A stretch of DNA of 64,000 nt from Tichowtungia aerotolerans (GTDB lineage Bacteria; Verrucomicrobiota; Kiritimatiellia; Kiritimatiellales; Tichowtungiaceae): the NCBI RefSeq assembly GCF_009905215.1, contig NZ_CP047593.1, positions 806,001 through 870,000 on the forward strand, given 5' to 3'. Below are positions 1 to 64,000 of the stretch, one piece after another. How positions within the stretch are numbered: the first letter of the stretch is position 1; each line of letters starts with the position of its first letter. The position numbers and the translations under genes were made by a program. The notes below the pieces were generated by a model, which was not told the origin of the DNA, did no database searches, and saw only the letters and a list, made by a program, of their open reading frames with translations.

Positions 1-41
1 TCTATGTCTGCACCTTCGCAAAACATGCCTGCAAATTGCAG

Positions 42-167
42 CTACATCTCCGTCAGAATTCCGTCAACCATCCAAACCTGCCGGCGGATCACCCGCGCAT
101 AGGCGCCGGAAGGCGCCCCGGCGCACCGTGAACTGACGATGCAAAGCCGGATGAATTTCTGATCATC
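42..167 (-). pseudogene. possible remnant of a BNR/sialidase-like N-terminus
   Basis: A short open minus-strand reading downstream of the first sulfatase contains the peptide SGAYARVIRRQ, close to GGYARLIRLQG near the N-terminus of the BNR protein at 1998-4550. The DNA agrees: 85-112 and 4396-4423 differ at only two of 28 positions. There is no start codon or full domain, so this would be a dead fragment of a paralogue. The match is short, and chance or gene conversion cannot be excluded. Confidence 0.25.
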
Positions 168-169
168 CG

Positions 170-1936
170 TCAGGTCAAAAGATCCTTCAACTCAAACGGC
201 GGAAGTCCGGCCCGGTCCTGCTGCTCTTCCCTCCAGCAGGGCGCATAGTGGCTGCCTTGACGAAACCGCTCAACCCACTCGGGCTTCTCCGATTTTTCAA
301 GCCACGATTCCAAACGTTTCCTCATTGTACGCTTCACCGGTTCGCTTTCAGCGGATGCAATCAAATTGTTCTGCTCATAGCGATCGTGTTTGCGGTCGAA
401 CAACATCCACTCGCCGGGATGATTGTTCCAATCGCCAAACCCGACATTCCGGTTTCCAGAACGCCAATGTCCCTGCACGGAATACAGATGGCGTTTTGTG
501 ATGACCGACCGATGGATCGGCTGGGCCGGAGTCCCGTTGTGGCAGTTACTGATATTATAGACGAGCACCGATTCCGGATCGGGGCCGTCACCGCTCAAAA
601 CGTTCCGGCTGTGATCCACCCCGTCGAGCGAATCCAGATAAGCCAGGCATTCGTGCGCATCCCGGGTTCCGGTACGGCGCAGTTCCTCCGTCAGTCCGCC
701 GAGTCCGCACAGCGTCGGGAACAGGTCAATTCCGGCGATCAGCGCATCGCACTCGCGGCCGGGAGCCTGAATCTGTCCCGGCCCCCACGCCAGGAACGGC
801 ACATGCGTCGAAGCATCGTTCGGATATTTTTTAGTTCCGTTTTCTGCCCCGTACTGTCCGTTCATCCCGCCGTGGTCGGAGGTGTAAATGACAATGGTGT
901 TGTTGCGCACATCCGGCGGCAGCGCGTCGACCGCATCCAGAACCCTCCCCAGCTGGTCGTCCGTGGCCGTGACCGACGCATAATAATGCCAGCACGTTTC
1001 GCGATGCGCCTCACGGGTTTCATCGTAGGGATAAAATTTCAGGGACTGCGGGTCATACTGATCCAGCGTATGCGGCGGATGGTTCGGCTTGCCCGGAACC
1101 CGCCCGCTGGAATATTCCGAGCGGGCGAATCCGACCTCATCCCATTTGCCGACCGGCCACTTTGCCTGTTTCATGTAGTCAAACGGCGAATGCGGATCCT
1201 GCAGCGCCAGCACCATAAACAGCGGTTTCTCGGAAAACTCATGCTGCTGAAGCACGCCCAGCGCCTGATCGGTTTCGCCGATGATTTTATAGGGATGAGA
1301 TGGATACGCCGGACGTTTCCCGGCAGCCGGGACTCCACTGTACGGCACACCGCTGCCGTCCATCAGCATGTCATCCGCCGGGGGGCAGGCGAACGGTTCT
1401 CCGTTTTTTTTCAGGCTCAATTCTTCATGAAACTCTCCGGACCAGATATAGGAAAGATCGTACCCTGCAATCTGCGCATTGAGATTCAGCCCCTGATGCC
1501 ACTTGCCGACATGAACCGTCCGGTAGCCGGCGTTTGAAAACATATATCCAAGCGTGGCATTGCGCTGGCGCTCCGCCATGTTTCCGGACTGATCCATCCG
1601 GAACTGCAGATCCATATGATTGTCGATGTGGCCGGTTTGCCAGGCCCACTTGCCGGTCTGCATCATCGCCCGATACGGAGAACAGAGGGGATACGTGGAA
1701 AAGCAGTTGGAGAAATTCACGCCCTCCCGACGCATCCGGTCCATGTTCGGGGTTTTGATATCCACAAACTCAGACGTGAACGACATGGCGTTGTAGCGAT
1801 GCGTGTCGCTCAGCACAAAAATAACATTGGGAGACTGTTTCTTCCCGCGAGCGGCAACTGCTCCGAACGCCGGCATGCCGGAGACCGAAGCGATGGTCGC
1901 CCCGGCCGTTTTTATAAAATCACGTCTGGATTGCAT
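170..1936 (-). CDS. secreted S1-family sulfatase (Tat signal)
   Basis: Predicted to hydrolyse sulfate esters from sulfated glycans in the periplasm or outside the cell. The 588-residue protein starts with a twin-arginine motif, SRRDFIK, followed by a hydrophobic stretch, so Tat export is likely. The metal-binding start of the sulfatase fold is visible as NVIFVLSDTHR. The formylglycine motif C-S-P-Y-R lies at residues 85-89, so activation by a Cys-type formylglycine-generating enzyme is expected. A second metal motif, TSDHGG, lies further on. AGGAAG sits in front of the ATG. Length is normal for family S1. It is first of a run of minus-strand genes for sugar or sulfate removal. The exact substrate cannot be read from sequence. 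Confidence 0.93.
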   Translation of the reverse strand: MQSRRDFIKTAGATIASVSGMPAFGAVAARGKKQSPNVIFVLSDTHRYNAMSFTSEFVDIKTPNMDRMRREGVNFSNCFSTYPLCSPYRAMMQTGKWAWQTGHIDNHMDLQFRMDQSGNMAERQRNATLGYMFSNAGYRTVHVGKWHQGLNLNAQIAGYDLSYIWSGEFHEELSLKKNGEPFACPPADDMLMDGSGVPYSGVPAAGKRPAYPSHPYKIIGETDQALGVLQQHEFSEKPLFMVLALQDPHSPFDYMKQAKWPVGKWDEVGFARSEYSSGRVPGKPNHPPHTLDQYDPQSLKFYPYDETREAHRETCWHYYASVTATDDQLGRVLDAVDALPPDVRNNTIVIYTSDHGGMNGQYGAENGTKKYPNDASTHVPFLAWGPGQIQAPGRECDALIAGIDLFPTLCGLGGLTEELRRTGTRDAHECLAYLDSLDGVDHSRNVLSGDGPDPESVLVYNISNCHNGTPAQPIHRSVITKRHLYSVQGHWRSGNRNVGFGDWNNHPGEWMLFDRKHDRYEQNNLIASAESEPVKRTMRKRLESWLEKSEKPEWVERFRQGSHYAPCWREEQQDRAGLPPFELKDLLT

Positions 1937-1997
1937 TTGATCTTCCTTTCAACTACAGCCCCGGAATTCTGCACGAGGCCGAAACGTTCCATTCGAT

Positions 1998-4550
1998 TTA
2001 TTCGCCGACGACACGATAACACACAGAGGCGGCAGTCGGCGTCGTCGTAACTGAAAGCATGCCGTCAACGCCCTCAAGTCCTTCAACAAGATTGCTCCAC
2101 GATCCCGACAGCAGGTTTGTGCAGGTCTGTACGGCATAGGTTCCGATCGCCTCGGCCTCCCAGGATAGCGTCACCGTCGCGGCACCGGACACAGCAATGT
2201 CCACCGGTTTGATCTCCGTGATAGAGGCCTTGAGAACACGAATCGAGTCATACCAGGCGCCGGAAAAATCGTTTATCCCGAAGAACTGAACGGAGCCGAC
2301 CGAAGTGATAGAATTTTCATAGGCAGCATTGCTCAAAAGGATCGTCCCGTTCAGGAGGATGTCATAATCCGTTTCCCGCATCTGAACCTGCAGATGGTCG
2401 GTCAGCCCGCTGGCGAACCAGAAATCATTTGCCATCAAAGTATTATTACCCAGAGAGACCCAGACTCCGTCCCAATATTCCAGACTTCCCGAAACGCCGT
2501 CGGCCGTGCCGGTCCATCGCAGACTGACCGCATTCTGGCCGGACTCATTTTTAATGCGAATCCCGTTCCATTTTGTCACTCCGTCCCGCTTTGAACGAAT
2601 ATCGGCATCGAACACCACTCCGTCTTTTACAACCGCGTTGGACGCCAGATTGGCGGTTAAATTATATTTTCCCTGATCAAATCCAACCGCGCCGTTAAAA
2701 ATGAGGGACTCCTGCGCATCCTCAACGACCCATGATCCGACTTCTGTTCCCACATCCAGCGGCGCGGCATTGGTCACCGCCCCGACGGCCGGCACATTGA
2801 AATCGGCATAAAAATAGGCGCCCTCATAGTCCAGGGCCAGATTCTGAACCACCGAAATATTGTCGTACCAGGCACCCGAGGCATCCTCATGCACTCCGTA
2901 AAACCGGATATCACGGACCAGCGATCCTGTTGAATTGTTATACGGCATGATTCCGGTCAACGTTTCGCCATCAACCGAAACGACAAACCCGTGTCCCATC
3001 ATCTCAACCTCAACATGCACCAAAGTCTCCGGAGCTGTCGCGGGAACATGCGCCGCCGGAAGATCCGATGTTAAAACCAGCCAATTGGTATTTGCCTGAT
3101 CCCAAACCTGCAGGCGGCTTTCCGCAGACGTGGCGGTATACGACAGGTTAACGATGGTTTTTCCATCTTCATCCAGAACGCGAATAGCACTGGCCTTACC
3201 ACCAAGGACCGCCGCCGCCCGTTTAGACAGAATGTCATAACTGAAGGTAACCCCGGCGGAACGATCCGCAGCCGCTGCCAAATGAGCCGTATTGGTGTAA
3301 CAGCCCTGATCCCACGCAACGACTCCCGAGTTCACAAAAGACTCTTCCAACGCAGACACCGACCAGGATCCAATCGCCGTGCCTGCATTCAAATCGCTCT
3401 CCGTCGCGGAGCCGTCCGACGCTTCATTGAAATCGGCATAAAAATTCGTCAGCGTACCCGTCACCAATTGTCCATCAATCATCCAGATGCTCTGAACGCC
3501 ATCCTGTATCACGGAAGAGACCGCCGTGATCGTCTGGTCATCCTTTACAAACAGGGAGTTCCATCGGCCGGCGGTATTGTCCGGCAGATCAAACGGCACG
3601 CTGCGGTTCCCGAAATCACCCGCCTGATCATTGCCGACATAGACCACCATTCGGTCCGCACTCCAATCTTCATCGCTCTGCACCGACAACAACGTGACCC
3701 CGTTCGCCAGCTGGGCGAGATACGGCGCGCCGGCATAAACCGTCAAGTCCAGATCCACCGCAAACGCCCGGCGCTCGCTCGCGCCGTCGATGACACCTTC
3801 GCTCCAGCGCGCGTCAACCGTCGTTCGTAAAACAGCGGGTTTCAGCGCGCCGTTTCCGTTGTCTTCAATGGCCATCACCGCGGTCTGTCCGTCCTGGAGC
3901 AGCAGCGGCACGGGCATGCCGTCGCGATGGCCGGAACGAAACGCCACCGTCACAGCATCACTCCACGTTTGCCCGCCATCAACCGAACTGAGCATGGAAA
4001 CATCCTGTTCAGCGCTGTCGGCATATGGACCTTCATTCGCGAAATAGATCTGAATCTCTCCATCCGGGAACTGCACCGACGCCGGCTCCCAGCAGCCGTT
4101 TTCAAACGTTGTTCCGGCTTCATAAATCCGGCGAAGCGGCCCCCAGCTTCTCCCCTCATCCTGACTGAAACAAACGGAGATGGCATACGCATGAACGCCG
4201 TCGGACGGGCGTTCATTGATCATCAGCATCACATCCCCGTTACTCAGCTGCAGCAGTTCCGGATTCGCGGCAACACCGAAAGAGAGCTCTGCCGCAACCA
4301 CATCCGACTGCCAGGTAAACCCGCCGTCTGAACTGCGCCGCACCCGGCTTTTTCCGCCGGACTGATAACAGCAGAGCAGGTCGCCGCCCTGCAGCCGGAT
4401 CAACCGCGCATAGCCGCCGGAAGACGTCACTTGACGCAAGGTGGATGAATCCCATTGCACCGTCGAGCGGCGGTGTAATGAATCCGCAGCTGCAGTTGTC
4501 ATAACAGACCCCAGTATTAAAGCCGTCGCAAGTTTTGAGATCGCCATCAT
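1998..4550 (-). CDS. secreted BNR/sialidase-like protein with two jellyroll-type repeats
   Basis: The 850-residue protein has an N-terminal signal peptide ending near TTAAA. Residues about 25-365 form a beta-propeller-like region with Asp boxes SSDGGFTW, SQDEGRSW and SVDGGQTW, as in sialidase-fold exo-glycosidases (GH33/GH93-like). Two roughly 190-residue jellyroll-like repeats follow (FYADFN to the end of each unit). The last 70 residues are an fn3-like module ending in CYRVVGE, a type of C-terminus common in PVC secreted proteins. The second repeat (2226-2759) is about 90% identical to a repeat in the next gene. The enzyme probably trims a terminal sugar while the C-terminal modules bind glycan or surface. 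Catalytic residues were not assigned, so sialidase activity itself is unproven. Confidence 0.85.
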   Translation of the reverse strand: MMAISKLATALILGSVMTTAAADSLHRRSTVQWDSSTLRQVTSSGGYARLIRLQGGDLLCCYQSGGKSRVRRSSDGGFTWQSDVVAAELSFGVAANPELLQLSNGDVMLMINERPSDGVHAYAISVCFSQDEGRSWGPLRRIYEAGTTFENGCWEPASVQFPDGEIQIYFANEGPYADSAEQDVSMLSSVDGGQTWSDAVTVAFRSGHRDGMPVPLLLQDGQTAVMAIEDNGNGALKPAVLRTTVDARWSEGVIDGASERRAFAVDLDLTVYAGAPYLAQLANGVTLLSVQSDEDWSADRMVVYVGNDQAGDFGNRSVPFDLPDNTAGRWNSLFVKDDQTITAVSSVIQDGVQSIWMIDGQLVTGTLTNFYADFNEASDGSATESDLNAGTAIGSWSVSALEESFVNSGVVAWDQGCYTNTAHLAAAADRSAGVTFSYDILSKRAAAVLGGKASAIRVLDEDGKTIVNLSYTATSAESRLQVWDQANTNWLVLTSDLPAAHVPATAPETLVHVEVEMMGHGFVVSVDGETLTGIMPYNNSTGSLVRDIRFYGVHEDASGAWYDNISVVQNLALDYEGAYFYADFNVPAVGAVTNAAPLDVGTEVGSWVVEDAQESLIFNGAVGFDQGKYNLTANLASNAVVKDGVVFDADIRSKRDGVTKWNGIRIKNESGQNAVSLRWTGTADGVSGSLEYWDGVWVSLGNNTLMANDFWFASGLTDHLQVQMRETDYDILLNGTILLSNAAYENSITSVGSVQFFGINDFSGAWYDSIRVLKASITEIKPVDIAVSGAATVTLSWEAEAIGTYAVQTCTNLLSGSWSNLVEGLEGVDGMLSVTTTPTAASVCYRVVGE
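2226..2759 (-). repeat. duplicated 178-codon domain, copy A
   Basis: This 534-bp segment encodes the last jellyroll-type repeat of the BNR protein. Copy B lies in the same orientation at 4856-5389. By eye 18 of 178 residues differ, with long identical DNA stretches in between, which points to recent duplication or gene conversion. Confidence 0.9.
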
Positions 4551-4612
4551 TTTTTCAGTTCACACGTTCCGTAAAAGGATTCCGCTGCAACCCCAAAAAA
4601 CAGACCGACTGC

Positions 4613-6157
4613 TTATTCTCCGACAATCCGGTAAAATGCAGTGGCGGCTGTCGGCGTTGTCGTTACAGACAGCGTGCCGTCGATCCCGGCAATCCCTTCC
4701 ACGAGATTGCTCCATGCCCCCGTCAACAAATCGGTGCGGGTCTGCAGAACATAGGTGCCGACAGCTTCCGCTGTCCATGAAAGCTCCACATCATCTGCCG
4801 AAGACAACCCCATCGAGATCGAACCGATTTCCGTAATTTGATCCGGCAGCGCATCGGCCTTAAGAACACGAATGGAATCGTACCAGGCACCGGAAAAATC
4901 GTTTATCCCGAAGAACTGAACGGAGCCGACCGAAGTAATTTCATTTTCATAGGCTGCATTGCTCAACAGGCTCGTCCCGTTCAGGAGGATGTCATAATCC
5001 GTTTCCCGCATCTGAACCTGCAGATGGTCGGTCAGCCCGCTGGTGAACCAGAAATCATTTGCCATTAAAATATTATTGCCCAGAGAGACCCAGGCTCCGT
5101 TCCAATATTCCAGACTCCCCGAAACGCCGTCAGCCGTGCCGGTCCACCGCAGACTGATTACGTTCAGTCCCGATTCATTTTTAATGCGAATCCCGTTCCA
5201 TTTTGTCGCTCCGTCCCGCTTTGAGCGGATATCGGCATGAAAGACCACTCCGTCTTTGACGGCCGCATTGGAGGCCAGATTGGCAGTCACATTATAAAGC
5301 CCCTGGTCAAAACCGACAGCGCCATTGAAAATGAACGATTCCTGAGCGTCTGCCAGCACCCACGATCCGACCTCCGTTCCGGCATCCAGCTGCTCAACAG
5401 CTGTCAGCGTTCCTTCACCGCCGGAGTCCGGCACATTGAACTCAGCATTAAAGTGCGCGGCATAGCCTTCCGGAGCCAAACCACTGGTAACCAGGATCGT
5501 ATCGTACCAGGCTCCACCCAGAAGTACGCCATCCCCAAAAAACTGCATGGACTGAATGGTTTCCGGCACCGCCGCATACTCCATGCCCTCAAGAATAACC
5601 GCTCCGTTCACCGCGACATCATAGCCGGCGGAAGACAGACTGATTGTCATCCGATCCGTAATACCGCTGGCAAAGCCGAAATCGTTGGCAAGAAAGATAT
5701 CATTCGCGGCAACAACCCAGCCGGTACCCGTTACCCAATATTCAAGCTGTCCCGACACTCCGTCGGCGGTGCCGGACCAGCGCAGGCTGATCGCGTTGAG
5801 ACCGGCTTCATTCTTAATGCGGATTGCATTGTATTTGTTAAACCCATCACGCCGGGAACGCATATCGAAGGTAATTGTCACGCCGTTGGCCACCTGCGCG
5901 CCGCTCTTGCAATTGGCTGTAAAGTCGTATTCCCCCTGGTCAAACCCGGCCGCGCCGCCGAAAATCAGCGACTCCTGTGCGTCCGTCACAATCCATGACC
6001 CAACCGGAGTTCCTGCATTCACCTGCGCGGCATTGGTCAGCGTTCCCGGTCCACCGCTGTTCAACACCTCAAAGTCGGCGTAGAAATTTGTAACCACTCC
6101 GGCATGCCCGGCGCATGCCGCAAAACTTACCGCTGCTATCATCAGGAACTTCTTCAT
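4613..6157 (-). CDS. secreted protein of two jellyroll-type repeats plus C-terminal fn3-like module
   Basis: The start is placed at the ATG at 6157 because it is preceded by AAAGGAGAG and begins a clean signal peptide (MKKFLMIAAVSFAACAGHA). The longer reading to 6373 has no signal and runs into the next gene. The mature 514-residue protein consists of two related domains of about 190 residues, each opening with FYADFE or FNAEFN and closing near GAWYDSI. A terminal module follows, ending in FYRIVGE. No catalytic domain is visible, so a carbohydrate-binding or surface role is the best guess. The second repeat matches the neighbour's last repeat almost exactly. Confidence 0.85.
   Translation of the reverse strand: MKKFLMIAAVSFAACAGHAGVVTNFYADFEVLNSGGPGTLTNAAQVNAGTPVGSWIVTDAQESLIFGGAAGFDQGEYDFTANCKSGAQVANGVTITFDMRSRRDGFNKYNAIRIKNEAGLNAISLRWSGTADGVSGQLEYWVTGTGWVVAANDIFLANDFGFASGITDRMTISLSSAGYDVAVNGAVILEGMEYAAVPETIQSMQFFGDGVLLGGAWYDTILVTSGLAPEGYAAHFNAEFNVPDSGGEGTLTAVEQLDAGTEVGSWVLADAQESFIFNGAVGFDQGLYNVTANLASNAAVKDGVVFHADIRSKRDGATKWNGIRIKNESGLNVISLRWTGTADGVSGSLEYWNGAWVSLGNNILMANDFWFTSGLTDHLQVQMRETDYDILLNGTSLLSNAAYENEITSVGSVQFFGINDFSGAWYDSIRVLKADALPDQITEIGSISMGLSSADDVELSWTAEAVGTYVLQTRTDLLTGAWSNLVEGIAGIDGTLSVTTTPTAATAFYRIVGE
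4856..5389 (-). repeat. duplicated 178-codon domain, copy B
   Basis: Partner of 2226-2759, offset by exactly 2630 bp. Both copies end in the same peptide, DSIRVLKA. Being direct repeats, they are a potential site for deletion of the intervening DNA by homologous recombination. Confidence 0.9.
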
Positions 6158-6257
6158 GGAACTCTCCTTTACTAGGTTATAAATATATTCTATCTGCTTC
6201 CTATAATCTGGCCATGCCCGCGAATCCAAAAAACATTCCCCAGAATCCACAGATGCA

Positions 6258-7436
6258 TCACCGTTTGGTTTGCGGAAAAAAATCGACCCGCCGCCCGAAA
6301 TAGGCGTCGTCGTGATAATCGACCCAGGTACAAAAAAGAGAAAACAACGCGCCGGGCGCCGGTGCGGTTTCAATCACGGAAGGGATTCCGGCGCGATGAT
6401 GAGTGCTGTCCACATCATAAGGTCCCAGCCAGCTCTGCCCGCCATCCCCGCTCAGAACCAGCTTCACATCCAGCTGCATCCGGTCCGGGGTAACGCTCAG
6501 TTCATCCGGGGAAGGCTGATCTTCATTCGTCACAAACACGACCGCCAGCCAGCCGTTGCTCAGAGCAATGCCGTGCGGGGCAAAACTGCTGAAGATCTCC
6601 GGGGAACTGTACACCGGACTGCGCCCTTTTTTCCGCCAGCTCCAGCGCCGCCCATTGCTGTCCGAAAATGTACTGCGCAGCACACTGCGAAAAAGATTAT
6701 CCCCGATCGGCTCAACCCCCTCAAAAAAGCAGGTCAGCCGCCCGTCAGCCTCCACCACACTGGCCATGCCGTCGCGCGACAGCTCCGAAACATCCTGCGG
6801 CCGGGCCGCGACCACCGGCTCCTCCCACCGGCCGCACTCAGACGACCAGGTTTCCATGACAATCCACTGATGACGCCAAAAACCCGCATCGTGAGGACGG
6901 CTCTCGTCATCATAATAACACTGGATGTCTCCTTCAGATGTCTGGAACAGAAACGGCCCCCACAGCCCCTGCTGGTCGCCCGGCCCGAGCATCTCCACCT
7001 GAACCTCTTCAACGATCGAGTGCTCCCGCCAGCTCCGGCCTCCGTCAACCGATGCACGCACTCGAATTGAATAATAGGGCGACGACTTATGTTCTCCTGT
7101 GTCCAGATTATGACGATAGGCATAAAGCAGCTCGCCGTCGCGCGTCTGAAGGAGAGAACCGTCGCCGACATCATGGGCATCGATCACCTCCACAATCATC
7201 GCGCGATTGGTCCAGCTTCCGCCCTCATCATCACTGACGGCCATAAACACCTGCACCCGGTCCGGCTCAACAACCGAAAAGGTTGTGGCCAGCTCCCCGC
7301 CTGGAAGGCGAACCAAAAACTTGGCGCCGGCCGCCGGCCGCCGCTCGCCGGCCCTTGCGGCCAGATGTATTTCGGATGCACAGCCCGTCAGCGACCAACC
7401 GATCAGCAATAAACAACATGCTCTGCTCAACAACAT
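6258..7436 (-). CDS. BNR/sialidase-like lipoprotein
   Basis: The 392-residue protein has a short hydrophobic leader with the lipobox LTGC (Cys19), so it is probably lipidated. Asp-box motifs SDDEGGSW, SVDGGRSW and SGDGGQSW mark a sialidase-type six-blade propeller over nearly the whole length. Unlike the 850-residue BNR gene it has no jellyroll tail, so it may be a cell-anchored exo-glycosidase acting on products of the secreted enzymes. It starts 11 bp after the stop of the upstream sulfatase, which suggests one transcript. No good ribosome-binding site precedes the ATG, so translation may be coupled. Substrate unknown. Confidence 0.85.
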   Translation of the reverse strand: MLLSRACCLLLIGWSLTGCASEIHLAARAGERRPAAGAKFLVRLPGGELATTFSVVEPDRVQVFMAVSDDEGGSWTNRAMIVEVIDAHDVGDGSLLQTRDGELLYAYRHNLDTGEHKSSPYYSIRVRASVDGGRSWREHSIVEEVQVEMLGPGDQQGLWGPFLFQTSEGDIQCYYDDESRPHDAGFWRHQWIVMETWSSECGRWEEPVVAARPQDVSELSRDGMASVVEADGRLTCFFEGVEPIGDNLFRSVLRSTFSDSNGRRWSWRKKGRSPVYSSPEIFSSFAPHGIALSNGWLAVVFVTNEDQPSPDELSVTPDRMQLDVKLVLSGDGGQSWLGPYDVDSTHHRAGIPSVIETAPAPGALFSLFCTWVDYHDDAYFGRRVDFFPQTKR

Positions 7437-7447
7437 AACGTTTTATT

Positions 7448-9991
7448 TTATCGTACCTGACCGGAAATCGCCACGTTAAACCGTTTGACTTTCTCACCCG
7501 CATAGAGCCGCAGCCGGGCGGTGAGCTCGACCTGCCGTCGGTCCGCCGGGCGATGAATCAACCGGCCGTCATGACCCAAAATATCCGGATGCGACGAGCT
7601 CCAAACCACGTCAGATCCCCCGGCAGCCTTCTGTGGTAGAAAGACGGATGAGCTCACCGATCCCACGCTGTCTCCGGGCGCGAAGCGGGGGGCCAGCCGA
7701 TCAAAATCCAGCGCCAGACGCACCTCATTACCCTGCTGATACAGCCCGCGAAGAATTTCCGGACTCAATGCCGTATTATAAACCCGCACGTCATCGATCA
7801 GCCCGCCGGCGCCTTTGTCGCGCCCGTTTCCACCAATCCACAGCGCTGCATCCGAAGGATCCATACCCGGTACGGCGGCCGACTGAACTTCCTCGCCATT
7901 CAGATAGAGCCGGGCGGTCTGTCCGTTCCAGATCGCCCCCAGATGAACCCACTCGCCCGGCACAACCGACCGCCGGTGCTTTAACGCGGCAATCCCGTCC
8001 CGACGAAGCAGATTAAAAATCCACTGCCCGTCGCGGTAATGCAGATGAAAGCCCTTGGTCGGCCAGTTCATCTGTCCCAGCAGATAGCAGTCTTTTCCAA
8101 GTTCCGGAACCGAGTCAAACTGCACCCACATCGACACGGTCAGCGCCTGCCGGCAGTCCACCGGAGACTCGTGCAGCGCATCCTGTCCGGCGCAACTGAA
8201 CCGCCGCGAAGCGCGGCCGACCGCCCCCGGCTCCGCGCCGCGTTCAAATGACTGCTCAAATTGAAGAATCGGCCTGCGTTCGGCCACCTGCAGGTCAAAC
8301 ACCGGCTCCAGCTCACTCCAGGGACGCGCGCCGCTCTGCACAGTCCACGCCTGATATTTCTTTGCCAGCCGCGACGCGATCTCCGGACACGCGGCGGCCA
8401 GATCCGTTGTTTCGGTGCGGTCGTTTTTCAGGTTATACAACTCCCACTCCGCCGCGCGCGGTGCGGCCGGATAGCCATAGTGACTGTACAGCTGCACATC
8501 CTTTTCATAGCGCGAAACCAGTTTCCAGTCGCCGTCGCGCACCGCGCGGTTGCCTTCATGTTCAAAAAACAATGCCCGTTCAGGCAGCGCTCCTCCATTC
8601 AGCAGCGGCAGCAGGCTTTCCCCTTCCGGCGGCTGGATGCGATACGCGCGGCCTTCGCGCTCAAACACATCCGGAAGTTCCGCGCCGGCGGCATCCAGGC
8701 AGGTCGCCATCACATCCACCACATGTCCCGGGGTACGGTCCAGCGCGCCTTTCACCGACTCATCCATTCCGGCCGGCCAGTTGATAATGCAGGGGGTCGA
8801 AATTCCGCCTTCATGAACCCAATGCTTGTACATGCGGAACGGCGTATTCTGCACATGCGCCCACGGCATAAAACAGCCCTGGTACGACTCCGGCGTCCCA
8901 ACCTCCCGCCGGTCATGGCTGCCGACCTCCTCCGGACACCCTCCATTGTCAGCCAAAAACAGAATCAATGTGTTGTCGCGCACGCCGCTCTTTTCCAGCC
9001 AGGCAATCACATCGCCGAGCTTCTGGTCCATCCGGTCGATCATGGCGGCATAGACGGCCATCTTCAGGTCCCAGTCATCCTTATCGTACTGGTTCATCGG
9101 CACACCGTCCCAGCCGTCGGCCGAATCGCCCGGAATGCTGTCCCATGCCGGCAGGGCCGGGTCGCGCGGCGGAAGCGTCCAGGACGGATCGAGGATCTTC
9201 CGTTTCTGCATTGCTTTGAAACGGCGCTCGCGCACTTCGTCCCACCCGTTTCTGAACTTGTCCTTTTTCCAGCGGTACTTAGCAATATCTTCCGGCCGGG
9301 CATGCATCGGCCAGTGCGGCGCATCAAACGCCAGATACATGAAAAACGGCTTCTGCGCCTGCTCGGATTTCCATTCTTCAAGAAAACGAATCGCGTAATC
9401 GGCTTCGGCGTCGGTCAGGTAAAACGAATCGTCAAACCCCAGCTCCTCCTTGGATTTGCACTGCGCCGGATCGCCGGTGAAGTTCACGGCCAGCCAGGGC
9501 GGATTGAAATAGTTCACCCGGAAGCTGCGCAGGAAACTGCGGTCGAATCCGCGGCGGCAGGGCGCGTGCTGCTGGTCGCGAAGCGTGTGGGCCACATGCC
9601 ATTTTCCGGAATGCATCGTCCAGTATCCGGCGGCGTTGAGCGCCTCGGCAATGGTCATGCAGTTGTGGTTCAAATGCCCCTGATACGCCAGCGCGTCCAG
9701 CGGCTCGGCCATATAGCCCATGCCGGCCTTGTGCGGATAAAGCCCGGTCAGCAGGGAAGCCCGGCTCGGCATGCAGCGCGCGGTATTGTAAAACTGCGTC
9801 AGGGTTAAACCCTCCGCGGCCAGCCGGTCCACGGTCGGCGTCTCGATGCAGGAACCGAAACAGCCCAGATCCGAGTAGCCCATATCATCGACCAGCACCA
9901 CCAGGATGTTCGGCGGCGGTTCCGGTTTCGCCATGGCCCAGAATCCTGCCAGCAACGCGGCAACGCCCGTTTTATAAATGCGGTTCCTCAT
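7448..9991 (-). CDS. secreted arylsulfatase fused to LamG and Ig-like domains
   Basis: This 847-residue multidomain sulfatase has a signal peptide to about residue 21. Its S1 sulfatase domain covers residues 26-540: metal motif VLVDDMGYSD, formylglycine motif C-M-P-S-R at 73-77 and the ADNGG metal motif. Residues about 560-760 form a concanavalin-like LamG domain (typical pieces VSMWVQF, GEWVHLGAIW, LYLNGEEV, GLIDDVRVYN). The last 80 residues resemble the atrophied Ig-like domains found after some GH43 enzymes. The tail probably tethers the enzyme to polysaccharide. It sits directly downstream of the GH2 gene and upstream of a BNR lipoprotein, consistent with stepwise breakdown of a sulfated glycan. 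Confidence 0.92.
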   Translation of the reverse strand: MRNRIYKTGVAALLAGFWAMAKPEPPPNILVVLVDDMGYSDLGCFGSCIETPTVDRLAAEGLTLTQFYNTARCMPSRASLLTGLYPHKAGMGYMAEPLDALAYQGHLNHNCMTIAEALNAAGYWTMHSGKWHVAHTLRDQQHAPCRRGFDRSFLRSFRVNYFNPPWLAVNFTGDPAQCKSKEELGFDDSFYLTDAEADYAIRFLEEWKSEQAQKPFFMYLAFDAPHWPMHARPEDIAKYRWKKDKFRNGWDEVRERRFKAMQKRKILDPSWTLPPRDPALPAWDSIPGDSADGWDGVPMNQYDKDDWDLKMAVYAAMIDRMDQKLGDVIAWLEKSGVRDNTLILFLADNGGCPEEVGSHDRREVGTPESYQGCFMPWAHVQNTPFRMYKHWVHEGGISTPCIINWPAGMDESVKGALDRTPGHVVDVMATCLDAAGAELPDVFEREGRAYRIQPPEGESLLPLLNGGALPERALFFEHEGNRAVRDGDWKLVSRYEKDVQLYSHYGYPAAPRAAEWELYNLKNDRTETTDLAAACPEIASRLAKKYQAWTVQSGARPWSELEPVFDLQVAERRPILQFEQSFERGAEPGAVGRASRRFSCAGQDALHESPVDCRQALTVSMWVQFDSVPELGKDCYLLGQMNWPTKGFHLHYRDGQWIFNLLRRDGIAALKHRRSVVPGEWVHLGAIWNGQTARLYLNGEEVQSAAVPGMDPSDAALWIGGNGRDKGAGGLIDDVRVYNTALSPEILRGLYQQGNEVRLALDFDRLAPRFAPGDSVGSVSSSVFLPQKAAGGSDVVWSSSHPDILGHDGRLIHRPADRRQVELTARLRLYAGEKVKRFNVAISGQVR

Positions 9992-10006
9992 CGGCTTCTC
10001 CTCCTT

Positions 10007-11824
10007 TTACAGGCACACGGATTCCGGCGCATACAGCTCTTCATGCAGTGCGCGCAGCCGCTCCTCCGCTATTTTTATGACCTTGCGGTCGTAAGTGACC
10101 AGCCCGTTGATTTCGCCTTCCACATCCGTTGTCTGGGTATACACCGCCGCCTGCAGGCTTTTTTCGCGAATCCCGAACAGGATTCGGCTCAGCCGTTTCT
10201 GATACTGCGCCACCAGCTCCTCAACATTCTCATAGCTCTGATAGCCCCAGTTGCGATCCCACCAGAGATGCCCGTGCACCGCGTAGCCGAGCCCGCCGAA
10301 TTCGCCGACGACCACAGCGCGGTCTTTCCGCGGTTCAGGAATCAGGGTTTCCTCCCAGTAGTTGTGAATGTCATACAGGTCGCCGATGTCGCGGTCTTCC
10401 CAGCCGCTGGTGCTGCTGACCAGCCGGGTCGAATCCAGCGACCGGATCAGCTGCGTTTTATGCGCCACTTCGTGCTGGCCCCAGCCTTCGTTCAGCGGCA
10501 CCCAGACCGCAATGCAGGGATAGTTGTAAAGCGACGCAATCATTTCGCGCAGCTCGGCATCAAACGCAATCGCCGAGCGCGAACGCATCAGCACATCCTT
10601 TTGACCGCCTTCGGGCACATGCTGCACCGTGCAGCGTTTTTCCAGATCAATTTCAGACGCCTGAATAAACCCGCTCGGCATGTCCTGCCAGACCAGCATC
10701 CCAATCCGGTCGCAGTGAGCATAAAACGCCTGCGGCTCGATCTTGATGTGCTTGCGCACCATGTTGAATCCGGCGGCCTTCAGGAAATCGACATCCCAGC
10801 GCAGCGCGTCTTCACTCGGCGGCGTCAGCAGTCCGTCCGGCCACCAGCCCTGGTCCAGCGTTCCGTACTGGAAAAGCGGTTCATTGTTGAGCAGCACCTG
10901 CACCCCGTCCCCGTCCGGAGCCATGCTGATTTTCCGCATGGCAAAATACGACCTGGCATGATCGAGCGACTCCCTGGAATCCCCCTGCCCGGAAAAAAGT
11001 TCCACCCGCAAATCATAAAGCTTCGGAGCGTCCGGACTCCACAGTTCCGGGGAAACCAGCGGCAATATCAGGGAATCATCGATATGCCCCCTCGTTTCGG
11101 CAATCTTCACATCGCCGTCAAAGACCGATACCTGAACACAATCACGCCAGCGACTCGGCGGCACCCGCCCGATCACCTGCACCTCGACGCTGGAGGCGTC
11201 CACATCCGGCGTAATGCGCAGTTCCTCAATCGAGTTTTCCTTTGCGACCGGCTCCAGCCAAACCGTCTGCCAGATTCCGGTCACCGGCGTATACCAGATA
11301 TTATGCGGGAACAAATCCTGTTTGCCGCGCGGCTGGTCTTCGGAGCTGGTCGGATCCCAGACCGAAACCAGCAGTTCGTTTTCGCCGTCGATCAAAAACG
11401 CGGACACATCAAAAAAGAAAGGCGTGTTCCCGCCGCGATGATGTCCGGCCAGCCCGCCGTTCACCCAGACCGTGCACTCATAATCCACCGCGCCGAAATG
11501 CAGCAGCACGGCATTGTCTTTCCAATCCCTGGACACGTCAACGGTCCGGCGGTACCACAGCCGTTCCTCCGGCGACACGCGCCGCCCGACGCCGGACAGA
11601 GCCGACTCGATACAAAACGGAACCAGAATTTCCCCGTCAAACTCTGCGGGGCCCGCATCCGTTTTTGGCAAAACAGAATATTCCCACAATCCATTCAGGT
11701 TCATCCACTCTTCCCGCTGCATCTGCGGCCGCGGATATTCCTGCCAAACCGACTCAGGATTCAGCTGCTCGCCCCACACCGTCATCAGCGGCGATTCTGC
11801 CGGCTTCCAGTTTGTATCTGCCAT
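10007..11824 (-). CDS. glycoside hydrolase family 2 (beta-galactosidase/glucuronidase-like)
   Basis: Predicted retaining exo-glycosidase of family GH2. The ATG at 11824 is chosen because GGGAGAA precedes it; the longer reading to 11911 starts inside the regulatory gap. The 605-residue protein shows the sugar-binding jellyroll (LNGLWEYSV, WYRRTVDV, VWVNGGLAGHHRGG), the Ig-like middle and the TIM barrel. NEGW in WVPLNEGWGQHE carries the acid/base Glu, and VVVGEFGG carries the likely nucleophile. No signal peptide is visible, so it acts in the cytoplasm or is exported by another route. It is divergent from an AraC gene that is a natural regulator candidate. Exact sugar specificity cannot be assigned. 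Confidence 0.9.
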   Translation of the reverse strand: MADTNWKPAESPLMTVWGEQLNPESVWQEYPRPQMQREEWMNLNGLWEYSVLPKTDAGPAEFDGEILVPFCIESALSGVGRRVSPEERLWYRRTVDVSRDWKDNAVLLHFGAVDYECTVWVNGGLAGHHRGGNTPFFFDVSAFLIDGENELLVSVWDPTSSEDQPRGKQDLFPHNIWYTPVTGIWQTVWLEPVAKENSIEELRITPDVDASSVEVQVIGRVPPSRWRDCVQVSVFDGDVKIAETRGHIDDSLILPLVSPELWSPDAPKLYDLRVELFSGQGDSRESLDHARSYFAMRKISMAPDGDGVQVLLNNEPLFQYGTLDQGWWPDGLLTPPSEDALRWDVDFLKAAGFNMVRKHIKIEPQAFYAHCDRIGMLVWQDMPSGFIQASEIDLEKRCTVQHVPEGGQKDVLMRSRSAIAFDAELREMIASLYNYPCIAVWVPLNEGWGQHEVAHKTQLIRSLDSTRLVSSTSGWEDRDIGDLYDIHNYWEETLIPEPRKDRAVVVGEFGGLGYAVHGHLWWDRNWGYQSYENVEELVAQYQKRLSRILFGIREKSLQAAVYTQTTDVEGEINGLVTYDRKVIKIAEERLRALHEELYAPESVCL

Positions 11825-12021
11825 TGGTCTTCTCCCTGTAAAATTCTTGAGTTTGACTCTATTAAACAACATGCCCGCCTTTTCCGGAATAACCGCGCCT
11901 TTATAAAACATGCCTCAAAATCCACTCGCGCCTGTAAAATCTGACAGCGGATCCTTGAGCTGAAATTCCGCTTCCGGTAAACTTCCGGTCATCTTTGCGA
12001 GAGGGGAAGCCCGGCACACCT

Positions 12022-12900
12022 ATGGAAAATAACCGTATTATAGAAACCCAGGTCGAACGGATCATCATTCCTGAAAACTCACGGGAACGCATTCTCACCC
12101 AGCCGTCGCCCAACATCCACTGCATGGACGATTACAATATCCTGATCGCCGGCATCAGTGAACTGACCAAAGGATACGGCGCGGAACGCTTTCCCTCTTA
12201 TTACAACATGATCCTCTACGCCTATTCCGGCTCCGCACAGATTGAAGAAGGCGGCACTACACGGATACTCAAAGCCGGCGAGGTCATGACCGCCCCCATC
12301 GGACACACCTTCTCGTACGCCCCGGTGACCGACCGCTGGGAAATCGCTTGGATTCACCTGGTCGACTCTCCGGACTGGAATGCGCTTTTCCCCAAAGCAA
12401 TCACCGTGCGCCCCGCCCAGTGGGGCCAACTGGTGAAAACCCTCATGGAGGCGTTTATCACCGAATCCAACACCCGGCGCGCCGACTCGCGGCAGCCGCT
12501 GCGGCTGTGCACCGAAATGATCACCTGCTACCTGAAACGCGAGCTCGGCATGGAAAACCCGACCGAACTCAAAGCGCGCGAGACCCTGCAGAACCTGTGG
12601 AGCCAGGTGCACGCCGACCTGACCCGCAAATGGACGGTGGACGAACTGGCCGGCTCCGCCGGGCTCTGCAAAACCTACCTGCACCGCCTCTGCACCAAAT
12701 TTTACAACACCTCCCCCATGAACATGATCACCACCATGCGCATGGAACGGGCCGCCGAGCTGCTCTCCTTTTCCAATTACACACTGGAAATGATCGCCGA
12801 CCAGATCGGCTATGAAAGCGCTTTCACCTTCTCCAAAGCCTTCAAGCGCTACGCAGGCATCAGCCCGAAAGAATTCCGAAAAAAACAATCGGCTACGTAA
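12022..12900 (+). CDS. AraC-family transcription regulator
   Basis: The 292-residue regulator has an N-terminal cupin-like ligand-binding domain (FPSYYNMILYAYSG, LKAGEVMTAPIGHTF) and a C-terminal double HTH (WTVDELAGSAGLCKTYLHR, then IADQIGYESAFTFSKAFKR). The start at 12022 gives a normal AraC length; GAGAGGGGAAG lies about 14 nt upstream. A TTG at 11995 is possible but less likely. It is divergent from the GH2 gene across about 200 bp, the usual arrangement for a local activator sensing an oligosaccharide. Its end overlaps the next AraC gene tail-to-tail by 8 bp. Confidence 0.92.
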   Translation: MENNRIIETQVERIIIPENSRERILTQPSPNIHCMDDYNILIAGISELTKGYGAERFPSYYNMILYAYSGSAQIEEGGTTRILKAGEVMTAPIGHTFSYAPVTDRWEIAWIHLVDSPDWNALFPKAITVRPAQWGQLVKTLMEAFITESNTRRADSRQPLRLCTEMITCYLKRELGMENPTELKARETLQNLWSQVHADLTRKWTVDELAGSAGLCKTYLHRLCTKFYNTSPMNMITTMRMERAAELLSFSNYTLEMIADQIGYESAFTFSKAFKRYAGISPKEFRKKQSAT

Positions 12901-13543
12901 TCCATAGACAGCTTTCGCGGTAGTCGCTCGGGCTGCGGCCGGTATGGCGGCGGAAGAAGTGATTGAACGCCGCGAGGTCGTCGTAACCGACCGCGCGGGC
13001 GATTTGAGACACATTCAGCTCATTTTCTTTGAGCAACTCACAGACCTTTTCGATCCGCAACAGCGCCAGCTCTTTCATCGGCGGCCGCAATTGATCCCGG
13101 CGGAATGCGGCCGCCAGCCCGGACTTGCTGCACCCAAACTGTTCACTCAGCGAATCCAGGCTGATCTCCTCGTCGAGATGCAGCTCCAGCCAGCTCATAA
13201 CGCGCGGCGCCAGATGTCCGGTTTCCGGCGGCTCGCAGGTTTCCAATCTTTGAAAAAGATAGCTCACCGCCGCCTGCCGGTGCGCATTGGTCACCTCAAA
13301 TTCAAAAAAAGTTTCGCGTACAATTTGAACCGAAAGATCATCCGGAGCAACGGCCTCGGATAAACACCCTTCCAGCAGCATTGCCTGCACATCAGTCAGC
13401 TCCACCGGTTCCGTCATCGGCAGCGCCACCGGAACGGCTACAGTCCGCCCGCCAACCCGGCACTTCCCGGTTAATACAAACAGAACCTGCGGCTCTTCAG
13501 AGGCCGCCAGCCGACGGGAACCATTTACCGTTTTAATCATCAT
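12893..13543 (-). CDS. AraC-family regulator, short form
   Basis: About 216 residues from the ATG at 13543; the ATG at 13540 is equally possible and neither has a clear ribosome-binding site. The C-terminal 100 residues are a standard AraC HTH pair (ISLDSLSEQFGCSKSGLAAAF and VSQIARAVGYDDLAAFNHFFRR, ending GRSPSDYR). The N-terminal domain is short, with little of the cupin barrel recognisable, so ligand sensing may differ. It is divergent from the ABC ATPase gene (start 13618) across 74 bp, so it may regulate that transporter subunit. Confidence 0.85.
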   Translation of the reverse strand: MMIKTVNGSRRLAASEEPQVLFVLTGKCRVGGRTVAVPVALPMTEPVELTDVQAMLLEGCLSEAVAPDDLSVQIVRETFFEFEVTNAHRQAAVSYLFQRLETCEPPETGHLAPRVMSWLELHLDEEISLDSLSEQFGCSKSGLAAAFRRDQLRPPMKELALLRIEKVCELLKENELNVSQIARAVGYDDLAAFNHFFRRHTGRSPSDYRESCLWIT

Positions 13544-13617
13544 GAAGTAAAAACTAGCTTGATATGCGATAAAAATCAATATAGTTTGATCAAAATTTCA
13601 CAACGGAGCAAAAAAAA

Positions 13618-14751
13618 ATGGCAAACGTCAACCTGAACGGCATTTTTAAAATTTATGACGACGGCTACGAAGCGGTCCGCAACTTCAACCTGGACATTGA
13701 GCACGGTGAATTTCTGGTGCTGGTCGGCCCGTCGGGCTGCGGCAAATCGACGACCCTGCGCATGGTCGCCGGACTCGAAGAAATCAGCCGGGGTGCAATC
13801 TCTATCGGCGACCGGGTTGTCAACGATGTAGCCCCCAAAGACCGCGACATTGCCATGGTTTTCCAGAACTATGCGCTCTACCCCCACATGAGCGTCTACG
13901 ACAACATGGCTTTCGGCCTCAAGTTGCGCAAAATGCCTAAAAAGGAAATCAGGCAACGCGTGGAAAAAGCCGCCGAAATTCTCGGCCTGCAGGATCTGCT
14001 CAAACGCAAACCCAAGGCGCTCTCCGGTGGACAGCGCCAGCGCGTCGCCATGGGCCGCGCAATCGTCCGCGAGCCGTCGGTCTTTCTCTTCGATGAACCC
14101 CTCTCCAATCTCGACGCAAAAATGCGCGTCGAAATGCGCAAGGAAATCCTGCAGCTGCACCGCCGGATCAGCACCACCATGATTTATGTCACCCACGACC
14201 AGATCGAAGCCATGACCCTCGGCGACCGCATCTGCGTCATGAACGTCGGCGTCATTGAGCAGGTTGGGGAACCGACCGTGATTTTCGACCACCCCGCGAC
14301 CCTGTTCGTCGCCCGCTTCATTGGCACCCCGCCCATGAACATTTTCTCAGGAAAGCTGCGTCGCAGCGCAGAGGGGCAGATCCTCTTCGACGGCGATTCC
14401 ATTCTATGCCCGCTGCCGGCCGACAAAGCCGCCATGCTCGAAGGATGGGAGGACAAAAACGTCTGCCTAGGCATCCGCCCGCGCGCACTGAAACTGGCAA
14501 AGGACGAGGCCCCCATCGTGTTCGAAGGCCGAATCGATGTTTCCGAAATGCTCGGCGAGGAAGTGCTGGTTCACGTCGAATCCGGCGAACACAAATACAT
14601 CACCAGCATCAATCCGCACGAAGCCGCCGAACTGAAAGACGGCACCATCCGCCTGACGCCGGACCTCACACTCGCCCACATCTTCGACGCCGAAACCGGC
14701 CGAAACCTCACCCTGCCCGAAGAGGTAAAAGCAACCACTCTGCCTGCATAA
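13618..14751 (+). CDS. sugar ABC transporter ATP-binding protein (MsmK/UgpC/MalK type)
   Basis: Energises a CUT1-type sugar importer. Walker A is GPSGCGKST (residues 37-45), the signature is LSGGQRQR, Walker B is VFLFDEP, the H-loop is YVTHD, and a C-terminal TOBE/MalK-like regulatory domain fills residues about 240-377. GGAGC lies 9 nt before the ATG. No permease or solute-binding gene is next to it, so it probably serves several sugar transporters encoded elsewhere, as shown for MsmK-type ATPases. It sits between two AraC genes in the glycan region, which suggests induction together with glycan breakdown. Confidence 0.93.
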
Positions 14752-14788
14752 TCTTTGGCGTCAGCAGCTTCGCAACAGAAACTCTCAT

Positions 14789-15655
14789 TTAAAGCAGACC
14801 GCCCGGCGTACAGCCGAACCGTTTTTTAAACTGCGCGCAGAAGTGGGATACATTGCGATAGCCGCTGGAAAAACAGATCTCCTTCACCGACAGTTCGCTG
14901 AGTGCCGCCAGCTCGCGGGCGTTTTGAAGACGTCGGGTTTCGATTGTTTTTCCCGGTGGCTCGCCGTTTTCCGCAGCAAACAGCCGGGTAAAATGAGCGC
15001 GGCTCACGCCCAGGCGGCGGGCCAGTTCACTGACGTTGAATGACGGATCGCAGAAACAGGTTTCAATCAGCGCAAGTGCCCGCTCGGCAACACCGCCCGG
15101 TTTTCCGCCCGCCCGCAGCGTGCGCGGAATTTCCATAAAAAAGCGGTACGCGCGCGCGGAAACCTCTTCCGCATCGAGCGGTTTTCCGGCAAACCGATCC
15201 GCCAGCAGTCCGGCCAGCTGCGGCACCGCGCCGGTATCCGGCGGAAGCTCAAAGCAATACCCCTGCTCCGCCACCAGCGCTTCCCCCCAGCGGTAAAGTT
15301 CCCGACTCTGCACGCTGACCCAAATCCATTCCCATTCCATATCGCGAGGCAGCCAGTACGAGGTTGGCGATCCAAACGGCACCAGAAAACCGGTTCCCGG
15401 CTTCAGGATTCGCTCTCCGTCTTCGTCCCGAAAGACCGCGCTGCCACTCATCGTATACTGAAAAAGCAGAACCGACCGCTCCGGCGCGCCGTGTGTAGTC
15501 CGCGTTGAGTTGTCCCAGTTGATATGGCGCTGCGAACCGTGTTCCCGTTGCCACCCCGCCGCCAGCGGCAAAATCGGAAGCCGGGCATCGCGCGGCAGGG
15601 AAAGCATGCAGGGCTCCCCGCTCTCAAAAAGCACAAATCCGTTATCCTGTGTCAT
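14789..15655 (-). CDS. AraC-family transcription regulator
   Basis: 288 residues. The N-terminal cupin-like domain (SVLLFQYTMSGSAVFRDEDG, LKPGTGFLVPFGSPTSYWLP) matches the AraC class that senses sugars. The C-terminal HTH pair is FNVSELARRLGVSRAHFTRLF and LSVKEICFSSGYRNVSHFCAQF. It is divergent from a sulfatase gene (start 15713) over less than 60 bp, so the two probably share a control region. Ends convergently with the ABC ATPase gene. Confidence 0.92.
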   Translation of the reverse strand: MTQDNGFVLFESGEPCMLSLPRDARLPILPLAAGWQREHGSQRHINWDNSTRTTHGAPERSVLLFQYTMSGSAVFRDEDGERILKPGTGFLVPFGSPTSYWLPRDMEWEWIWVSVQSRELYRWGEALVAEQGYCFELPPDTGAVPQLAGLLADRFAGKPLDAEEVSARAYRFFMEIPRTLRAGGKPGGVAERALALIETCFCDPSFNVSELARRLGVSRAHFTRLFAAENGEPPGKTIETRRLQNARELAALSELSVKEICFSSGYRNVSHFCAQFKKRFGCTPGGLL

Positions 15656-15712
15656 AAAACCTGAATAAATATGGGTTTAATTCGGAAAGATAATACAACA
15701 ATATTGATAATT

Positions 15713-17155
15713 ATGAACCCGAAAAATAAACGTCCGAACATCCTGTTTGCTCTGGCTGACGATGCATCGCACTTCAGCGCCTACGGCCACATCTTCGTCA
15801 ACACGCCGCACTTTGACCGTGTGGCGCACGCCGGAATCCTTTTCAACAACATGTTCACCACCAACCCGAAATGCGCACCGTCGCGCGCCTCCATGCTGAC
15901 CGGGATGCACACCTGGCAACTCAAGGAAGCCTGCACCCACTGGTGCGTATTCCCGGGGCCGGACGAATTCGCCGTTTATCCCGACCTGCTCGAAGACGCC
16001 GGCTATCACGTCGGCTTCACCGGCAAAGGCTGGGCGCCGGGCGACTATGAACGCAACGGCCGTAAGCATAACCCCGCCGGCCCGGAATATAACGACATCA
16101 CACTCACACCGCCGGAAGGCTCCCTGATTGCCGACTGCGATTATGCGGCCAATTTTGAGGACTTCCTCAGCAAACGCGCCGGCGACCAGCCGTTCTGCTT
16201 TTGGTATGGCGGGAAAGAACCGCATCGCGCCTACACCGCCGGCGAAGGACAGCGCCACGGCAAAAAGCTCGAAGACGTCACCGAAGTTCCGCCCTACTGG
16301 CCGGACGAACAGCTCGTTCGCGAAGACATGCTCGACTACGCCTTCGAAACCGAATGGTTCGACAGCCATTTGGGCAAGATGCTCGCACTCCTCGAAGAGC
16401 GCGGCGAACTGGAAAACACACTGGTCGTCGTAACCTCCGACAACGGCTGCCCCTTCCCGCGCGTCAAAGGCCAGATGTACGACGACGACTTCCGCCTGCC
16501 CTTTGCCGCCATGTGGGCCGCGCAGGTAAAATCCGGCCAGACCTGCGACGACCTGTGCAGCTTCATCGACCTCGCTCCCACCTTTCTCGAACTGGCAGGA
16601 GTTGAGATTCCCAAAGAGTGGCCGGGCAAATCACTTACCGATGTTTTCCAAGGGTTGGACGCCGGAAGAGATCGAGCGCTCATGGGGCGCGAACGTCACG
16701 ACATGGGCCGCGAAAATGACGCGGGCTATCCGGTGCGCTGCATCCGCACGCCACAGTATCTGTATGTGCGCAACTTCGAGCCGACCCGCTGGCCGGCCGG
16801 CAATCCGGAAACCGGCTTTACCAACTGCGACAGCTCGCCAACCAAAACCCGCATTCTCGAACTGCATGAACAGGGTGTTGATTTCTACTACGAGCAGGCT
16901 TTCGGAAAACGACCGCTGGAACAGCTCTTTGATGTCAAAAAAGATCCGTACTGCATGACCGATCTGGCGACCGATCCGGCCTTTGCCGAAACCAAAGCGG
17001 CCCTCTGGGAAGAACTGAAAGCCAAGCTGGAAGAGACGGGAGATCCGAGGATCTTCGGCAACGGCGGTATCTTTGACACCTATGAGTACTGCAGCGACGC
17101 TCCGCACTCATGGGCCAACTACGCGACAGCCACCTGGGAACCGCAGGTTTATTAA
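15713..17155 (+). CDS. S1-family sulfatase, no visible signal peptide
   Basis: 480 residues from the ATG at 15713, which directly precedes the sulfatase fold (KRPNILFALADDASH). An upstream ATG at 15671 would add 14 residues; neither start has a Shine-Dalgarno sequence. The formylglycine motif C-A-P-S-R is at residues 54-58 in NPKCAPSRASMLTG, and the second metal site is TSDNG. Lack of a leader suggests cytoplasmic action on imported sulfated oligosaccharides, in contrast to the two exported sulfatases. It carries a one-mismatch copy of the iterated palindrome at 16646-16660. The upstream divergent AraC gene is the likely regulator. Confidence 0.92.
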   Translation: MNPKNKRPNILFALADDASHFSAYGHIFVNTPHFDRVAHAGILFNNMFTTNPKCAPSRASMLTGMHTWQLKEACTHWCVFPGPDEFAVYPDLLEDAGYHVGFTGKGWAPGDYERNGRKHNPAGPEYNDITLTPPEGSLIADCDYAANFEDFLSKRAGDQPFCFWYGGKEPHRAYTAGEGQRHGKKLEDVTEVPPYWPDEQLVREDMLDYAFETEWFDSHLGKMLALLEERGELENTLVVVTSDNGCPFPRVKGQMYDDDFRLPFAAMWAAQVKSGQTCDDLCSFIDLAPTFLELAGVEIPKEWPGKSLTDVFQGLDAGRDRALMGRERHDMGRENDAGYPVRCIRTPQYLYVRNFEPTRWPAGNPETGFTNCDSSPTKTRILELHEQGVDFYYEQAFGKRPLEQLFDVKKDPYCMTDLATDPAFAETKAALWEELKAKLEETGDPRIFGNGGIFDTYEYCSDAPHSWANYATATWEPQVY

Positions 17156-17177
17156 CCTGCGGCGCCCTCGGCGCTTG

Positions 17178-18653
17178 TTATTCGCCCAACAGAGCAGCGA
17201 TCACCTGCGCATAAACCCGCACCATAAAATCGTTCGGGTGGTTAACATGATTGCCGGTCATATCGCAGTAGCGCTTGGTTTTCAGAAAATATTCGTGCAT
17301 CGACCACACATCGGCGACGGCCACGGATTCCGATTCCAGCTGTTTGAGCGCCGGAAGATATCCGTCCATCGGCGAAAGGGAACGCCAGTTTTCGTTGGGC
17401 TGGAACGAGGCGATCAGGATGAATTCAACATCCGGATTCTGCGCCTTGATGAGCTCCATGGTTTTCTTGGTGTTGGCAATGTATTGTTCCACCGGGACTC
17501 TGGCCCCGTCATTCATACCGAACCCAAGCAGGCAGAGATCCGCTTTTTCAGGAGCTGCATAGTACGGAGCCACACTGAGGCCCCAGCTCGAAACCATGCC
17601 GCCCAGCGATGCATTCACAAAGGTGATTTCGCTCTGCGAACCGGAGCGTAAATATGTCATCAGCAAGTCGCCGTATCCCGGAACAAACGGCGGCTTCCCG
17701 GCTTTGCCGCTGGCGCTGGCTCCCGTGGAAATGCTGTCGCCCAGCAAAAGAATTTTCAGCGGTTCACCGCTGCGAAGCGCTTTTTTGGTTTTCAGAAGCT
17801 GCTTCTTTCCGGTCGATGGAACAGGGCCGCCCCATTTGCCGGCGTGTTCATAAGTCACGGCAATCTGGCGGTCGTTCCAATAATTGCCTTCGGTAAAGGC
17901 AATGTATCCGCCTTTCCACGACTTAAAGGTTTTCGGAGGCGCATCGGCAGAATCAGGATAGAGCTGCTTGTACGTTAAAGAAGGAATCGGGGATTTTTCG
18001 GTCAGCCGAATCGTTTTGCCATCCAGGATAAAATCAGTACCGCTCTGATAGGTTTTGTCCAGTGCATAACCGCGCACCGTAATCTCCCCGACCGGATCGA
18101 ACAGCAGGGAGCCCTCCGGCGCCTTGCCATCAACCGAAATCGGCAACACGGTTTCCCAAATCATTCTGGATGACTCCCATACCGGCGCCATCATCTCTTC
18201 CAGAGGATACCCCGGCTGCTCCGCAGTATCCACAATCAGCTGTGCTTTCGCTCCCGGCTTGGGACTGACCGCCGGAGCAGGGGATTCTGTCTGACGAATA
18301 ACAAATGAAAGTTCCGCCTGGCTGGAATTTTCATTGAACCAGTCTGTGATAATAAAATTCACCCCGGAATGCGTGGTTTTGATTGTCGATGTGACCAGAT
18401 ACTTTTCGGAACCATCTGCGGACACAACATACAGCTTCATCGACGGAGTCATCCCGTCTCCGGCCACAGTCGCAGGCAGGGAAACCCGTGCATCTGCTGT
18501 CTGCCGGCTTTTGACCTGGCCCAAATCAAATGAAAACATACAAACGACACCGGGCTCGTCACTTTTTTCAGGGGTCGCTGCCAATTGTATCTTTTCTGAG
18601 AAGGCTGCAAACAGGCTCCCCGTCAACACCCAAACCGCAAACAGTTTTTTCAT
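17178..18653 (-). CDS. secreted SGNH/GDSL-type hydrolase
   Basis: The start at 18653 is supported by AAAGGAGATT and opens a signal peptide (MKKLFAVWVLTGSLFAAFS). The N-terminal half is a beta-rich module; the C-terminal half has SGNH blocks: GDSIS with the catalytic Ser, the block II Gly in NASLGG, GMND for block III, and NHPND with the catalytic Asp and His region near the end. Such enzymes often remove acetyl groups from polysaccharides, which fits the sulfatase neighbours. About 491 residues. It converges on the upstream sulfatase with a 22-bp gap. Substrate inferred only from context. Confidence 0.85.
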   Translation of the reverse strand: MKKLFAVWVLTGSLFAAFSEKIQLAATPEKSDEPGVVCMFSFDLGQVKSRQTADARVSLPATVAGDGMTPSMKLYVVSADGSEKYLVTSTIKTTHSGVNFIITDWFNENSSQAELSFVIRQTESPAPAVSPKPGAKAQLIVDTAEQPGYPLEEMMAPVWESSRMIWETVLPISVDGKAPEGSLLFDPVGEITVRGYALDKTYQSGTDFILDGKTIRLTEKSPIPSLTYKQLYPDSADAPPKTFKSWKGGYIAFTEGNYWNDRQIAVTYEHAGKWGGPVPSTGKKQLLKTKKALRSGEPLKILLLGDSISTGASASGKAGKPPFVPGYGDLLMTYLRSGSQSEITFVNASLGGMVSSWGLSVAPYYAAPEKADLCLLGFGMNDGARVPVEQYIANTKKTMELIKAQNPDVEFILIASFQPNENWRSLSPMDGYLPALKQLESESVAVADVWSMHEYFLKTKRYCDMTGNHVNHPNDFMVRVYAQVIAALLGE

Positions 18654-18816
18654 CGTCACAATCTCCTTTGTTAACACACAAGACGGCCAGAACAGCTCTG
18701 AGAATAAGACTTCTCATTATGACCATTTATTCCCTCTGTTCAATGTCTTCACAGAACTGAATGATCCGCAAAACCAGCTGGTTGCCTTCCCGGCGACATC
18801 TAGGTACATTTGCTGG

Positions 18817-20151
18817 ATGAAAACACTGGGTACCATTCTGATTGTTCTGTTCGTAATTGTCGCATTGCTGGGCGTCGGGCTTCAGATGTTCCTGACCAAG
18901 GGGCTGACATCTGCGCTCAACCAGGGAGTCTTCCCTGCCGTCAAGGCCATGTACGGACTGGAAATGAGCATCACCAACGCATCGGTGAATGTCCTTAAAG
19001 GAACGGCCGAACTGCAGGGCTTTGCCGTGCGCAACCTGAAAGGCTATGAAGAACCCTACCTGCTGACCTTTGACGACTGCCTGATGGAAGTCGATATGAT
19101 GTCGCTGATCCGCCGGGACCCGATTCTCATCAACCGCGCTGAAGCACATGGCGCCGTACTGGTGGTTGAACGGAACAGCGATCGCAAGTTCAACGTCAAG
19201 GAACTCGCCGATGCTCTCAAGCCGGTTGAATCATCAACCGCGCCGGATACGGAGCCGGAAGAAAAAGCAGAACCGCAACGCGTCCCGGCCCCTGAAAAAG
19301 AAGTCGCAAAAACAGAACCGGTACCCGTGCATATCCGCCGCATCATCGCTGATCTGCGCGTTCTTTATTCCGACTCCAAAAGAGACCGGGAATATCCACT
19401 GGATCTGCAACTGAAAGCCAGCGACCTGTTTACAGTTCCAGAAAAAAGCCAACCGAACAGCCTGATCGTTCTGCGCGGATCACTGGCAGACGACAGCAAT
19501 TCATTTGCCACCGATCTCAGCGCCGTCTTAGAGCCGCTGACCGACCCGGCCAATCCGACCTTCAACGCAACCGGAAGTATTCTGGATATCGACGCCGAAT
19601 TCCTCGAAGAACTGCTGAGCAAAAACGATATGGAAAGCGGCGTCTTTTCCATTAAGCCATCGATTACCTGCAACCAGGGCCGACTCGAAGGATCCGACAT
19701 CGACCTGGTCATTAAAGACCTCAAAATCTACAATGCGGAAATCGGCGAAACCAAACTGACGCTGCCAATCACCGGCACGCTGCAGAAACCATGGATTGAT
19801 TTGTCCGGCACACTCAGTTCGCTCTTCTCGGAACAGGCGCTCAACATCGGAAAAGCCGTTGGTCTTCAGGAATTGAAAAAAGAACTCGGCATCGAAGACG
19901 GCGCCATCACACAGCAGACTCTAATGGGCCAGCTCACCAACCGGGTAGAAGAAATCAATGACAGCCCTGCCCTGCAGGAACTGATCCAGCAGATTGCTCC
20001 GGGCACACAGCCAACCAACAGCACCTCCACAAATCAACCGATCAAAAAAGCCATCGGAAACGCTCTGATTGAACAGCTCGAACAAAACGTTAAAGAAGTC
20101 GAAGGCAACGAGGCGGTTAAGGACCTTCTCCGCGGCTTTTTCAACAAATAA
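18817..20151 (+). CDS. AsmA-like membrane-anchored protein
   Basis: 444 residues from the ATG at 18817, chosen because it opens an N-terminal transmembrane helix (LGTILIVLFVIVALLGVGL). A long beta-rich periplasmic region follows, typical of AsmA/TamB-like lipid-transfer proteins (repeated patterns such as LRGSLADD and ITGTLQKPWIDLSGTL). A low-complexity acidic and proline-rich linker lies near residues 145-170. The last 100 residues are helical and Gln/Asn-rich. It is followed 18 bp later by plsY, so it may take part in phospholipid supply to the outer membrane. The specific AsmA clade is not assignable by eye. Confidence 0.75.
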   Translation: MKTLGTILIVLFVIVALLGVGLQMFLTKGLTSALNQGVFPAVKAMYGLEMSITNASVNVLKGTAELQGFAVRNLKGYEEPYLLTFDDCLMEVDMMSLIRRDPILINRAEAHGAVLVVERNSDRKFNVKELADALKPVESSTAPDTEPEEKAEPQRVPAPEKEVAKTEPVPVHIRRIIADLRVLYSDSKRDREYPLDLQLKASDLFTVPEKSQPNSLIVLRGSLADDSNSFATDLSAVLEPLTDPANPTFNATGSILDIDAEFLEELLSKNDMESGVFSIKPSITCNQGRLEGSDIDLVIKDLKIYNAEIGETKLTLPITGTLQKPWIDLSGTLSSLFSEQALNIGKAVGLQELKKELGIEDGAITQQTLMGQLTNRVEEINDSPALQELIQQIAPGTQPTNSTSTNQPIKKAIGNALIEQLEQNVKEVEGNEAVKDLLRGFFNK

Positions 20152-20169
20152 CCTGAAACCGGTTCTTCT

Positions 20170-20778
20170 ATGCAAATACAGATTCCTCTTCTCACCATAC
20201 TCGCCTATCTGATCGGTTCCGTGCCGTTCGGCCTGCTGCTCGCAAAAACCCAAGGCAAAGACATCCGGAAACTGGGCAGCGGAAATATCGGTGCCACCAA
20301 TGTCCTGCGCTGCCTGGGGAAACCGCTGGGCATCACCTGCTTCGTGCTCGATGTCCTCAAAGGCTTCTTGCCCGCCTTCCTTTTTCCAAACATTGGAAAC
20401 TGCGGTGCAGAATTCGGAATTCTCTTTGGCGCGGCCGCCATCCTCGGCCACAACTTTCCGATCTTCCTGAAATTCAAAGGCGGCAAAGGTGTCGCCACCA
20501 GCGCAGGCGTCCTGTTTGGCGTCGCCCCGATGGCTGTTGTCGCCGGCCTGCTCGTCTGGGTGATCGTCCTGAAAGTATCCGGTTATGTCTCGCTCGGCTC
20601 CATCATCGCCGCACTGGCCGTCGCTCTCATCGGCTGGATTCGCGTCGACCACTACGGCGTCGTGACCGCCGCCGCGCTCACTCTCCTCGCCGCGCTCTCC
20701 ATTTACCGCCATCGCGCCAACATCCAGCGACTCATCGCCGGAACTGAAAATAAATTTGAGAAAAAGAAAAAATCCTGA
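20170..20778 (+). CDS. plsY: glycerol-3-phosphate acyltransferase PlsY
   Basis: Transfers acyl from acyl-phosphate to glycerol-3-phosphate, the first step of phospholipid synthesis, in the inner membrane. At 202 residues the length is normal. The three PlsY motifs are clear: SGNIGATN, KGGKGVATSAG and RHRANIQRL. Several transmembrane helices are visible. The C-terminus is lysine-rich. The next gene, gpsA, makes its substrate. A perfect copy of the iterated palindrome lies inside the gene at 20384-20398, encoding FPNIGN. Confidence 0.96.
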   Translation: MQIQIPLLTILAYLIGSVPFGLLLAKTQGKDIRKLGSGNIGATNVLRCLGKPLGITCFVLDVLKGFLPAFLFPNIGNCGAEFGILFGAAAILGHNFPIFLKFKGGKGVATSAGVLFGVAPMAVVAGLLVWVIVLKVSGYVSLGSIIAALAVALIGWIRVDHYGVVTAAALTLLAALSIYRHRANIQRLIAGTENKFEKKKKS

Positions 20779-20861
20779 TCGGTTTCTCGCCAGAACGCCA
20801 AGCCCGCAGAGTGTATGATTAGCGCGCTTTGCGAGAGAAAAAAGAAAGCAACAAATAGCCT

Positions 20862-21842
20862 ATGAACTGTTTTGTAATTGGAAACGGCGGATGGGGCACG
20901 GCCCTCGCCATGACACTCGCCGGCAACGGCCACCGCGTAACCATCTGGGGCCCCTTCGAAGAAGAAATTGAAACGATCCGCAGCGCGGGCGAAAACAGTG
21001 TTTACCTGCCGGGCGTCGATCTTCCGTCGGAAATCAAGTGGACTTCCGATCCATCCGCCTCCGCCGGAACAGATCTGGTCGTCATGGTTACACCGTCACG
21101 CTTTTATCGCAGCACGCTCGAAACCTTTGTGCCGTACCTCAGCGAAAACACGCTGATTGTGAGCGCGACCAAAGGACTCGACGAAAAAACGCACCAACGG
21201 ATGAGTGAAGTGGCCGAAGAAGTGCTTCACCGCGAAATCGCCGTGCTCTCCGGACCGAGCCACGCCGAAGAAGTGGCTCGCGGTGTCCCAACGGCCGTCA
21301 CTGTCGCCGGCAGCGATTTCCAAACATTGGAAAAAATCCAGGCCGCTTTTATGGGCCCCGCGTTCCGCGTATACACCTCCGACGATCTCATCGGCGTCGA
21401 ACTGGGCGGAACGCTCAAAAACGTCATCGCCGTCGCCGCCGGAATTCTCGACGGAATCGGACTGGGTGATAATTCCAAGGCCGCGCTGATGACGCGCGGA
21501 CTGGCGGAAATCGCCCGCCTCGGCGCCGCTCTCGGCGCCAAACCGGAAACCTTCTCCGGCCTGAGCGGCATCGGCGACCTGATCGTTACCTGCGCCAGCC
21601 GTCACAGCCGCAACCGCTCGGTCGGAGAGCGTCTAGGAAGGGGTGAGAGCCTTCAGGAGATCATGAACGGAATGAAGCAGGTTGCGGAAGGAATCTGGAA
21701 CGCTAAAGCCGCCCGCGATCTGGCAGAAAAACATCATATCGACGTGCCGATTACCGAAGAGGTCTGTCAGATTGTTGAGAACGGAAAAGACCCGAAGCAG
21801 GCGCTGCATGATTTAATGAACCGTGACCCCAAAGCTGAATAA
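20862..21842 (+). CDS. gpsA: NAD(P)-dependent glycerol-3-phosphate dehydrogenase
   Basis: Reduces dihydroxyacetone phosphate to glycerol-3-phosphate for PlsY. The 326-residue protein has the Rossmann motif GNGGWGTALA at the start, ATKGLDEKT, LSGPSHAEEVA, the catalytic Lys region GGTLKNVIAVAAGI, and GLSGIGDLIVTC with the substrate-binding SRNRSVG. It follows plsY by 83 bp, a common pairing. The gene contains a perfect iterated palindrome at 21318-21332, read in another frame (FQTLEK) than in plsY. Start supported by length and by the Rossmann motif beginning at residue 5. Confidence 0.97.
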   Translation: MNCFVIGNGGWGTALAMTLAGNGHRVTIWGPFEEEIETIRSAGENSVYLPGVDLPSEIKWTSDPSASAGTDLVVMVTPSRFYRSTLETFVPYLSENTLIVSATKGLDEKTHQRMSEVAEEVLHREIAVLSGPSHAEEVARGVPTAVTVAGSDFQTLEKIQAAFMGPAFRVYTSDDLIGVELGGTLKNVIAVAAGILDGIGLGDNSKAALMTRGLAEIARLGAALGAKPETFSGLSGIGDLIVTCASRHSRNRSVGERLGRGESLQEIMNGMKQVAEGIWNAKAARDLAEKHHIDVPITEEVCQIVENGKDPKQALHDLMNRDPKAE

Positions 21843-21851
21843 AGGAATTTA

Positions 21852-22685
21852 ATGATGCAGAAAAAACTGTCGTGTCTGATGTTAAGTCTGCTCGCCCTCA
21901 CCCTGTCGGCGGTGGCGGCTTCCGTAAATATCATCTCCATTCCCGCCAGCACAATGGAAAAAACCATTCCGGCCACTCTGATTCTTCCGGATGCCTACGA
22001 GAACAACGCAGATCAGCGCTTCCCCGTCCTCTATCTGCTGCATGGTGCAGGCGGCAATCACGCCGGATGGAACAATGCTGCCGAAATCAGCAGGCTGGCC
22101 GACGAATACGGAATGATTGTTCTGTGTCCGGACGGTGGAAAAACCAGCTGGTATTTCGACAGTCCGATCGACCCGACCTATCAGTACGAAACCTATGTCG
22201 CCAAAGACTGCGTTCAGTTTATGGATTCGAACTACCGCACGCTGGCGCAGCGCGAGTCGCGCGCTACCTGCGGACTGAGCATGGGCGGTCATGGCGCTCT
22301 ATTTCTGGCGATTCGCCATCTGGACACCTTCAGTGTGGCCGTGGCGCTGAGCGGCGGCGTGGATATCCGCCCCTTCCCGAACAACTGGGATATTAAGCTG
22401 CGCATCGGAGAAAAACAGACGAACCCGGAAAACTGGGAACAATTCACCGTCATCAACCTGGCCAAAAACCTCAAAAACGATGATCTGGCCATTTCTCTGG
22501 ACTGCGGAACCGGCGACTTTTTCCGCGAAGTCAACCGCGCACTGCACCAGCAGCTGATTGACGACGGCATCGACCATCACTTTGAGGAAAACCCCGGCAA
22601 GCACAACTGGGACTACTGGAAATCTGCCATTCAGCGACAAATGATTTTTATCGATCAACACATCGCCCATTCCCTGGTGCAGTAA
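21852..22685 (+). CDS. secreted alpha/beta-hydrolase, esterase D / feruloyl-esterase-like
   Basis: 277 residues with a signal peptide to about residue 23. The esterase family (PF00756-like) is recognised by FPVLYLLHGAGG, the nucleophile elbow GLSMGGHGAL and a late His in GKHNWDYW. It probably cleaves small esters, such as aromatic or acetyl esters on glycans, in the periplasm. Its stop overlaps the ATG of the DUF4395 gene by one base, so the two are translationally coupled. GGAATT lies a few bases before the ATG, 10 bp after gpsA. Confidence 0.85.
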   Translation: MMQKKLSCLMLSLLALTLSAVAASVNIISIPASTMEKTIPATLILPDAYENNADQRFPVLYLLHGAGGNHAGWNNAAEISRLADEYGMIVLCPDGGKTSWYFDSPIDPTYQYETYVAKDCVQFMDSNYRTLAQRESRATCGLSMGGHGALFLAIRHLDTFSVAVALSGGVDIRPFPNNWDIKLRIGEKQTNPENWEQFTVINLAKNLKNDDLAISLDCGTGDFFREVNRALHQQLIDDGIDHHFEENPGKHNWDYWKSAIQRQMIFIDQHIAHSLVQ

Positions 22686-23089
22686 TGAATACATTAAACA
22701 AAAGCGTCGTCCGCATCACCGCATTCCTAACCGTCCTGCTGCTGCTCGGCGGGCTGTTTTCCATGCTCAAATGGGTCGCACTGATCCTGTGTTTTGATGC
22801 ACTGATCCGCGGATTTACAAACCTGCCGATCAGCCCCCTGCACCGCGCCGCCCGCGCGCAGTCGAAAATACTGCGTCGCGGTGCAACACCGGTTGATGCC
22901 GCACCATACCGTTTTGCGGCCAGAATCGGATTTGCCGTTTACGCCCTGATTACCCTTCTGGCCTTTACCGGCCTGATTGCGCCCGCACGAATCCTGACCC
23001 AGTTGATGGTTCTGGCCGCCGGAGTTGAAGCATTTGCGGGTATCAACATCTGGGGAAAAGTCTACACCCTGCTCCACAAATCCAGATGA
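22685..23089 (+). CDS. DUF4395-type inner-membrane protein
   Basis: 134 residues with four hydrophobic segments arranged as two hairpins. The middle has the DUF4395 pattern: SPLHRAARAQ after the first hairpin, then DAAPYRFAARIGF. No biochemical role is established for the family, though homologues often sit near redox or thiol genes. It overlaps both neighbours (1 bp before, 4 bp after), so it belongs to a tight operon with the esterase and the RluA-family gene. Confidence 0.75.
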   Translation: MNTLNKSVVRITAFLTVLLLLGGLFSMLKWVALILCFDALIRGFTNLPISPLHRAARAQSKILRRGATPVDAAPYRFAARIGFAVYALITLLAFTGLIAPARILTQLMVLAAGVEAFAGINIWGKVYTLLHKSR

Positions 23090-24477
23090 ACCGGCCTCCG
23101 CTCACCCTCGCCGCCTTCGGACTCTGTACCGACTGCCGAACCGTTCACACGCTCCCCGTTGGCAACAGCCGCCAATACGCGGACGGGCTGATAAAAGAAC
23201 TCGATGAACGCAGATGCATAGACGACGCTTCCAATCCAAAATTTTCTACGGATTATCTCTGGGGCGACGCGCGCGGACAAATGTTCGGTGTGCTCGAATG
23301 CGAAGACAGAAACGGGAACTCCGTCGTGCTGAAAGCATTTTCCTGCCAGTACAACGGCGAGTGGAGCGTTGACGGATGGGTTCCTCCTATCCCGAACCCT
23401 CAGGCCTTTGAACAGCTGATTGCTGAGCCGGACCGAGAAATCAACATACGCACACGTGCACTGAAAAAACTGCAGGCAACCGACCCGGACCATTTCCAAC
23501 TGTTTGAAGAGCGCAAGGCGCTCTCGCAGCAACTGATGAAGGAGATTCACGCTCTCTACCGCCTGACTAATTTTCGCGGAGCAACCCGGCCGCTATCAGC
23601 AATATTTCCTGGAGACAACATCCCCACCGGCGTCGGCGACTGCTGCGCGCCGAAACTGCTGAACTATGCCGTTCTCAACAAACTGAAACCGCTCGGCCTG
23701 AGCGAATTCTATTACGGCAGAGAAAACAAATCCGGAACCCGCCAACATAAAAAGTTCTATCCCGCCTGCGCCGAAAAATGCCGTCCAATTCTCGGCTTTA
23801 TGCTCTGCGGACTGGATGGTGCTTCCGCCACAACAGCAGCACAAAAAAAATTAGAATTCCTTTTTGCCGACGACAGCCTCGTCGTTGTCGCGAAACCATC
23901 CGGCCTGCTGTCTGTCCCGGGCAAAGGACCGGAAAATCAGGACTGCGTCACCGCGCGAATCAGAGAAGTTTTTCCAGACTGCCCCGGCCATCCGGAAGTA
24001 CACCGGCTCGATATGGACACCTCCGGCCTGATGGTGCTCGCGCTTAACCGCGATGCCCATCGCGAACTGTCGCGACAGTTCCACGACCGCGAAACCTCTA
24101 AAAAATATATTGCACTTCTGAACGGAGAGATCGAAGAGGGTTCCGGCGTAATCAAACTGCCGTTTCGACTCGACGTCGACAACCGGCCCATGCAGATCTA
24201 CGATCCCGTCCACGGAAAGATCGGAATCACCCGCTGGAAGACGCTCGGCATCGAGGACGGGAAGACACGCGTTGAAATGATTCCGATCACTGGAAGAACC
24301 CATCAGCTGCGCGTACACGCCGCCTCAGAACACGGCATTGGAGTTCCAATCATTGGAGACCGTCTCTACGGAACCGGAACGGCTCCCGGCCAGCTGAAAC
24401 TGCATGCCTCGTTTCTATCGTTCATCCATCCGGCTACCGGAAGGAAAATGCAGTTCACATCCGAACCACCGTTTTGA
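23086..24477 (+). CDS. RluA-family pseudouridine synthase with N-terminal extension
   Basis: 463 residues. Residues about 250-463 are a complete RluA catalytic domain: VVAKPSGLLSVPG, HRLDMDTSGLMV with the catalytic Asp, TGRTHQLRVH and IIGDRLYG. The first 240 residues are an extension with CTDC, DCCAPKLLNYA and CAEKC, giving several Cys that could bind zinc or an Fe-S cluster. Such N-terminally extended members exist in marine bacteria, but their RNA target is not clear. ATGA overlaps the previous gene. A one-mismatch iterated palindrome lies at 24344-24358. Confidence 0.88.
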   Translation: MNRPPLTLAAFGLCTDCRTVHTLPVGNSRQYADGLIKELDERRCIDDASNPKFSTDYLWGDARGQMFGVLECEDRNGNSVVLKAFSCQYNGEWSVDGWVPPIPNPQAFEQLIAEPDREINIRTRALKKLQATDPDHFQLFEERKALSQQLMKEIHALYRLTNFRGATRPLSAIFPGDNIPTGVGDCCAPKLLNYAVLNKLKPLGLSEFYYGRENKSGTRQHKKFYPACAEKCRPILGFMLCGLDGASATTAAQKKLEFLFADDSLVVVAKPSGLLSVPGKGPENQDCVTARIREVFPDCPGHPEVHRLDMDTSGLMVLALNRDAHRELSRQFHDRETSKKYIALLNGEIEEGSGVIKLPFRLDVDNRPMQIYDPVHGKIGITRWKTLGIEDGKTRVEMIPITGRTHQLRVHAASEHGIGVPIIGDRLYGTGTAPGQLKLHASFLSFIHPATGRKMQFTSEPPF

Positions 24478-25662
24478 TCAGGAAAGGCGGGAGACAAACC
24501 GGGCGATACGGGGCATAGCTTCTTTGAGGTCATCGAACGCCGTCGCAAAGCAGCAGCGCACCGACCCTTCACCGCAAGCGCCGAAGGCGGTCCCCGGAAC
24601 AACCGCCACATTTTCTTCCTCAAGAAGTTTCATGGCAAAGTCGTAGGAGCTCAGCCCGAATTTTCCAATGGTTGGAAACATGTAAAAAGCTCCTCCGGGC
24701 AGAAAACACTCAACACCCATCTCCTGAAAAGCGCTGTGCATGTAGTTCCGGCGCGCGGCATAGCTCTCACGCATTCCGGCGATATCTTCTGCCGGGTTTT
24801 GGAGGGCCTCAAGAGCGGCACGCTGACTCAGTACAGGAGCACAAAGCATCGTGTACTGATGAATTTTCATCATAGCTTCCGTGAGCTCGGGCGGAGCGCA
24901 GGAGAAACCGAGTCGAAAACCCGTCATGGCCCATGCTTTGGAGAATCCGTGCAGATAAACGGTACGTTCACGCATGCCGGGAACAGCTAATATACTGGAG
25001 TGCTGCACGTCGTAGGACAGTTCACCGTAAATTTCGTCCGAAAGAACAATCAAATCGTGTTCTATGGCAAATGCGGCAATTTCTTCGGTTTCTTTGCGAG
25101 ACAAAACCGCGCCGGTCGGATTGGTCGGGAAGTTGAGAATCAGGACTTTTGTTTTTTCCGTCACCTTTTCTTCGAGCTGCGCACGGGTTAGACGGAAGCT
25201 ATTCTCAACAGAGGTTTCGATCTTGACCGGCACCCCATGAGCAAAGGTAATGATCGGGTTGTAGGAAACGTAGCAGGGTTCGTGATAGAGCACTTCGTCG
25301 CCCGGCTCAATCAGTGCACGCAGAGCAAGATCCATCGCCTCGCTGACGCCGACTGTAACCAGAATTTCACGGTCTGCACTGTATTCGACACCAATCAGAC
25401 CTTTGACATAAGACGACAGTTCTTTACGCAGGCTGAGCAAACCGAAGTTGGACGTGTAACTGGTCACGCCCTGCTCCAGCGCTGTAATGGCGGCCTCACG
25501 TATGTGCCAGGGCGTCACGAAATCCGGCTCCCCGACACCAAGACTGATCACGTCGTCGCGGGAGCTTACAATATCGAAGAAATCGCGGATGCCTGAACGC
25601 GGAATATCGCGCACGTGAGCGGCAATCCGGTCACGGAGAGATTTGGGGGCGTTCGTTTTCAT
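24478..25662 (-). CDS. class I/II aminotransferase, AlaT/YugH-like
   Basis: PLP enzyme of 394 residues. SLGVGEPDF, TNPTGAVLS, LSDEIYGEL and the Schiff-base Lys in HGFSKAWAMTGFRLG place it in the fold-type I aspartate/alanine aminotransferase group. The start lies 32 bp inside the upstream Lrp gene. This regulator-aminotransferase pair has the same order as the Bacillus yugG-yugH (alaR-alaT) pair, which supports a role in alanine or related amino-acid transamination. Substrate is inferred. Contains a perfect iterated palindrome at 24663-24677 (encoding FPTIGK). Confidence 0.9.
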   Translation of the reverse strand: MKTNAPKSLRDRIAAHVRDIPRSGIRDFFDIVSSRDDVISLGVGEPDFVTPWHIREAAITALEQGVTSYTSNFGLLSLRKELSSYVKGLIGVEYSADREILVTVGVSEAMDLALRALIEPGDEVLYHEPCYVSYNPIITFAHGVPVKIETSVENSFRLTRAQLEEKVTEKTKVLILNFPTNPTGAVLSRKETEEIAAFAIEHDLIVLSDEIYGELSYDVQHSSILAVPGMRERTVYLHGFSKAWAMTGFRLGFSCAPPELTEAMMKIHQYTMLCAPVLSQRAALEALQNPAEDIAGMRESYAARRNYMHSAFQEMGVECFLPGGAFYMFPTIGKFGLSSYDFAMKLLEEENVAVVPGTAFGACGEGSVRCCFATAFDDLKEAMPRIARFVSRLS

Positions 25663-26110
25663 CAGGAGTATGCATCAGCACATCGTTGCGCTTATAGGTT
25701 TTGAGCATGAAATGGGTACCGGTGCCAACCACACCGCTCAGCGGAGAAAGCTTTTCGCTGACAAAACTGGCGACTTCATTGAGTGTTTTTCCGCCGACAA
25801 ACAGCAACAGGTCATAGCCTCCGGACATCAGGTAAGCAGAACGAACTTCAGGAAACCGGCTGATTCGCTCCGCAATGCGGTTGAAGCCGCCTTCACGCTC
25901 GGCAGTCAGACGCACTTCAATGACCGCCGTAACCGGACCGTCTTCCAGCTTGTCTTCGTTAATGACGGTCTGATAGCCCTGAATAATTCCAGCGGCTTCA
26001 TATTCTTCGATCTTTTCCGAAATTGCTTCGACCGGCTGTCCCAGCAGTTTGGCCAGATTCTCCGGACTTTCTTTCGCGTTATTTTTCAGCAGCTTAAGCA
26101 GTTCATCCAT
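25631..26110 (-). CDS. Lrp/AsnC-family regulator
   Basis: 159 residues. The N-terminal winged HTH (ESPENLAKLLGQPVEAISEKI, then EAAGIIQGYQTVIN) is followed by an AsnC-type alpha-beta ligand domain (VTAVIEVRL, VRSAYLMSGGYDLLLFV). AATAGGAGAAAATTT precedes the ATG. It probably senses an amino acid and controls the overlapping aminotransferase gene. The C-terminal 10 residues are translated from DNA that also encodes the start of that gene. Confidence 0.92.
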   Translation of the reverse strand: MDELLKLLKNNAKESPENLAKLLGQPVEAISEKIEEYEAAGIIQGYQTVINEDKLEDGPVTAVIEVRLTAEREGGFNRIAERISRFPEVRSAYLMSGGYDLLLFVGGKTLNEVASFVSEKLSPLSGVVGTGTHFMLKTYKRNDVLMHTPDENERPQISP

Positions 26111-26149
26111 AAATTTTCTCCTATTGGAAAAACTGAGTTATAAACGCTT

Positions 26150-26164
26150 TTCCAAACCTTGGAA
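26150..26164. repeat. iterated palindrome TTCCAANNNTTGGAA, exact copy beside a terminator
   Basis: TTCCAA-ACC-TTGGAA between the Lrp gene and the porin gene. On the minus strand it begins right where the porin terminator's T-run ends and shares TTTTCC with it. Confidence 0.9.
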
Positions 26165-26197
26165 AACAAAAAAGCGTCCCGCGCTGCGGGACGCTTT
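26162..26197 (-). terminator. intrinsic terminator of the porin gene
   Basis: A perfect 12-bp stem (AAAGCGTCCCGC with its complement at 26186-26197), a 3-base loop, and on the minus strand a run TTTTTTGTTTTCC just after the stem. It lies 22 bp after the porin stop codon. Confidence 0.9.
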
Positions 26198-26218
26198 CGG
26201 ATTTTGCCGAAACTTCGC

Positions 26219-26953
26219 TTAGAAGTCGCAGCCGACGCCAACGGTACCGACAACGGCAACGTCGTAATCATCGTCATTGAGAACAGCTTCGTCGAGCTGA
26301 GCAATGTAGGTCAGGCCGGCGCTGACAGACCAGTTGTCGTTCAGGGCATAGTCCAGGCCGAGAGAAGCGGTCGCGTCGTTGAAACCTGTGGTATCACCAT
26401 CAACGACATAACCAACACTTACGCCGGCAGAAGCGAACAGAGCATCTGAAATGTCTGTTTCGTAACTCAGAGCGGGCTGAATGTACCATGTGTCATCAAT
26501 TTCGCCGCCGACACCGTAGTTGATGCCAAAAGACGCGTAAAGGCCGTTGGTGCCCAGTGCGGAGCCGAGGGTCAGGTTCAGTTCCTTGTCAGATGTTCCG
26601 CCGTTCGGGTACGTGTATTCGATGTAACCAACACTCACGTCCATGGCGTCCACCGGAAGGCTGTAGGAGACGTAGTAGTCGATTCTGGAGAAATCACCGG
26701 TTTCTTTGCCGGTATTGTCTCTGATGTTATTAATATCGTAGTTACCCCAGATTCCGACGGCAACAGAGCCGTATTCTTCCGGTACTGCAAAACCGGAGGC
26801 TTCCAGGCCCGGCTGCATTACGAGGCCGTTGTTCAATGTGACACCGCGGAATACGTAAGCGCTGGCAAAGTCAACATAAGCGCTGACGTCAGCTGCCTGA
26901 ACGGACACTGCGGAGGCCACGGCCACCGTCATCATTACAATACTCTTCTTCAT
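26219..26953 (-). CDS. TorF-family putative outer-membrane porin
   Basis: The start at 26953 follows AAAAGGAGAGATC and opens a signal peptide ending near VQAAD. The mature part (about 225 residues) has alternating beta strands, the opening SAYVDFASAYVFRGVTLN typical of the TorF/Gcw_chp porin family, and a C-terminal Phe (VGVGCDF) as expected for Bam-inserted barrels. It lies upstream, on the same strand, of a strong terminator and next to glnK-amt, so it might help nitrogen-compound entry. That link is speculative. Confidence 0.85.
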   Translation of the reverse strand: MKKSIVMMTVAVASAVSVQAADVSAYVDFASAYVFRGVTLNNGLVMQPGLEASGFAVPEEYGSVAVGIWGNYDINNIRDNTGKETGDFSRIDYYVSYSLPVDAMDVSVGYIEYTYPNGGTSDKELNLTLGSALGTNGLYASFGINYGVGGEIDDTWYIQPALSYETDISDALFASAGVSVGYVVDGDTTGFNDATASLGLDYALNDNWSVSAGLTYIAQLDEAVLNDDDYDVAVVGTVGVGCDF

Positions 26954-27062
26954 ACTGATCTCTCCTTTTGTTTGCTGTTTATTGCCGAGCACACTCGCCA
27001 ATCCGTCTCCCCCGGTCCGACTGACGAATGCACTCTAAACAATATCCTTAACGGGGCTGGCG

Positions 27063-27404
27063 CTAGCCAATGGCGGCTTCACCCCTTTCGCCCGTTCGAA
27101 TACGAATACACTCTTGCAGGTCTTGAACAAAGATTTTTCCATCACCAATATTTCCCGTTCGAGCGGCGTCAATAATGGCATTTACAGTCGTTTCGACGAA
27201 TTCAGAGTTGACGGCAATCTCAACGCGCACCTTTTTGAGCAGGTTCACTTCAATGTCCGCTCCACGATATGTTTCGTGATAGCCCTTCTGCTGACCGCAG
27301 CCCAGGGCATTGGTTACGGACATTTTGAACACATCTTTTTCGTACAGCGCCTGTTTTACCGCGGTGAGCTTGTCAGGCTGTATATACGCAATGATCAGTT
27401 TCAT
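27063..27404 (-). CDS. glnK: PII signal-transduction protein lacking Tyr51
   Basis: 113 residues from the ATG at 27404 (AGAGGT upstream). It has the PII fold with ETYRGAD in the T-loop, [11 protein letters not shown] and the ending [13 protein letters not shown]. The T-loop reads [13 protein letters not shown]: position 51, where enteric PII has the uridylylated Tyr, is Ile. Control by uridylylation is therefore unlikely; control by ATP/ADP/2-oxoglutarate binding remains possible. It follows amt by 27 bp in the same transcript, so its partner is the Amt channel. Confidence 0.93.
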
Positions 27405-27431
27405 CTTTTTACCTCTCTTACCCACTGACAA

Positions 27432-28760
27432 CTAGATATTTGTGAAGATTTGGAACCCGCCGTAGGCCTCCATGCCGTGTTCGCCGATATCCAGACCTTT
27501 GAGCTCTTCTTCTTCGCTGACACGGACCCCCAGCGTAAGCTTGAGAACGAGCATACAGATGAATGCCGCCGGAAAACAGACGGCACCGTAAGCCAGTACA
27601 CCAAGCGCCTGTACACCAACACTGTAATCCGGACTGAAAACACCGACAAAAAGTGTACCAAGAATACCACTAACCAAGTGCACTGAGGTCGCACCGACCG
27701 GATCATCCAGATGCAGCTTGTCGAACATCATCACAGAAACCACGGCCACAGCTCCGCAAATCAAACCGATCAGAATCGAGGAAAACACCGAAACGACATC
27801 AGCTCCAGCCGTAATACCAACCAGCCCGGCCAGACAGCCGTTGAGCACCATGGTGAGGTCCGGCTTTTTCTGGATCGACCAGGTGGCGATCATTGAACCG
27901 ATGATACCGGCCGCTGCCGCCATAGATGTGGTAACGAGAACAAATGAAACACCGCCCGGATCACCGGAGAGAACCGAACCGCCGTTAAACCCGAACCAGC
28001 CGAGCCACAGCAGGAACACACCGATAGTCAGCAGCGGCATATTGTGCCCCGGGATCGCTTTAATCTGCCCATTGACGTATTTGCCCATACGCGGGCCGAG
28101 CAGCATGATCGAAGCCAATGCACCCCAACCGCCAACGGAATGAACCAGCGTAGAACCGGCGAAATCATGAAAGTTCATTTCTGCAAGCCAGCCGCCGCCC
28201 CAAACCCAGGAGCCGACAAACGGGTAAATGATTGCGACATAAATTACGGAAAAGATCAGGAACGACGGGAGTTTGATGCGCTCAGCCACCGCTCCGGAAA
28301 CAATGGTGGCTGCAGTTGCCGCAAACATTCCCTGGAACAGGAAGTCTGTCCAGTAGGAATAGGCTCCGCCGGCATAATCCATCAGGCCGGCAGCCCCTTC
28401 AGGGCAATGAACCCCTAAGCCGTCCGCACTCAGTCCCAGAAAACCTTTGATGAGCCAGCTGTCGCCCGGATACATCAGCGCAAACCCAATCAACGCGTAA
28501 GTCAGCAAACCGATTGCAACAATCGCTGTATTCTTAAACAGGATATTAACGGCGTTCTTCGCACGGGTCAGGCCCGTCTCCACCGTTGCAAAACCAAGGT
28601 GCATAACAAACACCAGAAAGATGGATACCATCATCCAAACGTTGTTGGCGGTGAACATTGCGTCAGCGGCTGTCACCACCGGTTCCGCATCTTGAGCATA
28701 CCCCCTTGCGGCAAAAGCCAACACAGCCGTTGCCAGCAAAGATGTCTTCCATATCTTCAT
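27432..28760 (-). CDS. amt: ammonium transporter Amt
   Basis: 442 residues from the ATG at 28760 (AAAGGAGAAACA). A cleavable leader ends near GYAQ, followed by about 11 transmembrane segments. Amt signatures: FATVETGLTRAKN, the pore His in STLVHSVGGWGA, WLGWFGFNGGS and the second pore His in GATSVHLVSGILGT. It transports ammonium across the inner membrane and is gated by GlnK, encoded immediately downstream. A possible sigma54 promoter and a leader hairpin lie upstream. Confidence 0.97.
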   Translation of the reverse strand: MKIWKTSLLATAVLAFAARGYAQDAEPVVTAADAMFTANNVWMMVSIFLVFVMHLGFATVETGLTRAKNAVNILFKNTAIVAIGLLTYALIGFALMYPGDSWLIKGFLGLSADGLGVHCPEGAAGLMDYAGGAYSYWTDFLFQGMFAATAATIVSGAVAERIKLPSFLIFSVIYVAIIYPFVGSWVWGGGWLAEMNFHDFAGSTLVHSVGGWGALASIMLLGPRMGKYVNGQIKAIPGHNMPLLTIGVFLLWLGWFGFNGGSVLSGDPGGVSFVLVTTSMAAAAGIIGSMIATWSIQKKPDLTMVLNGCLAGLVGITAGADVVSVFSSILIGLICGAVAVVSVMMFDKLHLDDPVGATSVHLVSGILGTLFVGVFSPDYSVGVQALGVLAYGAVCFPAAFICMLVLKLTLGVRVSEEEELKGLDIGEHGMEAYGGFQIFTNI

Positions 28761-28790
28761 TGTTTCTCCTTTCAAAGTTGAGCCTTCCCG

Positions 28791-28809
28791 CCCGTCAATT
28801 TTTGACGGG
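28791..28809. other. leader hairpin upstream of amt
   Basis: The near-perfect inverted repeat CCCGTCAATTTTTGACGGG lies between the putative promoter and the amt ribosome-binding site. It could be a regulator site or a 5' mRNA structure. No known riboswitch class was recognised. Confidence 0.5.
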
Positions 28810-28823
28810 ACAGGCCCCCCTGA

Positions 28824-28841
28824 AAGCAGAAACCAGACCAG
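28824..28841 (-). promoter_or_regulatory. possible sigma54 (-24/-12) promoter for amt-glnK
   Basis: On the minus strand CTGGTCTGGTTTCTGCTT has GG and GC separated by 10 bases, the spacing of -24/-12 promoters. Fit to the full TGGCAC-N5-TTGC consensus is partial. Nitrogen-regulated amt-glnK operons often use sigma54. Confidence 0.4.
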
Positions 28842-28954
28842 TTTTTAAAACACCAGAGAAACAGCACTCAAAGCACTTAGGAATAAAAGCTTACAAAAAC
28901 AAAGCCCGCAGACAAAAGAATACATTTTCGTAACCAGAGCGAGCTGAAAGACAT

Positions 28955-31198
28955 TTATGTATTCTTCAAAAACTCTTCCATTTCGGAAATTCGGCTCAAT
29001 TCCAACATTTGCCGGGCAGCATATACTGCTTTTTCCATACTGACGGCCTCCACGGCCTGCTGGATTTCAAACATCTGCCGCGGCGACAAACTGAGCTTGC
29101 GAATTCCGACGCCAAGCAGGAACGGAATCATTTTTGCGTCACGAGCGATATCTCCGCAAATCGAAACATCTTTACGATGACTTCGGGCGACCGACACCAC
29201 ACGATCAATGGCCCGTAAAATAGCCGGATGATGCGCCAAATAAAGCTTTGAGACCATTTCATTGGTCCGGTCGACTGCCAGCGTATACTGAATCAGGTCG
29301 TTGGTACCAATCGACATGAAATCAACCTCATGCGCCAGATCCTCCACCAGCGTCACCGCAGAAGGGAGCTCCACCATAATTCCCAGTTTCGTATCCCTGT
29401 TGTATTCCACGCCTCGACCGTCGAGCTCCTTCATGCACTGAAGAACAAGCTCTTTGGCCTCGACAAATTCATCCACAGAAGCAATCAGAGGGAACATAAT
29501 CCGGGAATTTCCACCGGCACCCGCACGAAGCATAGCGCGCAGCTGCTCCGTAAACACATCCTTGTTGCGGAGCAAAAAACGAATCCCGCGCAACCCGAGA
29601 AACGGGTTGGCCTCCTCCACTTCATCCTGATAGGAAAGCAGCTTATCCCCACCAATATCCAAAGCCCGGAATGTCACCTCCCGCTGCCCCATCGACTCCA
29701 CAATCCGTTTATAAACACGGTACTGCTCTTCTTCCGACGGAAAATCGTTTCGAATAATAAACGGAAACTCACTTCGATAGAGTCCGACGCCTTCTGCACG
29801 AAACTCATCCGCCAGCTTCAAATCGCTCAGCAGATTGATATTCGCAAAAATCTGAATGCGGGTGCCATCCGCCGTATAACTTTCCGGCTTCATCGGAAGA
29901 GCCGCAGCCAAAGCGTCAGCCCGGCGCTGATACTTCGCATATTCGGCAAGAATCTCATCCGAGGGCTGGATGTAGACCGTCCCGGCAGAGCCGTCCATCA
30001 AAAGGTCGCTGACACCATCGAACAAGTCAAACTGCTGAGCATCCACCATCACCATCGGTTTCTGCAGCGAGCGGCAAATGATCGCAATATGGGAAGTCAT
30101 TCCCCCCTGAACAATAAATCCTTCTGCATTTTCCGTGGCAAGCTTCAATACATCGGACGGAAGCAGTTCATCAGCCAGAATAATGTGACCGCTGTAATCT
30201 CCGGGAGCCCGAGTGCCGCCGACCAGGTTTTCCATCAGCCGGTGCCCAAGGTCCTTCAGATCGTGAACTTTTTCTTTCAAACGAGGATTCGGGCTCGCCG
30301 AGAAAATATCAATATAACGGTTCACAACCTCCACCAGAGCGTCCGCCGGATGCTCTCCATCCACAATTTTGCGGCGAATCGTTCCGGAGAACTCGTCGTC
30401 TGCCAGAATCAGCAGATGCGCATTAAAAATCAACTGGGCAACATCCGACAGGTCCTCCGCGGTTTTGCGCTGCAGCTCGGACAACTGCTGCTCACTGGCC
30501 GTCAGCGCCCGCTCAAAATCCTCTAAAGTCAGATGGTCCGGTGTTGCTTCAAACCGACGGAACTTCCCGCTGCGTCCAGCCACCACAAAACTTCCGTGCC
30601 CGCGCGCAATCCCCGCACTGCCGGGACGTCCTTTAACCAGACGGCTGCCGGTCGCGGTTTTTACCGATTTTTTTTCGCTCTTCTGGTGCAGTGCCATTAA
30701 AAGCCCGGCGTTTTCAATCACCGTCGCCAGCTGGCCGGCAATCGCCCGCAAAGCCTGCTCATCAGAGCTGTCAAAATAATTCGCCTGAGGGTCCTGCACC
30801 GTCAGGACCCCAACACGTTTGAGCTGCCGACGAATAGGCACAGCCAGAAAGGCCTCATACTTTTCCTCGCCGATGCCGTCAATGGCATAAAAATCGCGGC
30901 TTTCAGTCGCCCGGCCCACACAAATCGACCGAAGCTCTTTCAGCGCCATTCCGGCAATTCCCTGCCCGAGCCGCAATTCGACATTACCAATCGCCTCGGG
31001 CTCCAGCCCCTGCGTTGCCCGCAGGCGCAACGTGCGTGAGGCATCATCATAAATATAGATTGAGCAGACCGCGGCCTGCATGTGATACGCCACTGTGCTC
31101 ACGGCCGCCTGAAGAAAATCATCCAGACCACTGCTCTTCTCAAACAGAGAAGAGAGCTCCGCGACATCGCAGATCATATTGACATTCGTCTTTCCCAT
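28955..31198 (-). CDS. ptsP: nitrogen-PTS phosphoenolpyruvate phosphotransferase (GAF-EI)
   Basis: 747 residues. The N-terminal GAF domain (residues about 15-165) is followed by enzyme I: an N-terminal phospho-His domain with GGMTSHIAIICR (His370) and a PEP-binding TIM barrel (GVGLYRSEFPF, FRALDIGGDK, GLRGIRFLL, MSIGTNDLIQYTL, SICGD). This is the EI-Ntr architecture, which feeds phosphate from PEP into a regulatory chain linked to nitrogen and carbon status. It lies 194 bp from amt on the same strand. No NPr or EIIA-Ntr gene is visible in the window. Function of family well established; local targets unknown. Confidence 0.95.
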   Translation of the reverse strand: MGKTNVNMICDVAELSSLFEKSSGLDDFLQAAVSTVAYHMQAAVCSIYIYDDASRTLRLRATQGLEPEAIGNVELRLGQGIAGMALKELRSICVGRATESRDFYAIDGIGEEKYEAFLAVPIRRQLKRVGVLTVQDPQANYFDSSDEQALRAIAGQLATVIENAGLLMALHQKSEKKSVKTATGSRLVKGRPGSAGIARGHGSFVVAGRSGKFRRFEATPDHLTLEDFERALTASEQQLSELQRKTAEDLSDVAQLIFNAHLLILADDEFSGTIRRKIVDGEHPADALVEVVNRYIDIFSASPNPRLKEKVHDLKDLGHRLMENLVGGTRAPGDYSGHIILADELLPSDVLKLATENAEGFIVQGGMTSHIAIICRSLQKPMVMVDAQQFDLFDGVSDLLMDGSAGTVYIQPSDEILAEYAKYQRRADALAAALPMKPESYTADGTRIQIFANINLLSDLKLADEFRAEGVGLYRSEFPFIIRNDFPSEEEQYRVYKRIVESMGQREVTFRALDIGGDKLLSYQDEVEEANPFLGLRGIRFLLRNKDVFTEQLRAMLRAGAGGNSRIMFPLIASVDEFVEAKELVLQCMKELDGRGVEYNRDTKLGIMVELPSAVTLVEDLAHEVDFMSIGTNDLIQYTLAVDRTNEMVSKLYLAHHPAILRAIDRVVSVARSHRKDVSICGDIARDAKMIPFLLGVGIRKLSLSPRQMFEIQQAVEAVSMEKAVYAARQMLELSRISEMEEFLKNT

Positions 31199-31582
31199 AA
31201 GAACTTTTTACCCTCTTTTTCTGGACATTGGAACGCAATAGTTCGGGCGCAGGCCTTTTTTATAGACTCTATAAAACGTCAGATCAACAGTGCAGGCACC
31301 TTGCACGACGTCCGTTGGCAGATCATTCCGAAGCGCAATAAAACGTTGCCCCCCCGATTACGGCACAAACAAAAACTTCATCAAACTGAAGATCTTCGCC
31401 CGCTTCACAGACCATCGCACAGACATCGCGCTTCGGAACGAAGCTCGGGAGGTGCCGGTGAGCAGAGGCGCATCCAGCACAATCGGAACACGAAAAGGCC
31501 TCCAGTTCAGGATCCCCGGAAAAAGCGGCGCAAACCGGCAGAAGCCTCTTGCCCGCTCATGAGACAGGCAGGCAAAACTGCG
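31199..31582. other. gene-free interval between ptsP and rimK
   Basis: About 380 bp without a convincing gene. Open frames here show no recognisable domain. It must hold the ptsP promoter; no clear motif was found. Confidence 0.5.
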
Positions 31583-32488
31583 TCAGCCATGACCTTTAGT
31601 CTTTGTCCTGCCTTCTTTTGCATTTTTCTCGAGGTATTCGATGATCTGACCGGCGACGTCTTTGCCCGTCACAGTCTCGATGCCCTCAAGCCCCGGACTT
31701 GAATTGACTTCCATCACCACCGGCCCATGGTTGGAACGAAGCAGATCGACCCCGGCAACGCTCAACCCCATGATTTTTGCGGCACGCACGGCCGTCGAGC
31801 GTTCTTCCGGAGTAATTTTAATCAGCTTCGCATTCCCTCCGCGATGCAGGTTGGAACGAAATTCTCCCGGAGCTGCCTTGCGCTCCATCGAAGCGACAAT
31901 CTTCCCGCCGATGACAAAACAGCGGATATCCGCGCCGCCCGCTTCCTTGATGTATTCCTGAACCAGGATATTGGCTTTCAGCCCCATGAAGGCTTCGATC
32001 ACGCTTTCTGCCGCCTTCTGCGTTTCAGCCAGCACCACACCAATCCCCTGCGTTCCTTCGAGCAGCTTCACAACCAGCGGTGCACCGCCGACCATTTTGA
32101 TCATATCCTTGATGTCGTCCGGCTTGCTGGCAAATCCGGTGATCGGCAGGCCGATTCCTTTGCGGGATAACAGCTGCATTGAACGAAGTTTGTCGCGCGA
32201 ACGGGTAATGGCGACGGATTCGTTGAGCGGATAAACGCCCATCATCTCGAACTGGCGCAGCACGGCGGCGCCGTAAAATGTAACCGAGGCACCAATGCGC
32301 GGAATAACCGCATCGAAGCCTTCGAGCGGCTCCCCCTTGTAATGAATGGTCGGCTTATGCGCGGCAATGTTCATGTAAGCCCGCAGCGCGTCAATCACCT
32401 GGATTTCGTGCCCCCGCCTTTTCGCCTCCTCAACCAGACGGCGGGTGGAATAAAGTTTATGATTTCTTGAAAGCAGTGCAATTTTCAT
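31583..32488 (-). CDS. rimK: RimK-type alpha-L-glutamate ligase (ATP-grasp)
   Basis: 301 residues from the ATG at 32488, preceded by GGAGATGAAGAA. ATP-grasp features: [47 protein letters not shown] and the metal site [14 protein letters not shown]. In E. coli RimK adds glutamates to the C-terminus of ribosomal protein S6 and makes poly-glutamate. The partner gene just upstream encodes a RimB-like aspartic protease, as in rimABK-type operons, so tuning of ribosome modification is plausible. The C-terminus is Lys-rich. Confidence 0.93.
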
Positions 32489-32504
32489 TTCTTCATCTCC
32501 GGCC

Positions 32505-32963
32505 TCAGACAAGCCCGTACATTCTCCGGGCCTTCTTCCGCCCGGTTAAATAGGAAGCAACAGGATCAACCAACACCTTTTCCTCCATCGCTCGCCGGCC
32601 CAGAAGCATCCGGAAGCGCATCGTATCGCGGTTGGTCAGCGACATCTCGATCGGCCAGCTCTTATCCCCTATTGAAACCGTTGTCTCAATAATATAACGC
32701 AACTCCCTGTGCCCGCCGGAATCGCTCACAACCCGTTCGTCTTTCACCGGAGCGACACACTCACAAACCACCTGCTCATTGCGCTGCAGAGGGTGAACCC
32801 GGAAGCGGACGCAGTCGACCCCGTTCTGAGAAAACGGCTCGACGCCAAATGTATGCAGCGCAGAGGTTTTGGCCCCTGTGTCCACCTTGGCTTTGATCGC
32901 CGGGATTCCGAGTTCCGGCAGCGCGCACCACTCCCGCCAGCCCAATGTCATCTGCTCATTCAT
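32505..32963 (-). CDS. RimB-like retropepsin (annotated as ATP-dependent zinc protease)
   Basis: 152 residues of the PF05618 family. The aspartic-protease motif is [12 protein letters not shown] (the D-T-G triad), followed by the conserved [10 protein letters not shown]. In Pseudomonas a RimB protein of this family trims the glutamate tail added by RimK. Here it lies 16 bp upstream of rimK, so the two are co-transcribed. No signal peptide. The old zinc-protease name is not supported by visible zinc ligands. Confidence 0.88.
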
Positions 32964-33000
32964 AATTTTGAGGCGGGAAGCTACACCCTTTTCCGGTATT

Positions 33001-33057
33001 TTCCAACCATTGGAAAGCGATACTTGTCGAGGCTTGCTTATTTTCCAAACCTTGGAA
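33001..33057. repeat. two exact copies of the iterated palindrome
   Basis: TTCCAA-CCA-TTGGAA at 33001-33015 and TTCCAA-ACC-TTGGAA at 33043-33057, centre to centre 42 bp (four helical turns), in the divergent control region between the rimB-like gene and the M42 peptidase gene. The second copy ends 17 bp before AGGAGGAAACC. Confidence 0.92.
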
Positions 33058-33086
33058 AAATGGGAATTTCAACAGGAGGAAACCTT

Positions 33087-34157
33087 ATGAACAAAACATC
33101 CAAACAATTTCTCGAAAATATGATCAACGCCATCAGCCCGTCCGGTTATGAAAACTGCGCCGCAGCGGTCTGGAAAAGTTACGCTGAAAAATACGCCGAC
33201 ACCGTGGAAACCGACGTGCACGGCAACTCGCACGCCGTGTTTAACAAAGGCGGGAAAGTCAAAGTGATGTTTGCCGGCCACTACGACGAAATTGGCTTCC
33301 TGATCTCCAACATCGACGACAAAGGGTTCCTGTGGATCGCTCCGATCGGCGGATGGGATCCGCAGATCGCACAGGGACAGCGCGTCCACATTATCGGCAA
33401 CGGCGGCAAGACCGTCAGCGGCGTGGTTGGAAAAATCGCCATCCACCTGCAGGAGCCGGAACAGCGCAAAAAGGTTTCCGAAATCAAAGACCTGTGGGTC
33501 GATATCGGAGCCAAAGACAAAAAAGACGCCGAAAAGCTGGTCAGCATCGGCGACCCGCTGGTGATTCAGTACGGCTTCGAGGAACTGCTCAACGACCGCG
33601 CGGTCGGCCGCGCCTTTGACGACCGTGCCGGAGCCTTCGCCATTCTGGAAGCCGGCCGCCTGCTCGCCAAAGAAACCACACAGTGTGAGGTGCATGTGGT
33701 TGCCACGGTCCAGGAGGAAATCGGCCTGCGCGGCGCACGCACCGCCGCCTTCGGCATCGAGCCGGATATCGGCATCGCTGTCGACGTCACCTTCGCCACC
33801 GACCATCCAAACATTGGAAGTGTGGTCAATCAGGAAGGCCTCGTCAAAATCGATGGCGGCCCGGTCGTTACCCGCGGCCCGAACATCAACCCGAAACTGT
33901 TCGACCTGATCGTCAAAACCGCTCAAACTGAAAAGATTCCGGTGCAGATTGTCGCCGAAGCGCGCGGCACCGGCACCGACGCCAACGCCATCCAGCTCAA
34001 TCGCGCCGGCGTTGCCACTGCACTCGTCAGCATTCCGCTGCGCCACATGCACAGCCCCTGCGAGCTGATCAGTCTGAAAGATCTGGAAGCCGTCTCCAAA
34101 CTGCTGGCGGCAGTCGTCAAAAAAATCACCCCGCGCACCAACTTTATTCCGTTTTAA
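33087..34157 (+). CDS. M42-family metallo-aminopeptidase
   Basis: Cytosolic dinuclear zinc peptidase of 356 residues. Start at 33087 is fixed by AGGAGGAAACCTT; the longer reading upstream is artefactual. Metal and catalytic residues: AGHYDEIGF (His), GRAFDDRAGAF (bridging Asp), TVQEEIGLRGA (Glu pair), IAVDVTFATD (Asp) and IPLRHMHSPCE (His). Family members form large tetrahedral complexes and degrade oligopeptides. It is followed within 3 bp by trmB. A one-mismatch palindrome lies at 33805-33819. Confidence 0.93.
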   Translation: MNKTSKQFLENMINAISPSGYENCAAAVWKSYAEKYADTVETDVHGNSHAVFNKGGKVKVMFAGHYDEIGFLISNIDDKGFLWIAPIGGWDPQIAQGQRVHIIGNGGKTVSGVVGKIAIHLQEPEQRKKVSEIKDLWVDIGAKDKKDAEKLVSIGDPLVIQYGFEELLNDRAVGRAFDDRAGAFAILEAGRLLAKETTQCEVHVVATVQEEIGLRGARTAAFGIEPDIGIAVDVTFATDHPNIGSVVNQEGLVKIDGGPVVTRGPNINPKLFDLIVKTAQTEKIPVQIVAEARGTGTDANAIQLNRAGVATALVSIPLRHMHSPCELISLKDLEAVSKLLAAVVKKITPRTNFIPF

Positions 34158-34159
34158 TC

Positions 34160-34756
34160 ATGATTGACCTGCCTGAAAACACGCTGCGGGTTCATCCGGA
34201 TGAATTCCTGAAAGCGACCGACTTCCGCGATTATTTTGACCATCCCGAGCACCCGTTCCACATCGATCTTGGATGTGGGATGGGGCGTTTTCTTCTGGCG
34301 CGCTCCGGCAAATTCCCGGAGACCAACTTTCTCGGAATCGACCGCCTGCTCAAGCGGATCAAAAAAATTGATAAAAAAGCACAGCGACTCGGGCGCGAAA
34401 ACATCCGGTTGTTCCGGGTGGACGGATACTACGCCACTACATTTCTGATCGCTCCGCAAAGCGTAGACGCCTATTACGTTTTCTATCCCGATCCGTGGCC
34501 CAAAGAAAAACATCACCACAACCGGCTCTTCAACGAACCGTTTATGGATGCCGTTGCCCGAACACTCAAACCCGGTGGAATCATCCACACCGCCAGCGAC
34601 CACCTGCCCTATTTTGAAGAGATCTATGCTCTGCTCAAAAACGATGATCGCTTTGAGGAAACCGACACGTTCTATCCGTCCGAGGACGAAGTGACCGACT
34701 TCGAACTGATCTTCGCCCACAAAATTCCGGGCCGGGCATCTTTTGCGCGGAAGTAA
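34160..34756 (+). CDS. trmB: tRNA (guanine-N7-)-methyltransferase TrmB
   Basis: Methylates G46 of tRNA using SAM. 198 residues. The SAM site is HIDLGCGMGRFLL and the substrate motif is FYPDPWPKEKHHHNRLF, diagnostic for TrmB. The C-terminal part matches the usual TrmB ending (DEVTDFELIF). Starts 3 bp after the peptidase stop and is followed within 5 bp by a transporter gene, so it is part of an operon of at least four genes. Confidence 0.95.
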   Translation: MIDLPENTLRVHPDEFLKATDFRDYFDHPEHPFHIDLGCGMGRFLLARSGKFPETNFLGIDRLLKRIKKIDKKAQRLGRENIRLFRVDGYYATTFLIAPQSVDAYYVFYPDPWPKEKHHHNRLFNEPFMDAVARTLKPGGIIHTASDHLPYFEEIYALLKNDDRFEETDTFYPSEDEVTDFELIFAHKIPGRASFARK

Positions 34757-34760
34757 CCCG

Positions 34761-35651
34761 ATGATCCACAACACCTCCATCCGCACCAATGTGCTGGCTG
34801 CCGTTGCGTGCCTGCTGTGGGCAACTCCGTTCGTGTTCGTAAAAATCACGCTGGAGCATCTGCCGCCGCTGACGATTGCCGGGCTGCGCTTTCTGCTGGC
34901 CGGACTGATCCAGCTGCCCTTTTGCAGGAAATCACCGTTTCACCTGCTGAAGACCGCACCGAAAACGGTCGTATTGGTGAGTCTGTTCCAGACCATCCTG
35001 CTCTACGCCGGATTCTTTTACGCACTGACGCTGGTACGCGGCGCTCAGGCCGCGATCATCGTCGGCTCCGGTCCGCTCATCAGCGCTGTTGCGGCTCATC
35101 TCACCATGCACGACGACAAACTGAACCGCCGAACGCTGCAAAGTATTGCGCTGGGCGGGGCCGGACTGATCATCATCAGCCTTGCCTCCAAACCCTGGAA
35201 CCCGGTCGGCATCCGGGAATTTTCCGGAATGCTGATTCTATTCGGCAGTTCCGTGGTTTCTGCCGCGGGCAACATCGTCGTAGCAAAAAAGAGAGGCGCC
35301 CTGTCGGCGATCGAACTCAACAGCATGCAGATGCTGCTGGGCGGAGCCGTACTGCTGATCTGGGCGCTTCCGTTCGAAGGGGTCCCCAATCTGATTCTGC
35401 CGATCCGTTTTTACGGAGCACTGCTCTGGCTGGCCTTCGTTTCCGCAGCCGGCTTCGGAATCTGGTTTCACCTGCTCAGTCGCGAAAAAGTCTCCAAACT
35501 CAATATCTGGAAATTCCTGGTCCCGCTGGCCGGCGCAACGCTCAGCTGGATCCTCATTCCCGGCGAGCACCCCGATCTGCCGACTCTCGCCGGCATGGTG
35601 CTGATTATTTTCGGCATCATCCACTCTCAACGGATCCCCGCCAATGGCTAA
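34761..35651 (+). CDS. EamA/DMT-family transporter
   Basis: 296 residues from the ATG at 34761, with ten hydrophobic segments in two EamA halves (LLWATPFVFVKITL, and LILFGSSVVSAAGNIVVAKK). These proteins export or import amino acids, nucleotides or sugars phosphates across the inner membrane; the substrate cannot be inferred. Starts 5 bp after trmB and its last 8 bp overlap the DUF3859 gene. Confidence 0.88.
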   Translation: MIHNTSIRTNVLAAVACLLWATPFVFVKITLEHLPPLTIAGLRFLLAGLIQLPFCRKSPFHLLKTAPKTVVLVSLFQTILLYAGFFYALTLVRGAQAAIIVGSGPLISAVAAHLTMHDDKLNRRTLQSIALGGAGLIIISLASKPWNPVGIREFSGMLILFGSSVVSAAGNIVVAKKRGALSAIELNSMQMLLGGAVLLIWALPFEGVPNLILPIRFYGALLWLAFVSAAGFGIWFHLLSREKVSKLNIWKFLVPLAGATLSWILIPGEHPDLPTLAGMVLIIFGIIHSQRIPANG

Positions 35652-36027
35652 GCAAAAACCGGACGTAAAAATTGAGAGCTGCGGGCTCTACACGCCGCTC
35701 AAAAAAGGGGGCAAAGAGCTGCCGAAACTGATTCGTTTTACGGATGAGATCCCCTGTGAGCTCGGCGTGGAATTCGGCTACATCCTGCACATTAAAAAAG
35801 CGCGCGGGATGAAGCTGACCTTTCAGATTGACCATCCGCCCTTCTTCCGCGACGGCGAAATCGATCCGCCGTTTACCGGCGAAGAATACGTGCGTTCCAA
35901 TGATTGGAAATTTTTCCTCGGCGACACCACCTGGGAGCCGATTGAAGATAAAGCCGGACCGTGGCGCATCCGCAGCTGGCTCAATGGCGATCTCATCGCA
36001 GACCGAACACTCATGCTGGTCCGTTAA
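35644..36027 (+). CDS. DUF3859-family protein
   Basis: 127 residues, no signal peptide, beta-rich. The family pattern is visible: ESCGLYTP near the start, IPCELGVEFGYILHIK, IDHPPF and GPWRIRSWLNGDLIAD at the end. No function is established. Overlaps the transporter gene by 8 bp. It carries one exact iterated palindrome at 35895-35909 (encoding SNDWK) and another 3 bp after the stop. Confidence 0.8.
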   Translation: MAKQKPDVKIESCGLYTPLKKGGKELPKLIRFTDEIPCELGVEFGYILHIKKARGMKLTFQIDHPPFFRDGEIDPPFTGEEYVRSNDWKFFLGDTTWEPIEDKAGPWRIRSWLNGDLIADRTLMLVR

Positions 36028-36029
36028 AT

Positions 36030-36044
36030 TTCCAGACTTTGGAA
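36030..36044. repeat. iterated palindrome, exact (TTCCAG) variant, beside a terminator
   Basis: TTCCAG-ACT-TTGGAA three bases after the DUF3859 stop. On the minus strand its TTTTCC is the T-run of the hairpin at 36047-36071. Confidence 0.88.
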
Positions 36045-36071
36045 AAGCGGCCGACATAAAAATCCGGCCGC
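36041..36071 (-). terminator. probable terminator of the TauE-like gene
   Basis: Stem GCGGCCG/CGGCCGC (36047-36053 with 36065-36071), 11-base loop, then TTTTCC on the minus strand. It lies 13 bp after the TauE-like stop between convergent genes. Confidence 0.6.
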
Positions 36072-36083
36072 ACGATTCATTGA

Positions 36084-36863
36084 TTATTTGTCGGCAAAAA
36101 TCTGCCACCACACCTTGACCGTGCTGGCAAAAACAATAGCCAGCAGGAGGTGGCGAACCGTGGTTGGCTTCAACGCTTTGCTGCACTTCGCTCCCAGTTG
36201 AGCCGCTGGAATCGACCCGAGAATCAGCGGAACGATCATGACCAACCCGACCTGCGCCGAGGCAAGTTTCCCGATAGAGCCGGTCAGTGCGCCAAGGAAC
36301 ACGATCCCAAGGCTGGTTCCCACGGTCACTTTCAAAGGAACCCGCAGAACCGTCACCATCAGAGGAATCAGAATAAAACCGCCGCCGGCACCAACCGCAC
36401 CGGACATAAACCCAACAAAAGCTCCAATCAGCAAAGACGGGATCAGGCGAAACTTAAACTCTTCAACGGGCTCACCGGGTTCTTCATTCTTTTCCTTTTT
36501 CAGCAGAAGCATCAGAAAAGCAACCAGAACCAAAAATCCAAAGAAAATCAGAAGTGTCCGGTTTTCCAAGTATTTAGAAAAATACGCGCCGCTCAGCGCG
36601 CACAGCCCCATCGGAATCCCGACGCTCAGCAGAACCCTTCCGTTCACAAAATTATTCTTTTTGTGAATGATCATTCCTGAAATCGACGAAACGAGCACCT
36701 GAACCATCGAAAGGCCGGCCACCTCTTTCATCGTCAGCTCTCCGGCACCGACCAAAGGCGGAACCGTCAGCATCAGCGGAATCATAATCACGGCGCCGCC
36801 AACCCCCAGCAAGCCGGACAAAAACCCACCGCACAGCCCCAAAATAAATAATGTCACTATCAT
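36084..36863 (-). CDS. TauE/SafE-family sulfite/anion exporter
   Basis: About 259 residues with eight hydrophobic segments. The two family repeats are seen as GGFLSGLLGVGGAVIMIPLM and VGFMSGAVGAGGGFILIPLM, each with the Gly-rich loop. Family members move sulfite, sulfoacetate or taurine-derived anions; with many sulfatases nearby, sulfur-anion export is reasonable but not proven. Start at the ATG 36863 is provisional; a TTG at 36875 is possible. Confidence 0.88.
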   Translation of the reverse strand: MIVTLFILGLCGGFLSGLLGVGGAVIMIPLMLTVPPLVGAGELTMKEVAGLSMVQVLVSSISGMIIHKKNNFVNGRVLLSVGIPMGLCALSGAYFSKYLENRTLLIFFGFLVLVAFLMLLLKKEKNEEPGEPVEEFKFRLIPSLLIGAFVGFMSGAVGAGGGFILIPLMVTVLRVPLKVTVGTSLGIVFLGALTGSIGKLASAQVGLVMIVPLILGSIPAAQLGAKCSKALKPTTVRHLLLAIVFASTVKVWWQIFADK

Positions 36864-36913
36864 CAATCTACCCAATCCGGTTAAAATAAACGGGAAAGAC
36901 GTTACCCGAACAC

Positions 36914-36928
36914 GTCCAGGGTTTGGAA
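36914..36928. repeat. degenerate iterated palindrome
   Basis: GTCCAG-GGT-TTGGAA, one mismatch to the consensus, at the edge of the decayed region. Confidence 0.5.
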
Positions 36929-37212
36929 CCTTTTCCGCATTTTTTTGAAAACGGGCCCTTCTGAGTCACTTTTTTTGCAGCCATCGCCCGGAGCAACATC
37001 AAACCATCGGTTCAACTCCAGCCTTCTGCTGAGTCCGCTAGAAAGTAAATGCGGTTGATTGTACAAGTGATTGTCCGTTTCAGCCCGGTTTTTTTGTGGA
37101 ATGATTCCTTCCATGCACGAAACAGGGTCATATTCCACCGCCGCATCTTCAACAATTACGTTCGGCAACCTTGCGCCTGAAAAACCGCGGAACGGATTCT
37201 CAACGATGATTT

Positions 37213-37620
37213 GTGAACTCTGAGAACCAACTACCGCATTGGTGCCGTGGTCGAGAATCAGGCAAAGGCCCCGCTCCTCGTCTTCTCGGAAACCTTTACC
37301 AAAATCACGCCATGCACTGGAATTTCAGCAAAAAAGTCATCGGAAGCCTCTCCGACATCCACCTGCCTCCAAAGATCCCGAACAACATGCCGTCCTTTTT
37401 TCCCAATATCTGAAAGACGCAATATCGCCATCTGCGATGTTTCAGAACGGTTAAACAATCCGACAGCAGAGGAACCGTCCGCCAGCTGCTCGCAAAAACC
37501 AACCTCTCCATGCAGGAAATCGCCGAAGTCTGCGATTACACCTACCTCGGCAACGTCTTCAAACGCGAAACCGGCATCTCCCCCGGAAAATATCCGAACC
37601 AAAACATGTCGAGAACATCT
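37213..37620 (+). pseudogene. AraC-family regulator, decayed
   Basis: From 37462 to 37620 one frame gives RQLLAKTNLSMQEIAEVCDY followed by TYLGNVFKRETGISPGKY, a clear second HTH of an AraC protein. Upstream, a different frame from 37213 contains NQLPHWCRGRE, like the edge of an AraC cupin domain, and a stop at 37411 separates the parts. At least one frameshift and a large internal loss are needed, so this is a dead regulator. It is convergent with the sulfatase remnant, resembling the live AraC-sulfatase pairs at 11-17 kb. Confidence 0.7.
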
Positions 37621-37626
37621 GCTTCT

Positions 37627-37870
37627 CTATAACCTCTGTTTCAGCAAAAGCCAATGCGGGTCGACATTGAGCGCCATTTGCCTGATTAGATGCCCCATCA
37701 TTTGTATCTGCAGTTCGGCGGCTTCCGCCCGGTGCCACAGGTTGCTCTGCGGCTTCGGATCTTTCTGAAGGTCGTACAGTTCGCTCCGCGTTTCCGGCCC
37801 GTGGCATCTGATCCGAATCGTATCGGCTCGCAGTGCGCACTGGGTTTCAATCAGAACCGAATCCCGCAGC
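37627..37870 (-). pseudogene. sulfatase C-terminal remnant
   Basis: The minus-strand reading contains HGPETRSELYDLQKDPKPQS and then NLWHRAEAAELQIQMMGHLI, the standard C-terminal arrangement of S1 sulfatases (LYDL..DP..NLW). The formylglycine domain and start are missing. The open frame continues upstream to about 37923 without sulfatase similarity. It is a relic of a lost sulfatase gene. Confidence 0.72.
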
Positions 37871-38052
37871 ACTGTGTCCGGATCGCTCCCCCCGGCGAAT
37901 GCGACAAGATGAAGCGGAAACACGATAGGACTCTGACTTTGTGCTTTTTTGTGTTTTGCATGGCAGAAACATCTGCGCGCCCCCCGCGGTTAAAACTCTC
38001 TCCCGTCTATAGACAAGCTGATCCTGATCATCCTGTAATCCGATCAGAACCT

Positions 38053-38067
38053 TTCCAACCATTGGAA
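38053..38067. repeat. iterated palindrome, exact copy
   Basis: TTCCAA-CCA-TTGGAA in the decayed intergenic DNA between the sulfatase remnant and the SHD1-like gene. Confidence 0.88.
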
Positions 38068-38193
38068 AATCCGTATTCATCCGCGTTATCTGCGGTCAAA
38101 AGCGCCGGATGGAGTTCCCCAGCCTGCATGTTCTGCACCTCAGCGCCTTTGGAAGAAAGACTCTTCCGGCTCAGAAAAAACATCCGCTGGGGA

Positions 38194-39003
38194 TCACTCG
38201 CTGGGGAATCGCTGGAACCAGGGAATGCGCGGCGGCTCCAGTTTTTCAAATTTGCTGTTGAAGTGGCGGCTTTCGATCGAGCCGGGATGCTCCTTATAGA
38301 ACCGGCGCAGGCTTTCGATGCTGTACGACAGATTATCGGTCACCCAGTCCAGTTTGAAATCGCACTCCGAAGCAATCAGATTCCCTTTTGCATCGGAGAT
38401 GGCGACAATAACGCCGCAATAGGTTTTGCCGCGCTCCACCGCCGATGGAACCAGAATCCATGAAGCCCGGTATGCGTTAAATGATATATCCGGAACGGAA
38501 AATTCGTATTGCGATCTTTTTTCATCAGGCAATGTGAAAACAGTGCGGCTGTAGTTCATCAGAACAAGCTGATTGTCATCTGCAACCAGCCGCTCCCGGC
38601 CCAGGACAAACAGTTCGGCAGTCAGTTCACCGACATACGGAAGCCTGCTTTTCTTTTCGATCGAGATGTTAAATGTATACAGGATGGTGTCATCATCTTC
38701 ACGGGACCATTCGGTTCTGCCAAGCTGATGGGTGGTGTAATCGGTGTCCACCTCAACAACCGGAGGAACACGGTATTTGAGATAATTCAGATCGGCCAAT
38801 GTCAGATCTTCAAAATGAATCAGGATGCTGTCTGATCGGGCATCCCGGACAAGCACTCCGCCCAGCAGCTCCCGGCTGTAGGTCGCTTCGACCTGCTTGT
38901 CCGTTCCATCGGCCCAGATTCTGGATTCCAACGCAAACAGCTGCCCCGCAGCCAGACAAACGGCCGCCAGAATCCAACTCCAGAATGATCGGTTAATACA
39001 CAT
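38194..39003 (-). CDS. secreted protein with SHD1-like N-terminal domain
   Basis: 269 residues with a signal peptide ending near QLFA. Residues 26-80 (SRIWADGTDKQVEATY, then LTLADLNYLKYRVPP) fit the SHD1-like pattern common in PVC bacteria: R-x-W-x-D, a short beta unit and an L-x-x-x-D-x-x-Y-L end. The remainder is beta-rich and unrecognised. Its start overlaps the end of the upstream TonB-like gene by 11 bp, so the two are co-expressed and probably work together in the envelope. Function unknown. Confidence 0.65.
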   Translation of the reverse strand: MCINRSFWSWILAAVCLAAGQLFALESRIWADGTDKQVEATYSRELLGGVLVRDARSDSILIHFEDLTLADLNYLKYRVPPVVEVDTDYTTHQLGRTEWSREDDDTILYTFNISIEKKSRLPYVGELTAELFVLGRERLVADDNQLVLMNYSRTVFTLPDEKRSQYEFSVPDISFNAYRASWILVPSAVERGKTYCGVIVAISDAKGNLIASECDFKLDWVTDNLSYSIESLRRFYKEHPGSIESRHFNSKFEKLEPPRIPWFQRFPSE

Positions 39004-40102
39004 TGAACATCAACTCACTGTCAAGATCCTGATCGCCGGGGATCGTCAGATATTTAATTTCGTCTTTTAGGTGCGCGGGAATTTCCGCTGTTTTAAAAAC
39101 AGGAAGGATCGGGCCGCCATCACGGTTCCGCGGATAAATCTCCCCCCTTTTCTGAATGCGCAGAGTTGCCTGCGTATCCGCTCCGTTGTGATCGCCAATA
39201 ATCACCTCCATCTCCACCGGCTGATTGGCTTTCAGTTCAAACCAGTCGCCGACAGCCATGGAGAGCTTCCCGGTGAAATATTCAAGGTTCTCTCTGGCAG
39301 AAGAGCGCCAGCCTGTATAGATATCCGCAACCGCCGGAAGGCCCAGAAATGCCACTTCTCTGCCGTCTACTTTGACAGCCAGCACGTGATTGCCGCGTCC
39401 CCAGAAACGAAACTGGCCGTCTTCGTGGGCCATCATCCGCCCTTTATAATGAACAATCCACTGTGCCGTATTCAGATTATCAGGAATTCCAAAACTCCGG
39501 GGGACATGTTCAAATCCAATGGTCGGAATAAAGATAAACGTGGTGTAAAGTTTCTGCGGCCAGCGGTAGTAGGCACTGAGCGAGAGCGGGTTCCAGCCGG
39601 AATCAAAAAACTGACGCAGAATATAAGGATATGATCCCATCGTAACGCTGTTTCTCTTTCCGGTGCGATCCAGCGAAAGCGCATAAAAGGTGCCTTCGAA
39701 ATCATTGCCGACCGACACCGTGCTTTTGCCGCCCAGCAAACTGACTTCCGAAGGATCCGGTATCAGCTCAAAGCCTCCGACTCCACCACCCAGCCCTTCT
39801 GTCATAGAGATGGTGTCCGGCAACTGAATTCCCGTCATGGACTGAACACTCTTGGAAACAAACCGCCGGCTCGTCTTCGGCCGGGTCCGTTTCTTCACTT
39901 TCACCCGCGGCTTTTTGAGTTCCACTTTTTTGCGCTCTACAGGAGGAGGCGGTTCAAACCTCTTTTCCTGCTTTTGAATCACCGTGAAAACAACAAGCCC
40001 TCCGGCCGCAAACAGAAGCGCACAATGAATCAGCGCACTGACCAATACAGCACTAGGGACGCCTTTGATCAGCCCTCTTGTATGTTTTATGAGTCGTTTC
40101 AT
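38993..40102 (-). CDS. TonB-like anchored periplasmic protein of unknown function
   Basis: 369 residues. One N-terminal transmembrane segment (VLVSALIHCALLFAAGGLVV) is followed by a Pro/Lys/Arg-rich linker (EPPPPVERKKVELKKPRVKV and KRTRPKTSRR), as in TonB-type proteins. Unlike TonB the C-terminal 250 residues are not a TonB domain but a beta-rich module with a PA14-like stretch (VHYKGRMMAHEDGQFRFW, LAVKVDGREV). It could span the periplasm and bind a ligand or the outer membrane. Overlaps the SHD1-like gene by 11 bp. No better family assignment by eye. Confidence 0.65.
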   Translation of the reverse strand: MKRLIKHTRGLIKGVPSAVLVSALIHCALLFAAGGLVVFTVIQKQEKRFEPPPPVERKKVELKKPRVKVKKRTRPKTSRRFVSKSVQSMTGIQLPDTISMTEGLGGGVGGFELIPDPSEVSLLGGKSTVSVGNDFEGTFYALSLDRTGKRNSVTMGSYPYILRQFFDSGWNPLSLSAYYRWPQKLYTTFIFIPTIGFEHVPRSFGIPDNLNTAQWIVHYKGRMMAHEDGQFRFWGRGNHVLAVKVDGREVAFLGLPAVADIYTGWRSSARENLEYFTGKLSMAVGDWFELKANQPVEMEVIIGDHNGADTQATLRIQKRGEIYPRNRDGGPILPVFKTAEIPAHLKDEIKYLTIPGDQDLDSELMFNVY

Positions 40103-40170
40103 TGCCTGCTTCTTAATCGTCTCATTTTTTTTAATTGTAACACATTAATATCGTTCTGTCAGAAAAACTG

Positions 40171-40347
40171 TTATCCCTCCTTGGACACAATTTTCAGGGA
40201 GGTGGAGCTCTCGACGGTCAGGGGAAACGGCCGAAGCCAATATCGGAACCCGTGATGAGTCTGCACCGTTTCAGAACGCACGGTCCAAAATGCTGTCTGC
40301 CCGATCTCATCCCTGATTTTCCACACAACTTCATACTGTATCGAGTA
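40171..40347 (-). pseudogene. possible C-terminal fragment of an unknown protein
   Basis: A minus-strand frame without start codon reads QYEVVWKIRDEIGQTAFWTV and continues to LKIVSKEG before a stop. Residue use looks like genuine protein, but no family is recognised and a stop precedes it at 40348. It may be a remnant. The rest of 40103-40670 shows no gene. Confidence 0.3.
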
Positions 40348-40672
40348 TTACAAGAATACGAATCCCCCCGCCACTGGACCGATATGCGTTAACGCGTAAT
40401 TTCTTCTTCGGCGCGGGATCGCATAAAAACTGAATAAAGGAGCAGAAGGCCGCCATTCTGTGAACATCTCCGGCTCCCCCGAATAAACCTGTAAAATCCT
40501 GTCCACATCTTATGACAGGTCCCGAAAGCCGGCAAAATGCGTTGTGCGTCAATCTTATGGATTATTTGCGACCACCAGTATATGATTTCAGGCTCTCCCA
40601 GATTTATCCTTTCTGGAGACAAATCATCGTCCCTTGCCCGGACTCTGTTGAAGATAAATCCAAAAAGCCAAA

Positions 40673-40747
40673 TGGTGCACCCGCCGGGAGTCGAACCCAG
40701 ATCTACGGCTTCGGAGGCCGCTATTCTATCCATTGAACTACGGGTGC
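40673..40747 (-). tRNA. tRNA-Arg (anticodon CCG)
   Basis: On the minus strand acceptor GCACCCG pairs with CGGGTGC, discriminator A is followed by an encoded CCA. The anticodon stem-loop is GCGGC-CTCCGAA-GCCGT with anticodon CCG, and the T-arm has GGTTCGACTCC. The cloverleaf is complete (75 nt with CCA). Confidence 0.95.
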
Positions 40748-40837
40748 GATAAAAGGAAGAAGGTAACGCTTCCCGCTCCGCAGGGAAACCAGAAAAATCA
40801 AAAAACAAACCTTTCGCCGCAATCCCGCTCAAGTTGT

Positions 40838-40852
40838 TTCCAAACATTGGAA
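40838..40852. repeat. iterated palindrome, exact copy
   Basis: TTCCAA-ACA-TTGGAA between the tRNA-Arg gene and the MobA-like gene, 54 bp before the latter's start. Confidence 0.88.
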
Positions 40853-40905
40853 AACTCTTGCCGGGCTGAACACGACTGTTTACCCTCGACCCGACGGAGA
40901 AACTC

Positions 40906-41922
40906 ATGGACGGACAGAAAAAAGTCAATGCGGTTGTTCTGGCCGGTGATCGGCGCGCCAGCATTCAGGTTAAAAATGATAACAAAGCATTCCTGCTGCT
41001 GAAAAACACACCTTTGCTGATTCACATTCTGCGCGCTTTCAAACAAGCGCGGTTTGTACACGACATCACCGTGATCGGTCCGGCCGAGCGTATCCGTGAA
41101 ATCATCGGGCAGTACGCCGATACCCTGGAAGGTCCCGGGAAAATTCGCGTGATTGAGCAGCGGCAGAACATGATTGAAAACTTCAAGGCGGCTTATGTCG
41201 ACTCACTCGGCCTGCCGCAAAGCACTGCGTTTGAAACCCTGTCCGGATCAGAGCACGCCGATACACCTGTGCTGGCTTCTCCGTGCGACATTCCCCTGCT
41301 CACCTCGTGGGAAATCGACGAGTTCCTCATGCAAAGCAACATGCACGACTACGACTACTCCATCGGAATCACCTCGGAAAAGGTGCTGAGGTATTATCAT
41401 CCATCCGGCAACAAGCCGGGCATCCGGATGATCTACTTCCATGTTCGCGAGGACCTGATGCGCCAGAACAACCTGCATCTGGCCCGCCCGCTCAAACTGA
41501 AGCATCTGGACTACATCGAAAAAATGTATGAATGGCGCTACCAGACCCATCTGCTCAATGTGCTGCGCATGATGTCCGCACTGCTGCTGTTCAGCTGGCG
41601 GTTTCTGGCGGCCATCAAGGTGTTCACATTTCTGCAGATCTCACTCTACTACGACCGCCACGGCCATCCGCGACTGGCCGACCGCCTGCGCATGCACGCT
41701 CCTCTGCATGCACTGCCCGAAGGAATCGGCCGGATCATCGGCGCACGCACGCAGGTCGTCTACACCCATCTCGGCGGCGCGGCCCTTGACGTCGACCACG
41801 ATGAAAACCTGGAGGCGATGGAAGCCATGTATGACGACTGGATGGAGCACCAAAGCGCCCTGCGTCAAAAGCGTTTTCCAAGGGTTGGAAAAAGTGAAGC
41901 CGCCGCTATACTGCGGGTATGA
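40906..41922 (+). CDS. MobA-like nucleotidyltransferase
   Basis: 338 residues. The N-terminal 190 residues have the NTP-transferase fold: VNAVVLAGDRRAS, the Lys in NDNKAFLLLKNTPLL, and SPCDIPLLTSWEID as the metal-binding Asp loop. The C-terminal part has a hydrophobic stretch (MMSALLLFSWRFLAAIKVF), suggesting membrane contact. It probably transfers a nucleotide to a sugar phosphate, lipid phosphate or cofactor. Its stop overlaps the ATG of the ferritin-like/VIT1 gene by 4 bp. An exact iterated palindrome lies at 41876-41890 (FPRVGK). Confidence 0.8.
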   Translation: MDGQKKVNAVVLAGDRRASIQVKNDNKAFLLLKNTPLLIHILRAFKQARFVHDITVIGPAERIREIIGQYADTLEGPGKIRVIEQRQNMIENFKAAYVDSLGLPQSTAFETLSGSEHADTPVLASPCDIPLLTSWEIDEFLMQSNMHDYDYSIGITSEKVLRYYHPSGNKPGIRMIYFHVREDLMRQNNLHLARPLKLKHLDYIEKMYEWRYQTHLLNVLRMMSALLLFSWRFLAAIKVFTFLQISLYYDRHGHPRLADRLRMHAPLHALPEGIGRIIGARTQVVYTHLGGAALDVDHDENLEAMEAMYDDWMEHQSALRQKRFPRVGKSEAAAILRV

Positions 41923-42791
41923 ACATCTCTGAATCCGACAAACGGCAGTTCCGCTCCTTCCAGCGCGACGAAATCACCGAATACCATATTTACCGACGGC
42001 TGGCTCAGAAAACGAAGAATGAGGCCAATCGACGGATTCTGCTTCAGATCGCCGAGGACGAACTGCGCCATTACAACGAATGGAAGACCGTTACGGAAAC
42101 CGACGTCCGCCCTAATTCTTCCAAGGTTCGGAAATATGCATGGATCACCCGGCTTCTCGGGCTCACATTCGGCGTAAAGCTGATGGAGGCCGGCGAAGCG
42201 GGCGCACAGCAAAACTACAGCGAATATGAAGCCGTTTTCGCCCCGGCGGGCCAAATGGCCGCCGAAGAAAACGACCACGAGCAGGAGCTGATCAACCTGC
42301 TCGATGAAGAACGCCTGCAGTACACCGGCTCCGTCGTGCTCGGTCTCAACGACGCGCTGGTGGAACTGACCGGTGCGCTGGCCGGCCTGACGCTGGCTCT
42401 GCGCGATACCGGCCTGATCGCCCTCACCGGCTCAATCACCGGAATTGCGGCCGCGTTCTCGATGGCCGCGTCGGAATATCTTTCGACGAAATCAGAGGAT
42501 ACCGAAAAACATCCGGCCAAAGCCTCGGTCTACACCGGCGTCGCGTATATTTTCACGGTCATCATCCTGATTATCCCCTACCTGATCTTCCAGAACTATT
42601 TTGTCTGCCTCGGCGTGACTCTGGCACTCGGCATCGGAATTATCGCCGCATTCAACTATTACATCTCGGTTGCCAAGGATCTCAATTTCCGCAAACGGTT
42701 CATCGAAATGACCGGGCTCAGCCTCGGCGTGGCCGCCATCAGCTTCCTCATCGGATTCCTGCTGCGCCACTTTACAGGCATCGAAATCTGA
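41919..42791 (+). CDS. ferritin-like domain fused to VIT1/CCC1 iron/manganese transporter
   Basis: 290 residues. Residues 1-110 are a rubrerythrin/ferritin-like helical domain with metal-ligand patterns EITEYHIY and EDELRHYNEW, plus AAEENDHEQEL. Residues about 130-290 form the VIT1 membrane domain of five helices (VLGLNDALVELTGALAGLT, ASEYLSTKSEDTEKHPAKAS, ending in LSLGVAAISFLIGFLL). This is the MbfA-type design, in which the soluble part senses or delivers iron for export. Coupled to the MobA-like gene by ATGA. A one-mismatch palindrome lies at 42119-42133. Confidence 0.88.
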   Translation: MNISESDKRQFRSFQRDEITEYHIYRRLAQKTKNEANRRILLQIAEDELRHYNEWKTVTETDVRPNSSKVRKYAWITRLLGLTFGVKLMEAGEAGAQQNYSEYEAVFAPAGQMAAEENDHEQELINLLDEERLQYTGSVVLGLNDALVELTGALAGLTLALRDTGLIALTGSITGIAAAFSMAASEYLSTKSEDTEKHPAKASVYTGVAYIFTVIILIIPYLIFQNYFVCLGVTLALGIGIIAAFNYYISVAKDLNFRKRFIEMTGLSLGVAAISFLIGFLLRHFTGIEI

Positions 42792-42870
42792 TGTTCAGTC
42801 CCGCCAACGTTACAAACAACAATGCTTTTTGTAATCGAAGCCTGAAATTCTCTTTGATAACTTCCAAGGA

Positions 42871-43341
42871 ATGAAAAAATCCCATGAAGTTCTCAAGAGC
42901 GCAATCACTCCATGCGGAGCCAAAGCCGTTGCTGCAGAGATGGGACTCTCGCAATCGATGATTTATAAATGGTGCCAGCCGTCGGGAAACCCGGACTGTT
43001 CCGGAAGCGAGAATCCGCTCGACCGGCTGTTGGAAATCTGCAGACTCACCGGCGACGACTCGGCAATCAACTGGCTCTGCCAGCAGACCGACAGCTTTCG
43101 CGTCAAAAACCCGGCGGCAGAAGCTGCAACCGACATTAAGCAGTCCGTTTTGGGAAACACGCAGGTCATCCTGAAAGAATTCTCAGAAATGCTCGAAGCG
43201 GTCACCGAAAGCTATGCGAACGGCCAGCGGATCGACCTGAAAGAATCCGAGAGGGTCCGCAAGGAATGGGACGAACTGAAGTCAATAGCAGAGCAGTTTG
43301 TCTGTGCCTGTGAACAGGGACTGTTTGATCACAGTAATTAA
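42871..43341 (+). CDS. small HTH protein, phage CII-like
   Basis: 156 residues. The N-terminal half is a helix-turn-helix (GAKAVAAEMGLSQSMIYKWC) followed by NPLDRLLEICRLTGDDSAIN, the layout of CII/CP76-like regulators used as chromosomal genes in several PVC genomes. The C-terminal half is helical. It stands 14 bp upstream of the NfeD and SPFH genes and could regulate them, or be a domesticated phage gene. Targets unknown. Confidence 0.65.
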   Translation: MKKSHEVLKSAITPCGAKAVAAEMGLSQSMIYKWCQPSGNPDCSGSENPLDRLLEICRLTGDDSAINWLCQQTDSFRVKNPAAEAATDIKQSVLGNTQVILKEFSEMLEAVTESYANGQRIDLKESERVRKEWDELKSIAEQFVCACEQGLFDHSN

Positions 43342-43355
43342 AAAAGGAGACTGTT

Positions 43356-43802
43356 ATGTTTAATGCCGCATTCTGGTGGGCCATCGCAGGCCTTGCACTC
43401 ATGATCAGTGAGTTTGCAGTTCCCGGACTGATTTTGTTTTTCTTCGGAATCGGGGCTCTGGCAACCGCCCTGCTGACATGGCTTTTTCCGTTAAGCATGG
43501 AATGGCAGATCACCGTTTTCATTATCATCTCGCTGGCATCATTGTTCGGACTCCGGCGCTTGCTGAAACCCGTTTTCATGGGACGCACTTCCGGAGAACC
43601 GGAACAATCCGGAGAACTGAGCCAGCTGGTTGGCTCACACGGAGAAGTAACCGTAAAGATCGAACCCGGAAAAACCGGACGGATCCTTCTGAACGGCGCC
43701 ACATGGAAAGCCGTTTCCAACGATCCGGTCTCTGCCGGAACAACGGTTGAGGTAACAGAACAGCACAACCTGACTCTCACTGTTAAACCAATAACGCAAT
43801 AA
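43356..43802 (+). CDS. NfeD-family membrane protein
   Basis: 148 residues. Two or three transmembrane segments (WWAIAGLALMISEFAVPGLI, FFFGIGALATALLTWLF) are followed by an OB-fold domain (SGELSQLVGSHGEVTVKIEP) as in short NfeD proteins. AAAAGGAGA precedes the ATG. NfeD proteins partner with SPFH proteins in membrane microdomains; the SPFH gene follows after 11 bp. Confidence 0.9.
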   Translation: MFNAAFWWAIAGLALMISEFAVPGLILFFFGIGALATALLTWLFPLSMEWQITVFIIISLASLFGLRRLLKPVFMGRTSGEPEQSGELSQLVGSHGEVTVKIEPGKTGRILLNGATWKAVSNDPVSAGTTVEVTEQHNLTLTVKPITQ

Positions 43803-43813
43803 AGGAGAAAAAT

Positions 43814-44743
43814 ATGTCAGCAAGCATCATCATACTGATCGTGATTGCCGTTTTTGCAATCGTCGCCATCTTCAAAACAATGCAGATCGTGCCGCAGCGG
43901 CAGGCCTACATCATTGAACGCCTCGGCAAATATCATAAAACACTCGAAGCCGGACTGCACATCCTCATTCCGTTCATCGACAAAGTGGCCTACAGACACA
44001 GCCTCAAAGAGCAGGCCGTCGACGTGCCGCCGCAGATGTGCATCACCCGCGATAACATCTCCGTGGAAGTGGACGGCATCCTTTACATGCAGGTCATGGA
44101 CCCGAAAAGCGCCTCCTACGGCATCAACAACTACGGTTTCGCCTCTTCCCAGCTTGCGCAAACCACCATGCGTTCCGTGATCGGAAAACTCGACCTCGAC
44201 AAAACCTTCGAGGAACGCGACTCCATCAACGGCATCATTGTGGAAGCCGTCGACGCGGCGTCCGATCCGTGGGGCGTCAAAGTCACCCGCTACGAAGTCA
44301 AAAATATCACCCCGCCGCAGAGCATCAAAGACGCGATGGAAAAGCAGATGCGCGCCGAGCGCGAAAAACGCGCCCAGATCGCTGAGTCCGAAGGAGCCCG
44401 CCAGGCCGCCATCAATGAAGCCGACGGTCAAAAACAGGCGGCGATCGCCCGCTCCGAAGGGGAAAAGCTGAAACGCATCAACGAGGCCGAAGGCCGCGCC
44501 GCCGAGATCCGGGCCGTTGCAGTCGCGACCGCCGAAGGAATCACAAAAATAGCCGAGGCTATTCAGTCCGAAGGCGGGTCCGACGCGGTCAACCTGCGCA
44601 TTGCCGAACAGTACATCGGCGAATTCGGCAACCTGGCCAAGACCAACAACACCATGATCATCCCGACCAACCTCAGCGATGTCGCCGGACTCGTCGCCAC
44701 CGCCAAAAGCGTTCTTACCCAGACCGGAAAAACCGAAAGCTGA
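43814..44743 (+). CDS. SPFH/stomatin-like protein (QmcA/paraslipin type)
   Basis: 309 residues. N-terminal membrane anchor, then the SPFH domain (VPQRQAYIIERLGKYHKTLE, GLHILIPFIDKVAYRHSLKE, PWGVKVTRYEVKNI), then a long Ala/Glu-rich coiled coil (residues about 175-245). It scaffolds membrane microdomains as oligomeric cages with the NfeD partner just upstream. AAAGGAGAAAA precedes the ATG. Confidence 0.93.
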   Translation: MSASIIILIVIAVFAIVAIFKTMQIVPQRQAYIIERLGKYHKTLEAGLHILIPFIDKVAYRHSLKEQAVDVPPQMCITRDNISVEVDGILYMQVMDPKSASYGINNYGFASSQLAQTTMRSVIGKLDLDKTFEERDSINGIIVEAVDAASDPWGVKVTRYEVKNITPPQSIKDAMEKQMRAEREKRAQIAESEGARQAAINEADGQKQAAIARSEGEKLKRINEAEGRAAEIRAVAVATAEGITKIAEAIQSEGGSDAVNLRIAEQYIGEFGNLAKTNNTMIIPTNLSDVAGLVATAKSVLTQTGKTES

Positions 44744-44760
44744 TTTCATTCGACTCCGCA

Positions 44761-44799
44761 AAAAAAGCCGCGCCGCCTGATGGGCGGGGCGGCTTTTTC
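44761..44799. terminator. bidirectional intrinsic terminator
   Basis: Stem GCCGCGCCGCC/GGCGGGGCGGC with a single G-G mismatch and a short loop, with an A-run to the left and a T-run to the right, so it can end both the SPFH transcript and the convergent M48 transcript. The right T-run merges with the palindrome at 44797-44811. Confidence 0.9.
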
Positions 44800-44811
44800 C
44801 AATGTTTGGAA
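44797..44811. repeat. iterated palindrome, exact copy at a terminator
   Basis: TTCCAA-TGT-TTGGAA. Its first T bases belong to the T-run of the terminator at 44761-44799. Confidence 0.9.
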
Positions 44812-44820
44812 AAACCGGAT

Positions 44821-46821
44821 TCAGGCAGAGGCGCCAAGGCTTGTCACGGCGAGCCACGGAGGAACGGGACAGCCAAGGCTGTCGGCAATTGCACGGAACA
44901 ATTCAACTTCTTCCACGGTAATATCCCGGTCGCTCATCAAACAAACCAAAGCGGCGGCCAGCACCCATTTTTTAATATAGAAAGAGGCTCCAGCCAGCTT
45001 GTCGAGCGACTGATCGAGCTGTTCCCATCCGCACTGAGAACCGGGCTGAAGCATAAAAACCGCACGCGCATCCGGAATCTTTTCCGATGCTTTTTCAAAT
45101 GCGACGGAGGCGGTTTCGTTGAGACGGGCCAGCACAGACAACACACAGGAAACTTCGTTCTGCACTCCGCAAAAGGCATAAATGCCCGCCGCCCGCTGGC
45201 GGTTTGCACGCCCCCCGAACAGCGGATCCAGATTACAGATCAACACCCGCTGAAGCGCATACTCAAACACACTGACCTGCTCGTCGGCATCAATCAGCGG
45301 ACGCAGGTTGGCCCGAAACGGCAGATACTGCCCTTTTGAAAGCTGGCGCAAAGCCGGAACCGCCAGATCAAAAATCGGAAGCTTCATTTCCGGCGCCAAC
45401 GTTTTCAAATGCGGCAGGATTTTTTTGAGCTCCTCAATCACTCCGGCATCCGCCTTTGATTGGATAATCTCCATCTGCCGGGGCCGAACCGACTCATCCG
45501 AATCGATCAGCAACAGATAGATCACCGCGCGGCACCCATATGGATCCCGGGCCAGTTCTTTCAGATCTTCCGGAATCGCATCCAGCAGCTTTTCCGCATG
45601 AATCACATGCTCCTGGAGCGGAGCGCCGATTGTCGCCATCAGCGCGTCCGGATTCTGCCTAGGAGCTGTTCCGGATGTGTTTTTGCGGCGGCGCGCGGCC
45701 TGCTGCAGAACCGCTCCGGTCACCGCCAGATCCGCCGGGCGCGTCAGCGCATCCGCAAACGAGTGCGGCGGCTTTTTCAAGGCCGGAGCGCCCTCCTTTA
45801 TTTCCAGCTGTTTATACAGCGATTCCAGCGTGACCCGTTCAAAGGTTCCATTGAACTCCGGCTGCAGCCAACGAACACGATCCGCCAGAGGAGGATGGGT
45901 TGCCAGGGATGATGCGCGAAGTGCATTACCGAAAAACATGTGGCTGACTCCCGCCGCCTGCGGAGCAAGGATTCGCGATCCGCCGGTCAGCCCTCCGATT
46001 TTCTTGAGCGCCCCGGCCAGCCCTTCCGGGTTGCGGGTAAACTGAACAGCAGCGGCATCCGCCAGAAACTCCCGCTGCCGGGAAATGGCACTCTGGATCA
46101 GTTTCCCAAAAAACAAGCCAATAGAGCCGACCACAAACAAGGCGCCTGCCACCAGATACACATACAGCGATCCCCGCCCCCGCACTCTCATTTCAAAAAT
46201 CGATCGTCCTGCCAGCACGATCAGCAGCAAACCGTGAAGGCCGCCCATCAGATGAAGATTCAAACGCATATCGCCATTGAGAATATGACTGAACTCATGC
46301 GCGATAACACCCTGAAGTTCTTCACGGGTCAGGCCGACCAATGTGCCGTAGGTCACCGCCACCACCGCGTCCTTCGGCGTATACCCCGCGGCAAACGCAT
46401 TGATGCCCTTTTCTCTGTAAAGCACATACACCGACGGCACACTCGTCCCCGAAGCAATCGCCATCTCCTCAACCACATTCAGAAGCCGGCGCTCATAGAA
46501 CTCATCAGCATTGGGCGGCAGTCGACGTCCACCCAGCAGTTCGGCGACCCGGCTGCCGCCCCGACGCAAATCGATGACTTTATAAATCGACCCGGCCAGA
46601 ATCACCAGCAACGTCACACCCGCAGTGATCAGGAACAGATTCAGGTTCCACCAGTCGAAAGCATCCAGCGGCTTATGCGTGTTTTTCAGCCAGAGCAAAA
46701 ACCATAGAAGCATCGCCACCAGATATACCATGGCGGCCGTGCCGATAATCGCTCCAATAAAATACACCAGCAGAACTGAAGTCCGCCGCCGCGACTTTTC
46801 CTGACGATCAAAAAAGTCCAT
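44821..46821 (-). CDS. HtpX-like M48 membrane metalloprotease
   Basis: 666 residues, about twice the usual HtpX size. Two N-terminal transmembrane segments, then the peptidase domain with the zinc motif HEFSH at 175-179, a second membrane pair and the third ligand Glu in QREFLADAAA. The C-terminal 300 residues are a helical extension without known domain. It probably degrades misfolded membrane proteins from the cytoplasmic face. It is co-directional with lemA 17 bp upstream, a widely seen pairing. Confidence 0.9.
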   Translation of the reverse strand: MDFFDRQEKSRRRTSVLLVYFIGAIIGTAAMVYLVAMLLWFLLWLKNTHKPLDAFDWWNLNLFLITAGVTLLVILAGSIYKVIDLRRGGSRVAELLGGRRLPPNADEFYERRLLNVVEEMAIASGTSVPSVYVLYREKGINAFAAGYTPKDAVVAVTYGTLVGLTREELQGVIAHEFSHILNGDMRLNLHLMGGLHGLLLIVLAGRSIFEMRVRGRGSLYVYLVAGALFVVGSIGLFFGKLIQSAISRQREFLADAAAVQFTRNPEGLAGALKKIGGLTGGSRILAPQAAGVSHMFFGNALRASSLATHPPLADRVRWLQPEFNGTFERVTLESLYKQLEIKEGAPALKKPPHSFADALTRPADLAVTGAVLQQAARRRKNTSGTAPRQNPDALMATIGAPLQEHVIHAEKLLDAIPEDLKELARDPYGCRAVIYLLLIDSDESVRPRQMEIIQSKADAGVIEELKKILPHLKTLAPEMKLPIFDLAVPALRQLSKGQYLPFRANLRPLIDADEQVSVFEYALQRVLICNLDPLFGGRANRQRAAGIYAFCGVQNEVSCVLSVLARLNETASVAFEKASEKIPDARAVFMLQPGSQCGWEQLDQSLDKLAGASFYIKKWVLAAALVCLMSDRDITVEEVELFRAIADSLGCPVPPWLAVTSLGASA

Positions 46822-46838
46822 TTCACAGCCCGAAGCTT

Positions 46839-47441
46839 TTAAGAAAAGCTGACTTTCGGCGCTTCCTTCTGCGACTCATCGGTCACTTCAAAAAGAACTG
46901 CAGCAGTAAAGTTGAACATGCCCGCAATAATCACAGTCGGGAAGACTTCGCGGGCTGTGTTGTAGAGAGTAACCGCATCATTGTATGCCTGACGGGCAAA
47001 CGAAATTCGGTTTTCTGTAGAAGTCAGTTCCTCGGTCAGCTGCATCATATTCTGATTCGCTTTCAGATCCGGATACGACTCGGATAAAGCAAACAGGCGC
47101 CCCAGAGCACCACTGAGAGCCCCTTCCGCACCAACCAGACCTTCCATCGCTCCTCCGTCCGCCGGATTCTGAGCCGCCGCCTTGCCTGCGGCCATTGCCA
47201 TGTTGCGCGCCTGAATCACCGCTTCAAGCGTTGCGCGTTCGTGCTGCATATACCCTTTGGCGGTCTCCACCAGATTCGGAATCAGGTCATATCGGCGCTT
47301 CAACTGCACATCAATCTGAGAAAATGCGTTTTTAAACCGATTGCGCAGCACAACCAGTTTATTGTAAGCGGCGACCACCGCAACAATCACCAAAACAATC
47401 AGCCCCAACAAAATCAACAATACAATCGCCGCTCCACTCAT
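46839..47441 (-). CDS. lemA: LemA-family membrane protein
   Basis: 200 residues. N-terminal hydrophobic anchor then a four-helix bundle with family signatures RFKNAFSQIDVQLKRRYDLI, PNLVETAKGYMQHE, LTEELTSTENRISFARQAYN and VFPTVIIA. Exact function not established, often encoded beside M48 proteases as here. Confidence 0.93.
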   Translation of the reverse strand: MSGAAIVLLILLGLIVLVIVAVVAAYNKLVVLRNRFKNAFSQIDVQLKRRYDLIPNLVETAKGYMQHERATLEAVIQARNMAMAAGKAAAQNPADGGAMEGLVGAEGALSGALGRLFALSESYPDLKANQNMMQLTEELTSTENRISFARQAYNDAVTLYNTAREVFPTVIIAGMFNFTAAVLFEVTDESQKEAPKVSFS

Positions 47442-47542
47442 CTTCTACTCCTTATTTGCATCATCCTACCCCTGCAGCACAGCAGTCCGCAGAATAGAAA
47501 ATCATCTTAACGGCAAGGCAGGATCCTGACAATTACACAAAC

Positions 47543-47639
47543 TTCCAATGTTTGTAATCCCTGCATGCACAACAACCTGCTCTTTTCCAAACCTTGGAAA
47601 ATGTCAAAGCTGTCATACGATGACTTCCAATGATTGAAA
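47543..47639. repeat. cluster of three iterated palindromes
   Basis: Exact TTCCAA-ACC-TTGGAA at 47585-47599, flanked by one-mismatch copies at 47543-47557 and 47625-47639. Centres are 42 and 40 bp apart, in the divergent control region between lemA and the cupin gene. The near 42-bp spacing equals that at 33001-33057. Confidence 0.88.
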
Positions 47640-47660
47640 AAATGAGTTAGATCGATTGCA

Positions 47661-48026
47661 ATGAAACCTGAAACCAGAACATTTGACCCCTCCAGGGAAT
47701 TCGAAACGGAAGAGCGCTGCTTCATCACCGAACTGCTCAACGACGAATCCAGCCCGGAGCTTTCGATTGCCCGCGCGCGCGTCGCGCCGGGCGTAACGAC
47801 CGCCTGGCACAAACTGACAGATACGAATGAACGCTATCTGATTGTGTCCGGAACCGGCCGCATGGAAATGGAAGCAACAGACGCTGCGGATGTCTCTGCA
47901 GGCGACACGATCTGCATCCCGGCAACCGTTCCTCAACGGATTACCAACACAGGAACGAATGACCTGATCTTCTTCGCCGTCTGCACTCCGCGCTTCCGTC
48001 CGGAAAACTACATCGGACTTGAATAA
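47661..48026 (+). CDS. small cupin-domain protein
   Basis: 121 residues forming one cupin barrel. Motif 1 is VTTAWHKLTDTNERYLIVSG (His, Glu) and motif 2 is GDTICIPATVPQRITNTG. In motif 2 the usual metal His of P-x-x-x-x-H is Arg or Gln, so metal binding may be weakened. Could be a sugar isomerase-like or sensor protein. No close partner gene. Confidence 0.82.
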   Translation: MKPETRTFDPSREFETEERCFITELLNDESSPELSIARARVAPGVTTAWHKLTDTNERYLIVSGTGRMEMEATDAADVSAGDTICIPATVPQRITNTGTNDLIFFAVCTPRFRPENYIGLE

Positions 48027-48027
48027 A

Positions 48028-48351
48028 TTACTGCGCCTTCTTCAACGCATCTTTCACAGCTGCTTTGACGGCATCCGCGGTATACGTCGCACCGCTTACT
48101 GCATCCACCTCAACACTGTTTGCCTCAACCATCCGTTTACACAGCTTTCTCAGTGCGCCGGGCCTTCCGTCTTTGCAAAGGGTCACTTCCACCTCGGCAA
48201 TGCTGTTTTTCTTCACGGTTACTACCACCTGAACCGGGCCGTTGTTTCCGCCGGCGGTTCCGGTATAAATGCCGTCCTTCAGCTCAACGGCAAAAGACGC
48301 CGCAACCGCCAAACACAACGTCAGAAAAACATAGAGTTTCGTTTTCATCAT
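48028..48351 (-). CDS. secreted FMN-binding-domain protein
   Basis: 107 residues, signal peptide ending near SFAVE, then a single FMN-binding domain (ELKDGIYTGTAGGNNGPVQV and VDAVSGATYTADAVKAAV). SGAT is the motif in which a Thr is covalently flavinylated by ApbE. This minimal protein could carry electrons in the periplasm. Two ATG codons overlap at the start (48351 and 48348). Ends 1 bp from the cupin gene, convergently. Confidence 0.88.
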   Translation of the reverse strand: MMKTKLYVFLTLCLAVAASFAVELKDGIYTGTAGGNNGPVQVVVTVKKNSIAEVEVTLCKDGRPGALRKLCKRMVEANSVEVDAVSGATYTADAVKAAVKDALKKAQ

Positions 48352-48393
48352 CGGCGAATGTACCCCTTCCGCTTATTTCATCCAAACCCTGGA

Positions 48394-48433
48394 AAAAGAA
48401 AACGGCGGTTTTCCAATGTCTGGAAAACCGCCG
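48394..48433 (-). terminator. terminator of ilvD built from the iterated palindrome
   Basis: A perfect 13-bp stem CGGCGGTTTTCCA (48403-48415 with 48421-48433) and five-base loop, followed on the minus strand by TTTTCTTTTTCC. The palindrome TTCCAATGTCTGGAA (48411-48425, one mismatch) forms the apical half of the stem. It ends 20 bp after the ilvD stop codon. A degenerate copy sits at 48380-48394. Confidence 0.88.
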
Positions 48434-48453
48434 CTTCTCAAGCCCGTCTGTTT

Positions 48454-50133
48454 TTACGCACGGGGCAGTTTGAGCACGGCACCGGATGAGGCGTTGGTGG
48501 CCATGGCGGCGTAGCGGGCAAGCCAGCCGGTGGTGTAGCGCGGCACGGGTTTTTGCCAGGTTTTGCGCCGCTCGGCGAGCTCGGCGTCGGACAGGTCCAC
48601 GCGCAGAACACGGTTGGGAATATCGATTTCAATGATGTCGCCTTCTTTGAGGAGACCGATCGGTCCGCCTTCGGCGGCTTCGGGAGAAATGTGGCCGATG
48701 CAGGCTCCGTGTGTTCCGCCGCTAAAGCGGCCGTCGGTAATGAGCGCGACTTTATCGCCGAGATCCTGTCCCATGATGTAGGAAGTCGGCGCGAGCATTT
48801 CCTGCATGCCGGGACCGCCTTTGGGACCTTCGTAACGGATGACAACCACATCGCCTGCCTTGACCTTTCCGGCGAGGATGCCTTCGCAGGCATCTTCCTG
48901 CGACTCAAAGATAACGGCGGGCCCTTTGTGGACGAGCATCTTCGGGTCGACGCCGGCGGTTTTCACGACTGCACCTTCGGCGGCAAGATTCCCCGTAAGG
49001 ATGGAAAGCCCGCCCTCTTTGCTGTAGGGGTTGTCAATTTTGTGGATACAGGCTTCGTCTTTGGTTTCCGCTCCGGCGATATTTTCGCCGAGGGTTTTCC
49101 CGGTGACGGTCGGACACTCCAGCTTAAGGGCGCCGTCGATCTTACTGATTTCCGCGAGGATGGCGCTGATGCCGCCGGCATCACGGACGTCTTCGATATG
49201 GTAGCTCGATGACGGGGAAACTTTGCAGATGTTCGGCGTGGTTTTTGAGAGCTGGTTGATGCGCTCGAGGTCGTAACCGATTCCGGCTTCGTTGGCAACC
49301 GCAAGCGTATGCAGCACGGTGTTGGTGGAGCCACCCATCGCCATATCGAGCACGAATGCGTTGTCGACCGAGGCTTCGGTGATGACATCGCGCGGCTTCG
49401 GCCCGTTAGCCAGCGCCATTTCAACGGCCCGTTTTGCCGCGGCCTTCCACAACTCGAGACGGGCTTCTTCGGTAGCCAGCAGCGTACCGTTGCCCGGCAG
49501 CGCCATTCCGATGGCTTCGCACAGGCAGTTCATGGAATTGGCGGTAAACATCCCGGAACACGATCCGGCACTCGGGCAGGCTTTGCATTCCAGCTCGTTG
49601 AGCTCCTCTTCGGTGATCTTTCCCGCTTTGAGCTGTGCAACACCTTCGAAAACACTAATGAGGTCGATGACCGTACCGTCGGCTTTGCGGCCGGCAGCCA
49701 TCGGTCCGCCGCTGGCAAAAATGGTCGGGATATTGGTGCGAACGGCGCCCATCAGCATGCCGGGAACAATCTTGTCGCAGTTGGGGATGCAGATCATGGC
49801 ATCAAAAGCGTGCGCGCGGACCATTGTTTCAACGCTGTCAGCAATGAGCTCGCGGCTCGGCAGGGAGTATTTCATGCCGGAGTGGCCCATGGCGATTCCG
49901 TCGCAAACCCCGATGACGTTGAATTCGCGCGGCGTTCCGCCCGCTTCGCGGATGGCGTCGCAGACAATCCGGCCGACCTGATTGAGATGTACGTGACCGG
50001 GAATGACTTCATTAAAGGAGTTGCAGACGGCAATGAACGGCTTCTGGATGTCCTCATCGGTCAATCCGGTGGCATGCATCAGACTGCGGTGCGGCGCGCG
50101 TTCTATTCCTTTTTTTACAATATCGCTGTTCAT
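48454..50133 (-). CDS. ilvD: dihydroxy-acid dehydratase
   Basis: Fe-S enzyme converting dihydroxy-acids to 2-keto acids in isoleucine and valine synthesis. The 559 residues match the usual length. Signatures: [47 protein letters not shown] (Cys119-Asp-Lys), [19 protein letters not shown], and the ending [20 protein letters not shown]. Cluster-ligand cysteines are present. It stands alone, without other ilv genes in the window, and has its own terminator. Confidence 0.97.
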
Positions 50134-50237
50134 GACGATCCTTTCTATTTCACTAAAATGATTGATTGCCTCGGGTTTTCCGGTACGGTCTCCCGGCTCA
50201 ATTTCGAAATGCAGACTTTACGTCCTGAGGGAACATT

Positions 50238-51995
50238 ATGAAAAACATTTCTGTGACAACTCTATCGGTGATTCTGGCAGCACTTTGGGCATCAGCAACT
50301 GAAACGAACTCCACTCCGGTCATTACTGTAACCGCTTCCGCCCAGACTGCCGACAGCGCAGCCATCCATGACGTCCTGAAAGCCGAGCCGGGCGTATTGC
50401 TCAACTCGCGTGGAGGATCTCAAAACGACCTGTCGATACGTGGCTCCTCGTTCAGCGGCGCCGGACTCTCTCTGGGCGGCATGACGCTGCACAACCCGCA
50501 GACGGAGCATTTTAACGCCGAACTGCCGGTTCCGGCCGCAATGCTTTCGCGCCCTTCGGTCCGGACCGGTCTCGGCAACCAGGGCGGCCATCTGGTCGGC
50601 ACAGTCGGCTTCGACCTTCTTCCAATGTCTGGAACAAAACAGTTCGAAGCCGGTTTCGGCACGGATCACCGCGACTGGCAGAGCCTGCTGGTGCAGCAAA
50701 TGGTTTCCGAAACACTCGGAGTCGGCTTTTTTGCCGGACGCGAATCAGCGTCAGGCGTCGACTATCCCGACAACGATTATGACCGCGAGTACATCGGCGG
50801 CCACATGCAGTTCCATAAAGACGACACCCAGGTAGACCTTCTGATTTCCCATCAGGAAAAAGATTTCGGCGCGCGCGGATACTACGGAGTTCCGGACAAC
50901 CGAGCCGCCAATGAACTGACCGAGGAAAATATGGTCCTACTCAGCGCCATGCGTGGAGATGTAAATGCGGATTATCTGCGCGGCGGTATTTCCTGGAGAG
51001 AGTTTTACGACGATTACTACATCCCCTCCTGGATGTACGAAAACCACCATCGTTCCCGCGTCAGCTCGGCCTTCTTCGATGGACGCACCATTGCAATCAA
51101 CGGATTTGCCCTCGGCTGGCATAGCGATGTCAGCGAAGAGCGCACCGCCAGCACCGGCGTCGGCTGGAACCATCGCACCCGCGGCGGCATATCGCTTCTG
51201 CCGCAATGGAGCGGCGATCGTCTCAAACTGACCGCAGGCATGCGCGGTGAGTTTTTCACAGACATATCTCCCGAATATCTCCCGCAGCTCGGGGCGGAAT
51301 ACATGCTGTCCGACAACCTTACCACGTTTGCCTCCTATGCCGAATCCGTTCGACTGCCGTCCTACACAGAGTTGAACTACACCTCTCCGTCCAGCCTCGG
51401 AAACGCCGGTCTCGGGCCGCAAACATCCCAGCAAACCGAAATCGGATTTAAAGGTATTCCGTCCGAATCCATGGACTGGAAACTCTCCGCGTTCTACCGC
51501 CGCAGTAAAAACACCATCGACTGGCAAAAACTGGACGCAAACTCGACCCTGTGGAACGCCACAGATATCGGCTCACTGGATACCTTCGGCACCGAGGCCC
51601 GCCTCGGATGGTATCCCGCACAAAACCTCGAAATGCAGGTCGCCTACACATGGATCTATAAAGACAAAGATGCAGCCGACAGCGGAAATTATGCATCGCT
51701 CTACGCCCTGGACTACCCCGAGCATCTCGTTCAGGTTTCCGCACTTTGGAAACCGGTTGAACGGGTTGAACTGGGAACCGTCCAAACCTTCCGTTTTCAG
51801 GCAGATAACAACATCCGGGAACACGGAAGCGTTGGAACCGACAGCTCCTTTGTTGTGCGCTACACACCCCCAAAGGTTGATTTCGCCACAATCTCCCTGC
51901 TGGTTAACAACGCGTGGGATGACGATTTTCAGGTATTCCCGGGGCAGCGTTCCGCAGGACGTTACGCCGGCATATCCCTCGCGCTGAATTGGTAA
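50238..51995 (+). CDS. TonB-dependent outer-membrane receptor
   Basis: 585 residues with a signal peptide. The plug domain is recognisable (VLKAEPGVLLNSRGGSQND, then LSIRGSSFSGAGL) and the C-terminal 430 residues are a beta barrel ending in Trp (LALNW). It is BtuB-like in size, so it may import a corrinoid or a metal chelate; no cobalamin riboswitch was seen upstream. GAGGGAAC precedes the ATG. Contains a one-mismatch palindrome at 50620-50634. Confidence 0.92.
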   Translation: MKNISVTTLSVILAALWASATETNSTPVITVTASAQTADSAAIHDVLKAEPGVLLNSRGGSQNDLSIRGSSFSGAGLSLGGMTLHNPQTEHFNAELPVPAAMLSRPSVRTGLGNQGGHLVGTVGFDLLPMSGTKQFEAGFGTDHRDWQSLLVQQMVSETLGVGFFAGRESASGVDYPDNDYDREYIGGHMQFHKDDTQVDLLISHQEKDFGARGYYGVPDNRAANELTEENMVLLSAMRGDVNADYLRGGISWREFYDDYYIPSWMYENHHRSRVSSAFFDGRTIAINGFALGWHSDVSEERTASTGVGWNHRTRGGISLLPQWSGDRLKLTAGMRGEFFTDISPEYLPQLGAEYMLSDNLTTFASYAESVRLPSYTELNYTSPSSLGNAGLGPQTSQQTEIGFKGIPSESMDWKLSAFYRRSKNTIDWQKLDANSTLWNATDIGSLDTFGTEARLGWYPAQNLEMQVAYTWIYKDKDAADSGNYASLYALDYPEHLVQVSALWKPVERVELGTVQTFRFQADNNIREHGSVGTDSSFVVRYTPPKVDFATISLLVNNAWDDDFQVFPGQRSAGRYAGISLALNW

Positions 51996-52161
51996 CCCAC
52001 CAATTCATCTGAAAAACCCTGCAATATTTCCGGCTCGTTCTGCGTAATACGCTGCAAACAATACAGGACCGGAACAGTAATGTTTGCTGCGAAATAGCGC
52101 ATTGTTTGCGACAAAATGGATCCAAAACAAAAATTTAACATAAAAATATATCCAAATCGGG

Positions 52162-52189
52162 TTGACATCCCATCCTAGAAGAGTACAAC
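52162..52189 (+). promoter_or_regulatory. sigma70-type promoter for the 52.2-kb transcript
   Basis: TTGACA at 52162-52167, 16 bp spacer, TACAAC at 52184-52189. It lies about 65 bp before the small ORF at 52257. Confidence 0.7.
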
Positions 52190-52256
52190 GCCCGCAAATA
52201 ACCGACACAGCTTCGGTTGAGAGCGGTAAAAAACCACTCAAGAAAGAGAGAAGAAA

Positions 52257-52379
52257 ATGAAAGAAACAAAACAGATACAGAAAAGAACGCGACGGCGCGA
52301 AAACGGCATGCGGGCTTATCTGAAGAGAAGCATGCCGGGCGGATTCAAGAGCCCGATGTCCTGGACAGCAGGAATCTAA
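52257..52379 (+). CDS. 40-residue basic micro-protein or small RNA
   Basis: A frame of 40 codons starts after AAAGAGAGAAGAAA and encodes a very basic peptide (KQIQKRTRRRENGMRAYLKR, then a short Gly/Ser/Pro tail to SWTAGI). It is bracketed by a good promoter at 52162-52189 and a strong terminator at 52426-52460, so a transcript of about 260 nt is well supported. Whether the RNA or the peptide is the product is open. No family is recognised. It sits between the TonB receptor and tRNA-Phe. Confidence 0.55.
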   Translation: MKETKQIQKRTRRRENGMRAYLKRSMPGGFKSPMSWTAGI

Positions 52380-52425
52380 ACAAAGTTATTAAATCGTGCG
52401 CAGGCAGCGCACAAAGCATTTTTAT

Positions 52426-52460
52426 CAGGGCGGCGCATCGATGCGCCGCCCTGTCGTTTT
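52426..52460 (+). terminator. strong intrinsic terminator
   Basis: Perfect palindrome CAGGGCGGCGCAT-CG-ATGCGCCGCCCTG at 52426-52453 followed by TCGTTTT, ending the small transcript just before the tRNA promoter. Confidence 0.9.
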
Positions 52461-52490
52461 AACAAACCGAATTTTATAGGAGTCTGCGCA

Positions 52491-52518
52491 TTGACATCAC
52501 ACTCCATTTGCGTACAAT
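52491..52518 (+). promoter_or_regulatory. tRNA-Phe promoter
   Basis: TTGACA at 52491-52496, 16 bp spacer, TACAAT at 52513-52518, 18 bp before the tRNA 5' end. Confidence 0.8.
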
Positions 52519-52536
52519 GCGCGCTTCTTTCAACAC

Positions 52537-52612
52537 GGCGAGATAGCTCAGTTGGTAGAGCAGGGGACTGAAAATCCCCGTGTCCCCGGTTCGATTCCGG
52601 GTCTCGCCACCA
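52537..52612 (+). tRNA. tRNA-Phe (anticodon GAA)
   Basis: Acceptor GGCGAGA pairs with TCTCGCC, discriminator A and encoded CCA follow (76 nt). D-arm AGCTCAGTTGG, anticodon arm GGGGACTGAAAATCCCC with GAA, T-arm GGTTCGATTCC. Its 3' end is a typical target of integrative elements, and accessory DNA starts directly after it. Confidence 0.97.
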
Positions 52613-53660
52613 CTTTTACAAACCGCTTATTGCTAACAGTTTAGCCATATGCGGTTTTTTAATGCCCTCAAAGCATAACGGCTGAGCATAACAATTTTTT
52701 ATTTGTCGGGGGCGTTTCAGAGCATCTGATACCGTCATAACCCGTCCAAAAATTAAACACACTGACCGGCCATTATTTAAATCGCACAGGCAATGCGGGA
52801 ATTTTTTTTGAACCGACACCCCTTCGCCCGCTCAATGCTACGGCTGAACATCGGGAAAACCGTAGAGATATTTATTGCGACTGCTTCTGGTCCCTTGTTC
52901 AGTCCAAAGACGGCTCACCAAATGGTTGCCACACAGAGCGACGTCCGTTCAGTCTGCGACGTATCCGGAGCAGTCTGAACAGTCGCGTCAACTTCAGCAC
53001 CGTCGAGGCGAGGAGTGAAGGAACCCGGGCGGCCCGGCGGTATTCCGCCGAAGGCGGCACGGGCGAGGAACGACGAGGCTGGACGGGGTGAGCACAACGG
53101 ACGGGGGCAGGGTCACCCCAAGGGGTGCGGATCTTTAACTCAAGTAACGACAGGTAGGTGGGGTAACCCCCAGATATTCCTTTTGTGCCGGGAGCTTCTA
53201 TAGAGGGCTGAATGAGCCCCAATACTTCGGAAGCAAGAGGACAACAGAGGGGATGAGGACGCGAAGTCTACCGTATAAGGCAAAAATTACAAAGGACACC
53301 CCATAAGGAACAAGACTGGTGGGATAAACCCCGCCAAGGCTTTTCCCCTCCCTGAAACCCCTCTTGCAGGTGCGAAAAATTTGCCCCGAAGCACTGATTT
53401 ATGAGTCCCATATAAAAAATCAACTCCTCACTCCATAAGGAACAAGACTGGTGGGATAAGCCCAACTGCCGTTTTTTAATGCTCCCAAGCCCGTATATTG
53501 GTGCGAAAAACTCGCTAAAACGCATGCACCAGATCAAATTTACCCCACACCTCATTAAAACCACCCACTGGGGATAAGCCCAACTGCCGGTTTTTTTCAT
53601 ATCCAGATTCGTGTGTATGTGCCCGGATTTATGGTCTTGCAGGGAGATCCATTGGCGTCT
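52613..53660. other. gene-poor left flank of the island
   Basis: About 1 kb between tRNA-Phe and the lipase-like gene. AACCGC at 52621-52626 can pair with GCGGTT at 52651-52656 before a T-run, a possible tRNA terminator. 52985-53270 is G-rich with short hairpins and no convincing gene. 53301-53600 holds the direct repeats listed separately. Confidence 0.5.
53301..53600. repeat. three degenerate tandem repeats of about 120-132 bp
   Basis: CATAAGGAACAAGACTGG begins at 53302 and again at 53434, continuing as TGGGATAA in both. GGGATAAGCCCAACTGCC occurs at 53453 and 53571. GGTGCGAAAAA occurs near 53369 and 53501. The unit count is about two and a half to three. No gene is obvious; a minus-strand frame shows the peptide LSHQSC twice, simply reflecting the repeat. 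Confidence 0.8.
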
Positions 53661-55916
53661 CTAATCCTGAATAGGATCAACGGGTTTTGCTGTTACATTA
53701 AAGAAAGCACAGGACAGTTCATCTGAAATTGCATATGTCCGAGTGATCGTTTTTGAAGAACTGGCCGTAATGGTGTTAACGAGCTGCCAAGGCCCATTCA
53801 GCGTCTCAGCTCTGTAGACATAGTTTTTTGTGTTCGGGTATGCCAGCCATGATACAGCCACACTGTTTTGTGAAGGCACGCTCAACCCTGTTGAAAGTGT
53901 CAGTTTGCTCAGGGCATTGTTATAGGCTGTTCCGAGGTAGTGTTCCTGATAATCGTCAAAGCCATCCCTGTCAGTGTCATATCCCTCAAGAATCGCACGT
54001 AAAAACCAGCGTTTGTTATTCGAGTTAACATCAATGTGTTTCTCATTGGTAGATGCGTAATGAACTTCATCAAAAGGACTTAGAGACAGGACTGAACTGT
54101 TACCATGAATAGTTTGCTCTATCTTGCTAATCGGGATGCCGAGCGAGCTGCATGTCGGAATGAAACAGTGATTTCCATAGTTACACCAGTCATCTGAGCT
54201 TTTATATGGAAGTTCATCAAATAAATCCTGAAAAGTTGACCGGGTGCCTCCTGATGCATTATCCAGCCCATAAGGGTAAAAATTGCGCTCATAAACAGTC
54301 TCATCGACAAGGTCAAACAGATCCCACGGGTCAAAGCGGCCATAAAAATCAGTAAGTGCAGTTGAGTCGGACCTATACAAAGCATAAATTCTGCTGCCTA
54401 TTTCCAGCGTAACCCCATCATCATAATGCCATTGGATGACTTGCTGGCCGGGATAAAATGGTTGCTTTGTTCCATATCCAGATCCGTTACTGATAGCTAT
54501 CGTTTTGCAGGAGGTGGGGTACCCATATGAATTCATGCTATTCCAAAACGATTCGCTATAGTATGGACTCTCCCCTGCTAGTGAGTCTGTACAGCGATAA
54601 TGGCACAACAGCATCTGTTGCGCGGCGACGGAATCGATCTTGTCACGATACTCTCTGGCAACGGCCAATTGTGAATAGCTCCCGGCGAACCCGCCAAAGA
54701 AGTCAAAGTAGTTCTGCACTCCGAGGGGAATGTTAGCCCCCGTCTGGGGAGAGTCAAAACTAATCCAGGTGTTTACGTCGCTATAACCGTAAGAGTACGG
54801 ATACTTATCCATAGCAGCCAGCGCCCGGCGCGTCACCAACCCACCCATACTCGCACCAATCACGGTAAATTTATCAGATGAACTTCTCCGACTGCTGTTA
54901 ATGTATTGAATGGCCTCAATAGCCAGATAGGCATTTCCAAAGATATCTGCTGTTGCATCATCAAAATCCAGCACGACCAAATCCCGCCCGTAAGCCCGCA
55001 AGGTCTCTACAAGGCTTTCCTTGTTCAGGATATTGTAGAGCACGTCCCAATCCATGTCGTTGTTCATGTCGAACCCTTCCACGACAAAGACCGGACAGTT
55101 CAACCCCGTATGGCTTCCTGATTTATAAACATACAGATTCCCCTGGAAGTCGGAGTAAGGATCGTCCGCCTGCACCCGCACCGTTTGAGTCGGCAGAGGT
55201 GTGCTGAGCGCTATAACATCCAATGCCGATTCCGCATAAAGCACAGTGCCACCGGCAAGGGTTGCCTTGATGGACAGCGTCTTCTCTCCTGTTGATTCAT
55301 ATGAAAGCACAATCGGCTGCCCTAAATTGACAGATTGCGCCCCCTGACCATCTCCGCCATCCAGATAGATTTCAGAAATCTGCTGTTCAGAAGAACTTAC
55401 CTCTTCAAACAGGTCGGATTCGTCAAGAACGACTTCCAAATAACTGCCTCGATAGGTTGCGTCTTTGAGTGGAGAAAAGGCAAACACCGTTACGTTGCTC
55501 TCGACAGATTCAACCTGCACAGACTCATCCTGCATCGCCACCCCCGCTGTTGCTGAAACCACAGTCCGGTCCCAATGAATCAGACTCAATGCCACCTTGT
55601 GCCACTCGTTATTTCGAGGAGCAGCCACCTGCTCATAAACAAGCACATCCGACTCTTTTAATGCTCCGAAAGCTTGAGACTGCTCCACAGCAGCCTGCTG
55701 CCGCTGTTGTTGCAATTCATAAACGAGCTGTCGATAGTCCGTTCGCGTAATAGCAGAGGACTCAGGTGCGCCAGTAAATTGATCAAGGTCGACCCATGAT
55801 GCCAGAGGCATATTCGTAGGGTTTATCCCGGCAGCCATAGATGAGAAATATCCCGTCAACGTAACAAGAAGGATAATCAACTGCCCTCTCTCAAATTTGG
55901 TCGCTATTTTGCCCAT
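53661..55916 (-). CDS. secreted alpha/beta-hydrolase (lipase-like) with calcium-type repeat
   Basis: 751 residues from the ATG at 55916, which follows GGAGTTCAA and opens a signal-like hydrophobic segment. The hydrolase domain has the nucleophile elbow FTVIGASMGGLVTRRALAAM, and CPVFVVEGFDMNNDMDWD precedes it. Near the C-terminus DTDRDGFDDYQEHY is a thrombospondin type-3 calcium repeat, and the last 80 residues form an fn3-like module of the kind seen in the 2-6 kb proteins. It overlaps the HEPN-like gene by 13 bp. Inferred to be exported; substrate unknown. Confidence 0.72.
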   Translation of the reverse strand: MGKIATKFERGQLIILLVTLTGYFSSMAAGINPTNMPLASWVDLDQFTGAPESSAITRTDYRQLVYELQQQRQQAAVEQSQAFGALKESDVLVYEQVAAPRNNEWHKVALSLIHWDRTVVSATAGVAMQDESVQVESVESNVTVFAFSPLKDATYRGSYLEVVLDESDLFEEVSSSEQQISEIYLDGGDGQGAQSVNLGQPIVLSYESTGEKTLSIKATLAGGTVLYAESALDVIALSTPLPTQTVRVQADDPYSDFQGNLYVYKSGSHTGLNCPVFVVEGFDMNNDMDWDVLYNILNKESLVETLRAYGRDLVVLDFDDATADIFGNAYLAIEAIQYINSSRRSSSDKFTVIGASMGGLVTRRALAAMDKYPYSYGYSDVNTWISFDSPQTGANIPLGVQNYFDFFGGFAGSYSQLAVAREYRDKIDSVAAQQMLLCHYRCTDSLAGESPYYSESFWNSMNSYGYPTSCKTIAISNGSGYGTKQPFYPGQQVIQWHYDDGVTLEIGSRIYALYRSDSTALTDFYGRFDPWDLFDLVDETVYERNFYPYGLDNASGGTRSTFQDLFDELPYKSSDDWCNYGNHCFIPTCSSLGIPISKIEQTIHGNSSVLSLSPFDEVHYASTNEKHIDVNSNNKRWFLRAILEGYDTDRDGFDDYQEHYLGTAYNNALSKLTLSTGLSVPSQNSVAVSWLAYPNTKNYVYRAETLNGPWQLVNTITASSSKTITRTYAISDELSCAFFNVTAKPVDPIQD

Positions 55917-56785
55917 TTGAACTCCGTCAGGATACAGGCAAGACAATGAACCGCGAGTTCAGCATCTCGCTCGGTTGGTTCCCGGTATTGATGATCATGG
56001 CGGGTGTTTTCCTTGGCCCGAGTGTGGAGGAGATTGATAATCTTGGCACAATTTGCAGCCATCAGCCGGGGAGGTGTACTTTTTTCGGCCATCTCGGAGA
56101 GCTTTGCCAGATCTTTTCCATGACTCTTATCCAGAGAGCGCAGGGCCAAAGCTGCCGCGCCACGGCACCGGTCGATCACAGAACTGGGCATGGCTCGTTT
56201 CATATCGTTTGCAACGCTTTCTAGTGCATCCAGTAGTGAGCTGCGAATCTCAGCAGGAATTAGAGACGCATCTACATCCGGCAAGATTCCCATGAATAAC
56301 ACGGGTTGAAGGGTTATTAACTGCTGCCCCAGAGTGAGCGCATCAATCGAAACAATCCGCCAAACAGAAAAATCCAGCGTTGATCCAATGGCAGCAAAGC
56401 GCAGTTGTTTATCATCCTTCCCCATGTATTTCGGGCCATAAGTCATGAAGTGCTCGCTCAAGCAATCAACGTTTGGCCGGAGCTGCTGTATATGTGCCAG
56501 TTGTTTCCGCTCAGCCAAATTTGCCGGGTATACATGCCAGTTTTGTGACCCTTGGCGGAAATAAATACGACCTCTTCGAATACGAGCAACCGGGTCAAAA
56601 AGGTCTTCCCGAAAAATAAACTCAGAGTCACCTCTTTTTGAAACTATCAACTGTTTGGCTGCCTCGGCCGTTGTGCTTCCGAGATGCATATTGAAAAGAT
56701 GCGGAGCTGGCTTAAGGAGCTCTCCTCCATACGTGTCTCGAGCCTCATATACTCTGTGATTAGACGTATCGATACCCAACATCAT
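55904..56785 (-). CDS. unknown island protein with HEPN/DUF4145-like C-terminus
   Basis: 293 residues, no signal or membrane segment. The first 175 residues (GIDTSNHRVYEARDTYGG onward) are unrecognised. The C-terminal 110 residues are helical, with VIDRCRGAAALALRSLDKS, then AKIINLLHTRAKENT and RDAELAVHCLACILTEFKW. That layout resembles HEPN/DUF4145-type RNase or toxin modules often found in defence genes. AGGAG lies before the double ATG. It overlaps the lipase-like gene by 13 bp, an unusual pairing. HEPN catalytic R-x4-6-H was not identified, so this is a weak structural guess. Confidence 0.5.
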   Translation of the reverse strand: MMLGIDTSNHRVYEARDTYGGELLKPAPHLFNMHLGSTTAEAAKQLIVSKRGDSEFIFREDLFDPVARIRRGRIYFRQGSQNWHVYPANLAERKQLAHIQQLRPNVDCLSEHFMTYGPKYMGKDDKQLRFAAIGSTLDFSVWRIVSIDALTLGQQLITLQPVLFMGILPDVDASLIPAEIRSSLLDALESVANDMKRAMPSSVIDRCRGAAALALRSLDKSHGKDLAKLSEMAEKSTPPRLMAANCAKIINLLHTRAKENTRHDHQYREPTERDAELAVHCLACILTEFKWAK

Positions 56786-56942
56786 TTTACGGCTCCTTGG
56801 TGGATGATGATGACAGCGAAGCGGGCGGCGGTATCAGATTGGGTTTGTCGCCTCGCAGCCAAGGATGTGTCATGCAAAATCAGCCTCTGTTTCGATTGCA
56901 GAAGGCCGAAAAACGTCATCATTACCTCTCCCTTTTCGTCCT

Positions 56943-57626
56943 TTAACCGGCACTGTCTTTCTCAGCCATAACCATTTCGCGCAAAGCCTCGTCTTCTTCC
57001 CGTTTTTCTTTGGCGTCCTGGGTGATGACATGCGGTTTATGGAACCCGTTCGCGATGAATTTAAACTCCTGTTTGATTTCCTCCAATTGCACGGCAACAT
57101 CATGAATGGTGTTCCGGTTGATGTAGTAGTTCTTTTCGCGCCACCGCAGATCGATGTTCACCGGAGACTTATATGAGCGTCCGTTTGCATCCTTAAAAAC
57201 CACCTCTCCAGTATATTGCAGAGTCGGATTGGCATCTTTTAGCTCCTTAAATGATCCAATCAGGGTTTTCGTGGTTGATCCCGGAGCAAGTGACGTCAAT
57301 CCGTTATCCAGAATTGCCAATGGCACGTTCTTCCCGTGCCCCTCCAAATATGTGAGGGTCGGGGTGATAGAAAACTGTACGTCATATGCCGGAGTTAATC
57401 CCCGGTTGGAAACGTGCAATGACAGGAAAATACTGTCAGGGACAAGATCCACATCAATCAGTGGGCGCGACTTTTCTCGCTCCAAATCCACCAGAGTTTG
57501 CAGGTTGGCCTGAGCGATTTTATTGGAATGGCGGGCCAGCAAAACAATGGCGATTGTGGCGATGACATACACCAGTGTCAGCACCGTCATGACAAATCCC
57601 TGATTCGCATTGCACCATTCTATCAT
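56943..57626 (-). CDS. membrane-anchored protein of unknown function
   Basis: 227 residues with one N-terminal transmembrane helix (VMTVLTLVYVIATIAIVLLA), a short coiled coil and a beta-rich domain (residues about 55-165), ending in a highly charged tail (DAKEKREEDEALREMVM). This plan resembles short sensor or anchor proteins in defence and island loci, but no family is recognised. Translation is coupled by ATGA to the micro-ORF just upstream. Confidence 0.6.
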   Translation of the reverse strand: MIEWCNANQGFVMTVLTLVYVIATIAIVLLARHSNKIAQANLQTLVDLEREKSRPLIDVDLVPDSIFLSLHVSNRGLTPAYDVQFSITPTLTYLEGHGKNVPLAILDNGLTSLAPGSTTKTLIGSFKELKDANPTLQYTGEVVFKDANGRSYKSPVNIDLRWREKNYYINRNTIHDVAVQLEEIKQEFKFIANGFHKPHVITQDAKEKREEDEALREMVMAEKDSAG

Positions 57627-57745
57627 TTGCTGGCTCCTTTCTGGGCGATAGCGGCAACACCGCGGGCATCCCTTCCGGCGGCTTCAACCGCCGGGGTGCT
57701 AAGCGTGGGGCAAATATCCCGCGCACTGAGTTGTTTCTTATCCAT
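57623..57745 (-). CDS. 40-residue micro-ORF resembling the HsdR N-terminus
   Basis: The micro-protein begins MDKKQLSARDICPTLSTPAV and ends with GASK. The first 20 to 25 residues resemble the start of type I restriction HsdR subunits (MDKK-x-LS-x-RDIC-x-K-x-x-TPA). Here it stops after 40 codons and its stop overlaps the next gene's ATG (ATGA). It could be a leader peptide coupling translation, or a relic of hsdR reused as such. The resemblance is from memory of the family, not a search. Confidence 0.5.
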   Translation of the reverse strand: MDKKQLSARDICPTLSTPAVEAAGRDARGVAAIAQKGASK

Positions 57746-57789
57746 GGTGGTTCCGCATATGCCTAATTACGGATCATCCTACGGATTAT

Positions 57790-57835
57790 TTCCAGAGATT
57801 GGAAAAAGAATCATAGGATTTTCCAGCCCTTGGAA
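57790..57835. repeat. pair of iterated palindromes (TTCCAG variant) inside the island
   Basis: TTCCAG-AGA-TTGGAA at 57790-57804 and TTCCAG-CCC-TTGGAA at 57821-57835, 31 bp apart, upstream of the micro-ORF at 57745. They are the only copies found in the island, both with G in the sixth position. Confidence 0.85.
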
Positions 57836-58126
57836 AGAGAGGTGCCGCGCTAATGTTTAAGGACCGTTCTCCTGCTCTCAGGGCTGTTTTTACGATGCCC
57901 GGCACCGGACCCTTACTTTGGCCCTTTCTTGCGCTTCTGAATCGCAAAAGGTGGCCTGAGCGGAACGTTTTGCAGAACGGATTGACTCTGCTGGTCATGG
58001 GTGTATTCTGCCGGAATAGAAAAGATTTAAAGGGCTATACGCCTTTAACAATTTAGCATCAGAAGTATTTATCGTTCTTCCGAAACCGCCAGTTTCAAAA
58101 TTGTACGAACGAACAGTGCAGAGGAT

Positions 58127-58142
58127 GCGCCCGCTCGGGCGC
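58127..58142. other. GC-rich hairpin upstream of the protease gene
   Basis: GCGCCCG-CT-CGGGCGC forms a strong hairpin 49 bp before the protease ATG. No T-run follows. May be an mRNA structure or an operator. Confidence 0.4.
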
Positions 58143-58190
58143 GCCTCTTGTGTTGTGTTCGTACAGGGCTCTGGCGGGCCTCGGAGGAGC

Positions 58191-59828
58191 ATGACCGGGA
58201 GGTTGCGCCTCTTTTTTTTGCGCTTGGCCTCCGGAAAGGAAGCTGTGCGACACATTCGGATTCTTATCACGCTCGTATGCCTCGCCGTTTTTTCGGTTTA
58301 TACCGTCGGTTACGGCAATGACATTAAAGTCGGGGATACGTATCAGTCCGTCATCCAAAAGCGCGGTCGCCCACAATCAAAAATCGGCGTCGGCGATGAC
58401 ATCATTCTGTGGTACTGGGGCGATCAGATAGAATTTAAAAATGGACGGGTGGTCCGGATTGAGAAAAGCTCAACCGCAAACGGAACAACTGCCCATCAGT
58501 TCATCGCTAACAATTTTGGCACAAGCGAAGAATCCGGCAGCAAGGCTCCTAAACCGTTAACTCGAAAAGAAGAAGAGTCGGCCACAGACAAAATCATACT
58601 CAGAATTTGTCTCGAAATGAGCATGACCGGGGCGACGATAGGTGAGCCTGAACCCATAGAGGCTATTATAGAACGAGCAAAACAGGCTACCGTGATTATA
58701 GAGGGGCCAGATAGTCACGGATCGGGAGTGATGATCACATCAGATGGTTATCTGGTTACAAACTGGCATGTTATTGCGTCCACAGTAAACAAAGTGCGCC
58801 TTTATGACGGTCGCGTTTACCCGATTAATGAGGTTCTCTGCTACTCGGTCGTATCGGACTTGGCCATCATTAAGATTCCAAATGGAGACTTTGAATATAT
58901 GCCCTTGGGTCTCTCAAGTGATCTCAGCCAGGGAGACAGCCTGTATGCAATGGGGCATCCGCATGATTCAGAATGGATACTGACAAAAGGCTATCTGGCA
59001 GCCAACCATCCTCGGCAAGGAAAATGGAAGCCGGGCACACTTCAGTTTTCGACAGATATTTCTCCGGGCAGCTCGGGCGGACCCATATTTGGCTCAGATG
59101 GTCGGGTATACGCCATCGCCCAACGCATGGAATTCCACCCTATCGCGATAAAGCTGGGAATCGTAACTGATCCAAGCAGGGTGTTTCGGTTCGGGATCAC
59201 TTCGGATGAAATCTTGAATCTGTCTGAACAGGTTGATGGGAATAAAAAATCACTGGTAGAAGCGCAGGAAATGGCCATTGAGCTTATGCTAATTGACCTT
59301 CTCCCCAGACTCTTCTACGACGCTCGTGAATTGATCACGCAGCAACATAAACAGATCAAGGAATGCCCCGTATTTGCGCCATACAGGCGACAGTTAGGAA
59401 CAGACCGGCGGGGGAATCCGGTGTGGACCCCATTAACATATCGCTTTGACCCTAAAAGCGGGGAGCCTATATACCAAAGCATTCTTGCGACCGAAGAATA
59501 CGCGGACTTGATCAACAACATCTGCCTGCTGTGCAAACCTTATTGTTCAGCAGACGCGAACAACAGCTTAGGTTTATTGTCAGCCGGGCTGAAGAGGAAA
59601 GCCTCCATTTGCAAATCCTTTTTGGATGACTACCCAAAAGAGGAATTTAAAAACCCTCCTCAGCCCCCATCATTGAATGACTACTCAGAAGAGATTGGCC
59701 GGGCAATTGTCTGTCTCCAACGAGCTGCAAGAAAACACGACCGACACCTGCCTGACCGACAGCTCGCAGAAGAGATTCAATCAATGACATGGAAAAGCTC
59801 ATGGGAGGGATCGTCGCTGAAGCGATAG
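58191..59828 (+). CDS. trypsin-like (HtrA-type) serine protease with BamE-like N-domain
   Basis: 545 residues from the ATG at 58191, preceded by GGAGGAG. After an N-terminal membrane segment (IRILITLVCLAVFSVYTVGY), residues 45-90 (KVGDTYQSVIQKRGRPQSKI) look like a SmpA/BamE-type domain. The trypsin domain has His193 (TNWHVIAS), Asp223 (VSDLAIIK) and Ser295 (SPGSSGGPIFG). There is no PDZ domain, so it is not a standard DegP. The C-terminal 210 residues are a helical region with clustered cysteines (NNICLLCKPYC). It overlaps the next membrane gene by 40 bp, suggesting a functional pair. Confidence 0.8.
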   Translation: MTGRLRLFFLRLASGKEAVRHIRILITLVCLAVFSVYTVGYGNDIKVGDTYQSVIQKRGRPQSKIGVGDDIILWYWGDQIEFKNGRVVRIEKSSTANGTTAHQFIANNFGTSEESGSKAPKPLTRKEEESATDKIILRICLEMSMTGATIGEPEPIEAIIERAKQATVIIEGPDSHGSGVMITSDGYLVTNWHVIASTVNKVRLYDGRVYPINEVLCYSVVSDLAIIKIPNGDFEYMPLGLSSDLSQGDSLYAMGHPHDSEWILTKGYLAANHPRQGKWKPGTLQFSTDISPGSSGGPIFGSDGRVYAIAQRMEFHPIAIKLGIVTDPSRVFRFGITSDEILNLSEQVDGNKKSLVEAQEMAIELMLIDLLPRLFYDARELITQQHKQIKECPVFAPYRRQLGTDRRGNPVWTPLTYRFDPKSGEPIYQSILATEEYADLINNICLLCKPYCSADANNSLGLLSAGLKRKASICKSFLDDYPKEEFKNPPQPPSLNDYSEEIGRAIVCLQRAARKHDRHLPDRQLAEEIQSMTWKSSWEGSSLKR

Positions 59829-60619
59829 CCATTGCAAATATGATGAACGCAAATGGCACAAAATGCCTCTGGCTCCCACAGGCGATTATATGCGTTCTTC
59901 TGCTTTGGGCATTATTCCCCAATCCATACGGTTACTACATTCTGCTACGATGGATCGTCTGCCCCTGCTTTATTTTCACGGCAGCACAGCTATTCACCCA
60001 CGGATCGAAAAAATGGGCATGGGCAGCAGTAGCTATTGCCCTAATGTTCAATCCTCTTATTCCGATTCACTTACCAAAAGAACTATGGCGGCTACTGGAT
60101 GTTGTCGGCATCGGCTTTGCCGTGTGGTCTGTTTTTTTGCTAAAGATCAAAATACCCATGAGGTTATGGGTTCCCCTGATCGTCTTTTACTTCGGGTTTG
60201 GCTGGGTGTTTGCAATAACCGGGCTACCCTTTGACAGGGCCATACTTTATTTTGCTGGAACAGAAACAAGGGGACGCTTAACTGTCATTAATGAGGGCAG
60301 CAAGATCGATGAATACGGCGAAGAACATTCAGGGTATGTCGTCGAGTATTCATTTGAGGCAGGCGGCAAAACAATCTCTAATGAACGCTCATACTCTGGC
60401 CATCCCGGTTATTGGAGCCGCCCGACCATCATTTACTGGAAATTGGCCCCGGCGATCATAAACATCCCTATCGGCCCCGAGAGCCGCCCTACATTCTTCA
60501 TGAGCGTAATTCTGGGCTCTATCTTCGACATTGTCCTATACGGCCTGCTCGCCTTCGCCGTTTGGGTGGCATACAGCGTGGCAAAAGATTGGAAGAAACC
60601 TTCGGCAGAAACGGCCTAA
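59789..60619 (+). CDS. multi-pass membrane protein, DUF6804-like N-terminus
   Basis: 276 residues with about five or six transmembrane segments. The first half (LWLPQAIICVLLLWALFPNP, RWIVCPCFIFTAAQLF, WAWAAVAIALMFNPLIPIHL) follows the DUF6804 pattern. The second half has a loop (GRLTVINEGSKIDEYGEEHS, VVEYSFEAGGKTI) like DUF3592-type domains before the last helix. It overlaps the protease gene by 40 bp. May anchor or be cleaved by the protease. Confidence 0.65.
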   Translation: MEKLMGGIVAEAIAIANMMNANGTKCLWLPQAIICVLLLWALFPNPYGYYILLRWIVCPCFIFTAAQLFTHGSKKWAWAAVAIALMFNPLIPIHLPKELWRLLDVVGIGFAVWSVFLLKIKIPMRLWVPLIVFYFGFGWVFAITGLPFDRAILYFAGTETRGRLTVINEGSKIDEYGEEHSGYVVEYSFEAGGKTISNERSYSGHPGYWSRPTIIYWKLAPAIINIPIGPESRPTFFMSVILGSIFDIVLYGLLAFAVWVAYSVAKDWKKPSAETA

Positions 60620-60629
60620 AAAAACGAAG

Positions 60630-60653
60630 GAGGCCCGAGGCCCTGCGGGCCTC
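60630..60653. other. hairpin between convergent genes
   Basis: GAGGCCCG (60630-60637) pairs with CGGGCCTC (60646-60653). The A-run to its left would give a T-run on the minus strand, but it starts 3 to 5 bases after the stem. A weak terminator at best. Confidence 0.4.
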
Positions 60654-60658
60654 ATTGC

Positions 60659-60855
60659 TGTGGACTTAACGGCCTGTTTTGAAAACCTGATTTCTGCGCC
60701 TAAGACCGCGACCTTACTTTAGTCAATGTTTACAGGGGATAAATGCCTATTGCCCTATGTGGACGTAAGAGGCTGTTTTATAAAACCTGCCCCTGATCTG
60801 TGTGGATTTAAGGAGTTTTGATGCAGAGTGAATTTTGGGCTTAAGTCCACACAGG
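60659..60855. repeat. iteron-like repeats beside the polymerase-like gene
   Basis: TGTGGACTTAACGGCCTG followed by TTTTGAAAACCTG at 60659-60689; TGTGGACGTAAGAGGCTG followed by TTTTATAAAACCTG at 60758-60790; TGTGGATTTAAGG at 60801; and an inverted copy, CTTAAGTCCACACAGG, at 60840-60855. The first two units each contain an inner palindrome (GTTTTGAAAAC, GTTTTATAAAAC). They lie directly 3' of the polymerase-like gene. Could be an origin or a recombinase site. Confidence 0.75.
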
Positions 60856-60856
60856 T

Positions 60857-62140
60857 TTAAGCGTCTTCGACAACAGGGAAGATATTGGCTGCCCCGGTTA
60901 TTTCCTGCCAGCACTCCGCGTAAACCCGGTCGGCAATTTGCCGGTGCTCCGGTTTCACTAAATATTCATCATGAACGGACAATGACGGAATCCCCTGCCG
61001 CATGAGTTTGCGGTGGAACATAAACATGATAGAACCCTCGACGTTCATCAACTCAGCATGACGGGCTTTGTAGAAATAGCCGCTGAGTAGCGGATTATTC
61101 TTTTCAATGGCTCGCATAAGACCCGTCAGGCTTTTTGAGAATATTTTGGCGGCGACCCGGTGCTTGCGCTTGATTTCATCATTACTCGAAAATGCGGACC
61201 GGGCTGATGCTTCGTTCTTATTGTTGAGCATCATCTGAAGCATCCATTTAGCCGCGCCCACCAAATCCTCTTTGTATTTGAACCCATCTGGAGCAATGTC
61301 GTATGGGCTATACGTCATAGGCAGATTATGATCCATGCTGAGGATAAGCTGGGGGTGACACGCCTTTACATCCCGCCGATTACACTCCACTCCGTCTATC
61401 GTCACAGTGCATCGAAGGTCTTTGTCGATGCTGTGTAACGGGTGAATCAACCGCGCCCGAAGTGGCGATCCGTCATCTTGAGGAACATAGTTCATGCGAA
61501 ACGTCTCATTTAACGAGTCGTGACAGGAGGCGACATCAAACCCCGCCATAAACTCGTTAAACTCGGCAAGGGCTTCCAACGTCCCGTCATTCGGGAAATA
61601 AGGGATGTGCTCCTTGATGACCTTGCCCTTTACCTTTTTCTCCTTCACCAATAACTGACAGGGGCGAATGCTTATTTCCGTGAAAAGTTTTGTCGGTGTA
61701 ATCCATGATTTACCCTGTTGCCCATCAGCATAAAAACTTTTTTCCCAACTCATCAGCCCTGCGGCCACAAGGTCTGTGCGCAAGTTGGAGCGCAAGGTGG
61801 TCCCGCCTCCTACGAGAAATTCGACAGAAACCCCGCGCTTCAGATTATGTGTAATCTGGCGAGCAAGCCGCTCCCTATCTTCCCTGAAACGGGCATCTGG
61901 TTTTTTGATCCTCATGTATGCCTTGATTGTTTCCCACTCATCAGGAGAACACATCTTTTCTTCGAAATCGTGAATCTTTACATCCGACCTCGCAGGCGCA
62001 GGCTCAGCTTCTTTTTTCACAAAAGGGATAATTTTAGCCGAGGGATGCCGCATCGGCAACATCAAGCCTTTTGATCTGGAACGCATTGCCAAATCAAATT
62101 CATACGCTTCCATGAATGGATCTTTTAGAGCCGCTATCAT
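60857..62140 (-). CDS. putative minimal family-A-like polymerase / replication protein
   Basis: 427 residues. A motif-A-like element lies at 256-263 (RDVKACHPQL, Asp257) and a motif-C-like VHDEYLV at 389-395 (His390, Asp391, Glu392). Between them YKEDLVGAAKWMLQMMLNNK resembles the Lys-bearing O-helix (motif B). This fits uncharacterised polymerase-like proteins of mobile elements, with no exonuclease domain. The first 160 residues are unrecognised. The iteron-like repeats at its 3' side and the Cys-rich and HTH genes upstream support a replication role for the element. Assignment is by motif only. Confidence 0.6.
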   Translation of the reverse strand: MIAALKDPFMEAYEFDLAMRSRSKGLMLPMRHPSAKIIPFVKKEAEPAPARSDVKIHDFEEKMCSPDEWETIKAYMRIKKPDARFREDRERLARQITHNLKRGVSVEFLVGGGTTLRSNLRTDLVAAGLMSWEKSFYADGQQGKSWITPTKLFTEISIRPCQLLVKEKKVKGKVIKEHIPYFPNDGTLEALAEFNEFMAGFDVASCHDSLNETFRMNYVPQDDGSPLRARLIHPLHSIDKDLRCTVTIDGVECNRRDVKACHPQLILSMDHNLPMTYSPYDIAPDGFKYKEDLVGAAKWMLQMMLNNKNEASARSAFSSNDEIKRKHRVAAKIFSKSLTGLMRAIEKNNPLLSGYFYKARHAELMNVEGSIMFMFHRKLMRQGIPSLSVHDEYLVKPEHRQIADRVYAECWQEITGAANIFPVVEDA

Positions 62141-62207
62141 ATCAGAGCACCAAACATTGACTTAATGATCTCTCCCGACTGAACAGGCGAAAAAAATGCA
62201 GAGAGGG

Positions 62208-62567
62208 TTAATATGAATCAGAACCCGCCTCTAACTGTCCGCTTTTCGGAATCCCGGCTTCAGTCGATGATTTTGGACGTAGATTCGCAGAATTGCCGAG
62301 ACCCTGCCGGTTAGGATTCTTGCCGAGCCGAAAAGGCCAAAGAGCGCAGGATTCTTTCTTGCAGGCTCTCGCAGGCTCCTCCCCACAACTAGCGCAATGA
62401 TTTTTAATCACGGTCAGAGGCCGGACCCCCGGAACACTTTTACCCATGCGCAGAGGATGGCTTGGACAATCTACCGCACCGCACAAGCGAACTTCTTTCG
62501 ACTGATTCAAGCCACAAGCCAGACAATAAAGCCGGATTGCTTTTAATGGCGAAGGGTTCTTTTTCAT
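62208..62567 (-). CDS. Cys-rich double zinc-knuckle protein
   Basis: 119 residues from the ATG at 62567 (GAGGGTGT upstream). Two similar units, each with C-x2-C followed by C-x4-C and a P-x-R-x-G end: YCLACGLNQSKEVRLCGAV then DCPSHPLRMG, and HCASCGEEPARACKKESCA then LWPFRLGKNP. They should bind one zinc each. Such proteins occur in phages and integrated elements, with no assigned role. One base separates it from the excisionase-like gene. Confidence 0.7.
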   Translation of the reverse strand: MKKNPSPLKAIRLYCLACGLNQSKEVRLCGAVDCPSHPLRMGKSVPGVRPLTVIKNHCASCGEEPARACKKESCALWPFRLGKNPNRQGLGNSANLRPKSSTEAGIPKSGQLEAGSDSY

Positions 62568-62568
62568 T

Positions 62569-62820
62569 TTACACACCCTCCGGCTTCTCTGTGCAGCTCT
62601 CAATGTATTCCATTAACGAAGGTAGCCAGATGACGCGGATTCCGGTCAGCTTGCCGGGCTGTTTAATGGATGCGGATTTGATCTTGTTCGCATCGATCAG
62701 ATTATAGATGCAACTCCTGCTCAATCCCTGAAGCCGTTCCCCCGGCTTTGTCGGCAACCGTTCCCATCGCTCAAGCTGCCCTGTGCCGTTGGCTAATTCA
62801 TGCTGATAATTGCGTTTCAT
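62569..62820 (-). CDS. small HTH protein, excisionase/AlpA-like
   Basis: 83 residues with a MerR/Xis-type HTH (GLSRSCIYNLIDANKIKSAS, then a basic wing IRVIWLP). Such proteins act as recombination directionality factors or regulators of the element's integrase. It lies between the integrase region and the replication genes, the usual position. Its stop is followed immediately by the next ATG. Confidence 0.75.
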   Translation of the reverse strand: MKRNYQHELANGTGQLERWERLPTKPGERLQGLSRSCIYNLIDANKIKSASIKQPGKLTGIRVIWLPSLMEYIESCTEKPEGV

Positions 62821-62937
62821 AATGATCTCCCTGTTTTTTCACAGCCGAAACCGTCCCGGCTGTTTCTGGGTGTCATTAATTGCGCAGCTCTAGAAATATT
62901 GGATTGAAGGAAGCCCCTCTAAATACCGAGGCTTTAT

Positions 62938-63549
62938 TCAATCGCCAGCAAAAAGCTCTGGGCAATGCTCATGCGTAACCTTCCACGAGTCCACCGCTGC
63001 ATTCCGGATTGCCCGCAAGTCAGATTCTTTACCATCGGGATCAGGAACAACGATCCTCAGTAATTTATCAAAAGCCCCTTTATCTGGCGTTGTGCTCGGC
63101 ACGATCTTCAACTCTCGGAATATGTAGCATGCGATCTTGTACGCCAATTCCTTGTAGGGAGAGGGCTGTTTGTTTGACAAAATCGCCTTATGCATTCCCT
63201 CGTATCGAGCACATAATCGCTTTAACCCCAGTATCATTTCATGATGAGGGGGAAATATTATTTCCCGTGGTGCCCGCCGAGGATCACTCAGGCTTTTTCT
63301 TTTGCCCTCCGGTGAAAATGATGCAGCTTCGGTTAAGGCCAACTGTTCATCCAGCCCAATAGCCTTTAGAGCTAAGCTTAGGTTCCGGATATTTTTTGTA
63401 ATCAGCTTTTGTTGTTTCCGCGTTCTGAGCAACTGGATCTTCTTAAAAAATTCTATGGTCTGCCCGTATTGAGCCGACACATTCTGGTCCTTGTGCCAAG
63501 CCAGCAACTGCCCCTTCTGCTCACGGCTCAACTTCATTTCGTACTCCAT
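62938..63549 (-). CDS. unknown island protein linked to the integrase
   Basis: 203 residues, strongly charged, helical. The first 75 residues (LSREQKGQLLAWHKDQNVSA onward) are basic and might bind DNA. No family is recognised. Its start overlaps the end of the integrase gene by 16 bp, so it is co-expressed and may help recombination. Confidence 0.55.
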   Translation of the reverse strand: MEYEMKLSREQKGQLLAWHKDQNVSAQYGQTIEFFKKIQLLRTRKQQKLITKNIRNLSLALKAIGLDEQLALTEAASFSPEGKRKSLSDPRRAPREIIFPPHHEMILGLKRLCARYEGMHKAILSNKQPSPYKELAYKIACYIFRELKIVPSTTPDKGAFDKLLRIVVPDPDGKESDLRAIRNAAVDSWKVTHEHCPELFAGD

Positions 63550-64000
63550 TTGGGGACAACCAACTTCGGAAGATTGTTGACCGCGGACCGCAATGCTATC
63601 GGGTCGCCGTGTGTGTAAATACGCGAAACCTCCGCGCTGGAATGCCCGGCCAGTTCGCGGGCAATGGAGTCACCTGCTCCACTCATTTTCAGGTTTGAGA
63701 CAAACGCATGTCTTAAACTGTGGAATGAGAGTTTGTTGACCGCCCGCTTTACTGTACGCCCTTTGCCGGTGCTTTCATGTGTCGGCTCTTTGGCAAGTCC
63801 TGCATCATGCATGATCTGCCGGAACTGATTGGATAGACTGGATGTTCCCGCCCGCTTGTGGGTTGCGCTTGCTTCGGGAAATACCGGCCCGCCGGTGTCA
63901 TAGGAAGGCAGTTTGACCAAAATGTCATGAAGAATATCCTTCAAGGGAAAAACCTCATCGGCACCGGTTTTCGATGCCTCAAAACGAATCTCCATCGCCT
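63534..64000 (-). CDS. tyrosine recombinase (integrase), 5' end outside the window
   Basis: Only the C-terminal catalytic part is present, about 155 residues; the frame is open to the right edge. Visible box II is LSFHSLRHAFVSNL (H-x-x-R-H) followed by LAGHSSAEVSRIYTH with His and the nucleophile Tyr. Site-specific integrase of the island, which probably inserted at the 3' end of tRNA-Phe (52537-52612). The arginine of box I would lie near or beyond the right edge. Confidence 0.88.
   Translation of the reverse strand, partial: AMEIRFEASKTGADEVFPLKDILHDILVKLPSYDTGGPVFPEASATHKRAGTSSLSNQFRQIMHDAGLAKEPTHESTGKGRTVKRAVNKLSFHSLRHAFVSNLKMSGAGDSIARELAGHSSAEVSRIYTHGDPIALRSAVNNLPKLVVPKWSTK

Follow-up and report, generated by a model that had tools for sequence, protein, structure and literature searches.

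Leader RNAs that attenuate transcription (riboswitches, T-boxes, ribosomal-protein leaders and premature-terminator leaders) have a conserved, folded 5′ structure in which covarying helices are combined with a pseudoknot, and an intrinsic-terminator-like hairpin lies a short distance ahead of the start codon. The put RNA of phage HK022 and the EAR RNA of the Bacillus eps operons are cis-acting antiterminator RNAs. The leader RNA described here, located ahead of a protease gene in 64,000 nt of Tichowtungia aerotolerans DNA (the whole stretch analysed, referred to as the window), has all of the features named for attenuating leaders, but it matches no Rfam family and its cargo is functionally unrelated instead of belonging to one pathway. 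With put and EAR it shares a large structured RNA ahead of a terminator and of surface or accessory genes and, in the reading proposed here, action in cis; the likeness drawn here is one of description. The leader RNA represents a new, previously undescribed family, found in roughly one third of the phylum genomes sampled. It probably serves as an attenuator or antiterminator over accessory cargo, and the operon of the protease and a DUF6804 membrane protein would be one such cargo.

Structure and distribution of the leader RNA

The leader folds into a pair of nested stems, with a pseudoknot and a long apical hairpin, and ends in an intrinsic-terminator-like hairpin; the protease start lies 25 nt further on (Table 1). 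No other part of the neighbourhood is as conserved or recurs as often, and the preliminary description of this locus had overlooked it. Compared with shuffled sequences, the fold gave z scores of -5.3 for the window copy and -4.4 for a second copy in the same genome. Among 53 distinct copies, 97.3% of the pair cells were paired, against 76.2% in shuffled and 37-49% in slid controls, and double-change cells numbered 311, against 71 and 22-47, respectively, in an alignment fitted to a two-sequence model, which favours that model's helices. Covariation extended to each of the 15 pairs in helices 1 and 2, and several of these pairs took between four and six forms. Although absent from the alignment model, the pseudoknot helix (columns 131-134 with 144-149) was 96.7% paired and showed double changes, one pair occurring as GC, UA and CG. 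A terminator-like hairpin and U-run close the leader in most copies, the hairpin being weak in some. That the structured RNA is real is close to certain.

Table 1. Positions of the leader, its cargo and the bordering features, in window coordinates.
Feature	Position	Strand	Remarks
attL, 31-bp tRNA-Phe 3′ end	52583..52613	+	tRNA-Phe itself 52537-52612
Structured leader RNA, new family	58075..58220	+	covariance models R1 and R2 match over the full length
Helix 1, 5′ strand	58075..58082	+	partner 58182-58189; double changes at all 8 pairs (53 copies)
Helix 2, 5′ strand	58086..58092	+	partner 58171-58177; double changes at all 7 pairs
Apical hairpin GCGCCC-GCTC-GGGCGC	58127..58142	+	most conserved sequence of the leader RNA
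Pseudoknot helix (helix 6), 5′ strand	58166..58169	+	partner 58178-58181; crosses helix 2
Terminator-like hairpin GGGAGG-TTG-CGCCTCTT and U-run	58197..58219	+	ATG58191 lies between helix 1 and the hairpin
Exported S1C/HtrA-type serine protease	58245..59828	+	GTG start 25 nt past the leader
DUF6804 membrane protein	59840..60619	+	probable start 59840/59843; listed ORF start 59789
GC-rich inverted repeat, end of cargo operon	60627..60656	.	terminator-like for the - strand
Gene matching phrog_4756 (function unknown)	60857..62140	-	adjoins iteron-like repeats 60659-60855
Tyrosine-recombinase-like integrase, C-terminal part	63534..64000	-	gene extends to window coordinate 64775

Scanning of Rfam 15 with cmscan gave no match for the leader at the gathering score, and eight leader copies searched against 4227 Rfam families gave none even at E up to 1. 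A literature search found nothing on the leader RNA.

When the same genome was searched at the DNA level, one diverged copy was detected, at 652.6 kb, directly preceding a gene for a BamE-domain lipoprotein. This copy lies in a second integrated element (G000:C1:651604-658683, corresponding to L166:8605-15684), which is inserted at tRNA-Lys, has a 45-bp att repeat and encodes an integrase (L166:14294-15514). Covariance model R1 was built from these two copies and matched 119 of the 288 genomes searched from the class, probably Kiritimatiellia. Model R2, built from 57 copies, matched 64 of the 195 genomes searched from the phylum, Verrucomicrobiota as GTDB defines it; 27 of the 64 fell outside the class, and the highest copy number in one genome was 13. 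The E-values of both searches are rough, and the first used the two-sequence model. Outside the phylum, weak matches were obtained in one of 13 genomes reached via loci from other groups, and that genome is labelled Planctomycetota. About 0.7 Mb of unrelated loci held no match beyond the known copies, and exact-pattern scans of viral contigs revealed no copy, which rules out those exact variants only. Neither 17 regions around related integrases nor the DUF6804 loci contained a leader match; thus, the leader belongs to neither. Proximity to tRNA genes was considered as a general property of the leader and discarded, occurring in nine of 41 long loci, about as expected.

The placement of the leader was polarised with respect to the neighbouring genes. 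The downstream neighbour was co-oriented in 49 of 62 copies, against 31 co-oriented and 26 opposed upstream (31/57). In 33 of 46 copies a start codon with a Shine-Dalgarno-like site lay no more than 140 nt away on the 3′ side, compared with 3 of 46 on the 5′ side and 24% at random places. Signal peptides, called by a simple rule of hydrophobicity and charge, were about twofold enriched in the downstream ORFs (25/50 versus 115-142/535 in the background; Fisher p 3e-5 to 9e-4); about half of these ORFs had no recognised signal peptide, and certain copies lacked a clear downstream ORF. TSP3-repeat surface proteins (TSP3_bac) accounted for 10 of 52 downstream ORFs. Other families following the leader were type III and type I methyltransferases and restriction-modification proteins, a type ISP restriction enzyme, a KAP NTPase, and Sel1 and ankyrin proteins. 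Length-matched control genes from the same loci were mostly metabolic and included one restriction enzyme, so the association with restriction-modification is suggestive only. A recurrent family of exported proteins, which range from about 265 to 1300 aa, share an N-terminal QYxFLPIxPP-like motif and in some members have TSP3 repeats, was often seen after the leader (loci L150, L151, L154, L155, L156, L157, L158, L160, L170, L171, L173 and L176).

The tRNA-Phe element and its cargo proteins

The protease and DUF6804 genes are genuine cargo of a small integrated element of 12.2 kb at tRNA-Phe. Indeed, the mobile island proposed in the preliminary description was confirmed by 31-bp repeats of the tRNA-Phe 3′ end at both borders and by a tyrosine-recombinase-like integrase, so named from its motifs. 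The second att copy lies past the window end, at genome positions 870810-870840 (window coordinate 64810-64840), 34 bp from the integrase gene. Besides the protease and DUF6804 genes, the element contains an alpha/beta hydrolase gene, two genes without a Pfam match, iteron-like repeats, the gene matching phrog_4756, small genes and the integrase gene. The hydrolase is encoded by a 761-aa ORF at 53661-55946, which has a signal-like N-terminus and a weak palmitoyl-thioesterase/PGAP1 match and is additional cargo of the element. A direct repeat of 35 nt (94%) occurs near the attL end, at 53297-53331 and 53429-53463, together with more short repeats. At 60659-60855, three TGTGGACTTAAGG-like direct repeats and one inverted copy lie beside the phrog_4756-matching gene; the arrangement has an origin-like look and is a possible replication module. 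Immediately outside the element, an ORF that by eye resembles an ISL3-type transposase occupies genome positions 870890-871681 (window coordinate 64890-65681).

Two start codons were considered for the protease. ATG58191, the start assigned previously, sits between the closing stem of the leader (helix 1) and the terminator hairpin, whereas GTG58245 has GGAAAGGAAG directly ahead and the signal peptide begins at once. Because ATG58191 adjoins the terminator hairpin and GTG58245 both follows GGAAAGGAAG and opens the signal peptide, GTG58245 is the likelier start judging from these sequence features. The protein read from this start comprises a signal peptide, a BamE-like N-domain (~58317-58463), the catalytic domain (~58632-59243) and a helical, Cys-containing tail.

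The catalytic domain matched Trypsin_2 (PF13365) in Pfam with E 3e-27, and its structural model aligned with HtrA1, AlgW and DegP over about 185 residues (Z about 25). The complete His-Asp-Ser triad described previously as H193, D223 and S295 was upheld; numbered from GTG58245 it is H175, D205 and S277, located in the motifs NWHV, SDLAI and GSSGGP, and these columns were invariant or nearly so among 24 homologues. In catalytic domain and triad the protein is thus like the HtrA/DegP family (S1C: HtrA1, AlgW, DegP and DegS). It differs from that family in having no PDZ domain, with the BamE-like N-domain before and the Cys-containing helical tail after the catalytic domain. The lack of a PDZ domain had been stated before, and Pfam searches agreed, finding no PDZ match in the whole protein and neither a PDZ nor any other match in the 232-residue tail. 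NCBIfam HtrA/Deg models matched the catalytic domain only, with scores far below their cut-offs. The protein is predicted to be an S1C/HtrA-type envelope protease in which the unusual N- and C-terminal domains would replace PDZ for targeting.

The two flanking domains were less clear-cut. The Cys residues claimed for the tail were found at 374, 427, 430, 434, 456 and 490, and its helical nature was given only by a low-confidence prediction. For the 58-residue N-domain, previously described as BamE-like, Pfam gave no match to BamE/SmpA (PF04355), the best being DUF2845 at E 0.01, below the cut-off. Its model consisted of one helix and three strands (pLDDT 41-53), and it aligned with a PF04355 BamE-domain protein of the same genome at a pairwise E of 0.001. 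The N-domain may be BamE-like, the resemblance being weak. No relatives of the N-domain were found in 30 related genomes. The tail had none in the 288 genomes searched from the class, nor did the full architecture in viral contigs, genome contigs, phages or 388 genomes of the phylum; plasmid matches to the protease covered the trypsin fold alone.

The next gene had been described as encoding a multi-pass membrane protein, and it does match DUF6804 (PF20619) at residues 32-115, with E 2.4e-21 and 76.1 bits against a curated cut-off of 27. The 40-bp overlap with the protease gene reported with it is probably the product of an over-long gene call: alignments with its relatives begin no earlier than residue 19-27 in listed-ORF numbering, and the true start is therefore probably ATG59840/59843, 11-14 bp past the protease stop. 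The protein has six transmembrane helices: four belong to DUF6804, and the fifth and sixth flank a three-strand soluble domain (~residues 162-203, numbered from the listed ORF). The PYGYY..LR and NP motifs are shared with its DUF6804 relatives, which are mostly about 105-130 aa long, whereas here a transmembrane helix, the beta domain and another transmembrane helix are appended. This C-terminal extension was absent from the DUF6804 loci examined in the phylum, and plasmid relatives (Agrobacterium and Arthrobacter) covered the N-terminal part only. The beta domain had no Pfam match, and its DUF3592-like look stays an impression because a fold search of the PDB with the membrane protein gave no significant match. 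The product may be an inner-membrane protein, co-transcribed with the protease and with its beta domain facing outward. A literature search found nothing on DUF6804. Among the DUF6804 fusions at L049:7990-8808, L065:7995-8498, L072:2563-3186 and L074:8404-10185 were proteins with a PLD-like domain, with zinc ribbons and, read by eye, with DnaJ-like, response-regulator and TPR-like parts. From these domain combinations, DUF6804 looks like a modular membrane domain or anchor.

Proposed role of the leader and alternative readings

In the proposed mechanism, the protease and DUF6804 genes would form a + strand cargo operon transcribed through the leader. By default, transcription would halt at the U-run and yield a short RNA, and a signal acting on the folded RNA would let RNA polymerase read into the accessory gene. 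The annotation of the protease also changes, to an exported protein with GTG58245 as its likely start and with probable control by attenuation.

The leader could instead be an independent trans-acting sRNA with its own terminator, travelling with accessory genes that receive weak readthrough; we consider this unlikely, though worth weighing. Copies do resemble complete sRNA genes in having a 5′ hairpin (a small hairpin ahead of the leader was present in 62 of 76 copies, versus 6 in shuffles), a compact fold, a terminator-like hairpin and a U-run, and genomes hold numerous copies of differing sequence. However, the gap to the co-oriented start codon is short in most copies, which leaves little room for a separate promoter, and the leader shows a strand preference downstream and none upstream, as described above.

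The preliminary description treated the protease and the membrane protein as a coupled system; in such a reading they would be one defence or signalling module, with the protease cutting or being held by its membrane partner. The genes are consecutive and co-oriented behind one leader within the tRNA-bounded element, which agrees with the part of that proposal placing them in one operon on a mobile island, and an envelope location is predicted for both proteins. DUF6804 was present in 25 of 388 genomes of the phylum, and the DUF6804 loci examined in this set had no trypsin-like ORF within about 8 kb. In 22 more DUF6804 loci (17 from genome contigs and five from viral contigs), a single HtrA-like gene was found, 620 bp downstream in a Bacteroidota locus (L067). 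The neighbourhood survey that had been suggested as a check thus gave one trypsin-like neighbour in about 32 other DUF6804 loci, and the pair did not recur. From the protease side, the comparison comprised a single case (n = 1), no relative of its architecture having been found. Among PADLOC models, LmuA and RT-Protease have the same protease fold, and restriction-modification genes follow other leader copies, but the PADLOC matches were limited to the protease domain, with no full-length match to Lamassu LmuA or RT-Protease_XI, and family searches of the neighbouring genes in the element found no RT or SMC-type partner such as SMC-like LmuB. A recurring partner system of protease and DUF6804 protein is not supported, and we regard a single defence or signalling module as improbable.

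Least probable, and very doubtful in our judgement, is that the leader sequence marks a place of recombination or insertion (attC-like, or a hairpin site of another kind) where accessory genes are exchanged, its structure acting as folded single-stranded DNA. The downstream cargo is indeed accessory and mobile, and both copies of the source genome sit in integrated elements. Helix 2 also lacked G.U at five of its seven pairs (A9 columns 13-17 with 139-143; 53 copies) and many occurred in the other helices; this is unusual for an ordinary RNA stem and counts against a leader. Overall, however, G.U or U.G pairs outnumbered A.C or C.A pairs by 120 to 12, an excess that DNA folding does not predict and that indicates selection on RNA of the gene's own strand. 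In addition, the terminator-like U-run forms part of the leader, copies are single and not arrayed, and the regions around related integrases lack it. An integron attC site in particular was rejected on the absence of RYYYAAC and GTTRRRY core ends in 31 copies read by eye, and a type III toxin-antitoxin RNA, which would have tandem repeats upstream of a ToxN-type toxin, on finding one element per place and unrelated downstream proteins.

Control of readthrough by the leader remains the favoured reading. Besides the G.U pattern of helix 2, the weak hairpin before the U-run in some copies and the downstream ORFs that are unclear or have no recognised signal peptide count against it, and no conserved alternative pairing of antiterminator type emerged. 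An orphan RNA that is strongly conserved, occurs in as many as 13 detected copies per genome and lies ahead of unrelated accessory genes is unlike riboswitches dedicated to one pathway. If readthrough control holds, surface and defence genes of this little-studied phylum would come under one common RNA switch. A broader version, in which a phylum-wide family of cis-acting antiterminator RNAs would silence surface-protein, restriction-modification and mobile-element cargo until a common signal such as infection, envelope stress or entry of an element arrives, is speculative and we hold it to be rather unlikely. Another leader copy, close to that of the window (L146:9355-9500), lies between a cluster of restriction-like genes (L146:2-7794, by eye) and an integrase.
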